DNA of 64,000 nucleotides from Burkholderiales bacterium PBB2 (lineage in GTDB: Bacteria; Pseudomonadota; Gammaproteobacteria; Burkholderiales; Burkholderiaceae_C). The stretch spans positions 62,001 through 126,000 of the forward strand of contig NKIM01000007.1 in NCBI GenBank assembly GCA_002255955.1, given 5' to 3'. The notes beneath the pieces are model-generated. The model did no database searches. It worked only from the letters and a program-made list of their open reading frames with translations, and was not told the origin of the DNA. Shown here piece by piece: positions 1 to 64,000 of this stretch (position 1 is the stretch's first letter; each line of letters opens with the position of its first letter). The position numbers were made by a program, and so were the translations under genes.

Positions 1-458
1 GCCGCCACGCCGCGCGGGCCTTGCAGGGCCAGCTCGAGGTTCTCGAACACGCTCAGCGCCTCGAACACCGTGGGCTTCTGGAACTTGCGGCACAAGCCCA
101 TGGAGGCGATCTCGGCCTCGCTGTGGCGCAGCAGGTCGATGGTGCCGCCGAAGAAGACCTCGCCCCGGTCGGGCCGGGTCTTGCCGGTGATGATGTCCAT
201 CATCGTGGTCTTGCCCGCGCCATTGGGGCCGATGATGCAGCGCAGCTCACCCGGTGCAATGTCCAGGGACAGGCCGTTGATGGCCTTGAAGCCGTCGAAG
301 GCGACGTGCACGTCTTCGATGTAGAGGATGCGGCCGTGGGTCAAGTCCAGCTCGCCGGCACGGTGCGGGCGTGCGTAGCCGGGGCTGCGGTCGCCACCAT
401 GTTTGCCTTGCTGTTCGGCCAGACGTTCCTGGCCTTGTTCGAGCAGATCGGGGCTCAT
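1..458 (-). CDS. urtD: Urea ABC transporter ATP-binding protein UrtD (partial, C-terminus outside window)
   Basis: This is the first of the two ATPases of the urea importer, working with UrtB/UrtC/UrtE at the inner membrane. About 152 N-terminal residues are visible. After a poorly conserved leader of roughly 35 residues comes a LivG-type nucleotide-binding domain with Walker A GPNGAGKTT and the Q-loop region LCRKFQKPTVFE. The ATG at 456-458 overlaps the urtC stop in an ATGA, so the two are translationally coupled. The C-terminus and presumably urtE lie beyond the left edge. Identity rests on the domain type plus the urtA-B-C-D order; on sequence alone a branched-chain amino acid LivG would look similar. 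Confidence 0.93.
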   Translation of the reverse strand, partial: MSPDLLEQGQERLAEQQGKHGGDRSPGYARPHRAGELDLTHGRILYIEDVHVAFDGFKAINGLSLDIAPGELRCIIGPNGAGKTTMMDIITGKTRPDRGEVFFGGTIDLLRHSEAEIASMGLCRKFQKPTVFEALSVFENLELALQGPRGVA

Positions 459-1552
459 GCCTGGCCTGCCTTTCGCTGTGTGCTGAATCGGGAGACCAGA
501 CCAGCCAGCCCCTGTGGCAGGAAGAGGGTGACGGCGATGAAGAGCGCACCGAGGAAGTAGAGCCAGAACTCGGGCGCGCTGACCGTCAGCCAGCTCTTGG
601 CGCCGTTGACGGCGAAGGCGCCGGCGATCGGCCCCAGCAGGCTGCCGCGCCCGCCGACCGCGGCCCAGACCGCGATCTCGATGGAGTTGGCCACGCTCAT
701 CTCGCTCGGGTTGATGATGCCGACCTGCGGCACATAGAGCGCGCCGGCCAGGCCGCACATCATGGCCGAGAGGGTCCAGATGCAGAGCTTGTAGGGCAGG
801 GGCGAGTAGCCGCAGAACATCAGTCGAGATTCGGCGTCACGCACGGCCTGCAGCACGCGACCGAATTTGGAGCGGGTCAGCCAGCGCGCCAGCAGATAGC
901 AGCCCACCAGGGCCAGGCCGCTGAGCACGAACAAGACCATGCGGGTCTGCGCCGTGTGGATGGGCTGGCCGAGGATGCGCTTGAAATCGGTGAAGCCGTT
1001 GTTGCCACCGAGACCCGTCTCATTCCGGAAGAACAGCAGCATGGCGGCGTAGGTCATGGCCTGGGTGATGATGGAGAAGTACACGCCCTTGATGCGCGAG
1101 CGGAAGGCGAAGTAGCCGAACACAAAGGCCAGGCCACCCGGCACCGCCAGCACCAGCACCAGGGTGGCGAGAAAGCTGTCGCTGAGCTGCCAATGCCAGG
1201 GCAGGGTCTTCCAGTCGAGGAAGACCATGAAGTCGGGCAGGGTGCTTTGGTACTGGCCTTCGCGGCCGATCTGGCGCATCAGGTGCATGCCCATCACATA
1301 GCCACCGAGCGCGAAGAACAGGCCATGGCCCAGCGAGAGGATGCCGGCAAAGCCCCAGATCAGGTCCATGGCCAGGGCGCAGATGGCGTAGCACATGAAC
1401 TTGCCCAGCAGGGCCACGCCGTAGTCGCTCAGATGCAAGACCTGACCCTCGGGCACCCACAGGTTCAGCACCGGCGCCAGCACGCAGATCAGCAGCAGGG
1501 CGCAGGCGACGAGCAGCCAGGCGCGGGGGCTGAGGAAGGATTGGGGCTTCAT
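455..1552 (-). CDS. urtC: Urea ABC transporter permease UrtC
   Basis: Inner-membrane permease subunit of the high-affinity urea importer, LivM family. The 365-residue product is strongly hydrophobic, with a signal-anchor-like first helix (residues about 10-30) and many further membrane segments. The LivM-type signature GFAGILSLGHGLFFALGGYVMG is present in the N-terminal third, and a second permease signature (AAVGGRGSLLGPIAGAF) sits near the C-terminus. The stop overlaps the urtD start. Unusually, it is separated from urtB by 326 bp of hairpin-rich DNA, whereas the rest of the operon is tight. The ATG at 1550-1552 is the first in-frame start and precedes the first membrane helix directly. Confidence 0.95.
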   Translation of the reverse strand: MKPQSFLSPRAWLLVACALLLICVLAPVLNLWVPEGQVLHLSDYGVALLGKFMCYAICALAMDLIWGFAGILSLGHGLFFALGGYVMGMHLMRQIGREGQYQSTLPDFMVFLDWKTLPWHWQLSDSFLATLVLVLAVPGGLAFVFGYFAFRSRIKGVYFSIITQAMTYAAMLLFFRNETGLGGNNGFTDFKRILGQPIHTAQTRMVLFVLSGLALVGCYLLARWLTRSKFGRVLQAVRDAESRLMFCGYSPLPYKLCIWTLSAMMCGLAGALYVPQVGIINPSEMSVANSIEIAVWAAVGGRGSLLGPIAGAFAVNGAKSWLTVSAPEFWLYFLGALFIAVTLFLPQGLAGLVSRFSTQRKAGQA

Positions 1553-1592
1553 GGTTTGCAGGGGGGTGTTGGTGTTGGGTTATGAGTGGTCA

Positions 1593-1686
1593 GGGTGGCT
1601 GGGCGCTCTGTTGCGCTCATGTCCTCCGGCCCGGGCTGCGCCCGTGCCTCCCCCTTGACTTCGCTCCACAGAGCACCCAGCCACCC
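1593..1686 (-). repeat. Hairpin module M1 (family shared with 60.1-60.4 kb)
   Basis: A 52-nt core at 1614-1665, read on the minus strand, begins AGCGAAGTCAAGGGGGAG, continues into a GC hairpin with a GCA loop and ends CGGAGGACATGAGCG. It is enclosed by an outer stem of 19 bp (1593-1611 with 1668-1686) in which the single mismatch is a transition. The same core occurs in opposite orientation at 1765-1816 and twice more near 60.2-60.4 kb. It lies between urtB and urtC and would be transcribed in the urt mRNA. Confidence 0.85.
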
Positions 1687-1738
1687 TTCCTTTCGGACGA
1701 CAGTGCCTTGAACCTCGCGCGCACAAGCATCGGTGGCA

Positions 1739-1842
1739 GGAAGCGGGCTTTGGCCGAGTGTCGAAGCGAAGTCAAGGAGGAGGGCGGGGCGCAGCCCCGC
1801 CCGGGGGACATGAGCGGAGGCACTCGGCCGGAGTCCGCTTCC
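1739..1842 (+). repeat. Hairpin module M2, inverted partner of M1
   Basis: The core at 1765-1816 reads on the plus strand AGCGAAGTCAAGGAGGAG, then the stem GGCGGGGC-GCA-GCCCCGCC, then CGGGGGACATGAGCG. The outer stem pairs 1739-1760 with 1821-1842, with 19 of 22 positions matching and the three differences all transitions, i.e. G.U-compatible. M1 and M2 face each other across 52 nt in which I see no conserved feature. No protein-coding signal was found in this interval, so the urtB-urtC gap (1553-1878) is essentially this element plus short flanks. Confidence 0.85.
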
Positions 1843-1878
1843 CTCGCACAGACTCGAAGCAGCCAAAAGCAGCCCCAT

Positions 1879-3507
1879 TCAAGCCTCCACCACCCGCCCC
1901 TTCATCGCGAAGATGCCCTGCGGCCGCTTCTGGATGAAGACGATGATGAACACCAGCACGGCGATCTTGGCGAGCACCGCGCCGACCATGCCTTCCAGCA
2001 GCTTGTTGCCCAGGCCCAGGCCGAGGGCGGCGTAGACCGTGCCGGCCAGTTGGCCGACGCCGCCCAGCACCACCACCATGAAGGCGTCGACGATGTAGCT
2101 CTGGCCCAGATCGGGGCCGACATTGCCGATCTGGCTCAGCGCGCAGCCGGCCAGGCCGGCGATGCCCGAACCCAGGGCGAAGGCGTAGGTGTCGGTGCGG
2201 GCGGTGTTGACGCCCATGCAGGAGGCCATGGCGCGGTTCTGCGTCACGCCGCGCACGAACAGGCCCAGGCGGGTGCGCCGCAGCAGCAGACTCATGCCGG
2301 CCAGCACCGCCAGGGCGAAGCCCATGATCAGCAGCCGGTTCCAGGGCAGGGACAGCGAGGGCAGCAGCTGCAGGCCGCCGCTCATCCAGGCCGGGTTCTC
2401 GACGCTGACGTTCTGCGCGCCGAACAGGCTGCGCACCGCCTGCATCAGCACCAGGCTGATGCCCCAGGTGGCCAGCAAGGTCTCCAGCGGCCGGCCGTAA
2501 AGCCAGCGCAGCACCAGGCGCTCCATCAGCGCGCCGACGGCGGCCGCGGCCAGAAAGGCGGCCGGCAGGGCGGCCAGCAAGTAATAGTCAAACGCAGCGG
2601 CAGGCAGCCACTGGCGGAAGGCCAGCTGCACCAGATAGGTGGCGTAAGCGCCCATCATCATCAGCTCGCCGTGGGCCATATTGATCACGCCCATCAGCCC
2701 GTAGGTGATGGCCAGGCCCAGGGCCACCAGCAGCAGGATGCTGCCCAGGCTCAGGCCGGTGAACAGCTCGCCCAGGCGCTCGCCCCAGGCCAGGCTGGAC
2801 TCCAGCTTTCGCAGCGAGGCGGCCAGGGCGCTCTTGACATTGGGGTCGGTCTCTTCGGCCAGGCGCTGGTGAATCAGCAGCTGGGTGGCGGGCCGGTTAG
2901 AGCGGCCCAGCTCGCGCGCAGCTTGCAGACGCAAGCTCGGGTCGCTGCTGCCGGCCAAGGCGGCGGCGCGCGCCAGGCTCAGTTCGGCCCGCACGTCTTC
3001 ATCGCTCTCGCCGCCCAGGGCGCGGTCCAGCAAGGGCAGCTGCTGCTCGCTGGCGTTCTGTTGCAGGGCCTGAGCGGCGGCCAGGCGTTCGGCAGGCTTG
3101 GCGCTGAACAACTGCAGCGCGGCCAGGGCTTGATCCAACTCGCCGCGCAGGCGGTTGTTGATCATCACCTCGGCCAGTTCTTGCGGGACCGTGCTGAGCG
3201 GGGCGCCGCTCAGGGCGTCCTCAGCGCTGCCGTCGGCGTGCAGGATCAGCAGGCGCGTGCCGCTTGTCTTCAATTGCTCGGCGGCCAGGGCCTGGATGAA
3301 GGCCTGCAGGCGTGGATCGGGTGCTTGCGCGGCGGCGAGCAAGGCGGCATGCAGCGCGGCGATGCGGGCCTCGCTGTCTTCGTCGCTGGCCATGGTGCGC
3401 GCCTGCGCCAGCGTCAGCGCCTGCGCGGGCGGTGACGGTAGCAGCATCAGCAAGCTCAGCAGCAGCGCGCTCAGCAGGGAGGCCGCGCGGTGCACGAGTG
3501 TGGCCAT
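1879..3507 (-). CDS. urtB: Urea ABC transporter permease UrtB
   Basis: LivH-type inner-membrane permease of the urea importer. The 542-residue protein has a signal peptide (about residues 1-30, ending near AQA) and a helical extracytoplasmic region to about residue 240. The permease core follows, with the LivH-like segment ITYGLMGVINMAHGELMMMGAY. The long N-terminal extension is usual for UrtB and separates it from LivH. A longer reading from a TTG at 3525 is possible, but the ATG at 3507 has GGAG in good position and opens directly into the signal peptide. It sits 74 bp downstream of urtA with an intercistronic hairpin between them. Confidence 0.95.
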   Translation of the reverse strand: MATLVHRAASLLSALLLSLLMLLPSPPAQALTLAQARTMASDEDSEARIAALHAALLAAAQAPDPRLQAFIQALAAEQLKTSGTRLLILHADGSAEDALSGAPLSTVPQELAEVMINNRLRGELDQALAALQLFSAKPAERLAAAQALQQNASEQQLPLLDRALGGESDEDVRAELSLARAAALAGSSDPSLRLQAARELGRSNRPATQLLIHQRLAEETDPNVKSALAASLRKLESSLAWGERLGELFTGLSLGSILLLVALGLAITYGLMGVINMAHGELMMMGAYATYLVQLAFRQWLPAAAFDYYLLAALPAAFLAAAAVGALMERLVLRWLYGRPLETLLATWGISLVLMQAVRSLFGAQNVSVENPAWMSGGLQLLPSLSLPWNRLLIMGFALAVLAGMSLLLRRTRLGLFVRGVTQNRAMASCMGVNTARTDTYAFALGSGIAGLAGCALSQIGNVGPDLGQSYIVDAFMVVVLGGVGQLAGTVYAALGLGLGNKLLEGMVGAVLAKIAVLVFIIVFIQKRPQGIFAMKGRVVEA

Positions 3508-3533
3508 GATGGCTCCGCGGTTCAAAAAGGAAG

Positions 3534-3570
3534 GCTGCCGACCACGGGCCTCGCGGCCCGTTTGGTCAGC
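3534..3570 (-). promoter_or_regulatory. Intercistronic hairpin between urtA and urtB
   Basis: A stem CGGGCC-TCGC-GGCCCG (3545-3560) is extended by ACCA/TGGT and, after a bulge, GCTG/CAGC. There is no T-tract, so it looks less like a full terminator than like a stem that protects or partly ends the abundant binding-protein message before the permease genes. This arrangement is common in binding-protein-dependent transport operons; the function here is inferred. Confidence 0.5.
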
Positions 3571-3581
3571 TCAATAAAACG

Positions 3582-4874
3582 TTACTTCTTTACCGGCTCA
3601 TCGGGCTTCTTGTCATTGCCTTCGATGTAGGGGCTCCAGGGCTTGGCCTTGACCGGGGCCGGGGTCTTCCAGACCACGCCGAACTGGCCGTCCGCCTTGA
3701 TCTCGCCGATGAACACCGACTTGTGCAGGTGGTGGTTCTTCTCGTCCATCTTGGAGGTGATGCCCGAGGGCGCGGTGAAGGTCTGGCCGGCCATGGCGGC
3801 GATGACCTTGTCCACATCCGTGCTCTTGGCCTTTTCGACCGCCTGCTTCCACATATTGATGCCGATGTAGGTGGCCTCCATCGGGTCATTGGTCAGGGGC
3901 TTGTCCATATGGCCGGGCAGCTTCTTGGCCTTGGCGTACTCGCTCCATTTCTGGATGAAGGCGGTGTTGGCCGGGTTCTTGATGGACATGAAGTAGTTCC
4001 AGGCCGCCAGGTGGCCGACCAGGGGCTTGGTGTCCACGCCGCGCAGCTCTTCCTCGCCGACCGAGAAGGCCACCACCGGCACATCCTTGGCCTTCAGGCC
4101 GGCATTGCCCAGCTCTTTGTAGAAGGGCACGTTGGAGTCGCCGTTGATGGTGGAGACCACGGCAGTCTTGCCGCCGGCCGAGAACTTCTTGATGTCGGCG
4201 ACGATGGTCTGGTAGTCGCTGTGGCCGAAGGGGGTGTACTTCTCGTCGATGTCCGTGTCTTTCACGCCCTTGCTCTTGAGGTAGGCGCGCAGGATCTTGT
4301 TGGTGGTGCGCGGGTAGACGTAGTCGGTGCCCAAGAGCACCCAGCGCTTCGCGCCGCCGCCGTCCTTGCTCATCAGATAGTCCACCGCGGGAATCGCCTG
4401 CTGGTTGGGCGCGGCGCCGGTGTAGAACACGTTCTTGCTCAGCTCTTCACCCTCGTACTGCACCGGGTAGAAGAGCAGGCCGTTGAGTTCCTCGACCACC
4501 GGCAGCACCGATTTGCGCGAGACCGAAGTCCAGCAGCCGAAGATCACCGCGACCTTGTCTTGTGTCAGCAGCTGTTTGGTCTTCTCGGCGAACAGCGGCC
4601 AGTTGGAGGCCGGATCAACGACCACAGGCTCCAGCTTCTTGCCGAGCACGCCGCCCTTGGCATTGATCTCGTCAATGGCCATCAGCACCGTGTCCTTGAG
4701 CACGGTTTCCGAGATGGCCATGGTGCCGGACAGGCTGTGCAGCACGCCGACCTTGATGGTGTCGGCCGCTTGGGCCGAGAGGCCGGTGACGCTGAGGCCG
4801 GCCAGCGCGCTGGCGGCGGCCAGAGCTTTCAGCGAGAAGACGCGGCGGCTGGGGGTCTTGGAAGGGACGGGCAT
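3582..4874 (-). CDS. urtA: Urea ABC transporter substrate-binding protein UrtA
   Basis: Periplasmic urea-binding protein that feeds the UrtBC permease; type-1 periplasmic binding fold. The protein has 430 residues with an N-terminal export signal: basic MPVPSKTPSRRVFSLK, a hydrophobic stretch, cleavage near SAQA. The mature protein begins ADTIKVGVLHSLSGTMAISE, the typical UrtA start. FGCWTSVSRKSVLPVVEE and the later EATYIGINMWKQAVEKA are also UrtA-like. An upstream in-frame ATG at 4955 would add 27 residues ahead of the signal peptide. The ATG at 4874 is preferred because AGGAG lies just before it. It is the first gene of the urt operon, transcribed leftwards. Confidence 0.96.
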   Translation of the reverse strand: MPVPSKTPSRRVFSLKALAAASALAGLSVTGLSAQAADTIKVGVLHSLSGTMAISETVLKDTVLMAIDEINAKGGVLGKKLEPVVVDPASNWPLFAEKTKQLLTQDKVAVIFGCWTSVSRKSVLPVVEELNGLLFYPVQYEGEELSKNVFYTGAAPNQQAIPAVDYLMSKDGGGAKRWVLLGTDYVYPRTTNKILRAYLKSKGVKDTDIDEKYTPFGHSDYQTIVADIKKFSAGGKTAVVSTINGDSNVPFYKELGNAGLKAKDVPVVAFSVGEEELRGVDTKPLVGHLAAWNYFMSIKNPANTAFIQKWSEYAKAKKLPGHMDKPLTNDPMEATYIGINMWKQAVEKAKSTDVDKVIAAMAGQTFTAPSGITSKMDEKNHHLHKSVFIGEIKADGQFGVVWKTPAPVKAKPWSPYIEGNDKKPDEPVKK

Positions 4875-5087
4875 GGCGGGGCTCCTGAGGGTTCCGGGGT
4901 GGTGGGAGGGTGCGGTCTGACGAAGCCAATGTAGGCAGCAGGCTGCCGCTGGCATATACGGCGGATGGCGTACAGGGCTGGCCCTGCCGCAGGAAAGTCG
5001 CCGCCGGTTTGCCGCGGGCGACCGGGGTGGTCACAATCGCCTGCAGCCTTCCCACCACACCAACACTTGGCCGATCGGAACCCCGCC

Positions 5088-5567
5088 ATGAGCTCCATGC
5101 CCCATCTCGACCTGGTCCTGCAACGCGTCATTCCGACCCCGGTCGCCCAGGTCTGGCGCTGCTGGACCGAACCGGCGCTGCTGATGCAGTGGTTCTGCCC
5201 CAAGCCCTGGCAGACGGTCGAATGCGAGATCGATCTGCGCCCGGGCGGCATCTTTCGAACCGTCATGCAGTCGCCGGCCGGTGATCAGCACCCCAATGAA
5301 GGCTGCTATCTGGAACTGGTGCCGAACGAGCGCCTGGTCTGGACCGGCGCGCTCAAGGCCGGCTTCCGCCCGGCCGATGCGGCCGCCCATCCCTTTGTCT
5401 TCACCGCCGTCATCAGCCTGGCCCCGCATGCCGATGGGGGCACGCTCTACACCGCCACGGTCATGCACAGCGACGAGTCCGGCCGCCAGACCCACGAGGC
5501 CATGGGCTTCCATCAGGGCTGGGGTGCGGCGCTGGATCAGCTGGTGGCCGTGGCCGCTGGCCTGTGA
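5088..5567 (+). CDS. SRPBCC / AHSA1-type domain protein
   Basis: A 159-residue soluble protein of the START/Bet v1-like superfamily, AHSA1 (Hsp90 ATPase activator C-terminal-like) branch. Visible hallmarks are the opening strand [20 protein letters not shown], the segment [20 protein letters not shown], and the C-terminal helix with [15 protein letters not shown]. Members bind small hydrophobic ligands or act in uncharacterised stress roles, so no substrate can be assigned. The ATG at 5088 starts directly at the first strand; the longer reading upstream is not supported by family length. It is divergent from urtA. Confidence 0.85.
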
Positions 5568-5580
5568 GGGGACTCACGCC

Positions 5581-5862
5581 ATGGCCACCGATCCCAAACC
5601 CCGCCCGCCCGAACGCCTGAGTCTGACGGGCTCGCAGACCCTGAGCGTCGATCAGGACTTGACCGTCACCGTCGGGCGCAAGCTGCGCATCGAGGCGGCC
5701 GATTCTCTGGAGCTGGTGGTCGGCAAGACCCGCCTGCTGCTGAAAAAAGACGGCAGCATCCTGATCCAGGGCGGCCGTGTGCAGATCGAGGCCAGCGGCA
5801 CGGTCGATGTCAAGGCGGGCACGGATGTGAAGCTGCGCGGCTCCAAGATCACACAGAACTGA
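5581..5862 (+). CDS. Small VgrG/gp5 C-terminal-like beta-helix protein
   Basis: A 93-residue protein starting 13 bp after the SRPBCC gene. From residue 20 it consists of alternating short strands (LSVDQDLTVTVGRKLRIEAA, then KTRLLLKKDGSILIQGGRVQ, then ASGTVDVKAGTDVKLRGSKI). This matches the C-terminal needle repeats of VgrG and the gp5 spike, including the KKDG..I.I.G block. A full VgrG is over 600 residues and its gp27- and OB-fold parts are absent here. No other type VI secretion gene is visible. It may be a stand-alone spike-tip or DUF2345-like protein, or a remnant of a vgrG. The intact frame and start argue against simple decay. Confidence 0.7.
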   Translation: MATDPKPRPPERLSLTGSQTLSVDQDLTVTVGRKLRIEAADSLELVVGKTRLLLKKDGSILIQGGRVQIEASGTVDVKAGTDVKLRGSKITQN

Positions 5863-5959
5863 GCTCGGGCGCGGGGCGCCTGTCTGTCCCGCACCGGGGT
5901 CTCAGCAGCCCGGGCTGGCCTCGCTTAATATGGCGCCGATCCCTCGCCTGGAGCCACTC

Positions 5960-7357
5960 ATGTCTTACCCCGTGCCCGCTCAAGAAGCCGAACGCTTGAA
6001 GGCCTTGCAGGCATTGGAGCTTCTCGACAGCGGGCGCGAAGCGGCCTTTGATGATCTCGTGCAGCTGGCGGCCGAATGGTGCGGCGTGCCCATGGCCGCC
6101 ATCAGCCTGATCGACGCCGACCGCCAGTGGTTCAAAGCCTGCTGCGGGCTCAATATCAGCGAGACGCCGCGTGAGGAATCTTTCTGCACCCATGCCATCG
6201 TGCACCCGCAGGAGTTGTTGCAGGTGCGCGATGCCCGGCTGGACCCGCGCTTTGCCGACAACCCGCTGGTGACGGGGGCGCCCCATGTGCGGTTTTATGC
6301 CGGTGCGCCCCTGCTGACGACCGAGGGCCATGCCCTGGGCGCGCTCTGCGTCATCGACAGCCAGCCACGGGAGCTGACGACCTCGCAAGTTCATGCCCTG
6401 GAGGTGCTGGCGCGGCAGGTCGGCCTCTTGATCGAGCTGCGCAGCAAGCGCGCCCGGCTGGAGCAGCAGGAGCGCACCCTGCGCATCAGCGAGGCGCGGC
6501 TGCGCGGCGTCACCGACAACGTGCCGGCCGTGATTGCTTACGTTGACGGACAGCAGCGCGTGCAGTTCTGCAACCGCAAGCTGATTGACTGGTGCGGGCT
6601 GCCCGAGGACGAGGTGCTGGGCCAGACCCTGAACACGGTGCTGGGCGATGCCGAGTACGCCCGCCACCACGAGCATGTGGAGGCGGCCCTGCAGGGCCAG
6701 CGCCGCGATTTCGGGCTCTGGGCACTGGACCCGGAGGACGGGCGTTTTTTCCAGTTCAGCCATGTGCCCGATTGCCTGGATGGCAGCGGCCCGGTGCAGG
6801 GCTTTTTTGTCCTGGCCAGTGATCTGACGGCGATGAAGCAGCTGCAGCTGCAGCTGGCCGAGGAGGCGCGTTTCGACGCCCTGACCGGCCTGCCCAACCG
6901 CCGCCATTTTCACGAGCAGCTGGATCAGGGTCTGCTGCGTGCCCAGCGCCACGGCACCCAGCTGGCCCTGGGTTTCCTGGATCTCGATGGTTTCAAGCAG
7001 ATCAACGACCGCCACGGCCACGCCATCGGCGACGAGGTGCTGCAGGAGTTCGGCCGGCGCCTGCGCCAGAGCCTGCGTCAGACCGATTTCGTCGCGCGCC
7101 TGGCTGGCGATGAGTTCACCGTGCTGCTCGAAGACGTGCAGCAGGCCCACGAGCTGGAGCCGCTGGCGAGCAAGATCCTCGCCCACATCCGCCAGCCTTT
7201 TGTGCTCAGCAACGGGCTGAGCCTGGCCGTGCGCACCAGCCTGGGTTTGGCCCTGGCCGGTTCAGGCGAGAGCGCGGCGGCCCTGATCGAGCGGGCCGAT
7301 GCCGCCATGTACCGCGCCAAATCGCAGGGACGCGACAACTTCGTGCTGGAACTCTGA
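5960..7357 (+). CDS. Diguanylate cyclase with GAF, PAS and GGDEF domains
   Basis: A 465-residue predicted cytosolic enzyme that makes c-di-GMP from GTP. An N-terminal GAF domain (about residues 10-165) is of the type with CGLNISETPREESFCTHAI and FYAGAPLLTTEGHALGALCV. A PAS domain follows (about 185-300), then GGDEF (about 305-465). The active-site loop reads AGDEF, a tolerated variant of GGDEF. RQTD lies five residues upstream, a perfect inhibitory I-site (RxxD), so product inhibition is expected. DALTGLPNRRHFHEQL is the canonical GGDEF entry. No membrane segment is seen. The ATG at 5960 is preceded by GGAG. A GC palindrome overlaps the stop (7356-7371). Confidence 0.93.
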   Translation: MSYPVPAQEAERLKALQALELLDSGREAAFDDLVQLAAEWCGVPMAAISLIDADRQWFKACCGLNISETPREESFCTHAIVHPQELLQVRDARLDPRFADNPLVTGAPHVRFYAGAPLLTTEGHALGALCVIDSQPRELTTSQVHALEVLARQVGLLIELRSKRARLEQQERTLRISEARLRGVTDNVPAVIAYVDGQQRVQFCNRKLIDWCGLPEDEVLGQTLNTVLGDAEYARHHEHVEAALQGQRRDFGLWALDPEDGRFFQFSHVPDCLDGSGPVQGFFVLASDLTAMKQLQLQLAEEARFDALTGLPNRRHFHEQLDQGLLRAQRHGTQLALGFLDLDGFKQINDRHGHAIGDEVLQEFGRRLRQSLRQTDFVARLAGDEFTVLLEDVQQAHELEPLASKILAHIRQPFVLSNGLSLAVRTSLGLALAGSGESAAALIERADAAMYRAKSQGRDNFVLEL

Positions 7358-7397
7358 GCGCCGCGGCGCTCGGGCTCCGGCCCTCAGCGGTCAGCGC

Positions 7398-7547
7398 TCA
7401 GTCATTGCGGTGAGCGGCGGTGTCGCTGGCGATGTGGCGCAGAAAGTAACGAACATAGAACGCACCCATGCCCAGCGTGATGGCAATCACCGTGGCGCTC
7501 ATCAGGCCGACATCGGAAGAGAACAGGTCTTTGAACAGGTTCAACAT
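7398..7547 (-). CDS. DUF3149 micro-protein, single membrane helix
   Basis: A 49-residue ORF too short for most gene callers. The order of elements is an N-terminal amphipathic stretch (LNLFKDLFSSDVGLMS), one membrane helix (ATVIAITLGMGAFYVRYFL), and a short His/Asp/Asn tail. This matches the DUF3149 family of betaproteobacterial small membrane proteins as I know it, including the SSDVGLMS block. A Shine-Dalgarno AGGAG lies 7 bases before the ATG. Its function is unknown. It stands alone between two plus-strand genes, so it has its own promoter, which I could not define. Confidence 0.85.
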   Translation of the reverse strand: MLNLFKDLFSSDVGLMSATVIAITLGMGAFYVRYFLRHIASDTAAHRND

Positions 7548-7702
7548 CGATCACTCCTAGCTGCTGCTGTTGCGGGCATGCGTGTTCATGCCCATGCAGG
7601 CATTGGGCACCTGGCCCGGCCGCGCCGCTTTGAGCTGACGCAAAACCTGCGCAGACAGCTCAAAGCGTCTGCAACCGGGCTTCGGCTCGGGAACAATGGG
7701 GC

Positions 7703-8623
7703 ATGAGTGACGCTTTTGCCTCTTCTTCTGCTTCTTTCTCTTCTTCGCCCTCTGCTTCGCCGGAACCGCCCGAACTGCAGGGCGTGCCGGCCGCCCAGAT
7801 CGCCCATGCCCTGGAGCTGCTGGAGCAGGCCGATCTGCTGCTGGTGGCCGCCGGCGCGGGCATGGGCGTCGATTCGGGCCTGCCGGATTTCCGCGGCCGC
7901 GAGGGGTTCTGGCGTGCCTACCCGGCCCTGGCGCGGGCGAGCCTGAGCTTTCAGCACATCGCCAACCCCTTGGCTTTTGAGCGCCAGCCGCGCCTGGCCT
8001 GGGGCTTTTACGGCCACCGCCTGCAGCTCTACCGCCAGACCCAGCCGCATGCCGGCTTCGACATCCTGCGCCGCTGGGGCGAGCGCCTGCCGCTCGGCCT
8101 GGCGGTGTTCACCAGCAATGTCGACGGCCAGTTCCAGAAGGCCGGCTACGCGCCGGAGCTGCTGCATGAGTGCCACGGCTCCATCCACCACCTGCAATGC
8201 CTGGCTGGCTGTGGCCAGGCGATCTGGCCGGCCGATGATTTCGAGCCCGAGGTCGACGCCGAGGCCTGCCTGCTGCTCAATGCCGCACCGGTCTGCCCGC
8301 GCTGCGGCGGCCTGGCCCGGCCCAACATCCTGATGTTCGGCGACTGGAGCTGGCAGGACGAACGCAGTGCCGAGCAGGGCGAGCGCCTTCAGGCGCTGTT
8401 GGCCCGAGCGCGCCGGCCGCTGGTGATCGAGATCGGCGCGGGCAGCGATGTGCCCTCGGTGCGCCACTTCAGCCACCGAGTGATTCAACATCAGCAGGGC
8501 CGCTTGCTGCGCATCAACCCGCGCGAGCCTCAGGTGCCCAGTGACATGGATCTGGGCCTGGCCCATGCGGCATTGGCGGTGCTGCAAGCGCTGGACGGGG
8601 CGGGTGCCGGAGCCGGGGCCTGA
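7703..8623 (+). CDS. Sir2-family NAD-dependent protein deacylase
   Basis: A 306-residue sirtuin-like protein. The NAD-binding motif reads LLVAAGAGMGVDSGLPDFRG (the family's GAGxSxxSGIPDFRG). The FTSNVDGQFQKAG segment corresponds to the TQNxDxLH region, and the catalytic His is in ECHGSIHHLQC. Four cysteines in two pairs (CLAGC and CPRC) can hold a structural zinc. RPNILMFGDWSW and the late GAGSDVPSVR stretch complete the Rossmann fold. The usual Q in the QNID motif is replaced (SNVD), which fits a divergent class. The first 30 residues are a Ser-rich, CT-rich low-complexity stretch that may be mis-started or disordered. Confidence 0.9.
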   Translation: MSDAFASSSASFSSSPSASPEPPELQGVPAAQIAHALELLEQADLLLVAAGAGMGVDSGLPDFRGREGFWRAYPALARASLSFQHIANPLAFERQPRLAWGFYGHRLQLYRQTQPHAGFDILRRWGERLPLGLAVFTSNVDGQFQKAGYAPELLHECHGSIHHLQCLAGCGQAIWPADDFEPEVDAEACLLLNAAPVCPRCGGLARPNILMFGDWSWQDERSAEQGERLQALLARARRPLVIEIGAGSDVPSVRHFSHRVIQHQQGRLLRINPREPQVPSDMDLGLAHAALAVLQALDGAGAGAGA

Positions 8624-8848
8624 AGCACTTGCGTCGGGCCGGACCGGCGTTCATGCCCACAAAATCCCGCTTCGTCTGATGGGCTTGGCCGGCGCGCCGG
8701 CTTGCGGAAAGAATCAGGCCCTTGCTGGCGGGCTGCAGGGCAGACCTGGCCGCATCACTGTCACCTTGCTCTTTCACTCGACACAGGGTTCACCATGCCA
8801 TTTGCCTTGCTTCCTGAGTTCGCGCCCGTCTCGCGGCCTGCGCCTTCC

Positions 8849-10894
<2,046 letters not shown>

Positions 10895-10918
10895 GCCGCG
10901 GGCCTGCCGGAAGGAGCA

Positions 10919-10941
10919 ACCGCCCCAAGGGGCGGTTTTTT
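10919..10941 (+). terminator. Rho-independent terminator after the S9 peptidase gene
   Basis: Stem ACCGCCCC-AA-GGGGCGGT followed by six T. It lies 25 bp after the stop codon. Confidence 0.9.
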
Positions 10942-11083
10942 CTTGCCTGAAACTGAATTGCGCACTTTTGCCGATTTTGCAGATTTGAGTGTGGTGTTGG
11001 TGCAGAAGCGTGCCCGCATGCGCGAACGGCACCTTAAAGTGCATCACCGGTCGCGATCTTCTTTGCGACGAATTGGGTGCGTT

Positions 11084-12631
11084 ATGAAGAAGTTGAACAG
11101 CATCAAGTCGCGTCTGGTTTTGCTGGCTTTCGTCCTCATGGCCTTGCTGGCCGTGGTGGGCGGCTGGTGCCTCATGAGCATGGGGCGCATGAATGACAGC
11201 ATGGACACGGTCTACTCGGACCGGGTCGTGCCGCTCAAGCAGCTCAAGCAGGTGTCCGACGCCTACGCCGTCAACATCGTCGACACCACGCACAAGGTGC
11301 GCGCCAAGCAGCTGGACGCTGCCACCGGACTCAAGCTGGTGGATGAGGCCCAGCAGCTGGTGCAGCGGCAATGGGCGGCCTACACCGCCACCCGCATCGA
11401 AGGCAATGAAGCCCGCTTGCTGGCCGAGGCACAGCCCCTGCGCGGCAAGGCCGATGCGGCCACGCTCAAGCTGCGTGCGCTGCTGCAGAGCGGCGATGCG
11501 GCCGGTTTGGAGCAGTTCGCCACCCAGGAGCTGTACCCCGCCATCGATCCCTTCACCAATGCCGTGTCGGCCCTGGTGGACGAGCAGTTGCTGGTGGCCG
11601 AGCAGGAGTACCAGGCCAGCCAGCAGCGCTACCACCAGTCGGTCTGGGTGGTGATGAGCGTGTTCGGTCTGGCCCTGGCGGCCGGCATCGGCCTGGCCTG
11701 GCGCATCATTGCTTCCATCATGCGGCCGCTGCGCCAAGCCCTGCATGTGGCAGCGCAGATCAGCCAGCGCGATTTGAGCGAACCCATTTCGGTCGAGAGT
11801 GACGATGAGATGGGGCAACTGCTGCAGGCCATGCAGCGCATGCAACACCAGCTGTCGCAGACCGTGGAGCAGATCCGCGAAAGCGCCGTGGCTGTGTCCG
11901 GTGCCTCGGGCGAGATTTCGCTGGGCAGCCATGACCTCAGCGCCCGCACCGAGCAGCAAGCCGCCGCGCTGGAAGAAACCGCCGCCTCGATGGACGAGAT
12001 GGCCGCCGCCGTGAAGACCAATGCCGAGACCGCGCAGCAAGCCAACGAGCTGGCCCACCAGGCCTCACGCACGGCCGAGCTCAGTGGCGAAGCGGTCCAT
12101 CGTGTGGTCAGCACCATGGATCAGATCAACGGCAGCTCCAAGAAGATCGCCGACATCATCGGTGTGATCGATGGCATTGCCTTCCAGACCAACATCCTGG
12201 CCCTCAATGCCGCGGTGGAAGCCGCACGCGCCGGCGAGCAAGGCCGCGGCTTCGCCGTGGTGGCCGGCGAGGTGCGCATCCTGGCCCAGCGCAGCGCTCA
12301 GGCCGCCCGCGAGATCAAGGCCTTGATCGGCGACAGCGTCAGCAAGGTCGAGAGTGGCTCCCAGGTGGCCGCCGAGGCGGGTCGAACCATGGAATCCCTG
12401 GTGGGCCAGGTGCGCCATGTCACCGCTTTGCTGGGCGAGATCTCCACCGCCACGCGTGAACAAAGCGCGGGCATCACCCAGGTCAACACCGCCGTGTCCC
12501 AGCTGGACCACAACACCCAGCAGAACGCCGCCTTGGTGGAGGAATCCGCCGCAGCCTCGGAAAGCCTCAAGCAGCAGGCTCAACAGCTGGAGGCCATCGT
12601 CGGCTCTTTCCGTTTGCAATCTTCTTCGTGA
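11084..12631 (+). CDS. Methyl-accepting chemotaxis protein
   Basis: A 515-residue Tsr/Tar-like chemoreceptor. It has a first membrane helix at about residues 8-30, a periplasmic four-helix-bundle sensor to about 190, and a second membrane helix at about 192-212. HAMP follows, with [20 protein letters not shown]. The cytoplasmic coiled coil has a methylation region [20 protein letters not shown] and the CheA/CheW-binding hairpin tip around [20 protein letters not shown]. The C-terminus ends in a Ser-rich tail without a CheR-tethering NWETF-like pentapeptide, so it is probably methylated with help from other receptors. The ligand is unknown. The ATG at 11084 is chosen because [10 protein letters not shown] opens directly into the first membrane helix. 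Confidence 0.94.
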
Positions 12632-12654
12632 TGGGGTGGGTGACTTCTGAAAGT

Positions 12655-12670
12655 TGGCACGGAAGCTGCA
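12655..12670 (+). promoter_or_regulatory. Sigma-54-type promoter (-24/-12)
   Basis: TGGCACGGAAGCTGCA has the GG (12656-12657) and GC (12668-12669) elements exactly 10 bases apart. It matches the TGGCACG-N4-TTGC consensus at all but one position. It starts 24 bp after the chemoreceptor stop and points away from that gene. The next protein gene on this strand is more than 5 kb away, so its target is the short terminated interval that follows. Confidence 0.75.
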
Positions 12671-12680
12671 TTAGCTCTTT

Positions 12681-12752
12681 CAACTTCAGTTGTCTCCTCC
12701 ACCGCCCCTGGGTGGATTCCAGCCTCAGGCCTTGTGCCTGGGGCTTTTTTTT
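12681..12752 (+). ncRNA. Candidate sigma-54-dependent small RNA of about 70 nt
   Basis: Between the predicted sigma-54 start (about 12681) and a terminator T-run at 12746-12752 there is no ORF. Three stem-loops fit end to end. The first is CAAC-TTCA-GTTG at 12681-12692. The second is TCCACC / GGTGGA at about 12698-12716. The third is the terminator stem. A pyrimidine-rich TCTCCTCC lies single-stranded between the first two and could pair with Shine-Dalgarno sequences. This is inference from sequence; it could also be a processed 3' end of the chemoreceptor mRNA. Confidence 0.6.
12721..12752 (+). terminator. Rho-independent terminator
   Basis: A 10-bp stem AGCCTCAGGC / GCCTGGGGCT (one G.T pair), loop CTTGT, followed by at least seven T. 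It ends both the chemoreceptor transcript and the candidate small RNA. Confidence 0.9.
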
Positions 12753-12775
12753 GAGCAGGCTGGATGGCGTTCGGC

Positions 12776-13366
12776 ACAAAGCAGAACGTCGTCTCGTTGA
12801 TCGTTCTCGCTGCGGCGTCTCGGCCCGCCGCCGGGCTCATGGTTCGCGGGTCGGCACTACGAGCCGACTGCCCTCGGTGCTCTCTCCGCGGCTCAGCGGC
12901 GCCAATCTCCCTCCGTTCGCTGCGCTCACTGTGGTCAAACAGTGGCGCCGAGTCAGCGCTTGAAGCGCGTGAGTACACGCGCCTGAGCCGCTCCGCTGCG
13001 CTCTCGGCCGCGCACAAATCGCCCGTCGGCGGGCCGAGCCACCTTCGAATTGCGCGTTCTCCACCGTCGCGGGGCAGATCGATCGCGATGCAAGCGCCCT
13101 GCAGCCTGTGCCGCTGCCGGGCGATTTGTGCAGGGCCGAGCAGCACAGCGCATCGGGGCGCGCACGTACTCGTGCGCTTCAAGTTCTGACTTGGCGCTTC
13201 TGTCTGAACGAAGCGAACGCAGGGAGCGAAGTGAGTTATGCGCCAGCCCCGAGGCGCGAGCAGCGCAGGGAAGGTCGGCCCGCCAGGGCCGACCCCGGAA
13301 CCATGAGCCCGGTGGCGGCACGGGCTGCAGGGCCTCACGAGCAAAACCAAAGGCGGCTCTGTGCCG
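12776..13366. repeat. Large imperfect inverted repeat, non-coding
   Basis: Two related arms of about 200 bp lie in opposite orientation: about 12826-13025 and about 13118-13313. Shared blocks in mirror order include GCTCATGGTTC / GAACCATGAGC, a GTCGGC...GCCGAC mini-hairpin in each arm, CGCTTGAAGCGC-like / GCGCTTCAAG, and GCACAAATCGCCCG / CGGGCGATTTGTGC. Weaker similarity continues to 12776 and 13366. The mini-hairpin next to CATGAGC resembles modules M1-M4. ORFs through it are short, run in many frames and look like no family I know. No transposase or integrase is present. It fills the 12754-13382 gap. Confidence 0.8.
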
Positions 13367-13382
13367 GCAGCCGACTGTCGGG

Positions 13383-13625
13383 TCAGCAGCAGCGGCTCAT
13401 CCGCCCATCCGCCCCGCCGTAGCGTGCGGCCTGGCGTTCGCGGAAGAACTGCTCGTAGGTCATGGCCGGCTGGTCCGGGTGGGTGCGGGCCATGTGTTCG
13501 CGGTAGGTGTCGAAGTCGGGGAAGCCGACCATCAGGCGCAGGCCCTGGGCCAGGTAGCGGCCGGCTTGGCCGACACGCTGGCGCAGTTCGCGCGCCTGTT
13601 CGATCACATCGTCAGCGGCAGCCAT
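13383..13625 (-). CDS. YbdD/YjiX-family protein (CstA partner)
   Basis: An 80-residue protein of the DUF466 family, almost always encoded directly after cstA. Diagnostic parts are RYLAQGLRLMVGFPDFDTYR, the HPDQPAMTYEQFFRERQAAR block and the Cys-Cys C-terminus. In Escherichia coli, YjiX/YbdD partners BtsT/CstA and is needed for pyruvate uptake. The gap to cstA is 10 bp, so it is co-transcribed. It has no membrane helix of its own. Confidence 0.93.
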   Translation of the reverse strand: MAAADDVIEQARELRQRVGQAGRYLAQGLRLMVGFPDFDTYREHMARTHPDQPAMTYEQFFRERQAARYGGADGRMSRCC

Positions 13626-13635
13626 GGCTTGACAC

Positions 13636-15705
13636 TCAGCGTGCCGCAGCGGCTGACAAAGCCACGAAGGGCGTTTCCTGCGCCGTGGGCTGGGCCGAGG
13701 CCCGCGCGGCCAGGATGGCGCGCACGCTGTAGATCAGCACGCTGATCACCACGAACATGAAGAGCACGCACAGGGCGGCGTCCAGGCGGTCATTGAAGAC
13801 CACGCGGCTCATGGCTTCGGGCGTCTTGGCCGGGGCCAGCAGCTGGCCCTCGGCCAAGGCCTTGCTGTACTTGCTGGCGTGCGCCAGGAAGCCCACCTTG
13901 GCATCCGACGAGAAGATCTTCAGCCAGCCGGCGGTCATGGTGCAGATCAGCAGCCACAGAGCCGGCAGCGCCGTCACCCAGGCGTAGCGCTGCTTCTTCA
14001 TCTTGAACAGCACCACGGTGCCCAGCATCAGGGCCACGGCGGCCAGCATCTGGTTGGCGATGCCGAACAGCGGCCACAAGGTGTTGATGCCGCCCAGCGG
14101 ATCGCCCACGCCTTGGTAGAGGAAGTAACCCCAAGCCGCCACGCACAGCGCGGTGGCAATCAGGTTGGCGGGCAGCGAATCGGTGCGCTTGAGCGCGGGC
14201 ACGAAGCTGCCCAGCAGGTCTTGCAGCATGAAGCGGCCGGCGCGGGTGCCTGCGTCCACGGCGGTAAGGATGAAGAGCGCCTCGAACAAGATGGCGAAGT
14301 GGTACCAGAAGGCCATCATGGCCTTGCCGCCGATGGCCTGGTGCAGGATTTGCGCCATGCCCACGGCCAGGGTCGGAGCACCGCCGGCACGCGCCAGGAT
14401 GGTGTTCTCGCCCACGTCCTTCGCGGTCTGGATCAGCATCTCGGGCGTGACGACAAAGCCCCAGGTCGAGAGCGTGGCGGCCACGGCCTCGGGCGTCTTG
14501 CCCACCAGGGCGGCCGGGCTGTTCATGGCGAAGTACACGCCCGGCTCGATGCAGGAGGCGGCCACCAGGGCCATCACCGCCACAAAGCTTTCGGCCAGCA
14601 TGCCGCCGTAGCCGATGAAGCGCGCGTGGGTTTCGTTCTCCAGCATCTTGGGCGTGGTGCCCGAAGAGATCAGCGCGTGGAAGCCCGAGACGGCGCCGCA
14701 GGCGATGGTGATGAACAGGAAGGGGAAGAGATCCCCCGACCAGACCGGCCCGCCGCCGGCGGCGAACTGGGTGATGGCGGGCATCTGCAGCGTCGGTGCG
14801 ACGAAAACGATGCCGATGGCCAGGGCCACGATGGTGCCGATCTTCAGGAAGGTGGACAGGTAGTCACGCGGCGCCAGCAGCAGCCACACGGGGATGGAGG
14901 CGGCGACGAAACCGTAGCCGATCAACATCCAGGTCAGCGTCGTGCCTTCGAAGGTGAACATCGGGCCCCAGACCGGGCTCTCATGCACCCACTGGCCGCC
15001 GACGATGGACAGCATCAGCAGCACAAAGCCGATGATGGAAATCTCGCCGATGCGGCCCGGGCGCAGATAGCGCAGGTACACGCCCATGAACAGCGCCACG
15101 GGAATCGTGGCCGCCACGGTGAAGGTGCCCCAGGGCGAATGCGCCAGGGCCTTGACCACGATCAGCGCCAGCACGGCCAGGATGATGATCATGATCATGA
15201 AGGCGCCGAACAGCGCGATCAGACCGGGCACCAGGCCCATCTCCTGCTTGACCAGATCGCCCAGGGAGCGGCCGTCGCGGCGGGTGCTGATGAAGAGGAC
15301 GATGAAGTCCTGCACCGCGCCCGCGAACACCACACCAGCCAGCAGCCACAGCAAACCGGGCAGATAACCCATCTGCGCGGCCAGCACCGGGCCGACCAGG
15401 GGGCCGGCACCCGCGATGGCAGCGAAGTGGTGGCCGTAGAGCACGTACTTGTTGGTCGGCACATAGTCCAGACCGTCGTTGTGCCGCCAGGCGGGCGTTT
15501 GGCGCCGCGGGTCCAGCTCCAGCACGCGGCTGGCGATGAAGAGGCTGTAGTAGCGGTAGGCGATCAGGTAGACGCAGATTGCGGCCACCACCACCCACAG
15601 AGCACTGACCGCTTCGCCGCGGCCCAGGGCCACGGTGGCCAGCGCAAAAGCGCCCAGCACCGCGACCAGAAGCCACCCGAGGTGGCGCCTGATGTTCGAG
15701 GACAT
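13636..15705 (-). CDS. cstA: Carbon starvation protein CstA family transporter
   Basis: A 689-residue polytopic inner-membrane protein of the CstA family, which imports peptides and/or pyruvate in carbon-limited cells. Around 16 hydrophobic segments are visible. Family motifs include HNDGLDYVPTNKYVLYGHHF near residue 60 and AIAGAGPLVGPVLAAQMGYL. FHALISSGTTPKML is in the middle, and the late LWPLFGIANQMLAAVALML is also typical. The ATG at 15705 has AGGAGA upstream and starts just before the first helix; the longer reading to 15858 has no such support. It lies 223 bp downstream of a response regulator on the same strand, which suggests regulation by that system. Confidence 0.95.
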   Translation of the reverse strand: MSSNIRRHLGWLLVAVLGAFALATVALGRGEAVSALWVVVAAICVYLIAYRYYSLFIASRVLELDPRRQTPAWRHNDGLDYVPTNKYVLYGHHFAAIAGAGPLVGPVLAAQMGYLPGLLWLLAGVVFAGAVQDFIVLFISTRRDGRSLGDLVKQEMGLVPGLIALFGAFMIMIIILAVLALIVVKALAHSPWGTFTVAATIPVALFMGVYLRYLRPGRIGEISIIGFVLLMLSIVGGQWVHESPVWGPMFTFEGTTLTWMLIGYGFVAASIPVWLLLAPRDYLSTFLKIGTIVALAIGIVFVAPTLQMPAITQFAAGGGPVWSGDLFPFLFITIACGAVSGFHALISSGTTPKMLENETHARFIGYGGMLAESFVAVMALVAASCIEPGVYFAMNSPAALVGKTPEAVAATLSTWGFVVTPEMLIQTAKDVGENTILARAGGAPTLAVGMAQILHQAIGGKAMMAFWYHFAILFEALFILTAVDAGTRAGRFMLQDLLGSFVPALKRTDSLPANLIATALCVAAWGYFLYQGVGDPLGGINTLWPLFGIANQMLAAVALMLGTVVLFKMKKQRYAWVTALPALWLLICTMTAGWLKIFSSDAKVGFLAHASKYSKALAEGQLLAPAKTPEAMSRVVFNDRLDAALCVLFMFVVISVLIYSVRAILAARASAQPTAQETPFVALSAAAAR

Positions 15706-15861
15706 GAGTTTTGTCTCCTGATCCGCGCGGTCTTGGCTGTGGGAACGAGAGAGAGGAAAAGCGAGGAAAAACGAGGGGGACCGCTGCGTGGCCGCAGTCT
15801 CGGCCAGCGGCCGGCTGCGCGCATCCGTCAGACCACGCGCGGCGGCGCGTGGCATCACTTA

Positions 15862-15902
15862 AGGGTCAACCCTGATGATCTGGTTTGAAGCACCAGGCTT
15901 CA
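15862..15902 (-). promoter_or_regulatory. Two dyads in the cstA upstream region
   Basis: Between the response-regulator gene and cstA lie AGGGT-CA-ACCCT (15862-15873) and TGAAGC-ACCAG-GCTTCA (15886-15902). Their position, 157-197 bp before the cstA start, fits operator sites for a LuxR-type regulator. The second could instead be a weak hairpin at the end of the two-component mRNA. No convincing -35/-10 was found. Confidence 0.4.
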
Positions 15903-15903
15903 A

Positions 15904-15931
15904 CTCACCCGCTCACCCGTTCACCTGTTCA
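15904..15931 (-). repeat. 8-bp tandem repeat at the 3' end of the response-regulator gene
   Basis: On the minus strand the unit is GTGAACAG/GTGAACGG/GTGAGCGG, about 3.5 copies, starting in the stop codon of the regulator gene. The same unit recurs just downstream of hrcA at 23431-23460. Confidence 0.6.
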
Positions 15932-16567
15932 CGCTTGCCCTGAATGCTCGACGGCGTACTTGATCAACTCCGCCTGCCCTTCGAGATTGAGCTTGCGCTT
16001 GATGTTCTGCCGATGCGCCTCCACCGTGCGCACGCTCAGGTCCATGGCGGCGGCGATCTGCTTGCTCGACTCGCCGCGGCCCAGCGCGGCCAGTACCTCG
16101 CTCTCGCGCGGCGAGAGCAAGGGGCGAGGCGTCTGGGCGCGGAACAGGCGGCGCGACACCGCCGGGCTCAGGAACGTGCCCCCACCCGCCACGGCCTGGA
16201 TGGCAGCCACGATCTCGCTGGCCGGCGCGTCCTTGAGCACATAGCCCTGGGCGCCAGCCTGCAGGGCACGCTGCACATACTCGGGGTTGTCGTACATGCT
16301 CAGCATCAGCACGCGCAGGCCCGGCTGGCGCTGCAGCAAGTCAGCGGCCAGCTCGATGCCGTTGACCTCCTTCATGCCCACATCCATCAGCACGATGTCC
16401 ACCGCCGTGTGCGCCAGCAAAGCCAGGGCCTCGCGCGCATCGCCAGCCTCGCCCACCACCGCGAATTCCGGCACCGCGCCCAGGCGCAGGCGCAGGCCGT
16501 CGCGCACCAGCGGGTGGTCGTCGATCAGGGCCAGGCGGATTGGAGCGGATGCGAGAACTGAATTCAT
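15929..16567 (-). CDS. LuxR/NarL-family response regulator
   Basis: A 212-residue two-component regulator. The receiver domain (residues about 8-125) has the acidic pair in LIDDHP, the phospho-acceptor Asp in DIVLMDVGMKE, and the conserved Lys in GYVLKDAPASE. A C-terminal LuxR HTH follows (about 145-210) with LSPRESEVLAALGRGESSKQ and MDLSVRTVEAHRQNIKRKLN. It overlaps the kinase gene by an ATGA and should be phosphorylated by that kinase. The adjacent downstream cstA is the likely target (inference from position). Confidence 0.93.
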   Translation of the reverse strand: MNSVLASAPIRLALIDDHPLVRDGLRLRLGAVPEFAVVGEAGDAREALALLAHTAVDIVLMDVGMKEVNGIELAADLLQRQPGLRVLMLSMYDNPEYVQRALQAGAQGYVLKDAPASEIVAAIQAVAGGGTFLSPAVSRRLFRAQTPRPLLSPRESEVLAALGRGESSKQIAAAMDLSVRTVEAHRQNIKRKLNLEGQAELIKYAVEHSGQA

Positions 16568-17949
16568 GCGGAGGCGGTGGAAGCGGCAGAGTTCAAAGAC
16601 AGCGGCACCTCGGCCCAGACCTCGGTGCCCGCCCCGGGCTGCGAGCGGATCTGCAAGCGCCCGCCGATGGAGGCCAGGCGCTCGCGCATATTGCGCAGGC
16701 CGATGCCCTGGCGTGGATGCTCTTGCACGGCGGCTTCGTCAAAGCCAGCGCCATCATCGCTGATCCGCAGCTGCACCCGGCCGGCCTCGAAGCTCAGATC
16801 CAGCTGCAGATGCGCGGCCGCCGCATGCTTGGCCGCATTGGTCAGCGCCTCTTGCGCCACGCGGAACAGCACGGTCTTGACCAGCTCGGGCAGCTCCACC
16901 GGCTCGCCCTGCACGCTGACCGCCACCGAACCCGCGCCGCCATCGTCCTCAAACTCACGGCCCAGGGTTTGCAGCGCAGCCGGCAAGCCCAGGCTGTCAT
17001 CCAGCATGGCCGGGCGCAGGCGGTGCGAGATGCGCCGCACCTCGTCCAGGCAGGTCTTGAGCCGCTCCAGTGCCGTGGCCAGCACCCGCGCCGGCAGCGG
17101 CCGCCCGGCCTCCAGCGCATCGACGGCTGATTCCACCAGCAGCTTGGTCGCCACCAGGGTCTGGCTGGTGCCATCGTGCAGCTCGCGCGCCAGATGGGCG
17201 CGCTCATCCTCTTGCGACTGCACCACCTGGTGGGCCAGCAAGCGCAGTTTCGCATCGGCCACCCGCTGCTCACTGACGTTGAGCAGGAGCCCCGTGCTGC
17301 TGATCAAGGCCACGCCGAAGACAGCGATGCCGGCAATCCACAGCAAGGTGGTGGCGATATTGCTGCTGGCCTGGGCGTCCAGCTGCTCCATCGTGGCGTG
17401 CAGGTCGCCGAGGTAGAGCCCCGTGCCAATCATCCAGCCCCAGCGCTCCAGTGGCACCACATAACCCAGCTTGGCCTCGACCTGGCCGTTGGACGGCCGG
17501 CGCCAGAGGTAGTCGACAAAGCCTCCGCCCTGGCGCGCCTGCGCGATCAGCTCCTGGATGGTCGGCTGGCCTTGCGGATCGCGCATGTCCCACAAATTGC
17601 GGCCCACCAGCTCGGGCTGGCGCGAGTGCATCAGGGAGTTGCCGTCCAGGTCGTAGACGAAGAAGTAACCGTCGGGCCCATAGTCCAGCGAGGCCAGCAG
17701 CTTCAGCGCCTGGGCCCGCTGGGCCAGCGGGTCCCCCGGCGCTTCGTACAGCGGCTTCACCGTGCTGACCGCCAGCGCCACGTAGGACTTCAGCTCCGCC
17801 CGCCGCGCCTCCATATACGCCCGCTCCACCAGCGCATGCTCGCGCTGCACCAGCTCTCGCTCCTGATGCCGCACCGCCAGCGCGATCAGCAAGAGGCTGG
17901 CCACCAGGGGCAGGACGGCGAGGAGGATGAGTTTGGTGCGGAGTTGCAT
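16564..17949 (-). CDS. Sensor histidine kinase with Cache domain (HisKA_3 type)
   Basis: A 461-residue inner-membrane kinase. A membrane helix lies at residues about 5-25. A periplasmic single Cache (sCache_2-like) domain spans about 40-195, with the typical DYGPDGYFFVYDLDGNSLMH and the trailing ERWGWMIGTGLYLGDL. A second membrane helix follows (about 203-225). A NarX-like dimerisation domain has the phospho-accepting His in ARELHDGTSQ, and the ATPase has N-box QEALTNAAKHA and G-box DDGAGF, then GIGLRNMRERL. The ligand is probably a small carboxylate such as pyruvate, judging from the Cache type and the cstA neighbour; this is inference. Confidence 0.92.
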   Translation of the reverse strand: MQLRTKLILLAVLPLVASLLLIALAVRHQERELVQREHALVERAYMEARRAELKSYVALAVSTVKPLYEAPGDPLAQRAQALKLLASLDYGPDGYFFVYDLDGNSLMHSRQPELVGRNLWDMRDPQGQPTIQELIAQARQGGGFVDYLWRRPSNGQVEAKLGYVVPLERWGWMIGTGLYLGDLHATMEQLDAQASSNIATTLLWIAGIAVFGVALISSTGLLLNVSEQRVADAKLRLLAHQVVQSQEDERAHLARELHDGTSQTLVATKLLVESAVDALEAGRPLPARVLATALERLKTCLDEVRRISHRLRPAMLDDSLGLPAALQTLGREFEDDGGAGSVAVSVQGEPVELPELVKTVLFRVAQEALTNAAKHAAAAHLQLDLSFEAGRVQLRISDDGAGFDEAAVQEHPRQGIGLRNMRERLASIGGRLQIRSQPGAGTEVWAEVPLSLNSAASTASA

Positions 17950-18140
17950 GAAGGGCGCGAGAAGCCTGAGAGAAGGCAGACAGGACTACCTCAGCCAATG
18001 TCAGGGCGGCAGCCAGTTTGAGCAAGGCTTCACGATAGCGGCATTTTCATCCCGGCCAGCCACGCCACCTCGCATAGCATCGGCTCCCCGCGCAGGTCTG
18101 CACGAGCTGAGCAGGTTTTCTACTCAACCGATCGACCGAC

Positions 18141-19442
18141 ATGCCTCAGCTCCCGTTTCGCCCGCTGGCGACCACCCTTATCCGCAAGACCGTTGGGTTG
18201 GCGGCGGTCTGCACATTGAGCCTGTCTCTGATCCAGGGGTTGCTGACCTACCAAAGTGTGACGGACCGGAGCCTGTCCAGGCTTGCGGACATCGCAACAG
18301 CACAAGCTCCTGCATTCGCAGAAGTGCTGTGGACCGTGGACAGGACCAGCATCAATTTGATGCTTGAAGCTTTGCAAAAGGTTGGCGACAGCGGCTACGC
18401 CGAAGTTTGGACCCCGCGAAGCGATCCAACGGGCTACGACCCCAGGCCGGAGCAAGCTTCGTTTGATGTCTTCGGCAGCGCTGGCGATCCTCGCTTCAGA
18501 ACCACGGCAGCGTCAGTCTCGGTACCGCTGCTGCGTCCCGGCCTCGCAAAGCCCATCGGCGAACTCCTCCTCACCATCGACCCCGCGCTGGTCTACCGCG
18601 AGGTCGCCCGCGCTGCCGCAGCCGTGCTGCTCTCCAGTGCATTGACCGCCGCGCTGTTAATTGGCGTCGTCGTCTGGGTGCTGAAGCGAGATCTGCAAAG
18701 ACCGATGAGCCGCCTGAGCCAGTTCGTCGCAAGCCTCGCTGCCGACGATCTGAGCCAGACCTTGGATTTGCAACGCCCGCCAAGATCCCGCCAGGACGAG
18801 ATCGACCGCGTCGATCAAGGCTTTCGCCTTCTGCAAGGGCGCCTGGCCGAGCACATCCAAACCTTGGAAAACCAAGTCGCCGATCGCACAGCCCATTTGG
18901 AACAAGCCCTGTGCGAACTGAAGACTCTGTCCACCACCGATGCGCTGACCGGCTGCCGCAACCGCCTGTACTTCTCCCAGCAGCTGGACACCGAGCTCCA
19001 GCGCGCCCGCCGCTACGCGCGTCCCCTGTCCTTGGTGTTCTGCGACATCGACCATTTCAAGCAGGTCAATGACCAACATGGCCACGCTGTGGGAGACCAA
19101 CTGCTCAAGGCCACTGGCGAGATCTTGCGCGGCGAGCTGCGCAGCAGCTGCGGCGATTGGGTGGCGCGTTACGGTGGCGAAGAGTTCGTGCTGGTGCTGC
19201 CCGAAACCTCGCTGGACGCTGCCGCCGCGCTGGCAGAGCGTGTGCGCACGCGGATGGCCGAGTACACCGGAATCCCCCTGGCAGATGGCAGCCGCCTGCG
19301 CCGCAGCATGAGCTTCGGCGTCGCCAGCTTGCAGGTCGATGAGTCCGAAAGCGCCCTGCTGCAGCGCGCCGATCAGCGGCTCTACGAAGCCAAACGAAAC
19401 GGGCGCAACCGAGTCGTGACCGAGGCCCCAACGCAGGTGTGA
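18141..19442 (+). CDS. Membrane-bound diguanylate cyclase (HAMP-GGDEF)
   Basis: A 433-residue c-di-GMP synthase. An N-terminal membrane helix (about 15-38) is followed by a periplasmic sensor region to about 150 and a second helix (about 153-178). HAMP-like sequence and a short coiled coil come next (QTLENQVADRTAHLEQALCE), then the GGDEF domain. The active loop is RYGGEEF, fully canonical. The RxxD inhibitory site is missing: the residues five before the loop read SCGD. This enzyme should therefore escape product inhibition, unlike the GAF-PAS-GGDEF protein upstream. It sits alone, convergent with the DTW gene. Confidence 0.93.
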   Translation: MPQLPFRPLATTLIRKTVGLAAVCTLSLSLIQGLLTYQSVTDRSLSRLADIATAQAPAFAEVLWTVDRTSINLMLEALQKVGDSGYAEVWTPRSDPTGYDPRPEQASFDVFGSAGDPRFRTTAASVSVPLLRPGLAKPIGELLLTIDPALVYREVARAAAAVLLSSALTAALLIGVVVWVLKRDLQRPMSRLSQFVASLAADDLSQTLDLQRPPRSRQDEIDRVDQGFRLLQGRLAEHIQTLENQVADRTAHLEQALCELKTLSTTDALTGCRNRLYFSQQLDTELQRARRYARPLSLVFCDIDHFKQVNDQHGHAVGDQLLKATGEILRGELRSSCGDWVARYGGEEFVLVLPETSLDAAAALAERVRTRMAEYTGIPLADGSRLRRSMSFGVASLQVDESESALLQRADQRLYEAKRNGRNRVVTEAPTQV

Positions 19443-19461
19443 CGCTCGCCTCCAGCTCAGT

Positions 19462-20295
19462 TCAACCCAGGGCCGCCAACACCCGCAATCGCTGGTGCCC
19501 CTCATCGCCCTCATCCGCCGGCACGCTTTGCTTGGCGCGCAGGTAGCGGCTGCTGAAGACATCGAGGTACGCCTCCAGTGTCTGTGCCGCCACCTCATCG
19601 CCGGCCAGGGCCAGGCACAGGGCGGCCACTTCCGAGGTGCAGAAATGGTGCTCGTGGTGCGATCGGCGCAGGCGGTAACGCGAGAGTTGCTCGGGCTGCA
19701 GGCTCAGCACCGGCAGCTGGGCCAGGTAGGGGCTTTTGCGGAACATCTTGCGTGCCTCCGACCAGGTGCCGTCGAGCAGGATGAACAGCGGGCGCTTGGC
19801 TCGACCTTCCGGCACCTGGGCGGCTTCAGCCAGGATCGGCGCCAGCTCGGTCACCACCTCACGCCCCGGATCGGCAAACTCGCCCGGGAAGACCACAAAA
19901 GGCCGCCACTGCGGATCGGCCAGCAGCGCCAGCAGGCCTGGCTCCACCTGCACGCGCGACCAGACGAAAGCCTGTGTCTCGGGCAGCACGTCGGCAATCA
20001 ACCAACCGGTGTTGCTGGGCTTGAGCGCCTCAAACGGCGCCATGATCAGGCACACCGCCGCCGGCCGATGGCCTTGCGGCGGCACGCTCAGCACCGGCCG
20101 CAGATGGCACATGCAGTGGCTAGGGATCAGGCGGCAGCGCGCGCAGCGCTCGATGCGCGGCTCGCCCCGGTCCAGGCGCGGCCGGGTGTTGGCGGTGTCC
20201 GTCAGCAGGCAGGCCGCGCGCAGGCGGGCGACCGCATGGTCAGCGGGCGGCAGATCCAGCGCGGGCTCCAGATCAAAGGGGGACACAAAAGACAT
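19462..20295 (-). CDS. DTW-domain protein (tRNA-uridine aminocarboxypropyltransferase family)
   Basis: A 277-residue protein of the DTW family, related to E. coli TapT/YfiP and human DTWD1/2. These transfer the 3-amino-3-carboxypropyl group of SAM to tRNA uridine (acp3U). The signature is LLDGTWSEARKMFRKSPYL. Cysteines in CARCRLIPSHCMC form a likely zinc site near residue 60. The later part has SRYRLRRSHHEHHFCTSEVA, another family block. The N-terminal 45 residues are not conserved as far as I can judge. It converges on the diguanylate cyclase gene with 19 bp between stops. Confidence 0.88.
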   Translation of the reverse strand: MSFVSPFDLEPALDLPPADHAVARLRAACLLTDTANTRPRLDRGEPRIERCARCRLIPSHCMCHLRPVLSVPPQGHRPAAVCLIMAPFEALKPSNTGWLIADVLPETQAFVWSRVQVEPGLLALLADPQWRPFVVFPGEFADPGREVVTELAPILAEAAQVPEGRAKRPLFILLDGTWSEARKMFRKSPYLAQLPVLSLQPEQLSRYRLRRSHHEHHFCTSEVAALCLALAGDEVAAQTLEAYLDVFSSRYLRAKQSVPADEGDEGHQRLRVLAALG

Positions 20296-20458
20296 AGACC
20301 CGGAGTCTAGGGCCAGCCCCCAGCCGACCCTTTCGGGCGCACACCGCGCATCTGCGGGTTATGCCGGGAGGGTGCACCGGCTGCGCTGCTTCATACTGGC
20401 TTGAACCCTCTGCCCGCCGATGCTGGCGGATCCCGGCTCAGAGCACGACTCTTTCGGC

Positions 20459-21550
20459 ATGAATGATGCATCGCAACCCTCGGCCGCCCGAGGCCAGGCC
20501 TCGCGCAAGTTGGCAACACCACCACCGCCCCGACCGCCGGTGCTGCGCTCCGTCCAGTTCGCCTCGCGCCAGGGCATCGAACACTATTTCGCCGAGCTGA
20601 ACGCCCGCGCGCCCTCGGCGCATCGCGAGATTGCTTCCTGGGGCCGGGACCGGGCCGCGCGCCTGAACTTGGAGCTGGTGCAGGCGCCGAGCGCCCTGCA
20701 GGCCGGCGCGGCGCCCCAGCTGTTTCTGACCGAATCGCGCAACAGCTTTGTCCTGAACGTGCGTTCTCAGGACAGCAGCGCGCCGGCTGAGCGCGCGCCG
20801 CATCTGCTGGTGGGCCTGGTGCTGTCCGGCTCGGTGCGCCTGCAGATGCTGAACGAGGGCGAATGCCTGGCGCGTGCCGGTGAGGGCCTGGTCTTCAACC
20901 CGGCCGAGGTGGAGCGGGCCCAGTTCGCGGCCGATTCGCATTTTGTGGAGATCGCCCTGCCGCGCGAGCCCCTGCTGCGCCTGGGCTCCTCCCTGTGGGC
21001 CGTGCCGGGCGCCGAGGCGCCGCCTGCACGCTTGCAGCCCAAGCTCGCCCCCGGCCTGGCGCAGAAGCTGCACTTCATGGCCCAGCAGGCCAGTGGCCTG
21101 CTGCAGCAGGGCGATGGCGTAATGCCGCCCCTGCTGATCGAGCGCTGGGTGGAGATGATGGGACTGAGCTTGCTGCATGAGCAGGCCGCACTCGGCCCCG
21201 CTGCCGCGTCCCAGCCCAAGCGCCGGGAGGAGCCCCTGCTGCCGCGCAGCCTGAGCCGCGCGCTGGACTACCTCGACGCCCATGCCCAGAGCGAGATCCT
21301 GCTGAGCGATATCGCCGCAGCCGCCTGCGTCAGCGTCAGCAGCCTGCTGCGCCATTTCAACGAGCATCTGGGCCTCACTCCCATGGCCTACCTGCGCCAG
21401 CTGCGCCTGGACCGCGCCCGCGCCGAGCTGCGCCAGGGGCAGGTCGGCCGCATTGCTGAGCTGGCGCAGCGCTGGGGTTTTCAAAGCGCCGGCAAGTTCA
21501 GCCAGGCTTACTTGCGCCGCTTTGGCGAGCGGCCGAGCGAGAGCCGCTGA
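20459..21550 (+). CDS. AraC-family transcriptional regulator
   Basis: A 363-residue regulator with an N-terminal AraC-binding-like/cupin-type ligand domain (about 70-220) and a C-terminal pair of HTH motifs (about 265-363). First HTH: LLSDIAAAACVSVSSLLRHF. Second HTH: GRIAELAQRWGFQSAGKFSQ, followed by the family's AYLRRFGERPSESR. The sensor part contains VGLVLSGSVRLQMLNEGE and EGLVFNPAEVERAQF, similar to the AraC_binding_2 (OruR/FeaR-like) group. The inducer and targets are not visible. An ATG at 20420 would add 13 residues. It is not in an operon. Confidence 0.9.
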   Translation: MNDASQPSAARGQASRKLATPPPPRPPVLRSVQFASRQGIEHYFAELNARAPSAHREIASWGRDRAARLNLELVQAPSALQAGAAPQLFLTESRNSFVLNVRSQDSSAPAERAPHLLVGLVLSGSVRLQMLNEGECLARAGEGLVFNPAEVERAQFAADSHFVEIALPREPLLRLGSSLWAVPGAEAPPARLQPKLAPGLAQKLHFMAQQASGLLQQGDGVMPPLLIERWVEMMGLSLLHEQAALGPAAASQPKRREEPLLPRSLSRALDYLDAHAQSEILLSDIAAAACVSVSSLLRHFNEHLGLTPMAYLRQLRLDRARAELRQGQVGRIAELAQRWGFQSAGKFSQAYLRRFGERPSESR

Positions 21551-21786
21551 TTCAGCCCCGCCTGACGCAGGCTCCCGCCCACTGGCCCGAAATCGTCAGG
21601 CCTGTCCCGCCATCGTCAATCTGCGCGGCGCTGCGGCCAAACCCGGTTCCAACGCCCAGGCCTCGCTGCTAAGGTGAAAACCGTTCGCCAGCCCTAACGC
21701 CGCCGCATCGCGGTATCGGGTGGCCTTCACTTGCATTTCTGGCCTCTGGTTTTTCCACCTTTCTCTCTCAGCACAGCCCACGCCGT

Positions 21787-22992
21787 ATGAATACCAACAT
21801 GCCCACCTCCTCGAACCGCAAGCACCGCCTTCTGATCCAGGCCCTGGTCCTCAGCGCCGCGGCTGCCTTCGCCAGCGGCGCACATGCAGACGCGCCCAGC
21901 TACACCATCGTCGACCTCGGCGTCATCGGCAATGGCGAGTTCTCGCAAGCCTTTGGCAGCTCGCGCAACGGCAGCTTTGTGGTCGGCCGCTCGTCCGACA
22001 GCCACGACCAGGCCTATCGATGGAGCGCTCAGGGCGGCATGCAGGCGCTGGGCAATATCGACGGCCGCCAGTTCGCCACTGCCCACGGTGTCAACAACGC
22101 CGGCCTCACGGTCGGCGTGTCGGCCACCACCTGGTTCGGCACCGCCCCCTTGCCGGTGATGTGGAACCCGAACGGCAGCGTCACAGCCCTGGCCCTGCCC
22201 GAGGGCTATGGCTGGGGTGCCGCGAACGCCGTCAACAACGGCGGCCTCATCGTCGGCCGCGCCGGCTCGCAGGACGGCGACCGCGCCGTGCTCTTCAATG
22301 CCGCCACCGGCAGCAGCCAGATCATCAGCGCCACGACAGCCAACGGCAGCTTCATGACCGAGGCCTTTGGCATCAACGACGCCGGCCTGGTGGTAGGCAT
22401 CGGCACCGATCCCAGCGATCTCGCCCTGGTAGTGGGCATGGTCTACAACTCGGGCACCGGCGAGATGAGCAGCCTCGGCGCCCTGCCCGGCCAGAACTCG
22501 GCCATCAATTTCGGCGTCAGCAACAACGGCTATGTGGTCGGCTCCAGCAGCATCTACAGCAGTGACGGCAGCCCCTTCATCTGGTCGGCCAGCCAAGGAA
22601 TGAAAGCCATCAGCCTGCCCCCGAACACCTCCAACGGCTCGGGCAGCGGCGTCAACGACAAAGGCTGGGTGGTCGGCAACGCCGGCGGTGAGTTCTCCAT
22701 CCCCTTCCTCTACGCCGACGGCAGCACCTACACCCTCCAAAGCCTGCTGCCCGCCGGCAGCGACTGGGACTTCAGCACCAACACCAGCGCCTCCGCCATG
22801 GCCATCGCCGAAAACGGCAGCATCGTCGGCACAGCCGTCCACAACGGCCAGGTCCATGCCTACCAAATGACCCTGGTGTCCAGCGTGCCGGAGCCGGAGA
22901 GCTGGGTGCTGACCTTGGGCGGCCTCGGCTGGCTGGGCGTCGTCAGCCGCCGTCGCGCCAAGCCCACTCCGACAAACTCACCTCAGCGCTGA
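21787..22992 (+). CDS. Exported PEP-CTERM protein with HAF repeats
   Basis: A 401-residue surface or extracellular protein. A signal peptide is followed from about residue 40 by repeated units of the HAF type (e.g. AFGINDAGLVVGIGTD and NFGVSNNGYVVGSSS), each with a G(I/V)xxxGxVVG core, predicted to form a beta-propeller. The C-terminus has the PEP-CTERM sorting signal: VPEPESW, a hydrophobic helix LTLGGLGWLGVVS, and a basic RRRAK tail. It is processed by an exosortase that is not encoded here, and such proteins usually accompany exopolysaccharide. The start has a signal peptide immediately after it; an ATG is also present at residue 5. Confidence 0.9.
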   Translation: MNTNMPTSSNRKHRLLIQALVLSAAAAFASGAHADAPSYTIVDLGVIGNGEFSQAFGSSRNGSFVVGRSSDSHDQAYRWSAQGGMQALGNIDGRQFATAHGVNNAGLTVGVSATTWFGTAPLPVMWNPNGSVTALALPEGYGWGAANAVNNGGLIVGRAGSQDGDRAVLFNAATGSSQIISATTANGSFMTEAFGINDAGLVVGIGTDPSDLALVVGMVYNSGTGEMSSLGALPGQNSAINFGVSNNGYVVGSSSIYSSDGSPFIWSASQGMKAISLPPNTSNGSGSGVNDKGWVVGNAGGEFSIPFLYADGSTYTLQSLLPAGSDWDFSTNTSASAMAIAENGSIVGTAVHNGQVHAYQMTLVSSVPEPESWVLTLGGLGWLGVVSRRRAKPTPTNSPQR

Positions 22993-23030
22993 CCCACTCC
23001 GGGCCCTCAGAGTTCCCGATTCCTCATCTC

Positions 23031-23077
23031 GCACGGCTTCACGCCGTGCCTTCACGCCCGCAACTGCGGGCCTTTTT
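23031..23077 (+). terminator. Double hairpin terminator after the PEP-CTERM gene
   Basis: GCACGGC-TTCAC-GCCGTGC is followed by GCCCGC-AACT-GCGGGC and CTTTTT. The second stem with its T-run is a standard rho-independent terminator; the first is an extra stem. Confidence 0.8.
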
Positions 23078-23212
23078 GCGAAAGGGAGCTTGCAAAAAAC
23101 ACCCAGCCGCCCCTGAACCGGTGATTCCTGGAAAAGTGAGGCAAAGAGCGCGGCAAACGGCTGCCAACCTCGACCGCGCACCGCGAAATGGGTGTGGCTT
23201 GGAGGGGATGAC

Positions 23213-23289
<77 letters not shown>

Positions 23290-23430
23290 CCGGGGGACTT
23301 GCGACCCTTGGAGAGAAGAAAAAATCGCCGGCCTTGCACCGGCGAAGCCCGCGATTGTATAGGGGCGCTGCGGGCGAGGGCTGGGGGCCCGAGGGGCGCG
23401 CGAATCGTGGAGCAACCTGTCCCGCAGGTG

Positions 23431-23460
23431 TTCACCCGTTCACCTGTTCACCCATTCACC
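23431..23460 (-). repeat. 8-bp tandem repeat downstream of hrcA
   Basis: On the minus strand, GTGAATGG/GTGAACAG/GTGAACGG/GTGAA, begins 22 bp after the hrcA stop. It has the same unit as 15904-15931. Confidence 0.6.
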
Positions 23461-23481
23461 GCGCCAGCGGCGCCCCGCCCT

Positions 23482-24501
23482 TCATTTCTGCGACAGCGCC
23501 TGACTCACCATCCTAGACGTGATGTCCACAATCTGGATCATGCGGTCGTAGGCCATGCGGGTGGGGCCGATGACGCCCAGGGTGCCGACGACCTGGCCGT
23601 TGACCTCGTAGGGCGAGGAGACGATGGAGAGTTCCTCGAAGGGCACGACCTGGCTTTCGCCGCCGATGTAGATGCGCACGCCTTCGGCGCGGCTGGAGAC
23701 GTCGAGCAGGCGCATGAGCTGCGTCTTCTGCTCGAACATATCGAACAGGCGGCGCAGGCTGCCCATGTCGTTGGAGAAGTCCTGCACGGTGAGCAGATTG
23801 CGCTCGCCGGAGATGATGACGCGCTCCTGCTCGTCGGCCATGGCTTCGCTGCCCACCTGGACCGCTGCGCTCATCAGGCCGGAGATTTCGCTGCGCAGCT
23901 GGTCCACCTCGCTCTTGAGGCGCTCGCGCACGGCCTCGAGGCTCAGGCCGGCATAGCTGGCGTTGAGGCGGTTGCTGGCCTCGGCCAGCTCGGCCTGGCT
24001 GTGGTCTTGGGCGGTGAAGATGACGCGGTTCTGCACATCGCCATCGGGCGAGACCATGATGACCAGCACGCGGCGCTCGCCCAGGCGCAGGAACTCGATG
24101 TGGTGGAAGACGCTGGGCTTGCGCGGCGCGGTGACCACGCCGACGAAATTGGACAGGCTGGACAGCAGATGCGCGGCGCTGGCGATCACGCGCTGGGGCT
24201 GGTCGGGCTGGATCTGGGCCTCGATCGGCCGGTCATCGGGCACCACCAGGCCGGGCTGGGCGGTCAGCATGGTGTCGACAAAGAGGCGATAGCCACGCGC
24301 CGTGGGGATGCGGCCGGCGCTGGTGTGGGGGCTGGCGATCAGGCCCAGCTCTTCCAGATCGGCCATCACATTGCGGATGGTGGCAGGACTCAGCTCCAGA
24401 CCCGAGGCTTTGGACAGGGTGCGGGAACCGACAGGTTGGCCGTCCGCGATATAGCGTTCGACCAGGGTTTTCAGCAGGGATTTGGATCGCTCGTCGAGCA
24501 T
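23482..24501 (-). CDS. hrcA: Heat-inducible transcription repressor HrcA
   Basis: A 339-residue repressor of heat-shock genes, normally acting at CIRCE elements of groE and dnaK operons. The N-terminal winged-helix domain includes [20 protein letters not shown] and [18 protein letters not shown], then [16 protein letters not shown]. The GAF-like and dimerisation parts follow, ending with [20 protein letters not shown], the family's C-terminal signature. It is divergent from nadK, with only 68 bp between starts. No CIRCE inverted repeat is visible in that gap, so self-repression through CIRCE is not supported here. Confidence 0.96.
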
Positions 24502-24569
24502 GGCGGCATTGTAGGGACTGGCGCCCGCCTTCAGCGGACTGACATAGTGCTGTGGTGTAATTCTTCGCT

Positions 24570-25445
24570 ATGGCCAAACGTTTCCAACATGTGGCAATCG
24601 TCGGCAAACACCAGGCCCGCGGCATACGCCCGATTCTGGAGGAGATTGCCGATTTTCTGATGCGGCAAGGCCTCGATGTTTCCCTCGAAAGCGAGACCGC
24701 CCTCAACACCGGCATGACGGCCTTCGAGGCCTTGACGACCGAGGAGCTGGGCTCGCGCTGCGACCTGGCCATCGTCGTCGGCGGTGACGGCACCATGCTC
24801 GGCTTCGCGCGCGAGATGGCGCCGCATGGCATCCCGCTGGTGGGCATCAACCAGGGCCGCCTGGGCTTCATCACCGACATCTCGCTGGAGAAGTTTCAGG
24901 AAGCGCTGGCGCCGATTCTGGACGGCGATTTCGAGACCGAAAAGCGCTCCATGCTGGAAGGCTCGGTCTGGCGCGATGGCGAGAGCATCTTCGACGGCCT
25001 GGCCCTGAACGATGTGGTGGTCAGCCGCGGCGCCACCGCCAGCATGGTGGAGCTGCGCATCGATGTGGGCGACGAGTTCGTGGCCAATATGCGGGCCGAC
25101 GGTGTGATCGTCGCCTCCCCCACCGGCTCCACCGCCTACGCCCTCTCAGCCGGCGGCCCCATCATGCACCCCAGCATCGGCGGCTGGCTGCTGGTGCCGA
25201 TTGCCTCGCACACCTTGTCCAACCGGCCCATCGTGCTGCCGGACACCGGCGAGGTGCGCATGGAGATCGTGGCCGGGCGCGATGCCAGCGTCAATTTCGA
25301 TATGCAAAGCCTGGCCAGCCTGCTGCACGGCGACCGCATCACCGTGCGCCGCTCGGCCCACCAGGTCTGCTTCCTGCACCCCAAGGGCTGGAGCTATTAC
25401 GCCACCCTGCGCCGCAAGCTACGCTGGTACGAAGGGGTGAGCTGA
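24570..25445 (+). CDS. nadK: NAD kinase
   Basis: A 291-residue cytosolic enzyme that phosphorylates NAD to NADP. The [11 protein letters not shown] motif (about residue 71) is the nucleotide-binding signature. [12 protein letters not shown], the NDVVVSRG segment, and [20 protein letters not shown] are all canonical for bacterial NadK. The length is usual. It is followed after 3 bp by recN, a common pairing in betaproteobacteria, so the two are co-transcribed. Confidence 0.97.
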
Positions 25446-25448
25446 ACC

Positions 25449-27200
25449 ATGTTGCGACGCCTGAGTCTGCGCGACTTCGTCATCGTGCCCGAGCTGGAGC
25501 TCGATTTCGGCGCCGGCTTCTCGGTGCTGACCGGCGAGACCGGTGCCGGCAAGTCCATCCTGATCGACGCGCTGCAGCTGGCCCTGGGCCAGCGCGGCGA
25601 TGCCGGCGTGGTGCGCGAAGGCGCGGCGCGCGCCGAGATCTCGGCCGAGTTTGACTGCCCCGCGCACCTGAGCGGCTGGCTGGACGAAGCCGGTTTTGAA
25701 TCCGAGGGCGCCAGCCTGCTGCTGCGCCGCGTGATCGACAGCCAGGGCAAGAGCCGCGCCTGGATCAACGGCAGCGCCGCCACCGTGAGCCAGCTGCGCG
25801 AGCTGGCCGACAGCCTGCTCGACATCCACGGCCAGCACGCCTGGCAAGGCCTGACCCGCCCGGCCTCGGTGCGCGAGCTGCTGGACCAGTACGCCGACCT
25901 CGACACCCGCCCTCTGGCCGCCGCATTCGCCGACTGGAAGCGCGCCAGCGAAGCGCTGGACGCCGCGCAGACTCGCCAAAACGAGCTGCTCAGCGAGCGC
26001 GAACGCCTGGCCTGGCAGATCGGCGAGATCGACCGCCTGGCCCCGGGCGCCGACGAGTGGGACGAACTCAATGCCGAGCACCAGCGGCTCTCGCATGCGC
26101 AATCGCTGCTCGACGCGGTGCGCGCCGCGCTGAACGCGCTCAGCGAGGCCGAGGACAGCACGGCCGAAGGCCTGACCGGCGACGCGCTGGACCGGCTGGA
26201 AGATGTGCTCGAGTACGACGCCCGCCTGGCCCCGGCCGTGGAAGCCCTGCGCGGCGCCCAGGCCCAGATCCAGGACGCCAGCCACACCCTCAGCGCCTAT
26301 CTGCACAAGGCCGATGGTGAACCCGGCCGCATGGAAGAGCTGGACGAGCGCGTCTCCGCCTGGCTGACCCTGGCACGCCGCTACCGCCGCCCGCCGCAGG
26401 AGCTGCCGGCCCTGCATGCGCAGTGGCGCGAGGAGCTGGCCGCGCTGGACGCCGCCACCGACCTGGCGGCCCTGCAGGCCAGCCTGGCCGCGGCCCGCAA
26501 GGCATTTGATGCCGAGGCCCGCCGCGTCAGCGCGGCACGCGCCAAAGCAGCCCCCGCCCTGGCCAGCGCCGTCACCGCCGCCATGCAGCTGCTGGGCATG
26601 AACGGCGGCCAGTTCGACATCGCCTTGCTGCCGCAGGAACAACCGCAAAGCTACGGCCAGGAGTCGGCCGAGTTCCTGGTCGCCGGCCATGCCGGCAGCG
26701 CACCGCGGCCGCTGGCCAAGGTGGCCTCGGGCGGCGAGCTCTCGCGCATCGCCCTGGCGATTGCCGTGACCACCTGCCAGAAGACCGGCACCGGCGTGAA
26801 TGCCGGCGTGGGCACCTTGATCTTTGACGAAATCGACGCCGGCGTCGGCGGCGCCGTGGCCGAGACCGTGGGCCGGCTGATGAAGCAGCTGGGCCGCAGC
26901 CGCCAGGTGCTGGCCGTCACCCACCTGCCCCAGGTGGCGGCCTGCGCCGACCACCATCTGGTGGTGGCCAAGGCCTTGCGCGGCGGCCAGACCTGCAGCG
27001 ATGTGCAGCCGGTGCTGGGCGAAACCCGTGTGGCCGAAATTGCCCGCATGCTGGGCGGCGAGCGGCTCTCCTCGGCCGCCCAGGCCCATGCCCAGGAGAT
27101 GCTGGACCTGTCGGCCCTGGACGCAGCGAACACGAACCCTTCTTCTCTCTCTTCCCCCTCTTCTCCTTCCGCCGGCAAGGCCAAGAAAGCACGTTCATGA
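25449..27200 (+). CDS. recN: DNA repair protein RecN
   Basis: A 583-residue SMC-like ATPase of double-strand-break repair. Walker [18 protein letters not shown] lies at residues about 29-46. The SMC-like coiled coils occupy about 150-370. The ABC signature [15 protein letters not shown] and Walker [18 protein letters not shown] are near residues 427 and 460. [20 protein letters not shown] completes the head domain. The final 30 residues are Ser/Pro-rich, encoded by a CT-rich low-complexity stretch unlike the rest of the gene. The stop overlaps the rapZ start in ATGA. Confidence 0.97.
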
Positions 27201-28159
27201 GCACGACGACATCCCCCTACGATGCCGCCCAAGCCGAAGCCAGCTCGGTGGTCCTGGTGACCGGCATGTCCGGCGGCGGCAAGTCGCTGGCCATGCATGC
27301 GCTGGAAGATGCCGAGTTCTTCTGCGTGGACAACCTGCCGGCCGAGCTGCTGCTGGACTTCCTCAAGCTCGAAGCCCAGCGCGGCGAGCGCCGGGTGGCG
27401 ATTGCGGTCGATGTGCGCAGCGCTGGCTCCTTGCCTCTGCTGCTGCCCCTGTTCAAGCAGCTGCGCGCCTCGGGCGTGTCCATCCGCTCGATCTTTCTGG
27501 ATGCCAACACCGAGACCCTGATGCGGCGCTTCTCGGAAACGCGCCGCCCGCACCCGCTGCGCATCGACGAGACCAGCCAGTTCGGCGAGCTGGACGGCGG
27601 CGAATCGCGCACCCGCGGCGGCCACGGTGGCTCGGACAACGGCCACCGCGCCCTGCTGGAAGCCATCGAGCTGGAGCGCGAGATGCTCGCCGCCCTGCGC
27701 GTGGAATCCACCGTGCTGGACACCAGCCAGCTGCGCCCCGCCCAGCTGCGCGCCTGGGTGCGCGATCTGGTGCTGGCGCCCAGCAACAAGCTGACCCTGG
27801 TGTTCGAGTCCTTTGCCTTCAAGCATGGCGTGCCCAGCGATGCCGACTTTGTGTTCGATGTGCGCGTGCTGCCCAACCCCTATTACGACCGCGAGCTGCG
27901 GCCACTGACCGGGCGCGACAAACCGGTGGCCGATTTCCTGCAGGCCCAGCCCGAGGTGCAGGTGATGTTCAAGCAGATCGGCGAGTTCTTGAACCGCTGG
28001 CTGCCCAACTTTGCCGCCGATCAGCGCAGTTATCTGACCGTGGCCATCGGCTGCACCGGCGGCCAGCACCGCTCGGTCTATCTGGTCGAGACCCTGGCCC
28101 GCTTGTTCGGCAAGCATGGGCCGGTGCTCAAGCGCCACCGCGAGCTGGACGCGCGCTGA
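27197..28159 (+). CDS. rapZ: RNase adapter protein RapZ
   Basis: A GTPase/nucleotide-binding adapter (YvcJ/YhbJ family) which in enterobacteria delivers small RNA GlmZ to RNase E. Walker A GMSGGGKS is at residues 23-30. DNLP is at about 45, with [19 protein letters not shown] and RPHPL at about 99-121. The C-terminal domain carries [19 protein letters not shown] and the [18 protein letters not shown] signature. The protein is 320 residues instead of the usual roughly 285. The extra length is a Gly/Asp/Arg-rich insertion at about 123-150 between the N-terminal core and the LLEAI helix. No PTS genes lie beside it in this window. Confidence 0.95.
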
Positions 28160-28181
28160 GCGCCTTTGCTCTCGCCATGAA

Positions 28182-28205
28182 AAAAGCCCCGCATGCGGGG
28201 CTTTT
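28182..28205. terminator. Bidirectional terminator between rapZ and the TonB receptor gene
   Basis: Palindrome AAAGCCCCGC-AT-GCGGGGCTTT with A-rich and T-rich sides, between two convergent genes. Confidence 0.9.
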
Positions 28206-28224
28206 GTCTATGTGAGGCGGAAGC

Positions 28225-30819
28225 TCAGAAACGGTAGCTGGCCTTGAGGCTCAGGAAGCGGCCGCGCGGGTCGCCCTGGCTGTAGTCGTAGCTGCCGGTT
28301 GAGGCATCCCAGGGCAGCTTGGCATCGCTGAGGTTTTGCAGAGTCAGCGTGGCCTGCAGCTGGCGGCTGAGCTGCCAGTCCACATTCAGATCCACGGTGT
28401 TGATGGCGCGCACACGCTCGGCGATCTCGGGCCGCGGGCGGTAGGTTTGGGTGTAGCTGCCGACGCGGTTCCAGCTCAGGGTGCTGGTCCAGTCGCCCAG
28501 GCTCCACACGGCGCTGGTGCTGCTGCGCCAGGCCGGCAGGGAGCCGAACTCATTGCTGCCCGCGCCGTTGACGGCGGCCTCGCCTTCGGCCGGCGGCAGG
28601 GTGAACTGCAGCAGGCGGCTCAGCTGGGTCTTGAGCTTGAGGCGGCCGGCGCCGCCGAGCGCAAAGCTGCGGCTGGCCTCGATGTCAAAGCCCGAGACGC
28701 GGCGCGTGCCCTGGTTCTTGAACTGGCGGGTCAGCGAGACGATGCGACCCTGCTCGTCGCGCAGCACGCGGCCGGGCAGGCGCGCCTCGTTGGCGATGAT
28801 GAAGTCGGCCGTCTCGGTGTCGATCAAGTCCTTCTGGCGGATGTTGAAGTAGTCGACGCTGATCTGGCTTTGTGCATCGGGCGAAAGCACCACACCGAAG
28901 TTGAAGTTATTGGCCCGCTCGGGCTTGAGATTCGGGTTGGCGGCGGTCAGGTTGGTGACGCCGCGGGCCACGGTGGGCGAGATCGGGTCACGCGGGTCGA
29001 TCACCGAGCCGTAGCTGACGCCGGTGCTCTGCGTGATCTCGGGCAGCGAGGGCGCGCGGAAGCCTTGCGAGACATTGGCGCGCAGCACCAGGCTGTCCAG
29101 CGGCTGGTAGCGCAGGCTGGCCTTGGGCGAGACGGCGGAGCCGAAGTCGCTGTAGCGGTCGGCGCGGGCGGCCAGGTTCAGGCTCAGGCTCTTGAGCAAA
29201 GGCAGGTTGAACTCAGCAAAAGCCGCGCCCACCGTGCGGCCGCCCTGGATGATGTTGATCGCCGGGCGCAGCTCGGTGCCGCTGAGCACCGCGTCCGAGG
29301 TGCGCGAATCCATGGTCTCGCGGCGCAGCTGCACACCCAAGGCAAAGCCCAGGGGGCCGGCCGGCAGGCGGGTCAGCTCGGTCGAGGCGCTGGCGTCCAG
29401 AGCGATCAGCTCGGCGCTGGCCGGGCGCAGGGTGGAGATGCGCAGGGCCTGGCGCTGGGCCTCGCTGTTCAAGCTCTGGTCGGCGAAGTTGTAGCTGCCG
29501 GCCTTGAGCGCGCGCTCGAATTCATAGCGGTTGCCAAAGTTCTGCACCGTCTCGCGCAGGCGGCTGCTGGACTGGGTGAAGGAGGCCTCCCAATCCCAGG
29601 CGCCCGTGGTGCCGCGGGCACCGGTCAGCACACGCTGGAACTGCACGGCGTCCTGCTTGAAGCGGGTGCCCAGGTCGAACAAGGTGGCGTTCAGCACGGC
29701 CGAGCCGCTGGCCGGGTAGTTGGGGTGGTTCTTGGGCAGGGCCACCGAGATGGTGTCCAGCGACTGGGTCTTGTCGTTCCAGGCGCGCAGACTGCTGGAA
29801 ACCGACAGCGGCGCGCCGAAGATCAGATCGGCGCGCGAGCTGCCCAGCAGCAGCTCGGCATAAGCCTCAACATCCTCCGTCAGGCGCCAGGTCGCGCGGG
29901 CCGAGCCGTGGTAGCGCTCGGCACCGGGGATCAGGGTCTTGTAGGCCGCCGGGTTGTAGGCCAGCACGGTGCCGGTCTTGCCGGGGGTCAGGTCGCCGTA
30001 GTTGATCAGCTGCAGCGGGCCTTGCACGCCGCCGAGCTTGTTGGTGGGATCGCTGCCCAGGTAGTTGGTCGCCACCCAGGCCAGGGTGCCGCCGGGCTCG
30101 CCGCGGAAATCGTTGTCGCGCAGCCAGGCGACCTGGCTCTGGTCCAGGCGGTCGCGCTTGAGTGCGTCGAAGCTCAGCGTCAGGTTGAAGCCCTCGCGCG
30201 CCAGATCTCCAAAGCCGTGGCGCAGCTCAAAGCTGCGCTCGCTCTGGCCCGTACCCTCGGTCGAGCGGCCCAGGCCGACGCGCGCCTCGGTGCCCTGGTA
30301 GTCGTCGTAGAGCACGATATTGACCACGCCGGCGATGGCGTCCGAACCATAGATGGACGAGGCGCCGTCCTTGAGCACATCGATGCGGCGCACGGCGGCC
30401 AGGGGCAGGCTGTTCAGGTCGGTGAACACATCCTGCATGTTCTGCGCCGTGGCATAGGGCGCCACGCGCCGGCCGTTGACCAGCACCAGGGTGTTCTGCT
30501 GGCCCAAGCCACGCAGGGACAGGCCGGCCGTGCCGGCAGAGAAGCTGCCGGTGAACTGCTCGTTGAAGCTGTTGCCGCTGTTGGCGGCGATCAGGCGCAG
30601 CACCTCGGGCAGGCTGGTCTTGCCGCTGGCCTTGATGTCGGCCGCGCTCAGCACCTGCACCGGGTTGGCACCCTCGCGCTTGAGGCTGACGATGTTGGAG
30701 CCGGTGACGGTGACGCGCTCCAGGCGCTTGGCGCCCTCGGGCTCGGTGGTTTGCGAATGGGCGGTCGGCAGAAAGACCGCGGCCAGGGCGGCGGCCAGGA
30801 GAGAAGGCTTCAGAGACAT
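28225..30819 (-). CDS. TonB-dependent outer-membrane receptor
   Basis: An 864-residue receptor with a signal peptide (cleavage near AHSQ). A TonB-box-like start RLERVTVTGSNI leads into the plug domain, with VLSAADIKASGKTSLPEVLR and LVLVNGRRVAPY. ASSIYGSDAIAGVVNIVL marks the plug end. A 22-strand beta-barrel follows, ending LKASYRF with the C-terminal Phe needed for outer-membrane insertion. The GSNI plug start and overall type resemble receptors for carbohydrates or other large substrates in Xanthomonas- and Caulobacter-like sets rather than siderophore receptors. No transporter or regulator lies next to it, so the substrate cannot be named. Confidence 0.9.
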   Translation of the reverse strand: MSLKPSLLAAALAAVFLPTAHSQTTEPEGAKRLERVTVTGSNIVSLKREGANPVQVLSAADIKASGKTSLPEVLRLIAANSGNSFNEQFTGSFSAGTAGLSLRGLGQQNTLVLVNGRRVAPYATAQNMQDVFTDLNSLPLAAVRRIDVLKDGASSIYGSDAIAGVVNIVLYDDYQGTEARVGLGRSTEGTGQSERSFELRHGFGDLAREGFNLTLSFDALKRDRLDQSQVAWLRDNDFRGEPGGTLAWVATNYLGSDPTNKLGGVQGPLQLINYGDLTPGKTGTVLAYNPAAYKTLIPGAERYHGSARATWRLTEDVEAYAELLLGSSRADLIFGAPLSVSSSLRAWNDKTQSLDTISVALPKNHPNYPASGSAVLNATLFDLGTRFKQDAVQFQRVLTGARGTTGAWDWEASFTQSSSRLRETVQNFGNRYEFERALKAGSYNFADQSLNSEAQRQALRISTLRPASAELIALDASASTELTRLPAGPLGFALGVQLRRETMDSRTSDAVLSGTELRPAINIIQGGRTVGAAFAEFNLPLLKSLSLNLAARADRYSDFGSAVSPKASLRYQPLDSLVLRANVSQGFRAPSLPEITQSTGVSYGSVIDPRDPISPTVARGVTNLTAANPNLKPERANNFNFGVVLSPDAQSQISVDYFNIRQKDLIDTETADFIIANEARLPGRVLRDEQGRIVSLTRQFKNQGTRRVSGFDIEASRSFALGGAGRLKLKTQLSRLLQFTLPPAEGEAAVNGAGSNEFGSLPAWRSSTSAVWSLGDWTSTLSWNRVGSYTQTYRPRPEIAERVRAINTVDLNVDWQLSRQLQATLTLQNLSDAKLPWDASTGSYDYSQGDPRGRFLSLKASYRF

Positions 30820-31314
30820 GATGGGCGACGGCTAAAGGATGGAAACGAGGTGAAACCTGCGCAGCAAAAGGAGCAAGGCAAAGCCAAGCCAGCGGCAGCG
30901 CCGATCGGTCGCTGCACGGGGCACACGGAAAAAAGGCGTGGTGAAGCCGTCTGCAAGGGCTGCCGGCGGGCAGCTGCAGAGCTTCAAACGGAGGGGGGGG
31001 GGTTGTGAGGCGGGCGGAGGGCGCCGCGGCTGCAGCCGTCGCGTCGACGGTCAGCGCAGCTCGGCCCCGCTGCCGCGGCCGGCCATCAACACATTCGGCC
31101 GATGGGGGCGCGTGCTGAACCCGTGAGGGTCATCAAATCAACAAACTGCAAAGCGAGGGATGGCATCGCGGGGGCTCTTATTCAACTGCACGCTCTTGTT
31201 GGCGCCCCTGAAATTTAGTGGAAACCCTTGCTTCACCCAAACAATAAAAACTTGTTTGCTTATGCATACCGCTTGGATACCACCCTGCGGATCGCTGGCG
31301 GCGAGCCTCAGCGC
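30820..31314. other. Intergenic region upstream of the TonB receptor gene
   Basis: No ORF with a recognisable family. The half nearest the receptor is GC-rich and contains a ten-G run. The far half (about 31190-31280) is markedly AT-rich for this genome and the likely place for the receptor promoter on the minus strand. No clear -35/-10 pair or regulator site could be fixed. Confidence 0.5.
30993..31002. repeat. Homopolymeric G(10) tract
   Basis: Ten consecutive G on the plus strand, 174 bp before the TonB receptor start. Such tracts are prone to slippage. Confidence 0.85.
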
Positions 31315-32367
31315 TCAGCCCAGCAGCTTCTTCAAGGGCGCCGGCAGGCCGTAGCTGGCCAGCGCCTCGCGCGCCACCCATTGCCCTTGCTGGCCGGCAC
31401 GCTGCGCGGCCTCGGCGCCCAGCACCGCGCGGCGCGGGTGCAGCACCCAGTCCAGATGGGTCAGCGCATGTTCGATGCGAGGCAGCACATCGGGCGTGGC
31501 GCCCAGGCTTTGCGCATGGGACTGCAGCTGCGCCTCGTCCTCGAACAAGGGCAGGCTCCAGAGCCCGGCCCAGACGCCGGTATCCGGCCGCTGATGCAGC
31601 AAGACCTGACCCTCATGCTCCAGCCACAGCCACCAGTTTTCGCGCCGGCTGCGCTTGAGCTTGCGGGTCTTGATCGGGAATTGGGTGGGCTCGCCCGTCT
31701 TGCGGCCGGCGCACAAGCTCTCGGCCGGGCAGATCAGGCATTGCGGCGAACGCGGCGTGCAGACCGTGGCGCCCAGATCCATCAGCCCCTGCGTGTAGGC
31801 CTCGATGCCTTCCGCCGGCAGCAAGGCTTGGGCATGCTGCCAGAGCAGCTTTTCCTGCGCGCTGCTGGCCAGATCGCCTTGGAAGGCGAGCAGGCGGCCG
31901 AGCACGCGCTTGACATTGCCGTCCAGGATGGCGATGCGCTCACCGAAGCAGAAAGCCGCAATCGCCGCGGCGGTGGAGCGGCCGATGCCGGGCAGCTCCT
32001 GCAGCTCAGCCGCGGTCGGCGGAAAGCGCCCATCGGGCCGGGCGGCCACGGCGCGCGCGCAAGCATGGAGGTTGCGCGCGCGGCTGTAGTAACCGAGGCC
32101 GGCCCAAAGCGAGAGCACCTCATCCAGCGAGGCAGCACCGAGATCGGCCACGGTCGGGAAGCGCTCGAGAAAGCGCTGGTAATAGCCCAGCACCGTCGTC
32201 ACCTGCGTCTGCTGCAACATGATCTCTGACAGCCAGACGCGGTAAGGGTCGCGCGTCTTCTGCCAAGGCAGCTCGTGCCGACCGTGTCGCTTTTGCCAGG
32301 CCACCAGGCGCTCGCCAAACTCCAGCGGCAGCACGGTCGCATCGCCGGCTGCGGTCTTCTTCGTCAT
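31315..32367 (-). CDS. mutY: A/G-specific adenine glycosylase MutY
   Basis: Removes adenine mispaired with 8-oxoguanine. The HhH-GPD core carries the catalytic Glu in EIMLQQTQV and the helix-hairpin-helix [15 protein letters not shown]. The catalytic Asp is in [13 protein letters not shown]. The [4Fe-4S] ligands read C-x6-C-x2-C-x5-C in [19 protein letters not shown]-terminal NUDIX-like domain ([20 protein letters not shown]) reads the 8-oxoG side. The ATG at 32367 overlaps the mutM stop in ATGA; an ATG at 32379 would add four residues. Co-transcription with mutM joins the two enzymes of the GO repair system. Confidence 0.95.
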
Positions 32368-33194
32368 CTCTTTTGGCATTGGGGACAGAAAAACGTGGAG
32401 CGCGCGCCCTGGACAATGCGGCGGATGGGCGTGCCGCAGACGCGGCAGGGCTGGCCTTCTCGGCCGTAGACCTGGGCCTGCATCTGGAAGCTGCCGGCCA
32501 CGCCGTGCGCATCCTTGAAATCCCGCAAGGTGCTGCCGCCGGCCTCCAGCGCCTGCGCCAGCACCGCACGCACGGCGTTGGCCAGGCGCACGGCGCGCGG
32601 GCGGCTCAGCTTGCAGGCCGCCAGGCGTGGGTCGATGCCGGCCAGGAACAAGGCTTCGCAGGCGTAGATATTGCCGGCGCCCACAACAATGTCGCCGGCC
32701 AGCAAGGCCTGCTTGACCGCCACGCGCCGTCCGCTCAGGCCGGCATGCAGATGGGGGCCATCGAAGCGGGCATCAAAAGGCTCCAGCCCCAGGCCAGCCA
32801 ACAGCTTGGCGGCCGGGTCGGCCTCCAGGCCCGGCGACCAAACAACGGCGCCGAAGCGGCGCGGGTCATTCAGGCGCAGCAGGCCGCGGTCGGTTTGCAA
32901 ATCAAAGTGGTCGTGCGCGCCGGCCGGCGCCGACGCGTCCGCGCTGAAGCCCAGGCTGCCCGACATGCCCAGGTGCAGCAGCAAGCCACCCGGGGCGAGC
33001 TGCGAACTCAGCGGCAGCCACAAATATTTACCTCGCCGCGTGGTGGCACCCACGCGGGCGCCAACCAGGCGCTGCGGCTCCAGGCCCAGAGGCAAGCGCA
33101 GCGGCTTGCCCAGGCGCACCGACTGCACCGTGGCGCCGCAAATGGCATCGGCAAAGCTGCGGCGGGTGACTTCGACTTCGGGGAGCTCGGGCAT
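32364..33194 (-). CDS. mutM: Formamidopyrimidine-DNA glycosylase MutM/Fpg
   Basis: A 276-residue bifunctional glycosylase/AP lyase that excises 8-oxoguanine. The protein starts [12 protein letters not shown] after Met, giving the catalytic Pro and Glu. The conserved Lys is in [10 protein letters not shown]. The [17 protein letters not shown]2TH block is intact. The C-terminal zinc finger is CRVCG...CPQC, ending one residue short of the stop at KR. An open frame continues far upstream without a family match, so the ATG at 33194 is the true start. It overlaps mutY and is divergent from the TPR gene. Confidence 0.97.
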
Positions 33195-33275
33195 GGCGGC
33201 GATCATATCGGTGCAGAATGGCCGCAGCCCGCGTGTGCCTAGCTCGGGCTTTGTGATCACGCAGGAGCTTGTTGC

Positions 33276-35138
33276 ATGCCCGAAATCCATCGCCGCCGCC
33301 CCCGACTGAATGCCAGCATGCTGGCCCTGATGGCGGCCGGCCTGCTCCAGACCCTGGCCGGCAGCCCCGCCGCTGCGGCCACCGCACCCGCCAGCACGCC
33401 TCCTGAAGCCCTGAGCAGCGCGAAAGCCGAGGCCGCGCCGGCCAGCATCAGCAACTCCGAGCTCGACGCGCCGCTGTTCTACCAGCTGCTGGTCGGCGAA
33501 CTGGAACTCAGCACCGGGCAGACCGGCGTGGCCTACCAGGTGCTGCTGGACGCCGCCCGCCGCACCAAGGACGAAGAGCTGTTCAAGCGCGTGGTCAACA
33601 TCGCCCTGCAAGCGCGCGCGGGCGACCAGGCCCTGATCGCGGCGCGCGCCTGGCGCGAGAGCCTGCCGGCCTCGATGGCAGCGCAGCAGATGACCATCCA
33701 GCTGCTGGCCCTGCTGAACCGCCCGGCCGAGGTGGTGGAGCCGCTGCGCGCCCTGCTGGCCCTGAACCCGCCCGAGCTGCGCGGCGCGGTGCTGGCCGGC
33801 CTGCCCCGCCTGTTCCAGCGCACCCCCGAACCCAAAAAGGTCTTGAGCGCCCTCGAGCCCCTGCTGCACAACGCCAGCCAGGCCAAGGAAACGCGCGTGG
33901 CCGCCCAGGTGGTGTTGGCGCGCCTGGCTCTGTCGGCGGGCGATGGCAAACGCGCCCTGGAACTGGCTCAGTCGCTGAACCAGCAGTTCCCCGAAGGCGA
34001 TGACGCCATGCAGCTGGCCCTGGAGCTGATGCCCAACGAGCCGGCGGCCGAGGCCTTGATCCAAGCCCGCCTGCAGGCCACGCCCGAGGACACCAAGCTG
34101 CGCCTGGCCTACGGCCGCGCCCTGGCCCGCGCGCAGAAGCCTTCCGACGCGGCACGTGAGTTCCGCGCCGTCACGCTCAAAGACCCCGAACAGCTGAGCG
34201 CCTGGTTCGCCCTGGGCACGCTGGAACTGGAACTGCGCCAGCCCGAGGCCGCCGACCGCGCCCTGCGCGAGTACCTGCGCCGCCTGGACCTCGCCGCCGC
34301 GAAAGAGGCCAAGGAGCCCGGCGACGCCGCCAAGGAGACGAACGACAACAGCCAGGCCGAGTTCAGCCAGGAGGCCCGCCAGCAATCCTGGTTGATGCTG
34401 GCCCAGGCGGCCGAGCTGCGCGGCGACCTCAAGGGCGCCGAAGCCTGGCTGCTCAAGGTGGACAGCCCGCAGCGCCGCTTTGAAGCCCAGTACCGCCGCG
34501 CCTCGCTGATCGCCCGCCAGGGCCGCCTGGCCGAGGCCCGCAAGCTGCTGCAAGGTCTGCCCGAAGACACGCCCGATGCACTGCGCGCCAAGGTTATGGC
34601 CGAATCGCAGCTGCTGCGCGATCAACGCGAATGGAAGCAGGCCTACGAGCTGCTGGCCCGCGCCACCGAGCGCCTGCCCGAGGACGCCGATCTGGTTTAC
34701 GAGCAATCGATGATGGCCGAGAAGCTGGGCCAGCTCGACGAAATGGAAACCCTGCTCAAGCGCGTGATCGCCATCAAGCCCGATCACCACCATGCCTACA
34801 ACGCCCTGGGCTACTCGCTGGCCGATCGCAACATCCGACTCGACGAAGCGCGCGGCCTGATCGCCAAGGCCTTGAGCTTTGTGCCCTCCGAGCCCTTCAT
34901 CATGGACAGCATGGGCTGGGTGGAGTTCCGCCTGGGCAACAAGGAAGAAGCGCAGCGCCTGCTGCGGCTGGCCTTCGAGGCGCGCCCCGATGCCGAGATC
35001 GCCGCCCACCTCGGCGAGGTGCTCTGGGCCAGCGACAAGGCCGAGGAAGCGCGCCGCGTCTGGGCCGAAGGCCTGAAGCGCGACCCCAAGAACGAAGCGC
35101 TGCTGGACACGCTCAAGCGCCTCAAGGTCAAACCGTGA
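33276..35138 (+). CDS. Tetratricopeptide repeat protein, exported
   Basis: A 620-residue protein with a signal peptide (hydrophobic residues about 14-32, cleavage near AAA). It is almost wholly helical TPR-like repeats to the C-terminus. The clearest TPR is near 480-560 ([20 protein letters not shown] and [20 protein letters not shown]). This type precedes lolB and ispE in many betaproteobacteria and is often annotated only as TPR protein; a role in envelope assembly is suggested by lolB but not shown. A short charged Lys/Glu/Asp stretch at about 340-360 may be a linker. AGGAG precedes the ATG. Confidence 0.9.
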
Positions 35139-35143
35139 CCTGG

Positions 35144-35725
35144 ATGTCACGCGCTCTGCCCGGCCGGCGTGCCGGCATGGCAGGGGCTCTGGCGCTGGCC
35201 TTGCTGCCGATCTTGAGCGGCTGTGCCAGCCTGGCGCCGCAGGCGCCGCCCGCTGCTTTTCTGAGCGCACCCGACGCCGTCCACCTAACCGGCCGCTTGA
35301 GCGTGCAGGTGACGGGCGCCAACGGCCGGCCAAGCGGCGGCAATGTCGGCTTCGACCTCAGCGGAGGCCCGACCGCGGGCCAGCTGGAGCTGAGCACGCC
35401 GCTGGGCGCCTTGGTCGCCCGGGCGCGCTGGGGCGGCGGCGAGGTGAGCCTGCAAACCCCCGAAGGCGAGCGCCGCTTTGAGGATCTCGACGCCCTGACC
35501 CGCGAGATGCTGGGCGAGACCATCCCCCTGGCCGCCCTGTTCGACTGGCTGCGCGGCCAGCCCTGGCCGCAGGCCGCGCACGAGCCCCTGCCCGCGCCAC
35601 AAAGCGGCTTCGAGCAACTGGGCTGGCGCCTGGATCTGGCGCGCCGCGCCGATGGCCTCATCATCGCCAGCCGCAACGGCGAGCCCAACGTGACCCTGCG
35701 TGCACGACTGGATGCTTCGAACTAA
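35144..35725 (+). CDS. lolB: Outer-membrane lipoprotein LolB
   Basis: A 193-residue receptor that takes lipoproteins from LolA and inserts them in the outer membrane. A lipoprotein signal peptide ends in LSGC, giving an acylated Cys at about residue 28. The LolB fold is visible in [13 protein letters not shown], the FDLSGG...[10 protein letters not shown] strands, and [16 protein letters not shown] at 35135 overlapping the TPR stop is an alternative start. The ATG at 35144 is kept because it leads straight into the basic n-region. It is in operon with the TPR gene and ispE. Confidence 0.93.
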
Positions 35726-35799
35726 ACGCCACAAGATCAGCGCCTCAAGATCCGCACCACCCCGATTCCCCTCCCCCGCACCGGCCCCGGCCTTTTTCC

Positions 35800-36807
35800 A
35801 TGCAAGCGATTTACGACGTCCCCGCCCCCGCCAAGCTCAATCTCTTCTTGCACGTGGTGGGCAAGCGGCCCGATGGCTATCACCTGCTGCAGTCCATCTT
35901 TGCCCTGATCGATTGGGCCGACACCTTGCATTTCGAGCGCCGCAGCGATGGCCGCCTGCAGCGCCACGACCAGGGCGACGCCCTGCCCGAGGACGACTTG
36001 TGCCTCAGGGCTGCGCGCGCATTGCAGCAGCAAAGCGGCTGCACGCTGGGCGCCGACATTCACATCGAGAAGCGCTTGCCCGCGGGCGCCGGCATGGGCG
36101 GCGGATCCTCCGATGCCGCCTCCACCCTGCTCGCGCTGAACCGCCTCTGGGGCCTGAACTGGCCGCTCTCGCGCCTGCTGCCCCTGGGTTTGAGCCTGGG
36201 TGCGGATGTGCCGTTTTTCCTCGGCGGCAGCCACGCCTTCGTCGAAGGCATCGGCGAAATCCTGCATCCGATCGAGCTGCCCGAGATGAGCTTTGCCGTC
36301 GTGAAACCGGCCGCCAGCATCCCCACACAGAAAATATTTTCGAGCCCCCTCTTGGCAAGGTCGAATTCTGTGGCTATAGTAGCGGGCTTTCCTGCACACA
36401 ACAGCAGCGACGACAAAACGAGCAGCGACAGCCGCTCCGCCGAGTCAGAAAATGCTGGCGCCGTGACAAGCGCAGTGAGCCTGGACGCTGAAGGAGTCGC
36501 GAGATTCTTGAATGGCTACGGTCGCAATGACCTGCAAAAGCCGGCCGAGGATTTCTGCCCTGAGGTGGTTCAGGCACTCGAACTGCTGGAATCGCGATTC
36601 GGCAACAGCCGGATGACGGGTTCAGGCAGTGCGGTTTTTGCAAGAGTTGATGCTGCAACGCTCGACACTTTCAATAACCCTGAGGGCGGGAAAAACGGGA
36701 TTGACTACCGTGAAAAAAATCAGCTGATTTTGGGTTTGCCCACTCACTGGTCTGGTAGAATTTGCCGCAGTCTGAATCGCCACCCCTTGCAGGGTTGGGC
36801 TGAGTAA
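35800..36807 (+). CDS. ispE: 4-diphosphocytidyl-2-C-methyl-D-erythritol kinase IspE, with insertion
   Basis: GHMP kinase of the MEP isoprenoid pathway. The entry PAPAKLNLFLHVVGKRPDGY, the ATP loop LPAGAGMGGGSSDAASTL (about 93-110), SLGADVPFF, and the late MTGSGSAVFA are canonical. The protein has 335 residues against the usual 285-300. The excess lies mainly in a Ser/Asp/Glu/Ala-rich stretch at about 198-236, between IVAGF and YGRNDLQ. A smaller insertion precedes the C-terminal LPTHWSGRICRSLNRHPLQG. Around 36340-36480 codons such as ATA, GTA, AAT and TCT, rare in the neighbours, appear. They coincide with a sigma-70 promoter. The enzyme core looks intact. Confidence 0.93.
   Translation: MQAIYDVPAPAKLNLFLHVVGKRPDGYHLLQSIFALIDWADTLHFERRSDGRLQRHDQGDALPEDDLCLRAARALQQQSGCTLGADIHIEKRLPAGAGMGGGSSDAASTLLALNRLWGLNWPLSRLLPLGLSLGADVPFFLGGSHAFVEGIGEILHPIELPEMSFAVVKPAASIPTQKIFSSPLLARSNSVAIVAGFPAHNSSDDKTSSDSRSAESENAGAVTSAVSLDAEGVARFLNGYGRNDLQKPAEDFCPEVVQALELLESRFGNSRMTGSGSAVFARVDAATLDTFNNPEGGKNGIDYREKNQLILGLPTHWSGRICRSLNRHPLQGWAE
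36352..36380 (+). promoter_or_regulatory. Sigma-70 promoter inside ispE
   Basis: TTGGCA, exactly 17 bases, TATAGT (36375-36380), followed by a GC-rich discriminator AGCGGGC. It points to tRNA-Gln and prs. The strength and discriminator resemble stable-RNA promoters under stringent control (inference). Confidence 0.65.
36734..36761 (+). promoter_or_regulatory. Extended -10 promoter at the 3' end of ispE
   Basis: TGGTAGAAT gives an extended -10 (TAGAAT at 36756-36761) with a weak -35 GTTTGC 16 bases upstream. The predicted start is about 80 nt before tRNA-Gln. Confidence 0.5.
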
Positions 36808-36850
36808 AGACACAAGTTATAGGGTGCTGCAGCTCTGCAGTGTCCTGTGT

Positions 36851-36927
36851 AGGGGAGTCGCCAAGTTGGTTAAGGCATCGGATTTTGATTCCGACATGCG
36901 AAGGTTCGAATCCTTCTTCCCCTGCCA
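36851..36927 (+). tRNA. tRNA-Gln (TTG anticodon)
   Basis: The acceptor AGGGGAG pairs with TTCCCCT. The D-arm is GCC...GGC, the anticodon stem TCGGA/TCCGA with loop TTTTGAT (anticodon TTG), the T-arm GAAGG-TTCGAAT-CCTTC, and CCA is encoded. The position between ispE and prs is conserved in betaproteobacteria. Confidence 0.96.
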
Positions 36928-36997
36928 AATTTCTTTCTCTTGAATACCCACCCGGACACGCTGGCTGGCCACGGGTCCTTGACCCAAAGGATGGCCC

Positions 36998-37960
36998 GTG
37001 CTGCTCAATACCGTCCTCTTCACCGGTAACGCCAATCCGGTTCTCTCCCAAGAAATTGCCACCCACCTGGGCCTCGAGCTCGGCAAGGCCGTGGTCGGTC
37101 GTTTCTCTGACGGCGAAGTCACCGTCGAAATCCAGCAGAACGTCCGCGCCCGCGATGTGTTCGTTATCCAGCCCACCTGCGCGCCGACGAACGAGAACCT
37201 GATGGAACTGCTGATCATGGTCGATGCCCTGAAGCGCGCCAGCGCTCGCCGCATCACCGCCGTGATCCCCTACTTCGGTTACGCACGCCAGGATCGCCGC
37301 CCCCGTTCGACCCGCGTGCCGATTTCGGCCAAGGTCGTGGCCAATCTGCTGGAAACCGTCGGTGTCGAGCGCGTCCTGACCATGGACCTGCACGCCGACC
37401 AGATCCAAGGTTTCTTCGACATCCCGGTCGACAACATCTACGCCTCGCCGGTGCTGCTGTCGGACCTGAAGGCCCGCAACTACAGCAATCTGGTCGTCGT
37501 CAGCCCCGACGTTGGCGGTGTGGTGCGTGCACGCGCCCTGGCCAAGCAGCTGGGTTGCGATCTGGCCATCATCGACAAGCGCCGTCCGGCCGCCAATGTC
37601 TCGGAAGTGATGCACGTCATCGGCGAAATCGACGGCCGCAACTGCGTCATCATGGACGACATGATCGACACCGCCGGCACCCTGGTGAAGGCTGCCGAGG
37701 TGCTGAAGGACCGCGGCGCCAAGAGCGTGTTCGCGTATTGCACGCACCCGATTCTGTCGGGCCCCGCCATCGAACGCATCTCCAAGTCGCACCTGGACGA
37801 AGTCGTCATCAGCAACACCATCCCGCTGAACGACGCCGCCAAGGCCTGCGGCAAGATCCGCCAGCTGTCGGTCGCCTTCCTGTTCGCCGAAACCATCCGC
37901 CGCATTTCGGACGGTGAGTCGGTCACCTCGCTGTTCAGCGAGCAGAACAACAATTTCTAA
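36998..37960 (+). CDS. prs: Ribose-phosphate pyrophosphokinase
   Basis: A 320-residue enzyme that makes PRPP from ribose-5-phosphate and ATP, the precursor for nucleotides, NAD, tryptophan and histidine (his genes lie further right). The start is GTG at 36998: an in-frame TGA at 36980 excludes anything longer, and AAAGGA lies at good spacing. Motifs: [17 protein letters not shown], the catalytic-loop region [40 protein letters not shown], and the PRPP loop [14 protein letters not shown]. It is co-transcribed with tRNA-Gln upstream and probably rplY downstream. Confidence 0.97.
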
Positions 37961-38066
37961 AAAGATCTTCGGGCGACGCGGTGCAAGCTGCGGCGCCCGA
38001 ATCACATGCAGTCGCCGTACGGACTGCAGTTCACTGAGCAGCCTGGTCGCGGGCGCTCAACACCAT

Positions 38067-38086
38067 GAACACCGCTTGCGGTGTTC
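38067..38086 (+). promoter_or_regulatory. Stable CUUG hairpin in the rplY leader
   Basis: GAACACCG-CTTG-CGGTGTTC, an 8-bp stem with a closing C(CUUG)G tetraloop. It ends 17 bases before the rplY ATG, next to the GGAG ribosome site. It could be a translational control or processing element. Confidence 0.5.
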
Positions 38087-38103
38087 AGCCATTTGGAGTC
38101 ACT

Positions 38104-38727
38104 ATGAAATTCACCGCTTTTGATCGCAAGCTGCAGGGGACCGGAGCGAGCCGCCGCCTGCGCATTGCTGGTCGCGTTCCTGGCATCGTTTTCGGCGCTG
38201 GCGAACCCGCCAACATCGAACTGGACCACAACGCCCTGTTCCACGCCCTGAAGAAGGAAGCCTTCCACAGCACCATCCTCGAGATGGAACTGAACGGCGC
38301 CGTGACGCAAGTTCTGCTGCGCGACTTCCAACTGCACCCCTACAAGCCGCAAGTCCTGCACGCTGACTTCCAGCGCGTGGACGGCACCACCAAGATCACC
38401 AAGAAGATCCCGCTGCACTTCATCGGCGAAGAAAACTCGCCGGCCGTGAAGACCGACAGCTGCACGGTCAACCACGTGATCACCGAGCTGCAAATCACCT
38501 GCCTGGCCCAGCAACTGCCCGCTTTCATCGAAGTGGACCTGAGCGGCCTGACCAAGGGTCACTCGGTGCACGTGAACGACCTGAAGATCCCCGCTGGCAT
38601 CAAGGTTGTGACCCACGGCAAGCCGAACCCCGTGGTTGCCACCCCGGTGGAGCCTGTGGTCGAAGTGGTGGTGGCTGCTGCCGCTCCCGCCGACGACGGC
38701 AAGGGCAAGAAGAAGGGCAAGAAGTAA
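38104..38727 (+). CDS. rplY: 50S ribosomal protein L25 / general stress protein Ctc
   Basis: A 207-residue CTC-type L25 that binds 5S rRNA. The N-terminal L25 domain (residues about 1-90) has [20 protein letters not shown] and [20 protein letters not shown]. The C-terminal TL5-like beta domain (about 95-190) has [16 protein letters not shown] and [20 protein letters not shown] Lys-rich tail ends the protein. The ATG at 38104 follows GGAG. An upstream in-frame ATG inside the leader hairpin is not used in my call, because the L25 family starts at MKF. Confidence 0.96.
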
Positions 38728-38758
38728 TCCTTCTTCCCCACGGCTTCATGCCTCACGA

Positions 38759-38785
38759 AAAGGCCCTGCACTGCAGGGCCTTTTT
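38759..38785 (+). terminator. Rho-independent terminator after rplY
   Basis: AAAGGCCCTGCA / TGCAGGGCCTTT stem followed by T5, 31 bp after the stop. It should separate prs-rplY from pth. Confidence 0.9.
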
Positions 38786-38878
38786 CTTGCCCGCTCGACT
38801 TGTCTCGCCAACCCTCTGCAAGCCCAGGCCCGTTGGCCCCTTTCTCTCGGCCCCCCTGCCCACCGATAATCTCCGCCC

Positions 38879-39553
38879 ATGATTCGACTGTTTGTAGGCC
38901 TCGGCAATCCCGGGGCGGAATACGAAGACACGCGCCACAACGCCGGTTTCTGGTGGGTGGATCAGCTGGCGCGCAAGCTGGGCACCACGCTGCAGGCCGA
39001 GCGCAACTACTACGGCCTGTGCGCGCGCGTCAACAACGCGCCCGGCTGCGACGGGCCGATCTGGCTGCTGCAGCCCATGACGTACATGAACCTCTCGGGC
39101 AAATCGGTGGCGGCGCTGGCGCGCTTCTTCAAGATTGCGCCGGAGGAAATCCTCGCCATCCACGACGAGCTGGACCTCGTACCGGGTGAGATGAAGTTCA
39201 AGCAAGGCGGCGGCAACGGCGGCCACAACGGCTTGAAAGACATGCAGGCCCAGCTCGGCTCGGCCAATTTCTGGCGCCTGCGCCTGGGCATCGGCCACCC
39301 CGGCCACAAGGGCGAGGTCGCGGCTTATGTGCTGCGCAAGCCGCCTCTGTCGGAGCGCGAGGCGGTGCAGGATTGCATCGACAAATCCCTGGCCACGGTC
39401 GAGCTGATGCTGGCGGGCCAGATGGACAAGGCCCTGGCCAAGATCCACGCCAAGCCGCCGCGGCCCAAGCCGCCCAAGCCTGCAGCCCTGGCCGCCAAGC
39501 CCGAAGGCAGCCCCGGTCAGCCCACCACCCCAGCCGCCCCCACAGAAAGCTGA
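38879..39553 (+). CDS. pth: Peptidyl-tRNA hydrolase
   Basis: A 224-residue enzyme that frees tRNA from stalled peptidyl-tRNA. [24 protein letters not shown] carries the conserved Asn and catalytic His. [33 protein letters not shown] and GHNGLKDM are all canonical. The last 35 residues form a Lys/Pro/Ala-rich tail beyond the usual 190. The position after rplY is conserved. A small periplasmic protein gene follows after 4 bp. Confidence 0.96.
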
Positions 39554-39557
39554 GCCC

Positions 39558-40109
39558 ATGCACCACCGCACACAGCCCCGCCCCGTCCTGGTTTTGAATG
39601 GCGCGGCCTGGGCTGCCGTGCTGGTGGGGCCGTTGCTTGCCATGCCCCTGGCTGCACAGGCCGAGACAGAGACGCGCAGCGCCCAGGTGTACCGCTGTGG
39701 CCCGCAGGGCCGCGACTTGCGCGACTCCCCTTGCCCCGAGGGCCGCGAGCAAGCCCCCAAGACGATCGCCTTCGATCAGCCCAGCGAGGCCGACCGACGC
39801 GCCGCTCAAGCCCTGGCCAAAGACCATGCGCGCCGTGCCCGCGAGATGGAAGCCCAACGCCTGAAAGCCGAGGCCGACGCGCAGCGCCGGGCGGCGCCGG
39901 CCATCGGCATCCATGGCCGCGGGCAAGCGGCCTCGGCGCCGCAACAAGCCAAATCCACACAGCCGCCTCAGCCCAAAGCACCCAAGCAGCCCAAGGCGCC
40001 AAAAGCGCCCAAGCCCTTGAAACCGATCACGCCGGCGGGGCTCCAGACGGCGCCGCAGCCCCTGCCGAGCGGTGCCAAGCCCGGCCGGGCCGCTTCGGCA
40101 GCAAGCTAG
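39558..40109 (+). CDS. DUF4124-like exported protein
   Basis: A 183-residue protein with a signal peptide (hydrophobic about 16-35, cleavage near AQA). A short DUF4124-like motif follows (QVYRCGPQGRDLRDSPCPEG; two Cys likely joined by a disulphide). A helical Ala/Arg/Glu-rich segment leads to a Pro/Lys/Gln-rich low-complexity tail (about 125-183). Its function is unknown; such proteins are common and scattered in betaproteobacteria. Its stop codon overlaps the -10-like TAGAAT (40107-40112) that probably drives the B12 riboswitch transcript. Confidence 0.75.
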   Translation: MHHRTQPRPVLVLNGAAWAAVLVGPLLAMPLAAQAETETRSAQVYRCGPQGRDLRDSPCPEGREQAPKTIAFDQPSEADRRAAQALAKDHARRAREMEAQRLKAEADAQRRAAPAIGIHGRGQAASAPQQAKSTQPPQPKAPKQPKAPKAPKPLKPITPAGLQTAPQPLPSGAKPGRAASAAS

Positions 40110-40119
40110 AATGCCCCTC

Positions 40120-40365
40120 GTTGGTGCTCGTGCAGGCATTGCGTCTTGCACAGTTAAACGGGAATCAGGAAGGCGCGCTGCCACGCTCGCAAGCAAGCCC
40201 AACCTGAGCTGTCCCCGCAACGGTAAGTGAACGAAGCCCTGGCCACTCGCCTCATCGCGACGGCCGCCAGAGCGCTTCAAGCGCTGTCCTCAGTCCACTG
40301 AGACCCCCGGGTTTTGGGAAGGACACAGCCGCTGAAGTTCACCAGCCCGGATACCGGCCAACAAC
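40120..40365 (+). ncRNA. Cobalamin (AdoCbl) riboswitch
   Basis: B12-box landmarks appear in order: GTTGGTGCTCG (P1/P2 side), AAACGGGAATCAGG (40156-40169), the highly conserved GCTGTCCCCGCAACGGTAA (40208-40226), GGGAAGGACA (40316-40325), and the 3' CAGCCCGGATACCGGCC (40343-40359). It precedes btuB and the long cob/btu run. High cobalamin is expected to shut off expression. Confidence 0.95.
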
Positions 40366-40422
40366 GTGGTGCGCCGCGTCCCCTGCCCCTCAACGGGCGG
40401 GAGCTGCAGCACATCGTTCCAC

Positions 40423-40449
40423 AGGCACTCAGCGGGTGAGCTGGTGCCT
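40423..40449 (+). promoter_or_regulatory. Hairpin in the riboswitch expression platform
   Basis: AGGCAC-t-CAGC / GCTG-GTGCCT with a 6-nt loop. It lies 30 bases before the btuB ATG and is followed by a T-rich stretch. It may be the switching stem that ends transcription or hides the ribosome site; which one is not clear. Confidence 0.45.
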
Positions 40450-40478
40450 GGCAGTTCTGCTTGCTGTTTCTTTTGCTC

Positions 40479-42455
40479 ATGACCTCTTCCGTCCGGCCCC
40501 AGGCCCGTACTCAGGCGCGCGCGTTCCTGTCCGCTGCTCGCTCCGTTTCCCTTCGCACCCTGCCCTTCACCGCACCTTTTGCACTGACGGCCCTGGCCGC
40601 ACTGAGCCAGACGCCGGCGATGGCACAAACCGCGGCCATGGGCCCGAGCAAGCTGAGCTCGGTGGTGGTAACCGCCACCCGCAGCAAGCTGGACCTGAAC
40701 CAGGTGCTGGCCGACGTCACCGTGCTGACCCGCGCCGACATCGAGCGCCAGGGCTTCGGCAATCTGGCCGATCTGCTGAGCCGCCAGTCCTGCGTTGAAA
40801 TCGTGCGCAACGGCAACCCCGGCAGCAGCACCAGCCTGTTCACCCGCGGCGCCAACACCCAGCACACCTTGCTGCTGGTGGACGGCGTGCGCATGGACAC
40901 CCAGGGCGGCAGCGGTGGCCCGGCCTGGGAGGCCATCCCCCTGTCCATGATCGAGCGTGTCGAAATCGTGCGCGGCGCGGCCAGCAGCGTCTACGGCTCG
41001 GACGCCGTGGCCGGCGTGGTCCAGGTCTTCACCCGCAAATCCACGGGCAAGCCCCTGGTCGACTTCGGCGCCGGCATCGGCTCGCTGGGCACGGTCAAGG
41101 CCGATTTCAATGCCAGTGGTTTGCTCGGTGACTTCGACTACGCCCTAGGCCTCGCGACCGAGTACGCCGAAGGCTTCAACATCCGCAAGGTCAGCAACGA
41201 CCCGGCCTACACGCCGGACGTGGACGGCTGGCGCAATCACAGCCTGAACGCCCGCCTGGGCTACCAGCTGAACCGCCAGCATCGCGCGGAGCTGGTGCAC
41301 ACCACGTCCTCGACCGATGCTGCCTACGACGCCTCGGCCAAGCCCAAGACCGGCATCGACGACCGCAATCTGCACCGCACCCAGATCACCCGCGCGCTGT
41401 GGAGCGCCCAGTGGAATGCCGATCTGCAGACCGAGCTGAGCCAGGGCGTGTCGACCGAGCGTTATGAGACGCAGACCAACAAGACCAGCACCTACCTGAC
41501 CGAAACCCGTGTGCGCCAGACCGCGCTGAACGGCAGCTACAAGCTGGGCGCCAGCCTCGGCCAGATCAACGGCCTGCTGGAGCGCCGCAGCGATGAGCTG
41601 GTGAACTCGGGCCTGCGCAAGGAGGTGGGCGGACGCGCCGACCGTCATCAGGACGCGGTGGCCCTGGCCTATCTGCTGAGCCTGGGCAGCGTGGACTTCC
41701 AGCTTCACGCCCGCCACGACGATGACAGCGACTTTGGCGGCACCAACACCGGCACCGTGGCCGCCGGCTGGCGCTTCGCCAGCGGCTGGCGCAGCTGGGC
41801 CAGCGCCGGCACCGCCTTCCGCGCGCCGACCCTGTACCAGATCTTCAGCGAATACGGCCCCAAGCCCGGCGTGGCGCCCCTCAGCCCCGAACGCGGTCGC
41901 AACACCGAGCTGGGTCTGAACTACAGCAGTGGTGACAGCGAGCTGGGCCTGACCGTCTACAACAACCGCATCCGCGACCTGATCACCTGGGACAGCGGCT
42001 TTGCGGCCAACTGCGTCTCCACCTTCGGCGGCTGCTACGGCAATCTGGCCAAGGTCAAGCTGCGCGGCGTCAGCCTGCAGGGCGAGACCCGCTTCGCCGG
42101 CCTGCGCCTGCAAGGCACGCTGGACTGGCAGGACCCTCGTGATGTGGCCAGCGACAAAATCCTCGGCCGCCGTTCACGCACCCACGGCACCTTGCGCGTG
42201 GAAAAAACCCTGGACCAATGGACCGCGGGCGCACAAGTGCAGGCCAATGGCAAGCGCTTCGATGACCACGCCAACACCCGACCGATGGGCGGCTACGCGC
42301 TGCTGAATCTGGATGCCGGCTACCGCATCAACAAGCAGCTGCGCGTGCAGATCAACCTCGACAACGCGCTGAACAAGGACTACGAGACGGCCAAGGGCTA
42401 TGCCCAGGCGCCGCGCACCGTGCTGTTCAGCCTGCGTTACAGCCCCGAGCTCTAA
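40479..42455 (+). CDS. btuB: TonB-dependent vitamin B12 receptor BtuB
   Basis: A 658-residue outer-membrane cobalamin importer. A long signal peptide ends near AMAQ. The TonB box is in SSVVVTATRSKL. The plug has NLADLLSRQSCVEIVRNGNP, RGANTQHTLLLVDGVRMD, and ASSVYGSDAVAGVVQVFTRK. The barrel ends LFSLRYSPEL rather than with Phe. The assignment as BtuB, not another receptor, rests on the plug sequence plus the riboswitch directly upstream and cob genes downstream. The ATG at 40479 is preferred over 40461, giving a normal signal peptide. Confidence 0.95.
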   Translation: MTSSVRPQARTQARAFLSAARSVSLRTLPFTAPFALTALAALSQTPAMAQTAAMGPSKLSSVVVTATRSKLDLNQVLADVTVLTRADIERQGFGNLADLLSRQSCVEIVRNGNPGSSTSLFTRGANTQHTLLLVDGVRMDTQGGSGGPAWEAIPLSMIERVEIVRGAASSVYGSDAVAGVVQVFTRKSTGKPLVDFGAGIGSLGTVKADFNASGLLGDFDYALGLATEYAEGFNIRKVSNDPAYTPDVDGWRNHSLNARLGYQLNRQHRAELVHTTSSTDAAYDASAKPKTGIDDRNLHRTQITRALWSAQWNADLQTELSQGVSTERYETQTNKTSTYLTETRVRQTALNGSYKLGASLGQINGLLERRSDELVNSGLRKEVGGRADRHQDAVALAYLLSLGSVDFQLHARHDDDSDFGGTNTGTVAAGWRFASGWRSWASAGTAFRAPTLYQIFSEYGPKPGVAPLSPERGRNTELGLNYSSGDSELGLTVYNNRIRDLITWDSGFAANCVSTFGGCYGNLAKVKLRGVSLQGETRFAGLRLQGTLDWQDPRDVASDKILGRRSRTHGTLRVEKTLDQWTAGAQVQANGKRFDDHANTRPMGGYALLNLDAGYRINKQLRVQINLDNALNKDYETAKGYAQAPRTVLFSLRYSPEL

Positions 42456-42472
42456 GCCGGGAGGCAAGCGGC

Positions 42473-43051
42473 ATGGCAGCAGCAACAGCGCAGCACCAGC
42501 TCATCGTCGGCGGCCAGCGCAGCGGCAAGAGCCGCCATGCCGAGCGCCTGGCCCAGCGCTGGCTGAAAGCCTCACCGGCGCATGAGGTCTGCGTGCTGGC
42601 CACGGCCCAGGCCTGGGACGAGGAGATGCGCCAGCGCATTGCCCGCCACCAGGCCGACCGGCCGGCCGGCTTTGCCACCGTGGAGGTGCCGCTGTCGCTC
42701 TCCCGTGCCCTGCGCGCCCAGAGCGCGCCGGGCCGGCTGCTGCTGGTGGACTGCCTGACCCTGTGGCTGACCAACTGGCTGATGCCCATGGACGGCCGGC
42801 CTGACCGCGCGGGCTGGGAGGCTGAGCGCAGCGCGCTGCTGGCCTGCCTGCCCGAGTTGGCCTCACCTGTGCTCTTCGTATCCAACGAGGTGGGCTGGGG
42901 CATCTCGCCGCTGGGGCGCGAGGTGCGCGACTTTGTCGATGAGCTGGGCCGGCTCAACCAGGCGGTGGCCAGCCGCTGTCAAGACCTGACCCTGATGGTG
43001 GCCGGCCAGGCCTGGACCCGGCCGGTGCATGTGGAGACCGATCTGCCATGA
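42473..43051 (+). CDS. cobU: Adenosylcobinamide kinase / adenosylcobinamide-phosphate guanylyltransferase
   Basis: A 192-residue bifunctional CobU/CobP that phosphorylates adenosylcobinamide and transfers GMP to it, ready for CobS. The P-loop is GGQRSGKSRHAERLA at residues about 13-27. LLLVDCLTLWLTNWL, FVSNEVGWGISPLGREVRDF and GRLNQAVA are the family blocks. The stop overlaps the btuF start. It belongs to the riboswitch operon. Confidence 0.95.
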   Translation: MAAATAQHQLIVGGQRSGKSRHAERLAQRWLKASPAHEVCVLATAQAWDEEMRQRIARHQADRPAGFATVEVPLSLSRALRAQSAPGRLLLVDCLTLWLTNWLMPMDGRPDRAGWEAERSALLACLPELASPVLFVSNEVGWGISPLGREVRDFVDELGRLNQAVASRCQDLTLMVAGQAWTRPVHVETDLP

Positions 43052-43965
43052 AGCCTCGCTTCGTTTCTTCTCTTGTCGCAGCCTCACTGCTCGCGATGAT
43101 GCTCGGCCCGGTGCATGCGCAAGCTCAAGCGCCCGCCAAGGTCGAGATCAAGGATGACCTCGGCCACACCACCCAGTGGAGCCGCCCGCCACAGCGCATC
43201 GTCACCCTGCTGCCCTCGCTGACCGAGACCGTCTGTGCCCTGGGGGCCTGCGAGCGCCTGGTCGGCGTGGACCGCTATTCCAACTTCCCCGAGGCGGTGA
43301 ACAAGCTGCCCAAGCTCGGTGGCCTGGACGACACCCAGGTCGAGACCATCGTGTCGCTGAGGCCCGATGTGGTGCTGCTGGCGCCGTCTTCGCGCGTCAC
43401 CGACCGGCTGCGCAGCCTGGGCCTGACCGTGGTGACGCTGGAGGCCAAGTCCTACGCCGATGTGCAACGTGTGCTCGACAAGATCGGCGCCCTGCTGCAG
43501 GTGCGCGATGCCCAGGCCGTCTGGCGCCGTATTGATGCCCTGGTCGGCGCCGCCGCGCAAAGCATCCCGCCGCAGGCGCGCGGCACCTTGGTCTACTACG
43601 AAGTCGACCGCTCGCCCTATGCCGCAGGCCCCGTGTCCTTCATGGGCGAGACCATGACCCGCCTGGGCCTGAGAAACATCATCACCCCCGAGATGGGCCC
43701 CTTTCCCAAGATCAGCCCCGAGTACGTGGTGCGCGCGGCACCGCAGCTGATCATGATCGGCAAGCGCAATGCCGACGGCCTGTTCCAACGCCCGGGCTGG
43801 GACCGCATCCCTGCCATCCGCGAGCAGCGTGTCTGCGTCTTCGATGCGCAGCAAAGCGATGTGCTGGCCCGCCCCGGCCCGCGCATGGGCGAGGCCGCGC
43901 AGATCATGGCGCAATGCCTGCGCGAGCAGAGCAGCAGCAGCAGCAGCAGCAAGAAAGCCCGATGA
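43048..43965 (+). CDS. btuF: Periplasmic cobalamin-binding protein BtuF
   Basis: A 305-residue periplasmic binding protein with a helical backbone (class III) that hands cobalamin to BtuCD. A signal peptide is cleaved near VHAQ. PPQRIVTLLPSLTETVCALG, RLVGVDRYSNFPEAVNKLPK, and the LRPDVVLLAPSSRVTDRL lobe are typical. GPRMGEAAQIMAQCL closes the second lobe. The C-terminus is a run of seven Ser encoded by repeated AGC, then KKAR. The stop overlaps the btuC start in ATGA. Confidence 0.94.
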   Translation: MKPRFVSSLVAASLLAMMLGPVHAQAQAPAKVEIKDDLGHTTQWSRPPQRIVTLLPSLTETVCALGACERLVGVDRYSNFPEAVNKLPKLGGLDDTQVETIVSLRPDVVLLAPSSRVTDRLRSLGLTVVTLEAKSYADVQRVLDKIGALLQVRDAQAVWRRIDALVGAAAQSIPPQARGTLVYYEVDRSPYAAGPVSFMGETMTRLGLRNIITPEMGPFPKISPEYVVRAAPQLIMIGKRNADGLFQRPGWDRIPAIREQRVCVFDAQQSDVLARPGPRMGEAAQIMAQCLREQSSSSSSSKKAR

Positions 43966-44981
43966 GCCGCGCCGCCGCCCCGCATGCACCGTCCTGGTCG
44001 GCCTGGCCGCTGCTGGCCGGCCTGCTGCTGGCCAGTGGCCTGGCCCTGGCTGTGGGCGTGGCGGTGGGCAGCACCGGCTTTGCCCTGGACTGGTCGGGCA
44101 CCGACCCGATGCAGGCGCAAATCCTCTGGCAAATCCGCCTGCCGCGCTCGGCCGGTGCCTGGCTGGCCGGCGCCTTGCTGGGCCTGGCCGGCGCCATCAC
44201 CCAAGGCCTGTTCCGCAATCCCCTGGCCGACCCCTACCTGCTGGGCAGCGCCGCCGGCGCGCGCCTGGGTGTGGCGCTGAGCCTGGCCGTTCTGGGCGGC
44301 ACACCCATGGGCATGCAATGGCTGGAACGCCTGGGTCTGACCGGCGCCGCCTTTCTCGGCACCCTGGCCGGCGTCAGCCTGGCGCTGACCATGGCCAAGG
44401 GCGTGGAGCACACCTTGCGCCTGCTGCTGGCCGGCGTGGTGGTGGGCGTGGTGCTGGGCGCCGTCACCGACCTGATCACCCTCGCCCAGCCCGACATCCT
44501 GCGCACCATGCAGGCCTTTGTGCTGGGCACCACCAGCTTTCTGGGCTGGCCCAGCATCGTGCTGATGGGCGGCGTGCTGCTGCTCAGCCTGGCCGTGGCC
44601 CTGGGCGCCAGCGAAGCGCTGGATGCCCTGACCCTGGGCGAGGCCACCGCCGAGTCGCTGGGCGTGCGCCTGGGCCTGGTGCGCGCCTTGCTGATCATTG
44701 CCTTCGCACTGGCCACCGGCACCGCCGTGGCCCAGACCGGCATGATCGCCTTCGTCGGTCTGGTGGCCCCGCATCTGGTGCGCAACCTCTGCCACGGCTC
44801 GCACCGCCAGCTCTTGTTGCTCTCGGCCTGCGCCGGCGGCCTGCTGCTGCTGGCGGCCGACATCCTGTCGCGCTGGCTGATGGCGCCGCAAGAGCTGCCA
44901 GTGGGCGTGATCACCGCCATCCTGGGCGGCGGCTATCTGCTGCGCCTGATGCACAAGCGCAAATACGGAGGCCGCGCATGA
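43962..44981 (+). CDS. btuC: Cobalamin ABC transporter permease BtuC
   Basis: A 339-residue FecCD-family inner-membrane permease with about ten helices. Key segments are QIRLPRSAGAWLAGALLGLA, TQGLFRNPLADPYLLGSAAG, LGVRLGLVRALLI, and GMIAFVGLVAPHLVRNLCHG, which carries the coupling-helix region. The start at 43962 overlaps the btuF stop. A longer reading through the Ser repeat is not plausible for a FecCD protein. Confidence 0.95.
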   Translation: MSRAAAPHAPSWSAWPLLAGLLLASGLALAVGVAVGSTGFALDWSGTDPMQAQILWQIRLPRSAGAWLAGALLGLAGAITQGLFRNPLADPYLLGSAAGARLGVALSLAVLGGTPMGMQWLERLGLTGAAFLGTLAGVSLALTMAKGVEHTLRLLLAGVVVGVVLGAVTDLITLAQPDILRTMQAFVLGTTSFLGWPSIVLMGGVLLLSLAVALGASEALDALTLGEATAESLGVRLGLVRALLIIAFALATGTAVAQTGMIAFVGLVAPHLVRNLCHGSHRQLLLLSACAGGLLLLAADILSRWLMAPQELPVGVITAILGGGYLLRLMHKRKYGGRA

Positions 44982-45826
44982 TGAGCACGACCCACGCAAC
45001 AGCGCTGAGCTGCAAAGACCTCAGCGCCAGCTTGCAAGGCCAGCCGGTGCTGCACCGGCTCTCGCTGGAGCTGCCGGCCGGGCAATGGACGGCCATCGTC
45101 GGCCCCAACGGCGCGGGCAAGTCGACCCTGCTGCGCGCCCTGGCCGGGTTGATCCCCAGCCTGGGCAGCATCGAGCTGCTCGGCCGCCCCCTGACCGAGT
45201 GGCCGCGCAAGGCGCGCGCCCGCGAGCTGGCCTGGCTGGGCCAGAACGAAAGCAGCGGCGACGAACTGAGCGCGCAAGATGTGGTGATGCTGGGCCGCCT
45301 GCCCCATCGCGCCTGGCTGGCGCCGCCGAGCAGCGCCGATCAGGCCGCCGTGCAACAGGCCATGCTGCAGACCCAGTGCTGGGACTGGCGCAAGCGCCCG
45401 CTGGGCCAGCTCTCGGGCGGCGAGCGCCAGCGCGTGCTCTTGGCCCGCGCCCTGGCCGTGCAGGCACAGGTGCTGCTGATGGACGAACCCCTGGCTCATC
45501 TGGACCCGCCGCACCAGGCCGACTGGCTGCAGCTGGTGCGCGGTCTGGCCCGGGCCGGCGTGGCCGTGGTCAGCGTGCTGCATGAGCTGAACATGGCCTT
45601 GCAGGCCGACGGACTGGTCATCATGCAAGCCGGCCGCGTGCTCTGCCACGGCCGGCCCGGCGAGGCCGACAGCCACCGCGCCCTGCAGCAGGTGTTTGAC
45701 GAGCGCCTGCACCTGCTCGAGGTGCAGGGCCAGTGGCTGGCCTTGCCCACGGCGCCGGTGCAGGCGCCCGCAGCCAGCCCGGCCGCCTTCGGCAATGTCG
45801 TGCCTCTCAAACAAAAAGCCGATTGA
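44978..45826 (+). CDS. btuD: Cobalamin ABC transporter ATPase BtuD
   Basis: A 282-residue ATPase of the B12 importer. Walker A is GPNGAGKSTLLRALAG (about residues 39-54). The Q-loop is in LAWLGQNESS, the signature LSGGERQRVLLARAL, Walker B VLLMDEPLAHLD, and the switch His is in VLHELN. It overlaps the btuC stop by ATGA. The C-terminal 25 residues (Pro/Ala-rich) are not conserved. Confidence 0.94.
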   Translation: MMSTTHATALSCKDLSASLQGQPVLHRLSLELPAGQWTAIVGPNGAGKSTLLRALAGLIPSLGSIELLGRPLTEWPRKARARELAWLGQNESSGDELSAQDVVMLGRLPHRAWLAPPSSADQAAVQQAMLQTQCWDWRKRPLGQLSGGERQRVLLARALAVQAQVLLMDEPLAHLDPPHQADWLQLVRGLARAGVAVVSVLHELNMALQADGLVIMQAGRVLCHGRPGEADSHRALQQVFDERLHLLEVQGQWLALPTAPVQAPAASPAAFGNVVPLKQKAD

Positions 45827-45837
45827 ATTCACTCGCC

Positions 45838-47184
45838 ATGCCGCTGAACGCCGACACCACCACCCTCTGCCCCGCCGTGCTGATCAGCGCGCCCTCCTCG
45901 GGCTCGGGCAAGACCAGCGTCACCGCGGCCATCGCCCGCTGGCACCGGCGCCAGGGTCAGCGCGTGCGCGTATTCAAGACCGGGCCGGACTACCTCGACC
46001 CCATGGTGCTGGAGCGCGCCAGTGGCCACCCGGTGTATCAGCTCGACCTGTTCATGGGCGGCCTGGCGCATTGCCGCGCCCTGCTGGCCCAGGCCGCCAC
46101 TGAGGCCGACCTGATCCTCGTCGAGGGCGTGATGGGCTTGTTCGATGGCGACCCCAGCAGCGCCGATCTGGCCGCCGCATTCGGCCTGCCGGTGCTGGCC
46201 GTGATCGATGCCTCAGCCATGGCCCAGACCTTTGCCGCCCTGGCCACCGGCTTGCAGCGCTACCGCAGCGACATCACGCTTTGCGGCGTGGTGGCCAACC
46301 GCGTGGGCAGCCCCGGCCATGGCCAGATGGTGGCCCAAGGCCTGCCGGCCGATCTGCCCCTGGCCGCCGCCCTGCTGCGCAAGCCTGAGCTGAGCCTGCC
46401 CGAGCGCCACCTGGGCCTGGTTCAGGCCATGGAGCTGCCCGAGCTGGACAGCCAGCTGGACGCCTGGTCCGATGCCTGGGGCGAGGCGCTGAGGCCCGAG
46501 TTCGAATGGCCGCGGGTGCGCTTCGATCTGCAAGAACCCCTCTGGCCAGCGAAAGAGGTGCCGCCGCAAGCGCTGACCGGCCGTCGCATCGCCGTGGCCC
46601 AGGACGCCTGCTTCTCCTTCATCTACCCGGCCAATCTCGATTGCCTGCGCGCGCTCGGCGCCGAGGTGATCTGCTTCTCGCCGCTGCAGGGTCAGGTCTT
46701 GCCCGACTGCGACGCCCTCTGGCTGCCCGGCGGCTACCCCGAGCTGCATGCGCCGGCCCTGGCCGCCCACCCCAGCTTTTTCGCATCGCTGCGCGAGCAC
46801 CTGGCACAAGCCAAGCCTCTGCTGGCCGAATGTGGCGGCATGCTCTGCCTGCTCGACAGCCTGGCCGATGCCGAGGGCCAGGTCCACCCCATGGCCGGCC
46901 TGATGCCCGGCCAGGCGCGCATGCAGAAACGCCTGGCCGCGCTCGGCCTGCAAGCCCTCGATTGGCCCGAAGGACCGCTGCGCGGCCACAGCTTTCATCA
47001 CTCGACGATGGAGACGCCGCTGGCACCTGCCGCCATCGCCAGCAACCCCAATGCCAAGACCGGCAGCCGCGCGGCTGAAGCGCTCTACCTCCAGGGCTCG
47101 CTGCGGGCCAGCTATGTGCACCATTACTTCGCCTCCAACCCGGTGGCCGTGGCGCGCTTCTTCTCGGCGGGTGCTTGCCCGTGA
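45838..47184 (+). CDS. cobB: Cobyrinic acid a,c-diamide synthase
   Basis: A 448-residue ATP- and glutamine-dependent enzyme (CobB/CbiA) that amidates the a and c side chains of cobyrinate. An N-terminal dethiobiotin-synthetase-like domain has P-loop SAPSSGSGKTSVTAAIARWH and FKTGPDYLDPMVLERAS, then VEGVMGLFDGDPSSADLA. The C-terminal class-I glutaminase-like domain has the nucleophile Cys in LLAECGGMLCL and WLPGGYPELHA. GHSFHHSTMET is near the end. The start at ATG 45838 follows the btuD stop by 11 bp. Confidence 0.95.
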   Translation: MPLNADTTTLCPAVLISAPSSGSGKTSVTAAIARWHRRQGQRVRVFKTGPDYLDPMVLERASGHPVYQLDLFMGGLAHCRALLAQAATEADLILVEGVMGLFDGDPSSADLAAAFGLPVLAVIDASAMAQTFAALATGLQRYRSDITLCGVVANRVGSPGHGQMVAQGLPADLPLAAALLRKPELSLPERHLGLVQAMELPELDSQLDAWSDAWGEALRPEFEWPRVRFDLQEPLWPAKEVPPQALTGRRIAVAQDACFSFIYPANLDCLRALGAEVICFSPLQGQVLPDCDALWLPGGYPELHAPALAAHPSFFASLREHLAQAKPLLAECGGMLCLLDSLADAEGQVHPMAGLMPGQARMQKRLAALGLQALDWPEGPLRGHSFHHSTMETPLAPAAIASNPNAKTGSRAAEALYLQGSLRASYVHHYFASNPVAVARFFSAGACP

Positions 47185-47843
47185 TCCCCTGCGCCCAGCA
47201 CCAGTTCAGCGCGGCTGAGCGTGACACCGTCTACGCCAACATCGCCCTGCGCCGCGACATCCGCCACTTCGCCCCCGGCGGACAGGTGGACGATGCGCAG
47301 CTGCAGCGCATGCTGAACGCCGCGCATCAAGCACCTTCGGTGGGCCTGATGCAGCCCTGGCGCTTCATGCGCATCCGCCAGCCCGCGCTGCGCAGGCAGA
47401 TCCAGGCCCTGGTCGAAGCCGAGCGCCAGCGCACGGCCGAGGCGTTGGACGCCCGCGCCGCCGAGTTTCTGCGCCTCAAGGTTGAGGGCCTTGGCGAATG
47501 CGCCGAGCTGCTGCTGGTGAGCCTCGCGCCCGAGGACGGCACGGTGTTTGGCCGCCGCAGCATGCCGCGCGAGATGGCGCTGTGCTCGGCCGCCTGTGCG
47601 GTGCAAAACCTCTGGCTGGCCGCGCGCGCCGAGAACCTGGGCCTGGGCTGGGTCTCGATGTTCGAACCCGAGGCCCTGGCCGCGCTGCTGCAGCTGCCGC
47701 AGGGCGCCATGCCCCTGGGCCTGCTCTGCCTGGGCCCGGTGGCCCGTTTTTACGAACGCCCCATGCTCGAGCAGCTGGGCTGGCGCGATGCCCGCCCGCT
47801 GGCCGAGATGCTGATGGACGAACCCTCTCTGGAATTGAGCTGA
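47181..47843 (+). CDS. bluB: 5,6-dimethylbenzimidazole synthase BluB
   Basis: A 220-residue flavin-destroying nitroreductase-fold enzyme that makes the lower ligand DMB from FMNH2 and O2. NIALRRDIRHFAPGG, APSVGLMQPWRFMRI, SAACAVQNLWLAARAENLGLGWVS and FEPEALAALLQLP are family features. The GTG at 47181 overlaps the cobB stop in GTGA; a TTG at 47175 is an alternative. Its presence implies that the cell makes true B12 rather than pseudocobalamin, and that oxygen is available. Confidence 0.93.
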   Translation: MIPCAQHQFSAAERDTVYANIALRRDIRHFAPGGQVDDAQLQRMLNAAHQAPSVGLMQPWRFMRIRQPALRRQIQALVEAERQRTAEALDARAAEFLRLKVEGLGECAELLLVSLAPEDGTVFGRRSMPREMALCSAACAVQNLWLAARAENLGLGWVSMFEPEALAALLQLPQGAMPLGLLCLGPVARFYERPMLEQLGWRDARPLAEMLMDEPSLELS

Positions 47844-47845
47844 CC

Positions 47846-48415
47846 ATGGAAATCGAAAAGCCCCCCGTCGACCGCGAACGCGTCATCCCCACGGCCGAGC
47901 GCCGCGGCCTGATCCTGGTCCACACCGGCGACGGCAAGGGCAAGAGCACGGCCGCCTTCGGCCTGGCCCTGCGCGCCCATGGCCGCGGCAAGGCGGTCAA
48001 GATCTACCAGTTCATGAAAGTGCCCAGCGCCCGCTTTGGCGAGCACCGCATGTTCGAGCAGCTCGGTGTGCCCATCGAAGGCCTGGGCGATGGCTTCAGC
48101 TGGAAGAGCAAGGACCTGGAGCACAGCGCCCAGCTGGCCCGCGATGGCTGGACTCGCGCCGCCGCCACCATCGCCGCCGGCGAGCATTTCCTGGTGGTGC
48201 TGGACGAGATCATGTACCCGCTGCGCTACGGCTGGCTGCCGCTGGAGCCGGTGCTGCAAGCCCTGCGCGAACGGCCGGCCCATGTCCATGTGGTGCTGAC
48301 CGGACGTAACGCGCCAGACGAGCTGATCGAGCTGGCCGACACCGTGACCGAGATGACGCTGATCAAGCACCACTTCAAGGCGGGTGTGCCGGCGCAGCGC
48401 GGGATTGAAGATTGA
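47846..48415 (+). CDS. cobO: Cob(I)yrinic acid a,c-diamide adenosyltransferase
   Basis: A 189-residue CobA/CobO-type ATP:corrinoid adenosyltransferase that adds the upper 5'-deoxyadenosyl ligand. The P-loop variant is HTGDGKGKSTAAFGLALRAH. KIYQFMKVPSARFGE and FLVVLDEIMYPLRYGWL follow, then VVLTGRNAPDELIELADTVT and MTLIKHHFKAG. The gap to bluB is 2 bp. The length is usual. Confidence 0.96.
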   Translation: MEIEKPPVDRERVIPTAERRGLILVHTGDGKGKSTAAFGLALRAHGRGKAVKIYQFMKVPSARFGEHRMFEQLGVPIEGLGDGFSWKSKDLEHSAQLARDGWTRAAATIAAGEHFLVVLDEIMYPLRYGWLPLEPVLQALRERPAHVHVVLTGRNAPDELIELADTVTEMTLIKHHFKAGVPAQRGIED

Positions 48416-48422
48416 CACAGCC

Positions 48423-49367
48423 ATGAGCATGGCCTGGCTGCTGCCCCTGGCGTTTGCCTTCGCCCTGGCGATCGATCGCCTTTGCGGCGAGCCGCCGCTG
48501 TGGGCGCATCCGGTGGTGGCCATGGGCAAGTACTTGGGCCTGTTCACGGAAGTGCTGGCACGGCAGCAGGCGGGCCTGGCGTTTGTCGGCGGCGCCCTGG
48601 CCTGGTGCGTGGGGGCCGGGCTCTGCATCGCCCTGGCCATGCTGCTGGAAACGCAGCTGATGATGCAGACCCAGGCCTGGCTGGGTGGCGCGCGCCTTCT
48701 GCTGTGTGCGGCCCTGCTGGGGCTCTTGCTCAAGCCCTTGCTGGCCTGGCGCATGCTGCGCGAAGAGGTGGCGGCCGTCGAGGCGGCCCTGGCCGAATCG
48801 CTGCCGGCCGGGCGGGCGCGCTTGGCGCGACTGGTCAGCCGCGACACCACGCGCTTGAGCGAGGCCGAGGTGCGCGAGGCCGCGCTGGAAACCCTGGTCG
48901 AGAACCTCAATGACTCGGTGGTGGCGCCCCTGTTCTGGGCCATGATCGCCGGCCTGCCCGGCGCGGCGCTCTACCGTTTTGCCAACACGGCCGATGCCAT
49001 GTGGGGCTACCGCGACCGGCGCGAATGGTCGGGCAAATGGGCAGCGCGCGCCGACGACGCCCTGTCCTGGATTCCCGCACGACTGACGGCCTTGGGCCTG
49101 CTGCTCGGCCGGCCCAAGCTGTGGCTGGCCCTATTCAGTCAGGCGCGCCGCACGCCATCGCCCAACAGCGGTTGGCCCATGGCAGCCCTGGCTTTGCGCT
49201 TGGGTCTGAGCCTGGGCAAACCTGGGGTTTATCGCCTCAACCCTGCAGGGCGCGCGCCGCAGCGTGGCGATCTGGCGCCGGCCCTGGGCCTGGCGCGCTG
49301 GAGCCTCCTGCTCAACGCAGGCCTGCTGGCACTTGGCGCGGCCTGGCTGCGTGACGGCTTGTCATGA
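48423..49367 (+). CDS. cbiB: Adenosylcobinamide-phosphate synthase CbiB
   Basis: A 314-residue inner-membrane protein (CobD/CbiB) that attaches aminopropanol phosphate to adenosylcobyric acid. It starts with a membrane helix and IDRLCGEPPLWAHPVVAMGK, the family hallmark. LVSRDTTRLSEAEVREAALE is followed by TLVENLNDSVVAPLFWAMIAG, and RFANTADAMWGYRDR and RLTALGLLLGRP are also typical. Four or five helices are predicted. The stop overlaps the next gene in ATGA. Confidence 0.95.
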   Translation: MSMAWLLPLAFAFALAIDRLCGEPPLWAHPVVAMGKYLGLFTEVLARQQAGLAFVGGALAWCVGAGLCIALAMLLETQLMMQTQAWLGGARLLLCAALLGLLLKPLLAWRMLREEVAAVEAALAESLPAGRARLARLVSRDTTRLSEAEVREAALETLVENLNDSVVAPLFWAMIAGLPGAALYRFANTADAMWGYRDRREWSGKWAARADDALSWIPARLTALGLLLGRPKLWLALFSQARRTPSPNSGWPMAALALRLGLSLGKPGVYRLNPAGRAPQRGDLAPALGLARWSLLLNAGLLALGAAWLRDGLS

Positions 49368-50434
49368 GCGCCGCGCTGCCTTTCATCCCCGAGCATGGCG
49401 GCGCCGACAGCGGCCCCACACCGCGCCATGATTTTTCCAGCAATGCCAGCCCCCTGGGCCCGCCGCAGGCGCTCTGGCAGGCCGTGCTGGATGCCGACCG
49501 CAGCCGCTACCCCGACCCGCAGTACCGCGCGCTGCGCCAGCGCCTGGCGGCCGCGCACGGCCTGGGCGACTGCGAACGCGTGCTGCCGGCCTCGGGCGGC
49601 GCCGAGGCCATCCGGCGCCTGAGCCTGGCGGCCCTGCGCGCCGGCCTGCGCCATGTCTGGCTGCCCAGCCCCGGCTTTGCCGACTACGAGGCCGCAGCCC
49701 TGGCCCTGGGTCTGCAGGTGCACCGTTATGCATCGAGCCAGGATTTGGTTCAGGGCCTGGGCCGGCAAGAAGACGGATTGCCCTGCGCTGCGCCGGCCCT
49801 GGTCTGGGTCTGCGACCCCTGCAACCCGACGGGCGCAAGCTTCAGCCTCGACGAGTGGATGGTGCTGGACCTGGCCTTGCAAGACAGCGATTCCATCCTG
49901 GCCGTGGACCAGGCGTACGAGCCCTTGCGCCTGGACGGCGCCTGCGCCCTGCCCGCAGACTTGGCCGAGCGCGCCTGGCGCCTGGTCTGCCCCAACAAGG
50001 CCCTGGGGCTGACGGGCGTGCGCGCGGCCTATCTACTGGCGCCTGCGGCCTGCCCGCTTCAAGCCCTGGCCCTGCAGCTGGCGCCCAGCTGGGTGCTGGC
50101 CAGCGAGGGCTGCGCCCTGCTGCAGGCGTGGTGTCGGCCAGAGACCGAGCGCTATCTGAGCCAGGTCAGGGCCCAGCTGCGCGAATGGCGGCAGGATCAG
50201 CGCGCACTGCTGGCCGAGCTGGGCTGGCAGCAAGATGAGACCAGCAGCTGCAGCAATTTCTGGCTGACCCGGCCCACGCAGGACAGCGACAGCCTGCTGC
50301 GCGCGCTGCGCCAGCGCGGCATCAAGCTGCGCGATGCCCGCAGCTTCGGCCTGCCGGGCTGGCTGCGCGTCTCGACCCAGCCGCCTAGCACTCAGGCCGC
50401 CCTGTACCAAGCGATCAAGGACCTTTCGCAATGA
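49364..50434 (+). CDS. Threonine-phosphate decarboxylase (CobC/CobD type)
   Basis: A 356-residue PLP enzyme of aminotransferase fold I, related to HisC. It produces (R)-1-aminopropan-2-O-phosphate for CbiB. The opening EHGGADSGPTPRHDFSSNASPLGP is typical of this subgroup. VWVCDPCNPTGASFSLDEW holds the PLP-contact Asn, and the Schiff-base Lys is in LVCPNKALGLTGVRAAYLLA. The name conflicts between organisms (cobC in Pseudomonas, cobD in Salmonella), so no symbol is forced. Neighbouring cbiB and cobQ support the role. Confidence 0.92.
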   Translation: MSAALPFIPEHGGADSGPTPRHDFSSNASPLGPPQALWQAVLDADRSRYPDPQYRALRQRLAAAHGLGDCERVLPASGGAEAIRRLSLAALRAGLRHVWLPSPGFADYEAAALALGLQVHRYASSQDLVQGLGRQEDGLPCAAPALVWVCDPCNPTGASFSLDEWMVLDLALQDSDSILAVDQAYEPLRLDGACALPADLAERAWRLVCPNKALGLTGVRAAYLLAPAACPLQALALQLAPSWVLASEGCALLQAWCRPETERYLSQVRAQLREWRQDQRALLAELGWQQDETSSCSNFWLTRPTQDSDSLLRALRQRGIKLRDARSFGLPGWLRVSTQPPSTQAALYQAIKDLSQ

Positions 50435-51933
50435 CGCCCCAAAAAGAACAACAACAAAAAACCGCCAAGGCGGTGATGGTGCTGGGTACCACCAGCGGCG
50501 CGGGCAAGAGCTGGCTGGCCACGGCGCTGTGCCGCTACTACGCCCGCCAAGGCCTCAAGGTCGCGCCCTACAAAGCGCAGAACATGAGCAACAACGCCAG
50601 GGTGGTGCCCGGCCTGAACGGGCGGCTGGGCGAGATCGGCAGTGCGCAGTACTTCCAGGCCCTGGCCGCGCGGCGCACGCCCGAAGTGCGCATGAACCCG
50701 GTGCTGCTCAAGCCCGAGGCGGACACGAAATCCCAGGTCATCGTGCTCGGCGAGGTGGACCCGGTGCTGACCGAGTGGCCCTGGCGCGAACGCAGCGAGC
50801 AGCTCTGGCTGCGCGCCCGGCCGCCCCTGCATGAACTGATGGCCGAGAACGATGTGGTGGTGATCGAGGGCGCAGGCTCGCCGGCCGAGATCAATCTGCA
50901 CAGCAGCGACTACGTGAACATGCGCACCGCGCTGGAGGCGCGCGCCGCCTGCCTGCTGGTGACCGACATCGACCGCGGCGGCGCCTTTGCCCACCTCTAC
51001 GGCACCCACCAGCTGCTGCCGGCGCAGGAGCGCGCGCTGATCCGCGGCTTTGTGCTGAACCGTTTCCGCGGCGATGCCCGCCTGCTGGCCCCTGGGCCAG
51101 AGCAGTTGCAGGCGCTGACCGGCGTGCCCACCCTGGCCGTGCTGCCGATGTGGCGCGGCCACGGCCTGCCCGAGGAAGACGGCGTCTATGACGACCGGCC
51201 CACGGGCAGCGGCCAGGCGCGCCTGCGCATCGCCGTCATCGCCTACCCGCGCCTGTCCAATCTCGATGAGTTCCAGCCCCTGCGCAGCCTGCCCGGCGTG
51301 CGCCTGAACTGGGCGCGCAGCCCGGCTGAGTTGGAGGGCGCAGACTGGATCATCCTGCCCGGCTCCAAAGCGGTGGCGGCCGATCTGGCCTGGCTGCGGG
51401 CCCAGGGCCTGGACCTGCCCATCGCCCAGCATGCCGCCGCCGGCCGGCCGGTGCTGGGCATTTGCGGCGGCCTGCAGATGCTGGGCGAAAGCCTGCTCGA
51501 CCCGCACGGCCTGGACGGCAATGCGCCGGGCCTGGGCCTGCTGCCCCTGGTCACCCAGTTCGAGCGCGACAAGCTCTTGCGCCCCTGCGATCTGCGCTTT
51601 GCCGAGCTCGAAGGGCCATGGGCCCCACTGAGCGGCGTGGCCGCCGGCGGCTACGAGATCCACCACGGCCGCACCGTCCAGCACCCCAGCCTGGCGCCGG
51701 CCCAGGTGGCCTTGCGCAACGAGGCGGGCGAGGCCATCGGCTGGCGCGAGGGCTCGGTGCTGGGCCTCTACGCCCACGGCCTGTTCGAGCAGGACAGCGT
51801 CTTGCGTGCCCTCTTCGGCCAGAGCCTGCCCGGCCTGGATGCGGTCTTCGACGGCCTGGCCGACTACATCGAACAGCATTTCGAGCCCGGCGCCCTGATG
51901 GGCCTGCTCCAGGACCCGAGCGCCAAGCCATGA
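50431..51933 (+). CDS. cobQ: Cobyric acid synthase
   Basis: A 500-residue glutamine amidotransferase (CobQ/CbiP) that amidates b, d, e and g of adenosyl-cobyrinic acid a,c-diamide. N-terminal P-loop-like GTTSGAGKSWLATALCRYYA, then VAPYKAQNMSNNARVV and the long central domain with LVTDIDRGGAFAHLYGTHQL. The C-terminal GATase has the Cys in GICGGLQMLGESLLDP and the partner His in GLYAHGLFEQD. The overlap with the previous gene is 4 bp. Confidence 0.96.
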   Translation: MTPQKEQQQKTAKAVMVLGTTSGAGKSWLATALCRYYARQGLKVAPYKAQNMSNNARVVPGLNGRLGEIGSAQYFQALAARRTPEVRMNPVLLKPEADTKSQVIVLGEVDPVLTEWPWRERSEQLWLRARPPLHELMAENDVVVIEGAGSPAEINLHSSDYVNMRTALEARAACLLVTDIDRGGAFAHLYGTHQLLPAQERALIRGFVLNRFRGDARLLAPGPEQLQALTGVPTLAVLPMWRGHGLPEEDGVYDDRPTGSGQARLRIAVIAYPRLSNLDEFQPLRSLPGVRLNWARSPAELEGADWIILPGSKAVAADLAWLRAQGLDLPIAQHAAAGRPVLGICGGLQMLGESLLDPHGLDGNAPGLGLLPLVTQFERDKLLRPCDLRFAELEGPWAPLSGVAAGGYEIHHGRTVQHPSLAPAQVALRNEAGEAIGWREGSVLGLYAHGLFEQDSVLRALFGQSLPGLDAVFDGLADYIEQHFEPGALMGLLQDPSAKP

Positions 51934-52730
51934 GCCGCCCCGAACGCATCGCCTGCCTGTCCACCGAGGCCGTCGACACGCTCTACCGCCTGGGTGCGCA
52001 AGCGCGCATCGCCGGCATCTCCGGCTACACCGTCTACCCGCCCGAGGCACGCCACGAGAAGCCCAAAATCAGCGGCTTCACGACCATGAAGCTGGAGAAG
52101 ATCCAGGCCGTGCAGCCGGATCTGGTGATCGGTTTTTCGGACTTGCAAAAGCCGCTGCTGGCCGAATGCGAGGCCGCCGGCCTGGCCACGCTCAGTTTCG
52201 ACCACCGCAATCTGGCCGGCATCCATGCCATGGTGCGCGCGCTCGGCGCCCTGGTCGGCCACGAGGCCCAGGCCGAGCAGCTCTGCGCCCAGCTGCAAGC
52301 CACGCAGGACGAGATCGCCGCCATCGGCCGCCAGCTGCCGCGCCGGCCGCGCGTCTGCTTCGAGGAATGGGACGAGCCGCTGATCATGGGCATCGGCTGG
52401 GTCAGCGAAATCATCGAGCTGGCCGGCGGCGAGGATGTGTTTGCCGACCGCGCGCGCGCCAGCCTGGCGCGCGACCGCATCGTCAGCCACGACGAGGTGC
52501 TGGCGCGGCGGCCCGAGCTGATCCTGGGCAGCTGGTGCGGCAAGCGCTTCGTGCCCGACAAGGTGCTGGCCCGGCCCGGCTTTGCTGAGCTGGGCGCCCG
52601 CCTGATCGAGATCAAATCGGCCGACATCCTGGCCCCCGGGCCCACCGCCATCGAGCGCGGCGCCCGCCAGGTGCAGGCCGCCCTGCAATCCCTGTTTCGT
52701 CAAGACCCCACGCCCGCGGAGAACCCATGA
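51930..52730 (+). CDS. BtuF-like binding-protein homologue without signal peptide
   Basis: A 266-residue protein of the helical-backbone (class III) binding-protein family, as in BtuF. Lobe features are RLGAQARIAGISGYTVYPPE, KISGFTTMKLEKIQAVQPDL, and GIGWVSEIIELAGGEDVFAD near the hinge helix. Its N-terminus MSRPERIACLSTEAVDTLYR has no basic-hydrophobic export signal, and no upstream extension exists because it overlaps cobQ in ATGA. It should therefore stay in the cytoplasm, where ABC import binding makes little sense. A true BtuF with signal peptide exists at 43048. A role in holding or passing corrinoids between biosynthetic enzymes is possible but unproven. Confidence 0.8.
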   Translation: MSRPERIACLSTEAVDTLYRLGAQARIAGISGYTVYPPEARHEKPKISGFTTMKLEKIQAVQPDLVIGFSDLQKPLLAECEAAGLATLSFDHRNLAGIHAMVRALGALVGHEAQAEQLCAQLQATQDEIAAIGRQLPRRPRVCFEEWDEPLIMGIGWVSEIIELAGGEDVFADRARASLARDRIVSHDEVLARRPELILGSWCGKRFVPDKVLARPGFAELGARLIEIKSADILAPGPTAIERGARQVQAALQSLFRQDPTPAENP

Positions 52731-53773
52731 CCATGGCTGAGCATCTGATCCCCGACATCGCCTCCCTGCAAGACCTGACCCTCACCGCCGCCCTGCAGGC
52801 CCGCATCGACGGCAAGACCAAACCCCTGGGTGCCCTGGGCCAGCTGGAAACCCTGATGCTGCGCCTGGGCCTGATCCTGGGCAGCGAGACGCCGCAACTC
52901 AAGTGTCCGCAGATGATGGTGTTCGCCGGCGACCACGGCCTGGCGCGACGCGGCGTGTCGGCCTACCCCAGCGATGTGACCTGGCAGATGGTCGAGAACT
53001 TCCTAGCCGGTGGTGCCGCCATCAGCGTGCTGGCGCGCCAGCATGGCCTGGCCTTGAGCGTGGTCGATGCCGGCGTGGCCCATGACTTTGCGCCGCGCGA
53101 GGGTCTGATCATCGCCAAGATCGCGCCCGGCACACGGGACGCCTCGGCCGAAGCGGCCATGAGCATCGACCAATGCGCCACCGCCATCGCCGCCGGCAAG
53201 AACCTCTTGCGCAGCAAGCCGGGCAATGCCTTGCTGCTGGGCGAAATGGGCATTGGCAACACCTCGAGCGCCGCCCTGCTGCTGGCCCGGCTGCAAGGCC
53301 TGCCGGTGGCCGACTGCACCGGCCGGGGGACAGGTCTTGACGATGCCGCCCTGGCGCGCAAGGTGGTGGTGCTGCAGGAGGTGCTGGACCTGCACGCCCA
53401 GGCCCAGGCGCCGCTGCAGGCCCTGGCCGCCTTCGGTGGCTTCGAGATCGCCATGATGGTGGGCGCGGTGCTGCAGGCGGCGCTGGAGCGCCGGGTCGTC
53501 GTCGTCGACGGATTCATCGCCAGCAGTGCCGTGCTGGTGGCTGCTCGCCTGCAGCCGGCGGTGCTGGAACGTTGCATCTTTGGCCACCGCTCGAACGAGA
53601 GCGGCCACCGCCTGATGCTGGAGGCCTTGCAGGCCGAGCCCCTGCTCGACCTGGGCCTGCGCCTGGGCGAAGGCTCGGGCGCGGCCCTGGCCTGGCCGCT
53701 GCTGGAATCCGCCTGCCGCATCCTGGCCGAAATGGCCAGCTTCGCCTCGGCCGGCGTCAGCGAACAGCACTGA
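52727..53773 (+). CDS. cobT: Nicotinate-nucleotide-dimethylbenzimidazole phosphoribosyltransferase
   Basis: A 348-residue enzyme that joins DMB (from BluB) to the ribose phosphate of nicotinate mononucleotide, forming alpha-ribazole phosphate. KTKPLGALGQLETLMLRLGL, MMVFAGDHGLARRGVSAYP, and LGEMGIGNTSSAALLLARL are typical. The catalytic Glu is in LGEGSGAALAWPLLESACR near the C-terminus. The ATG at 52727 overlaps the previous gene. A predicted promoter and 80 bp separate it from the signalling genes that follow. Confidence 0.96.
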   Translation: MTMAEHLIPDIASLQDLTLTAALQARIDGKTKPLGALGQLETLMLRLGLILGSETPQLKCPQMMVFAGDHGLARRGVSAYPSDVTWQMVENFLAGGAAISVLARQHGLALSVVDAGVAHDFAPREGLIIAKIAPGTRDASAEAAMSIDQCATAIAAGKNLLRSKPGNALLLGEMGIGNTSSAALLLARLQGLPVADCTGRGTGLDDAALARKVVVLQEVLDLHAQAQAPLQALAAFGGFEIAMMVGAVLQAALERRVVVVDGFIASSAVLVAARLQPAVLERCIFGHRSNESGHRLMLEALQAEPLLDLGLRLGEGSGAALAWPLLESACRILAEMASFASAGVSEQH

Positions 53774-53793
53774 AATCATTGCCCAAAGCTCTG

Positions 53794-53821
53794 TTTACAG
53801 GGCTTGCGCTGTGGCCATAAT
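53794..53821 (+). promoter_or_regulatory. Sigma-70 promoter for the HD-GYP/kinase pair
   Basis: TTTACA, 16 bases, CATAAT (53816-53821), 33 bp before the regulator ATG. It gives the two signalling genes expression independent of the B12 riboswitch. Confidence 0.6.
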
Positions 53822-53853
53822 CGGGCCAGCCACGCTGCATCAGGACATGCGCC

Positions 53854-55404
53854 ATGACGGATTTGGTTTTTGCTGACGAGAGCCCCGAGCTGGATACCGA
53901 CGGCAACGCCCCCAAGGCGCTGGAGCCCTGGGTCGTCATGATCGTGGACGACGATGTGGCCGTGCACCAAGTCACCCAGCTGGTGATGGCCGATTTCGAG
54001 GTCAGCGGCCGGCGCCTGCAGTTCCTCGATGCCTACAGCGGCGCCGAAGCGCGCGAGCTGCTCAAGACCCGGCGCGACATTGCCCTGATCCTGCTCGATG
54101 TGGTGATGGAGTCCGAGCATGCCGGTCTGGACCTGGCGCGCTACATCCGCGAAGAGCTGGACAACCACCATGTGCGCATCGTGCTGCGCACCGGCCAGCC
54201 GGGGCAGGCGCCGGAAGAGCATGTCATCAAGAGCTACGACATCAACGACTACAAGGAGAAGACCGAGCTGACCAAGCGCAAGCTGATCACGGTCTTCTAC
54301 GCGGCGCTGCGCAGCTACCGCGACATCATGATCATCGAGCAGTCGCGCCTGGCCCTGCGCCGCTCGATCGACGCCATCACCCGCATCTACGACTCGCACA
54401 ATCTGCGCCGCTTTGCTTCGGCCGTGCTGGAGCAAGCCGCGCATTTGCTCGGTTATGAAGCCCAGGGCCTGTGCGCCAGCCGCGTCGCGGCCTACGCGGC
54501 CTCGCACATCGAGGGCCGGCTCAAGGTGCTGGCCGCTACCACCGAGTACTCGCGACTGCTGGTCGACGAAGAAATCAGCAACCTGCCGGCCGAAGTGAAG
54601 GTGGCCCTGGACCGGGCCCTGGACGACCAGGTGAGCTCTTTCGACGCCCACCACTTCGTCGGCTACTACCGCAGCAGCAGCGGCAACGAGACCCTGCTCT
54701 ACATGACCTTCTCCGAGCCGGTGGATGCCCAGTCGCGCGAGCTGCTGGAGATCTTCTGCGCCAATGTCGCCATCACCTACGAAGCCCTGCTGCTGCGCGA
54801 GGAGATCCAGGACACGCAGCGCTCCACCGTCTACATCATCGGCGAGGCGGTCGAGCGCCGCAGCAAGGAAACCGGCGCCCATGTGCGCCGCGTGGGCGAG
54901 CTGGCCGCCCTGCTGGCCGAGCTCTCGGGCCTGCGCAGCAGCGAGGTCGAATTCATGCGACAGGCCGCACCCCTGCACGATGTGGGCAAGATCGGCATCC
55001 CCGACCGCGTGCTCAACAAGCCCGGCAAGCTGGACGCCGAGGAGTGGGAGGTGATGAAGACCCACTCGCGCATCGGCTTCGAGCTGCTGAGCAAATCGGA
55101 CAAGCGCATCCTGCAACTGGGCGCCATCATCGCCCACGAGCACCATGAACGCTGGGACGGCCAGGGCTACCCGCGCGGCCTGCTGGGTGAGCAGATCCAC
55201 ATCGCCGGCCGCATCGTCGCCCTGGCCGATGTGCTGGACGCCCTGGTCAGCCGGCGCTGCTACAAGGAGAGCTGGAACTTCGACGAAGCACTGACCTATG
55301 TGCAGGAGCAGGCCGGCCTGCAGTTCGACCCCGATCTGGTGGCCAAGCTGATGGCCAACCTGCCCGCGGTCAAGGACATCTACACCCGCTACCCGGATTC
55401 CTGA
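53854..55404 (+). CDS. Response regulator with DUF3369 and HD-GYP domains (c-di-GMP phosphodiesterase)
   Basis: A 516-residue regulator. The receiver domain (about 25-150) has acidic IVDDD, phospho-Asp in LILLDVVMES, and the conserved Lys in DINDYKEKTE. DUF3369, a GAF-like module, follows (about 170-320). The HD-GYP domain (about 325-516) has the metal residues HDVGKIGIPD, later HEHHERWDGQGYPRG (the GYP signature), then IAGRIVALADVLDAL. All catalytic motifs are intact, so c-di-GMP breakdown is expected, controlled by phosphorylation. The likely partner is the kinase 7 bp downstream. Its place between cobT and cobS is unusual. Confidence 0.94.
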   Translation: MTDLVFADESPELDTDGNAPKALEPWVVMIVDDDVAVHQVTQLVMADFEVSGRRLQFLDAYSGAEARELLKTRRDIALILLDVVMESEHAGLDLARYIREELDNHHVRIVLRTGQPGQAPEEHVIKSYDINDYKEKTELTKRKLITVFYAALRSYRDIMIIEQSRLALRRSIDAITRIYDSHNLRRFASAVLEQAAHLLGYEAQGLCASRVAAYAASHIEGRLKVLAATTEYSRLLVDEEISNLPAEVKVALDRALDDQVSSFDAHHFVGYYRSSSGNETLLYMTFSEPVDAQSRELLEIFCANVAITYEALLLREEIQDTQRSTVYIIGEAVERRSKETGAHVRRVGELAALLAELSGLRSSEVEFMRQAAPLHDVGKIGIPDRVLNKPGKLDAEEWEVMKTHSRIGFELLSKSDKRILQLGAIIAHEHHERWDGQGYPRGLLGEQIHIAGRIVALADVLDALVSRRCYKESWNFDEALTYVQEQAGLQFDPDLVAKLMANLPAVKDIYTRYPDS

Positions 55405-55411
55405 GGCCGCC

Positions 55412-56275
55412 ATGAGCAGCCTGACTCCCTCCGACATGAGCGGCTCGGTTCCCACCGGCCCGGGCGAAACGCCGCAGCAAGAGCTGCAGCGGCTGCAGCA
55501 CGAGCTGCAACTCGCCACCGAACGCCTGCTGGAGCAGGAACAGCTGGCCGCCCTGGGCAATCTGGTCGCCGGCGTGGCGCATGAGATCAACACGCCGATC
55601 GGCATCGCCGTCACCGCCGCTTCGGGCATGGAAGAGTTCGCCCGCAGCCTGACGCGCAAACTCAGCGGCGACAAGGTCAGCCGCAGCGAGCTGCAGACCC
55701 TGGCCGGCCAACTCGAAGACGGCGCCCGCCTGGTCAACAACAACCTGGCTCGCGCCGCCGACCTGATCAGCAATTTCAAGACCCTGGCCGTGGACCAGGC
55801 CAGCGAGGCCGAGATGCACATCGACCTCAGCCCCTATCTGCGCGGCATCGTCATGGCCCACAACCCGGTGCTGCGCAGCGCGCAGACCCGCGTCGAGCTG
55901 GACACGCCCGAGCACCTGCACGCCACCCTGGTGCCGGGCCAGTTCTCGCAAATCGTCTCCAACCTGATCGTCAACGCCCTGACCCATGCGTTTCAAGAGC
56001 AGCCCGAAGACCGGCCGCGCCTGATCCGCGTGCGCCTGCACAGCCAAGGCGAGCGCCTGCAGCTGCACTTCAGCGACAACGGCCGCGGCGTGCCGCCCGA
56101 GGTGCGGGCGCGCATGTTCGAGCCCTACTTCACCACCCGCCGCGGCAGCGGCGGCTCGGGCCTGGGCCTCTACATCGTGCACAAGCTGTGCGAGCAGATG
56201 GGCGGCCAGATCGTGGTGGACGAGGCGCATGAGCCTGGCCTGGGCTTCCGCGTGGACCTGCCGCTGCGTCACTGA
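55412..56275 (+). CDS. Soluble histidine kinase
   Basis: A 287-residue kinase with no membrane segment and no recognisable sensor domain. A short coiled coil (about 20-45) leads into the H-box LVAGVAHEINTPIGIAVTAA. This GVAHEINTP type is close to the HWE/NtrB-like group usually fused to sensors. The ATPase has N-box QIVSNLIVNALTHAF, G1 FSDNGRGVPPE, F-box YFTTRRGSGGSGLGLYIV. It probably phosphorylates the HD-GYP regulator directly upstream, and the input may come through another protein. Confidence 0.92.
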   Translation: MSSLTPSDMSGSVPTGPGETPQQELQRLQHELQLATERLLEQEQLAALGNLVAGVAHEINTPIGIAVTAASGMEEFARSLTRKLSGDKVSRSELQTLAGQLEDGARLVNNNLARAADLISNFKTLAVDQASEAEMHIDLSPYLRGIVMAHNPVLRSAQTRVELDTPEHLHATLVPGQFSQIVSNLIVNALTHAFQEQPEDRPRLIRVRLHSQGERLQLHFSDNGRGVPPEVRARMFEPYFTTRRGSGGSGLGLYIVHKLCEQMGGQIVVDEAHEPGLGFRVDLPLRH

Positions 56276-56327
56276 GACGCAGCTGTCGCCTGCCCCTGTT
56301 TTCTCCCTCTCCCCGCCCCCATCTCGC

Positions 56328-57125
56328 ATGCCTGTCCTGCTCCACGAGCTTCGCCTGTTCTTCACCGCCCTGCAGTTTTTCACACGCTGTCCCGTGCCCG
56401 CCTGGGTCGGCTTTGAGCCGGCCTGGCTGCAGGCCTGCGGGCGCTACTTTCCGGCCGTGGGCTTGCTGGTCGGCGCCTGGTCGGCTGCGGTCTTGGGCGC
56501 AGCCCTGTGGCTGTGGCCACCGATGGTGGCGGTGGGCCTGAGCATGGCCGCCAGCATCTGGCTGACCGGCGGCTTCCACGAAGACGGCTGGGCCGACAGC
56601 TGCGATGGCCTGGGCGGCGCGGTCAGCCGCGAAAAGGCCCTCACCATCATGAAGGACTCACGCATCGGCAGCTATGGCGCACTGGGCCTGATCCTGATGC
56701 TGGGGCTGAAGGCCGCCAGCTTGCTGGCCCTGATCGAGCACAGCCCGATGCTGGGCCTGCTGGCCCTGATCTGGGCGCACAGCGCCTCGCGCCTGGCGCC
56801 GGTCTGGCTGATGCACGCCCTGCCCTACGCCGGCGATGCCGAACACGCCAAGGCCAAGCCTTTGGCCACCGAGGCAAGCCTGGGCACGGTGTTCGCGGGC
56901 CTGCTCTGGCCCTTGGCCCTGGCCGGCGGCATGCTGATTCTTCTGCCGGGCCTGCTGCCGGCGCTCGGCGCTGCCAGCCTGGCCGGCCTGGGCCTGACTT
57001 GGTGGATGCAGTCCATGCTCAAACGCCGCCTCGGCGGCTACACCGGCGACAACCTCGGCGCCACGCAGCAGTTGGTGGAGCTGGGTCTGCTGCTGGGTCT
57101 GTTGGCCGTGGCCCATGCCGCTTGA
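56328..57125 (+). CDS. cobS: Adenosylcobinamide-GDP ribazoletransferase CobS
   Basis: A 265-residue inner-membrane enzyme performing the last joining step: alpha-ribazole (phosphate) plus adenosylcobinamide-GDP. The opening FFTALQFFTRCPVPAWVGF is family-typical. The acidic membrane-interface motif reads GGFHEDGWADSCDGLGG, where many homologues have GLHLDGLADTADG. ALTIMKDSRIGSYGALGLIL and LGGYTGDNLGATQQLVEL are canonical. About six helices are predicted. The stop lies inside the next gene's start region (11-bp overlap). Confidence 0.95.
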   Translation: MPVLLHELRLFFTALQFFTRCPVPAWVGFEPAWLQACGRYFPAVGLLVGAWSAAVLGAALWLWPPMVAVGLSMAASIWLTGGFHEDGWADSCDGLGGAVSREKALTIMKDSRIGSYGALGLILMLGLKAASLLALIEHSPMLGLLALIWAHSASRLAPVWLMHALPYAGDAEHAKAKPLATEASLGTVFAGLLWPLALAGGMLILLPGLLPALGAASLAGLGLTWWMQSMLKRRLGGYTGDNLGATQQLVELGLLLGLLAVAHAA

Positions 57126-57675
57126 GTCGCCCCAGGCCTGGGTCTGGCGGCACCCCAAGCCGGAGGGCGCGGCCGGCCGCTGCATCGGCGCGGGCACGGA
57201 TTTGCCGGTGGACCGGCGCCGCGCCAAGCGCCTGGCCCGGCGCATCCAGCGCTTCGCGCGCCGCCACCGCCTGCCCCACGTGGTGCACAGCTCCGGACTG
57301 CAGCGCTGCGCCGACGTCGGCCACTGGCTGCGCCGCTGGGGTTGGCGGCATCACATCGATCCGGCCTTGGCCGAGATGAACTTCGGCGCCTGGGACGGCC
57401 GCCCCTGGGCCGAGCTGAGCGCCGACGATTTCGAGCCCTGGATGCAGGACTTTGCCGGCCACGCGCCGGGCGGCGGCGAAACCCTGAGGCAACTGCTGGC
57501 GCGCGCGGCCGCCTGGCCGGTGCCTGCGGGCGGGCTGCTGATCAGCCATGGCGGCTGGATGTTGGCACGCCAGTGGATGGAACGAGAAGGGCCGCTCAAA
57601 ACCCCAAACGCGGCCGTGTGGCCAGCGCCCCCGCGCTACGGCGAATGCTGGGCGCTGCGGGCCGGCCCGGTCTGA
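57115..57675 (+). CDS. Histidine phosphatase, probable alpha-ribazole phosphatase
   Basis: A 186-residue member of the phosphoglycerate-mutase-like histidine phosphatase family. The catalytic motif is WRHPKPEGAAGRCIGAGTDLPV (RH instead of the common RHG, but with the family's xGRCIGxTD continuation as in CobC). The second-site residues lie in HSSGLQRCADVGHWL, EMNFGAWDGRPW, and the late ISHGGWMLA, which has the second His. Position directly after cobS supports removal of the 5'-phosphate from alpha-ribazole or cobalamin phosphate. It is the last gene of the run and converges on the ferredoxin gene with 1 bp between. Confidence 0.85.
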   Translation: MPLESPQAWVWRHPKPEGAAGRCIGAGTDLPVDRRRAKRLARRIQRFARRHRLPHVVHSSGLQRCADVGHWLRRWGWRHHIDPALAEMNFGAWDGRPWAELSADDFEPWMQDFAGHAPGGGETLRQLLARAAAWPVPAGGLLISHGGWMLARQWMEREGPLKTPNAAVWPAPPRYGECWALRAGPV

Positions 57676-57676
57676 A

Positions 57677-58066
<390 letters not shown>

Positions 58067-58567
58067 TTACGCCTCCTTCCGCGCCAAGCGCTCTTGCAAA
58101 CGCGCCAGCACCAGCGGCGAGACAAACTTGCTGACGTCGCCGCCGAGCTGCGCGATCTCGCGCACAAAGGTGCCGGTGACGAACTGGTAGGCGTCCGAGG
58201 TGGACAGGAACACGGTCTCGACACCAGGCATCAGGTGGCGGTTCATGCCAGCCATCTGGAACTCGTATTCAAAATCACTGTTGGAGCGCACACCGCGCAC
58301 CACCGCCTGGCCGCCCTGGGCCAGCACGAACTCGCTGAGCAGGCCGCTGAAGGCGATCACCTCGACCTGCGGCAGCGGCACCGCCAGCTCACGCGCCATG
58401 GCCAGGCGTTCATCCAGGCTGAACAGGGTGCGCTTGTGGTGAGCGGCCGCCACGGCCAGCACGACGCGGTCGAACATGCGGCAGCTGCGGCGCAACAGGT
58501 CCTCATGGCCCAAGGTCAGGGGATCAAACGTGCCGGGGTAGACGGCGGTCAGCGAAGGTCGGCTCAT
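58067..58567 (-). CDS. coaD: Phosphopantetheine adenylyltransferase
   Basis: A 166-residue enzyme of coenzyme A synthesis: transfers AMP to 4'-phosphopantetheine. AVYPGTFDPLTLGHEDLLRR contains the nucleotidyltransferase T/HxGH motif (TLGH). VRGVRSNSDFEYEFQMAGMN binds substrate, and FLSTSDAYQFVTGTFVREI is the C-terminal signature. It belongs to the rsmD-coaD-ferredoxin cluster typical of betaproteobacteria. Confidence 0.97.
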   Translation of the reverse strand: MSRPSLTAVYPGTFDPLTLGHEDLLRRSCRMFDRVVLAVAAAHHKRTLFSLDERLAMARELAVPLPQVEVIAFSGLLSEFVLAQGGQAVVRGVRSNSDFEYEFQMAGMNRHLMPGVETVFLSTSDAYQFVTGTFVREIAQLGGDVSKFVSPLVLARLQERLARKEA

Positions 58568-58620
58568 GGAATCGGTCCGGCGGCGGGGCGGGACCTCGGC
58601 ATTGGCTGAAAGAACCGGGA

Positions 58621-59256
58621 TTATCCCTTGCGCCGAAAGACCTGAAAGTGCACGGCCCCGGCCTTGCCCGAGCGCCAGACCTCCAGGCCCAGCTCTTCCG
58701 GCGCCACGATGGGTTCACCGGACTCCAGATAGACCAGGCCATCCGGCACCAGCAGCGGCAGGGCCGCACGCAGGGCCGGCAGGAACAAGTCCTGCTGAAA
58801 CGGCGGGTCCAGCAGCACCAGCTCGAAGCGCGCCGGCGCGCAACGCGCCATCCAGGCCAGGGCGTCGCTGCTCTCCACTCGCAGCGTGTCGGCCTTGAGG
58901 CGAACTTTGCTGGCATTCAGGCTGCGTGCAAGTTCGGCGTCGCGCTCCAGCAGCAGCACCTCGGTCGCACCGCGCGAGGCGGCCTCGAAACCCAGGGCAC
59001 CGCTGCCGGCAAAGGCATCGAGCACACGCCAGCCGTCGAGGTCCTGGCCCAGCCAGTTGAACAGGGTTTCGCGCACCCGGTCGGGCGTGGGCCGCAGACC
59101 CGGCCGGTCGGCCACCGGCAGCTTGGAGCGCTTCCACTGGCCGCCGATGATGCGCACCTCGCGCGGCGCCATGCGTGGCGCGCCATGCGTTTTCGATTGC
59201 GGCGCAGCCGAACCTGCCTTGGCAGCCGCGCTGGAGCGGGGGCGACCGCCGCTCAT
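58621..59256 (-). CDS. rsmD: 16S rRNA (guanine(966)-N(2))-methyltransferase
   Basis: A 211-residue SAM-dependent methyltransferase. The [17 protein letters not shown] start is followed by [20 protein letters not shown] motif [21 protein letters not shown], and the catalytic [10 protein letters not shown] (DPPF). The N-terminal 28 residues are low-complexity. The ATG at 59256 overlaps the hisF stop. It is thus coupled to the his cluster rather than to ftsY, its partner in many bacteria. Confidence 0.95.
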
Positions 59257-60026
59257 TGCCGCACCGCAATGCCGCGCGCGGCGAGCAAGGCCTTGGCCTC
59301 GCCGACCGTGTGCTGGCCGTAGTGAAAGATGCTGGCAGCCAGCACCGCATCGGCACCGCCGATCGTGATGCCGTCGGCCAAATCCTCCAACGAGCCGACG
59401 CCGCCCGAGGCGATCACCGGCACCGACACGGCGTCGCTGACCGCGCGCGTCAGCGCCAGGTCGAAGCCGCTCTTGGTGCCGTCGCGGTCCATGCTGGTCA
59501 GCAGGATTTCGCCGGCGCCAAACTCGGCCATCTGCTTGGCCCACTGCACCGCATCGAGGCCCACGTTCTTGCGCCCGCCATGGGTGTAGACATCCCAGCC
59601 TGGGCCGCGCGCGTCGCCCTCGGCGCGGCGTTTGGCATCGATGGCGACGACGATGCACTGGGCACCGTACTTGTCGGACGCTTCACGGATCAGCTCGGGC
59701 CGCGCCACGGCGGCGGAGTTGAAGCTGACCTTGTCGGCGCCGGCATTGAGCAGGCGCCGCACATCGGCCACCTCGCGCACGCCGCCGCCCACCGTCAGCG
59801 GAATGAAAACCTGCGAGGCCACGGCCTCGATGATGTGCAGGATCAGGTCGCGACCATCGCTGGTGGCGGTGATGTCGAGAAAGGTCAGCTCATCGGCGCC
59901 CTGCTCGTTGTAGCGCGCCGCGATCTCCACCGGGTCGCCCGCGTCACGCAGCTCGGTGAAGTTGATGCCTTTGACGACCCGCCCGGCGGTCACGTCGAGG
60001 CAGGGAATGATGCGTTTGGCCAGCAT
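59253..60026 (-). CDS. hisF: Imidazole glycerol phosphate synthase subunit HisF
   Basis: A 257-residue cyclase subunit that, with HisH, converts PRFAR to IGP and [25 protein letters not shown] carries the first catalytic Asp; the second is in [11 protein letters not shown]. The TIM-barrel repeats [17 protein letters not shown] and [18 protein letters not shown] bind phosphate. The start is set at MLAKRII, and the longer reading to 60140 is not family-like. It is separated from hisA by 484 bp holding modules M3 and M4. Confidence 0.97.
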
Positions 60027-60138
60027 GACGAGCTTTCGCGAGAGAGAAAAAAGAGACGTGACGAGCAGACGGCGGTCTGATCGACCTGGAATTGGCAAGA
60101 ATCGGCACAGAGCACCCGCTGAAGCTCGGGCTTGTGCC

Positions 60139-60236
60139 AAGGGGTGTCGGGCAAGTGCTTCCGCTCATGTCCTCCGGCCTGTACTGCGCACAGGCCTCCC
60201 CCTTTACTTCGCTTCAGCACTCACCCAACACCCCTT
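60139..60236 (-). repeat. Hairpin module M3 (family of M1/M2)
   Basis: The core at 60162-60213, read on the minus strand, is AGCGAAGTAAAGGGGGAG, then stem GGCCTGT/ACAGGCC, then CGGAGGACATGAGCG: the same 52-nt design as M1. The outer stem 60139-60158 with 60217-60236 matches at 17 of 20 positions, and all differences are transitions. It lies inside the his operon. Confidence 0.85.
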
Positions 60237-60293
60237 GTCAGATCCACCGCTCGGCGTTTTCGCCGAAGGAGCAAGGCCTCGCTGGATCGGGAC

Positions 60294-60449
60294 GGCTGGG
60301 TGCTCTGCGAAGTGAAGTCAAGGAGGAGACCCCAGCCGTAGGCTGGGGTCGGGGGACTGAGCCCGGACTCAAACAGTCCTGAGGACTGTTTGTGCCTGGC
60401 GAAGGGCTGGGCCGCCGGCCCAGGCATGAACGGAGCAGAGCGCCCAGTC
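60294..60449 (+). repeat. Hairpin module M4, inverted partner of M3
   Basis: The core from 60311 reads AGTGAAGTCAAGGAGGAG, stem ACCCCAGCC-GTA-GGCTGGGGT, then CGGGGGACTGAGC. The outer stem pairs 60294-60308 with 60435-60449 (13 of 15, differences are transitions). Its sequence GGCTGGGTGCTCTGC is nearly that of the M1 outer stem. Two further hairpins, AAACAGTCC-TGA-GGACTGTTT (60371-60391) and TGGGCC-GCC-GGCCCA, are added on the right. With M3 it fills the hisA-hisF gap; 60450-60510 shows nothing recognisable. Confidence 0.82.
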
Positions 60450-60510
60450 GGCCAGATCAACAACCGACCCAAGGGCTGCCTCGTACCGTCAGCCGACGCA
60501 GACTCGTGCT

Positions 60511-61254
60511 TCAGCCCAGCGACAACTCGTCCGCGCGTGCTTGGCCTGCGGTGAAATCCAGATCGCCGGTGTAGATAGAGCGGCCGCAGATCACGCCTTC
60601 CACGCCTTCGCTTTCAACGGCACAGAGCGCTTCGATGTCCGCAATATTGGACAGACCGCCCGAGGCGATGACCGGAATGCTCAGTGCCTGCGCCAGCTTC
60701 CCCGTTGCTTCGATATTGATGCCGGTCAGCATGCCGTCGCGGCCGATGTCGGTGTAGATCACGCCTTCCAGGCCATAGCCTTCGAACTTGCGGGCCAGGT
60801 CGATCACTTCGTGACCGGTCAGCTTGCTCCAGCCATCGGTGGCGACCTTGCCGTCCTTGGCGTCGAGGCCCACGATGATGTGGCCGCCAAACGCGGTGGC
60901 CGCATCCTGCAGGAAGCCGGGGTTTTTGACCGCAGCCGTGCCGATGATGATGTAGCTCAGGCCGGCATCGAGGTAGCGCTCGATGGTGTCCAGATCGCGA
61001 ATGCCGCCGCCCAACTGCACGGGGATCTCGCCATTGACCTCGCGCAGGATCGCCTTGATGGCCGGCTCGTTGACCGGTTTGCCCGCGAAGGCACCGTTCA
61101 AGTCGACCAGATGCAGGCGCCGCGCACCGGCGTCGATCCAGCGCCGCGCCATGGCTGCCGGGTCTTCGCCGAAGGTGGTGGACTCGTTCATATCGCCTTG
61201 CTTGAGGCGCACACAACGACCGTCTTTCAGGTCAATAGCAGGAATCAGCAACAT
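60511..61254 (-). CDS. hisA: Phosphoribosylformimino-5-aminoimidazole carboxamide ribotide isomerase
   Basis: A 247-residue TIM-barrel isomerase of histidine synthesis, sister fold of His[21 protein letters not shown] holds the general base Asp. [20 protein letters not shown] and the second acid Asp in [12 protein letters not shown] are canonical, as is [19 protein letters not shown]. It is preceded by 143 bp of unassigned sequence downstream of hisH. Confidence 0.97.
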
Positions 61255-61397
61255 GGCCGAGGTCAGTGGTGAGGAAGTAGATGGGGTTGGAGGGAAGGAC
61301 AGGAACAGGGGTCAAAGCCGCTGAAACTCAAGTGCCCGAGCAGACCGCGCATACATGGATGCATATCGATGATGGCTGGGTCAAGGAGGTGAGACGC

Positions 61398-62045
61398 TCA
61401 GGGTTTCCAGTGGAGGAAATTGCGATACAGGGCGAGGCCCAGCGCAGCACTTTTTTCAGGGTGGAATTGGGTGGCAAAAATATTATCCCGGGCGACCGCG
61501 CAGGTAAAGCGCAGGCCGTAATCGGTCTCGCCGGCACTGTGGCGCACATCTAACGGCGCGGCATAGAAGCTGTGCACGAAGTAGAACCAGCTTTCATCGG
61601 GAATGCCAGCCCAGAGCGCATGGGGCTGCGCCTGACGCACCCGATTCCAGCCCATCTGCGGCACCTTGTAGCGGCTGCCATCGGGCTGCAACTGGCCATC
61701 CAGTTGGAAGCGACGCACGCGGCCTGGGATCAAGCCCAGGCCCGGCGTGTCCTGCTCTTCGCTGTGGTCCAGCAGCATCTGCATGCCCACGCAGACGCCC
61801 ATCAGCGGCTTGCTGGCGGCGGCTTCGAGCACCGCTTGCTGGAGGCCGGAATCCTTCAGCTCGCGCATGCAATCGCGCATGGCGCCCTGCCCCGGCAGCA
61901 CCACGCGCTCGGCGGCACGCACAGCCTCGGGCTCGGAGGTGATCACCACCTCCAGCCCGGAGTCCTGCGCCACATGCAGCACGGCCTGCGAAACCGAGCG
62001 CAGATTGCCCATGCCGTAGTCGACAACCGCAACAGTCCGCTTCAT
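61398..62045 (-). CDS. hisH: Imidazole glycerol phosphate synthase glutaminase subunit HisH
   Basis: A 215-residue class-I glutamine amidotransferase giving ammonia to His[21 protein letters not shown] opens the fold. The nucleophile Cys is in [16 protein letters not shown], and the His and Glu of the triad are in ATQFHPEKS near residue 196. The start lies one base after the hisB stop. Confidence 0.97.
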
Positions 62046-62046
62046 T

Positions 62047-62673
62047 TCAAAGACTGCCCTTGGTCGAGGGGATCACGCCCAGCGAGCGCGGGTCCAGGGT
62101 CAGGGCCATGCGCAGCGCGCGGCCGAAGGCCTTGAAGATGGTTTCACACTGATGGTGGGCGTTATGTCCCTTGAGGTTGTCCACATGCAGGGACACCAGG
62201 GCATGGTTGACGAAGCCCTGGAAGAATTCAAACGCCAGCTGGGTGTCGAACGCACCAATCGAGCCGGCGGTAAATTTCACATCCATGGCCAGACCGGGTC
62301 GGCCGGAGAAATCGACCACCACGCGCGACAGCGCCTCGTCCAGCGGCACATAGCTGTGGCCATAACGCGTCAGACCCTTCTTGTCGCCGACCGCCTGGGC
62401 CACCGCCAGGCCGAGGGTGATGCCCACGTCTTCCACCGTGTGGTGGCCGTCGATGTGCAGGTCGCCCTTGGCTTCGATCTCCAGATCGATCAGGCCATGG
62501 CGGGCGATCTGGTCCAGCATGTGGTCGAAGAAGCCAATGCCGGTGTTCAGACGCGCCTCGCCTGTGCCGTCGAGGTTGACCCGCACGCGGATCTGCGTTT
62601 CCTTGGTGTTGCGGCTGACTTCGGCGATGCGCGCCGCGGGTGTGGGGCTCAGGACCAGATCGGTGCTCGTCAT
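62047..62673 (-). CDS. hisB: Imidazoleglycerol-phosphate dehydratase
   Basis: A 208-residue monofunctional IGPD; the fused phosphatase of the enterobacterial HisB is absent. Duplicated Mn-binding motifs [16 protein letters not shown] and [17 protein letters not shown] are both present, the second half repeated in [21 protein letters not shown]. The gap to hisC is 8 bp. Confidence 0.97.
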
Positions 62674-62681
62674 GATGATGC

Positions 62682-63794
62682 TCAGAGACTTTCTTTCAGG
62701 GCAGCCAGCATGGCTGTGTTTTCCTCGGCCGTGCCGATGGTGATGCGCAAGCAGTTGGCCAGCAAGGGGTGGGCGCTGGACGCGTTCTTGATCAGCACGC
62801 CGCGCGCCTTCATGGCCGCGAACGTGGCCGCCGAGTCCGCCACCCGTGCCAGCAGCATATTGCCCTGGCTGGGGAAGACCTGCACGCCAGGCAGGCTTTG
62901 CAGCGCCGCCAGGACCCGCTCGCGCTGAGCCCGCAGCTCGGCCGCCTGCGCGGCATACACCTCGGCATGCTCGAGCGCAAAAAGCCCGGCCTCGGCATTG
63001 AGCACGCCGATATTGAAGGGTGGGCGCAGTTTTTCAATCTGCGCGATCAGCTCGCTGCGGCCCATCAGATAGCCGATGCGCACGCCGGCCAGGCCGAACT
63101 TGCTCATGGTGCGCATGACTAGCACATTCGGGTGGCGGCGCAGCCAGGCCATGGAGTCGGCAACGGCAAAGGGCTGGTAGGCCTCGTCCATCACCACCAG
63201 GCCGGGCGCGGCGGCGATGATCTGCTCGATCACGGCTGCGTCCCAAAGATTGCCGGTCGGGTTGTTCGGGTAGGCCAGGTAGATCAGAGCCGGCTGCTGC
63301 TGGGCAATCGCCGCCAGCATGGCCGGGCCGTCCAGCTCGAAATCTTCCGCGCGCAACGGCACGCCGACGAAACCCAGGTCCTGGTAACGGGCCGAATGCT
63401 CGTACATCACAAAGCTGGGCAGCGGCGTCAGCACGCAAGCGCCGGGCTGGCTGACGGCCATGCTCAGCAAGGTGATCAGCTCATCCGAACCATTGCCCAG
63501 CACGATGTCGCAACCTTCGGGCATGCCGGCATGGGCGGCCAGGGCCAGGGCCAGCTCGCGGGTGCGTTCGGCCGGATAACGGTTGATCGCCACGGCACCG
63601 AGGCGGCGGCCCAGAGCCTCCTGCAGCTCGGCCGGCAGACGAAACGGGTTCTCCATCACGTCCAGCTTGATCAGGCCGGCGCTGCTCTGGACCGGGTAGG
63701 CGCTCATCGCGCGCACATCGGGCCGGATGGCGGCCAGGGCCTGCTGCAAAGATTCGGCGGGGGCGTCGCTGGGGCGGTTCATGGTCGTCGTCAT
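62682..63794 (-). CDS. hisC: Histidinol-phosphate aminotransferase
   Basis: A 370-residue PLP enzyme, fold type I. The [15 protein letters not shown] start (usual HxxxNENP replaced by DVMENP), [25 protein letters not shown], and [11 protein letters not shown] lead to the Schiff-base Lys in [20 protein letters not shown]. The first ATG (63794) overlaps the stop of the PIN gene in ATGA. A second ATG four codons on could also serve. In related genomes hisC normally follows hisD. Confidence 0.95.
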
Positions 63795-64000
63795 TGCAGC
63801 GCCTCGGGCGCCATCAGCAAGGGGTTGAGGATCTGCACGCTGTCCAGTTGCAGCTCATGCTTGAGCTCCAGGCTGAGCAAGCGGGTGCAGCCCTGGGCTT
63901 TGGCGGCGGCCACGATCAGGGCGTCGGCATAGGGCAGACCGAAACGGCTTTCGATCGACCAGGCGCTTTCCACCGTGGCATGGTCAATCGCCCACGGTTG
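63791..64000 (-). CDS. PIN-domain protein, VapC-like (partial, N-terminus outside window)
   Basis: About 69 C-terminal residues are visible, with the frame open to the window edge. GLPYADALIVAAAKAQGCTR LLS is the C-terminal half of a PIN domain: the Asp in YADALI is the conserved third acidic metal ligand, and LLSLELKHELQLDSVQILNP is the usual end of VapC-type nucleases. Family function is RNA cleavage by the toxin of a VapBC pair. The antitoxin and first acidic residues would lie to the right. It is coupled by ATGA to hisC. Confidence 0.82.
   Translation of the reverse strand, partial: QPWAIDHATVESAWSIESRFGLPYADALIVAAAKAQGCTRLLSLELKHELQLDSVQILNPLLMAPEALQ

What the first reader, a model, noticed from the sequence alone, without database searches (positions are those of the whole stretch)
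1593..1842. A 52-nt hairpin module in inverted pairs inside the urt operon
Seen directly: two copies in opposite orientation between urtB and urtC. In both, a fixed left part AGCGAAGTCAAGGRGGAG and a fixed right part CGGRGGACATGAGCG flank a stem whose sequence differs but still pairs (GGCGGGGC/GCCCCGCC versus GGC-CGGGC/GCCCG-GCC). Each is wrapped in a further 19-22-bp stem whose mismatches are all transitions. Variation that keeps pairing suggests selection on folded RNA or single-stranded DNA. The left part contains a near-perfect Shine-Dalgarno sequence, and the right part ends in an ATG, so a switchable translation signal is one possibility. A mobile repeat (REP/BIME-like) is the other. I know no named family with this design.
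Basis: seen in the sequence. Interest (0 to 1): 0.85.

Follow-up and report, generated by a model that had tools for sequence, protein, structure and literature searches.

The report
Paired DNA-type hairpin repeat in Burkholderiales
Many bacteria of one large family carry a short repeated DNA element, usually as two facing copies between genes, whose stem sequences change freely while the folded shape is preserved on each DNA strand; what protein reads that shape is unknown.

Summary
The 52-nt core plus a 20-bp outer stem (P1) is a repeat module. A covariance model finds it in 140 of 299 sampled genomes of the family (71 of 126 genera), mostly as divergent pairs (84 of 101) and mostly intergenic. 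Covariation is massive: 32 of 36 pairs change on both sides, score 0.728 against 0.194 shuffled.

Three results favour a folded single DNA strand over mRNA. Stem mismatches are G·T rather than A·C on the purine strand of both pair members (336 against 29), also in modules antisense to their operon. The inner loop is the DNA mini-hairpin type, GNA or GNNA, in 125 of 184 hairpins (mirror type 2). At one orthologous site (pccB-type to pccA) both modules keep pairing through compensatory changes.

The SD/ATG switch is not supported: the ATG is a base-paired part, lost when its partner changes. The layout is REPIN-like, but the GTAG and RAYT tests fail; two module-rich genomes have no detected Y1 transposase. 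No Rfam family matches. Identity with the published BRE repeat could not be tested. The reading protein and the mode of spread are unknown.

The parts
1590..1689 (-). module A-left, short form: P1 outer stem, core 1614-1665, inner hairpin P2
   Evidence: R1 104.1 bits, E 2.3e-21; DNA fold z -6.2 on this strand, -4.8 on the complement
1690..1740 (.). spacer between the two divergent modules
   Evidence: between the R1 matches
1741..1840 (+). module A-right, short form: P1, core 1765-1816, P2
   Evidence: R1 97.5 bits, E 6.9e-20; DNA fold z -5.9 on this strand, -4.5 on the complement
60138..60237 (-). module B-left, short form: P1, core 60162-60213, P2
   Evidence: R1 91.6 bits; DNA fold z -6.4 against -4.2 for the complement
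60285..60458 (+). module B-right, long form: P1, core, P2, plus extra arms P3 and P4
   Evidence: R1 44.2 bits over 60287-60382; row 1 of long-form alignment A2
60357..60424 (+). 68-nt extra arm of the long form (hairpins P3 and P4) between GGGGGA and CATGA
   Evidence: an arm at the same point in the 16 other rows of A2, all from relatives of the genus, with two-sided changes; absent from the same site in relative G009
60103..60117 (+). left end of the 'shell' (CGGCAC...) around element B
   Evidence: same kind of shell around other inserts at orthologous sites
60474..60488 (+). right end of the shell around element B

Best explanation
A dispersed, chromosomal, intergenic repeat that acts as folded DNA. 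Each module is one strand folded into: a 20-bp outer stem of nearly free sequence (P1); a purine-rich internal loop with fixed bases that appears to form non-canonical and Watson-Crick pairs (G·A, A·G, A-T, an unpaired A, GTC/GAC, and a coupled A·G or G·A pair inside GGRGG/GGRGG); and a GC-rich stem usually closed by a C(GNA)G DNA mini-hairpin loop (P2). Two modules usually sit divergently about 100 nt apart, so each strand of the duplex carries one. Shown: the anatomy, the covariation, the strand preference and the retention at one orthologous site. Inferred: the fold forms when the DNA is single-stranded or extruded, and a hairpin-specific DNA-binding protein reads the fixed internal loop. 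That protein could be a host architecture or repair factor, or the enzyme that once copied the element. P1 and P2 are held by shape more than by sequence. Spread inside genomes is inferred from copy number and patchiness; the enzyme is unknown and, in at least two module-rich genomes, no RAYT was detected.
For: Covariation: 93.4% of cells paired, 32 of 36 pairs with two-sided change, score 0.728 against 0.194 shuffled and at most 0.144 slid (83 rows); with the 11 hand-omitted modules back in, 93.6% and 32 of 36 (94 rows). Strand: in 83 distinct divergent pairs, P1 mismatches are G·T 156 and 180 against A·C 17 and 12 for left and right members; at 27 co-directional sites sense 59:5, antisense 41:3. 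Loops: GNA 109 and GNNA 16 of 184 against TNC 1 and TNNC 1; control hairpins in the same loci have GNA in 12 of 326 triloop readings. GNA/GNNA loops make extraordinarily stable DNA mini-hairpins (PMC4686876, passages). Site between a carboxyltransferase gene and pccA, 7 loci: two-sided changes at 10 of 20 (sense) and 12 of 20 (antisense) P1 positions, G·T:A·C 19:1 and 14:1. Core coupling: A/G 154, G/A 24, A/A 7, C/G 1, G/G 0 of 186. Arrangement: 84 of 101 distinct adjacent pairs divergent. Location: 15 of 120 clusters mostly coding against 107 of 120 random placements.
Against: No biochemistry and no partner protein. RNA folding also favours the purine strand, and G·U is as natural in RNA as G·T in DNA. 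Transcripts of both strands could mimic the strand result. GNA triloops also occur in RNA (recalled). The loop control used perfect stems and is not exactly matched. Covariation counts sequences, not events, and all are related copies. The pcc retention could in part be re-copying. No target-site duplication was established. The search for an associated enzyme was partial: I looked at the 25 largest ORF clusters, and the largest, a chained cluster of 232 ORFs from 87 loci, was not resolved.
Confidence: 0.55

Rival explanations
1. RNA-level element: the module is a cis-acting or processed structured RNA in intercistronic mRNA (stability, differential expression), tolerated in both orientations.
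For: Fold is stable as RNA; most classified sites lie between co-directional genes (43 of 68); the core resembles a perfect SD; the long form looks like a complex structured RNA.
Against: Antisense modules show the same purine-strand G·T preference (41:3) as sense ones (59:5, sites from the first gene caller) and the same kind of compensatory changes at the pccA site. Canonical cores are not biased to the sense strand outside the pcc cluster (8 against 5, 8 ties; the six pcc loci in that count all have the more canonical core on the sense strand). Loops are GNA/GNNA, with 7 GNRA and no UUCG. No longer ORF follows the ATG.
Confidence: 0.2
2. A canonical REP/REPIN mobilised by a RAYT (Y1 HUH transposase).
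For: Inverted doublets, intergenic, hairpins, few between divergent genes (4 of 68), as described for REPs and REPINs (PMC3116915, PMC3733652, passages).
Against: GTAG/GTGG at no offset above 9% and CGTC at none above 4% of 186 modules. 41 fetched Y1_Tnp loci carry no R1 match. One own-genome Y1_Tnp gene (L023) has a GGGGTCAG flank, like the GGGGWSAS TIRs of PMC3733652.
Confidence: 0.05
3. It is the already published Beta-proteobacterial repeat element (BRE; Hot 2011), about 90 bp, in Bordetella and Comamonadaceae.
For: Similar size, GC content and hosts (Polaromonas, Rhodoferax, other Comamonadaceae), intergenic, mobile-like (PMC3110155, section 14 read).
Against: BREs are reported in tandem with few or no bases between and were counted at over 70% identity; module stems, about 60 of 100 nt, are poorly conserved in sequence, and modules are mostly divergent with about 100 nt between.
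Confidence: 0.12
4. Ordinary MITE: a passive passenger of a DD(E/D) transposase acting on the outer CGGCAC...GTGCCG ends.
For: In the own clade the pair sits inside a shared shell that at orthologous sites holds other hairpin inserts; shell and insert are absent from more distant relatives at two sites.
Against: No good shell was found around window element A and none is evident outside the stems of the seven pcc elements (by eye); a passive passenger would not be expected to keep strand-specific compensated stems at an orthologous site.
Confidence: 0.1

Closest known systems
REP / BIME / REPIN with RAYT (TnpA-REP)
   Same: Intergenic imperfect hairpins in inverted doublets, strand-specific folded DNA as the form that is recognised, few between divergent genes.
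   Different: No GTAG or CGTC tag; about 100 nt with a bipartite purine internal loop; nearly sequence-free stems; two size forms; no RAYT link found; retained at one orthologous site in several genera.
Integron attC sites
   Same: Recognised as a folded single strand with conserved shape and variable sequence (recalled).
   Different: R boxes in both flanks in only 2 of 186 modules.
Beta-proteobacterial repeat element (BRE)
   Same: Size class, hosts, intergenic, uneven copy number (PMC3110155, section read).
TIRtrons / TIRYT families
   Same: Palindromic TIR repeats, some in dimers, predominant in species without REPs (PMC3733652, passages).
   Different: Modules do not flank the 41 Y1 transposase loci examined.

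Membership tests
REP/REPIN | GTAG (or GTGG) tetranucleotide at the hairpin foot, or CGTC tag | tested here: not met
   highest frequency at any offset 9% (GTRG) and 4% (CGTC) of 186 modules
REP/REPIN | cognate repeats flank a RAYT gene | tested here: not met
   0 R1 matches at E<=0.1 in 41 fetched Y1_Tnp loci, up to 1.5 kb each side; not every Y1_Tnp hit (notably in G017) was fetched
REP/REPIN | a RAYT gene in genomes where the repeat is abundant | tested here: not met
   G182 and G196 have no PF01797 match at E 0.001; 7 of 9 module-bearing genomes tested have one
REP/REPIN | inverted doublets at short distance | tested here: met
   84 of 101 distinct adjacent pairs are (-,+), 83 of them 75-230 nt apart and one 2222
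REP/REPIN | extragenic | tested here: met
   15 of 120 clusters mostly inside a home-made gene call against 107 of 120 random placements
any Rfam family | match to a covariance model | tested here: not met
   no match over the window modules up to E 10; seven long-form loci give no match at the module up to E 1
integron attC | RYYYAAC and GTTRRRY boxes in the arms | tested here: not met
   2 of 186
BRE | sequence of the ~90-bp repeat | not testable with these tools
   sequences only in a figure and a supplement; supplements not available
BRE | tandem head-to-tail copies with few bases between | tested here: not met
   10 of 101 distinct adjacent pairs are same-strand, 106-3623 nt apart
MITE | terminal inverted repeats and target-site duplication | tested here: inconclusive
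   shell ends in the own clade; no duplication established
translation start signal | open frame or conserved start codon | tested here: not met
   median 45 against 47 codons in frame +2; ATG lost in G-C versions

The most novel reading that the evidence does not exclude
A large family of natural structured single-stranded-DNA motifs (short and long forms) that is selected as DNA on both strands at fixed chromosomal sites, read by an unknown hairpin-specific protein, and so performs a host function in genome maintenance or nucleoid organisation rather than only spreading selfishly.
Probability: 0.3. Interest if true: 0.85.

Novelty: new variant of a known kind. Interest (0 to 1): 0.62.

Why it matters
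Covarying hairpins in intergenic DNA are usually read as RNA. This family gives a test case in which three signs (G·T on the purine strand of both pair members, DNA mini-hairpin loops, compensatory changes in antisense copies) point to DNA. It occurs in 140 of 299 sampled genomes of a large family, sits in core operons (urt and his in the window; pcc and near a RuBisCO gene in relatives) and has no known reading protein, so finding that protein would reveal either a copying enzyme or a site-specific host factor.

Tried and rejected
Rejected: RAYT mobilisation; GTAG/CGTC REP and attC; translation switch; Rfam RF02278, which matches 12691-12751 and not the modules. An autonomous element with its own enzyme was not found: the 25 largest clusters of neighbouring ORFs showed recurrent operon contexts, but the largest (232 chained ORFs) was not resolved, and wider-spaced modules enclosed toxin or Fic genes. 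No use: counting the A·G/G·A core pair with the pair tool, which knows only standard pairs. A first gene-context count put 45 clusters in genes because of spurious ORFs, one of them known to be intergenic; a stricter caller replaced it. A first comparison of core mismatches (sense 0.48, antisense 1.67) was an effect of the pcc cluster; without it 8 against 5 with 8 ties, p 0.58. A loose shell pattern had too many background matches to count. A first count of adjacent pairs (90 of 108) contained repeated views of some sites; recounted once each as 84 of 101.

At most 20 or 13 candidates per genome were scored, so copy numbers are lower bounds. 247 modules were reduced to 186; of the 94 with the two commonest core lengths I aligned 83, leaving out 11 by hand; all 94 give the same result. 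In the pcc set I left out an eighth locus, L087, which has a single module there and a pair elsewhere. Eight literature searches looked for earlier descriptions; they cover open-licence PMC papers only. The sequence-string search listed 6 papers, none on bacterial repeats by title.

Full report
Observation. In the own genome a split pattern of the core has 16 exact matches and the reversed control none. Exact matches occur in 12 of 39 genomes, the own one included; in at least 119 stretches of genome contigs, mostly Comamonadaceae-type Burkholderiales plus Luteimonas, a gammaproteobacterium (scan stopped at its limit); and in 1 stretch of viral contigs. A BLAST search with the window element, of low sensitivity because only the core is conserved, finds part of it in 2 of 72,556 plasmid records, both Variovorax megaplasmids, and in no phage record of 50,697. 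The genus includes a MAG named Paucibacter toxinivorans, inferred because contig G013:C119 and record CAMDHE010000119.1 have the same length.

Anatomy. From 186 non-redundant modules the outer stem P1 occupies positions 5-24 outside the core; the stem score is 46.6 on average against 21.1 when right arms are swapped between modules. On 83 aligned modules 93.4% of cells pair, 32 of 36 pairs have two-sided changes, and the covariation score is 0.728 (shuffled 0.194, slid at most 0.144). All 94 modules of the two commonest core lengths give 93.6% and 32 of 36. The conserved bases lie mainly in the internal loop between P1 and P2. There the third base of GAA and the T of ATGA are A-T in 169 and G-C in 17 of 186, so the ATG is lost in the second class; the first pair outside the core is C-G 133, T-A 23, G·A 22, G·G 8; and the middle bases of the two GGRGG runs are A/G 154, G/A 24, A/A 7, C/G 1, never G/G. 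These are counts of sequences, not of independent events. The fourth window copy is a long form: 68 extra nucleotides make hairpins P3 and P4, and 17 rows (the window and 16 from relatives of the genus) show 29 of 44 pairs with two-sided changes, score 0.426 against 0.173 shuffled and at most 0.119 slid.

Which strand, and RNA or DNA? Of 101 distinct adjacent pairs, 84 are divergent, 7 convergent and 10 same-strand; 83 of the 84 divergent gaps are 75-230 nt, one is 2222. So in most elements each strand of the duplex carries one purine-strand module. In 83 such pairs P1 mismatches are G·T 156 and A·C 17 in the left and 180 and 12 in the right member; at 27 co-directional operon sites they are 59 and 5 in sense and 41 and 3 in antisense modules. 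Selection for an mRNA fold would not be expected to keep the purine strand foldable in antisense copies. The purine strand of the three window modules folded also folds better than its complement with DNA parameters. The P2 loop is GNA in 109 and GNNA in 16 of 184 hairpins, TNC or TNNC in 2 (2 of 186 modules had no hairpin call). In 777 other perfect hairpins of the same loci 163 have triloops and GNA makes up 12 of 326 triloop readings, against 148 triloops in the module set. GNA and GNNA loops on G-C pairs are described as extraordinarily stable DNA mini-hairpins (PMC4686876, passages seen). The control requires perfect stems of at least 7 bp while the module call does not, so the two are not matched exactly. 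In the long form the P3 and P4 loops are also triloops in most rows, but not of the GNA type. I read these facts together as favouring single-stranded DNA. RNA is not excluded: RNA folding shows the same strand preference for the two modules tested and no transcript data are at hand.

Retention and location. Upstream of pccA, seven loci (two titled Hydrogenophaga, one Polaromonas, four less precisely named MAGs) keep both modules. pccA is confirmed by Pfam in L107 and by 75-97% protein identity in the other six; the gene before it is a carboxyltransferase (pccB-type) in the two loci tested. Cores stay nearly fixed while P1 changes on both sides at 10 of 20 positions in the sense module and 12 of 20 in the antisense module, with G·T to A·C of 19:1 and 14:1; swapping right arms among orthologs lowers pairing from 96.4 to 87.7% and from 97.9 to 80.8%. 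With a home-made gene caller 15 of 120 clusters are mostly coding against 107 of 120 random placements; of 68 classified intergenic sites 43 are co-directional, 21 convergent and 4 divergent; 29 lay at contig edges and 8 too far from genes to class. At urtB-urtC the pair or part of it is found in six genomes of the genus and not in the ten others whose flanks were both found; at hisA-hisF it is seen in the own genome and G009, while the other relatives aligned appear empty (part of that output was cut).

Distribution. With R1 at E 1e-5, 9 of 200 genomes sampled across the order match, in three families, and 140 of 299 in the own family, 71 of 126 genera.

Known families. No Rfam match up to E 10 at the window modules and none at the modules of seven long-form loci up to E 1. 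GTAG, CGTC and attC tests fail. REPINs and TIRtrons were compared from passages of PMC3116915 and PMC3733652, TnpA-REP strand recognition from passages of PMC8266576. The Beta-proteobacterial repeat element (PMC3110155, section 14 read in full) is the one published repeat found that could overlap; its sequence is not in the text, so this stays open and lowers the novelty claim.

Wider picture in the own clade. At three of ten own-genome sites examined, relatives G009 or G002 have the same outer shell but a different long hairpin inside, while G007 and G012 lack shell and insert at two of these three; at a fourth site G002 has a module pair too. A third kind of insert with the same shell lies in the window at 12772-13366. 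So several hairpin inserts share one set of ends in this genus. How content is exchanged is unexplained.

Verdict. A real, widespread, strand-specifically folded repeat, most likely acting as DNA, REPIN-like in layout but not a member of the REP/RAYT system by the tests made. The protein that reads it and the way it spreads are unknown.

Noticed in passing
window 12772-13366: A 595-bp palindromic element of another type with the same CGGCAC...GTGCCG ends; by eye, related copies on own-genome contigs C13 (two), C50, C56, C77 and C86; it contains several long inverted repeats.
   Followed up: partly
L318 and L330 (G009), L333 (G009) and L313 (G002), at sites orthologous to L012, L014, L015: At orthologous sites the same shell holds a different long CGCAGAG/CACAGAG-type hairpin instead of the module pair, as if the content were exchanged.
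   Followed up: partly
window 12691-12751 (+): Match just over threshold to Rfam RF02278, Betaproteobacteria toxic small RNA, directly beside the 595-bp element.
   Followed up: no
L235 3877-4161 and 5167-5451; L236 2720-3004: Module arrays in two relatives lie next to BrnT-type (PF04365), RelE-type and ParE-type toxin genes.
   Followed up: partly
L174 5471-5570: The only viral contigs match is at the end of a contig whose ORFs look like a filamentous phage, beside an HNH-like ORF (by eye, no family search); it may be host flank.
   Followed up: no
L099, L134, L068, L092, L135, L139, L163: These loci share neighbouring ORF clusters and modules; a RuBisCO large-subunit N-terminal domain was confirmed by Pfam in L099 only.
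   Followed up: partly
window 40105-40376 (+): Cobalamin riboswitch (RF00174, 60 bits).
   Followed up: no
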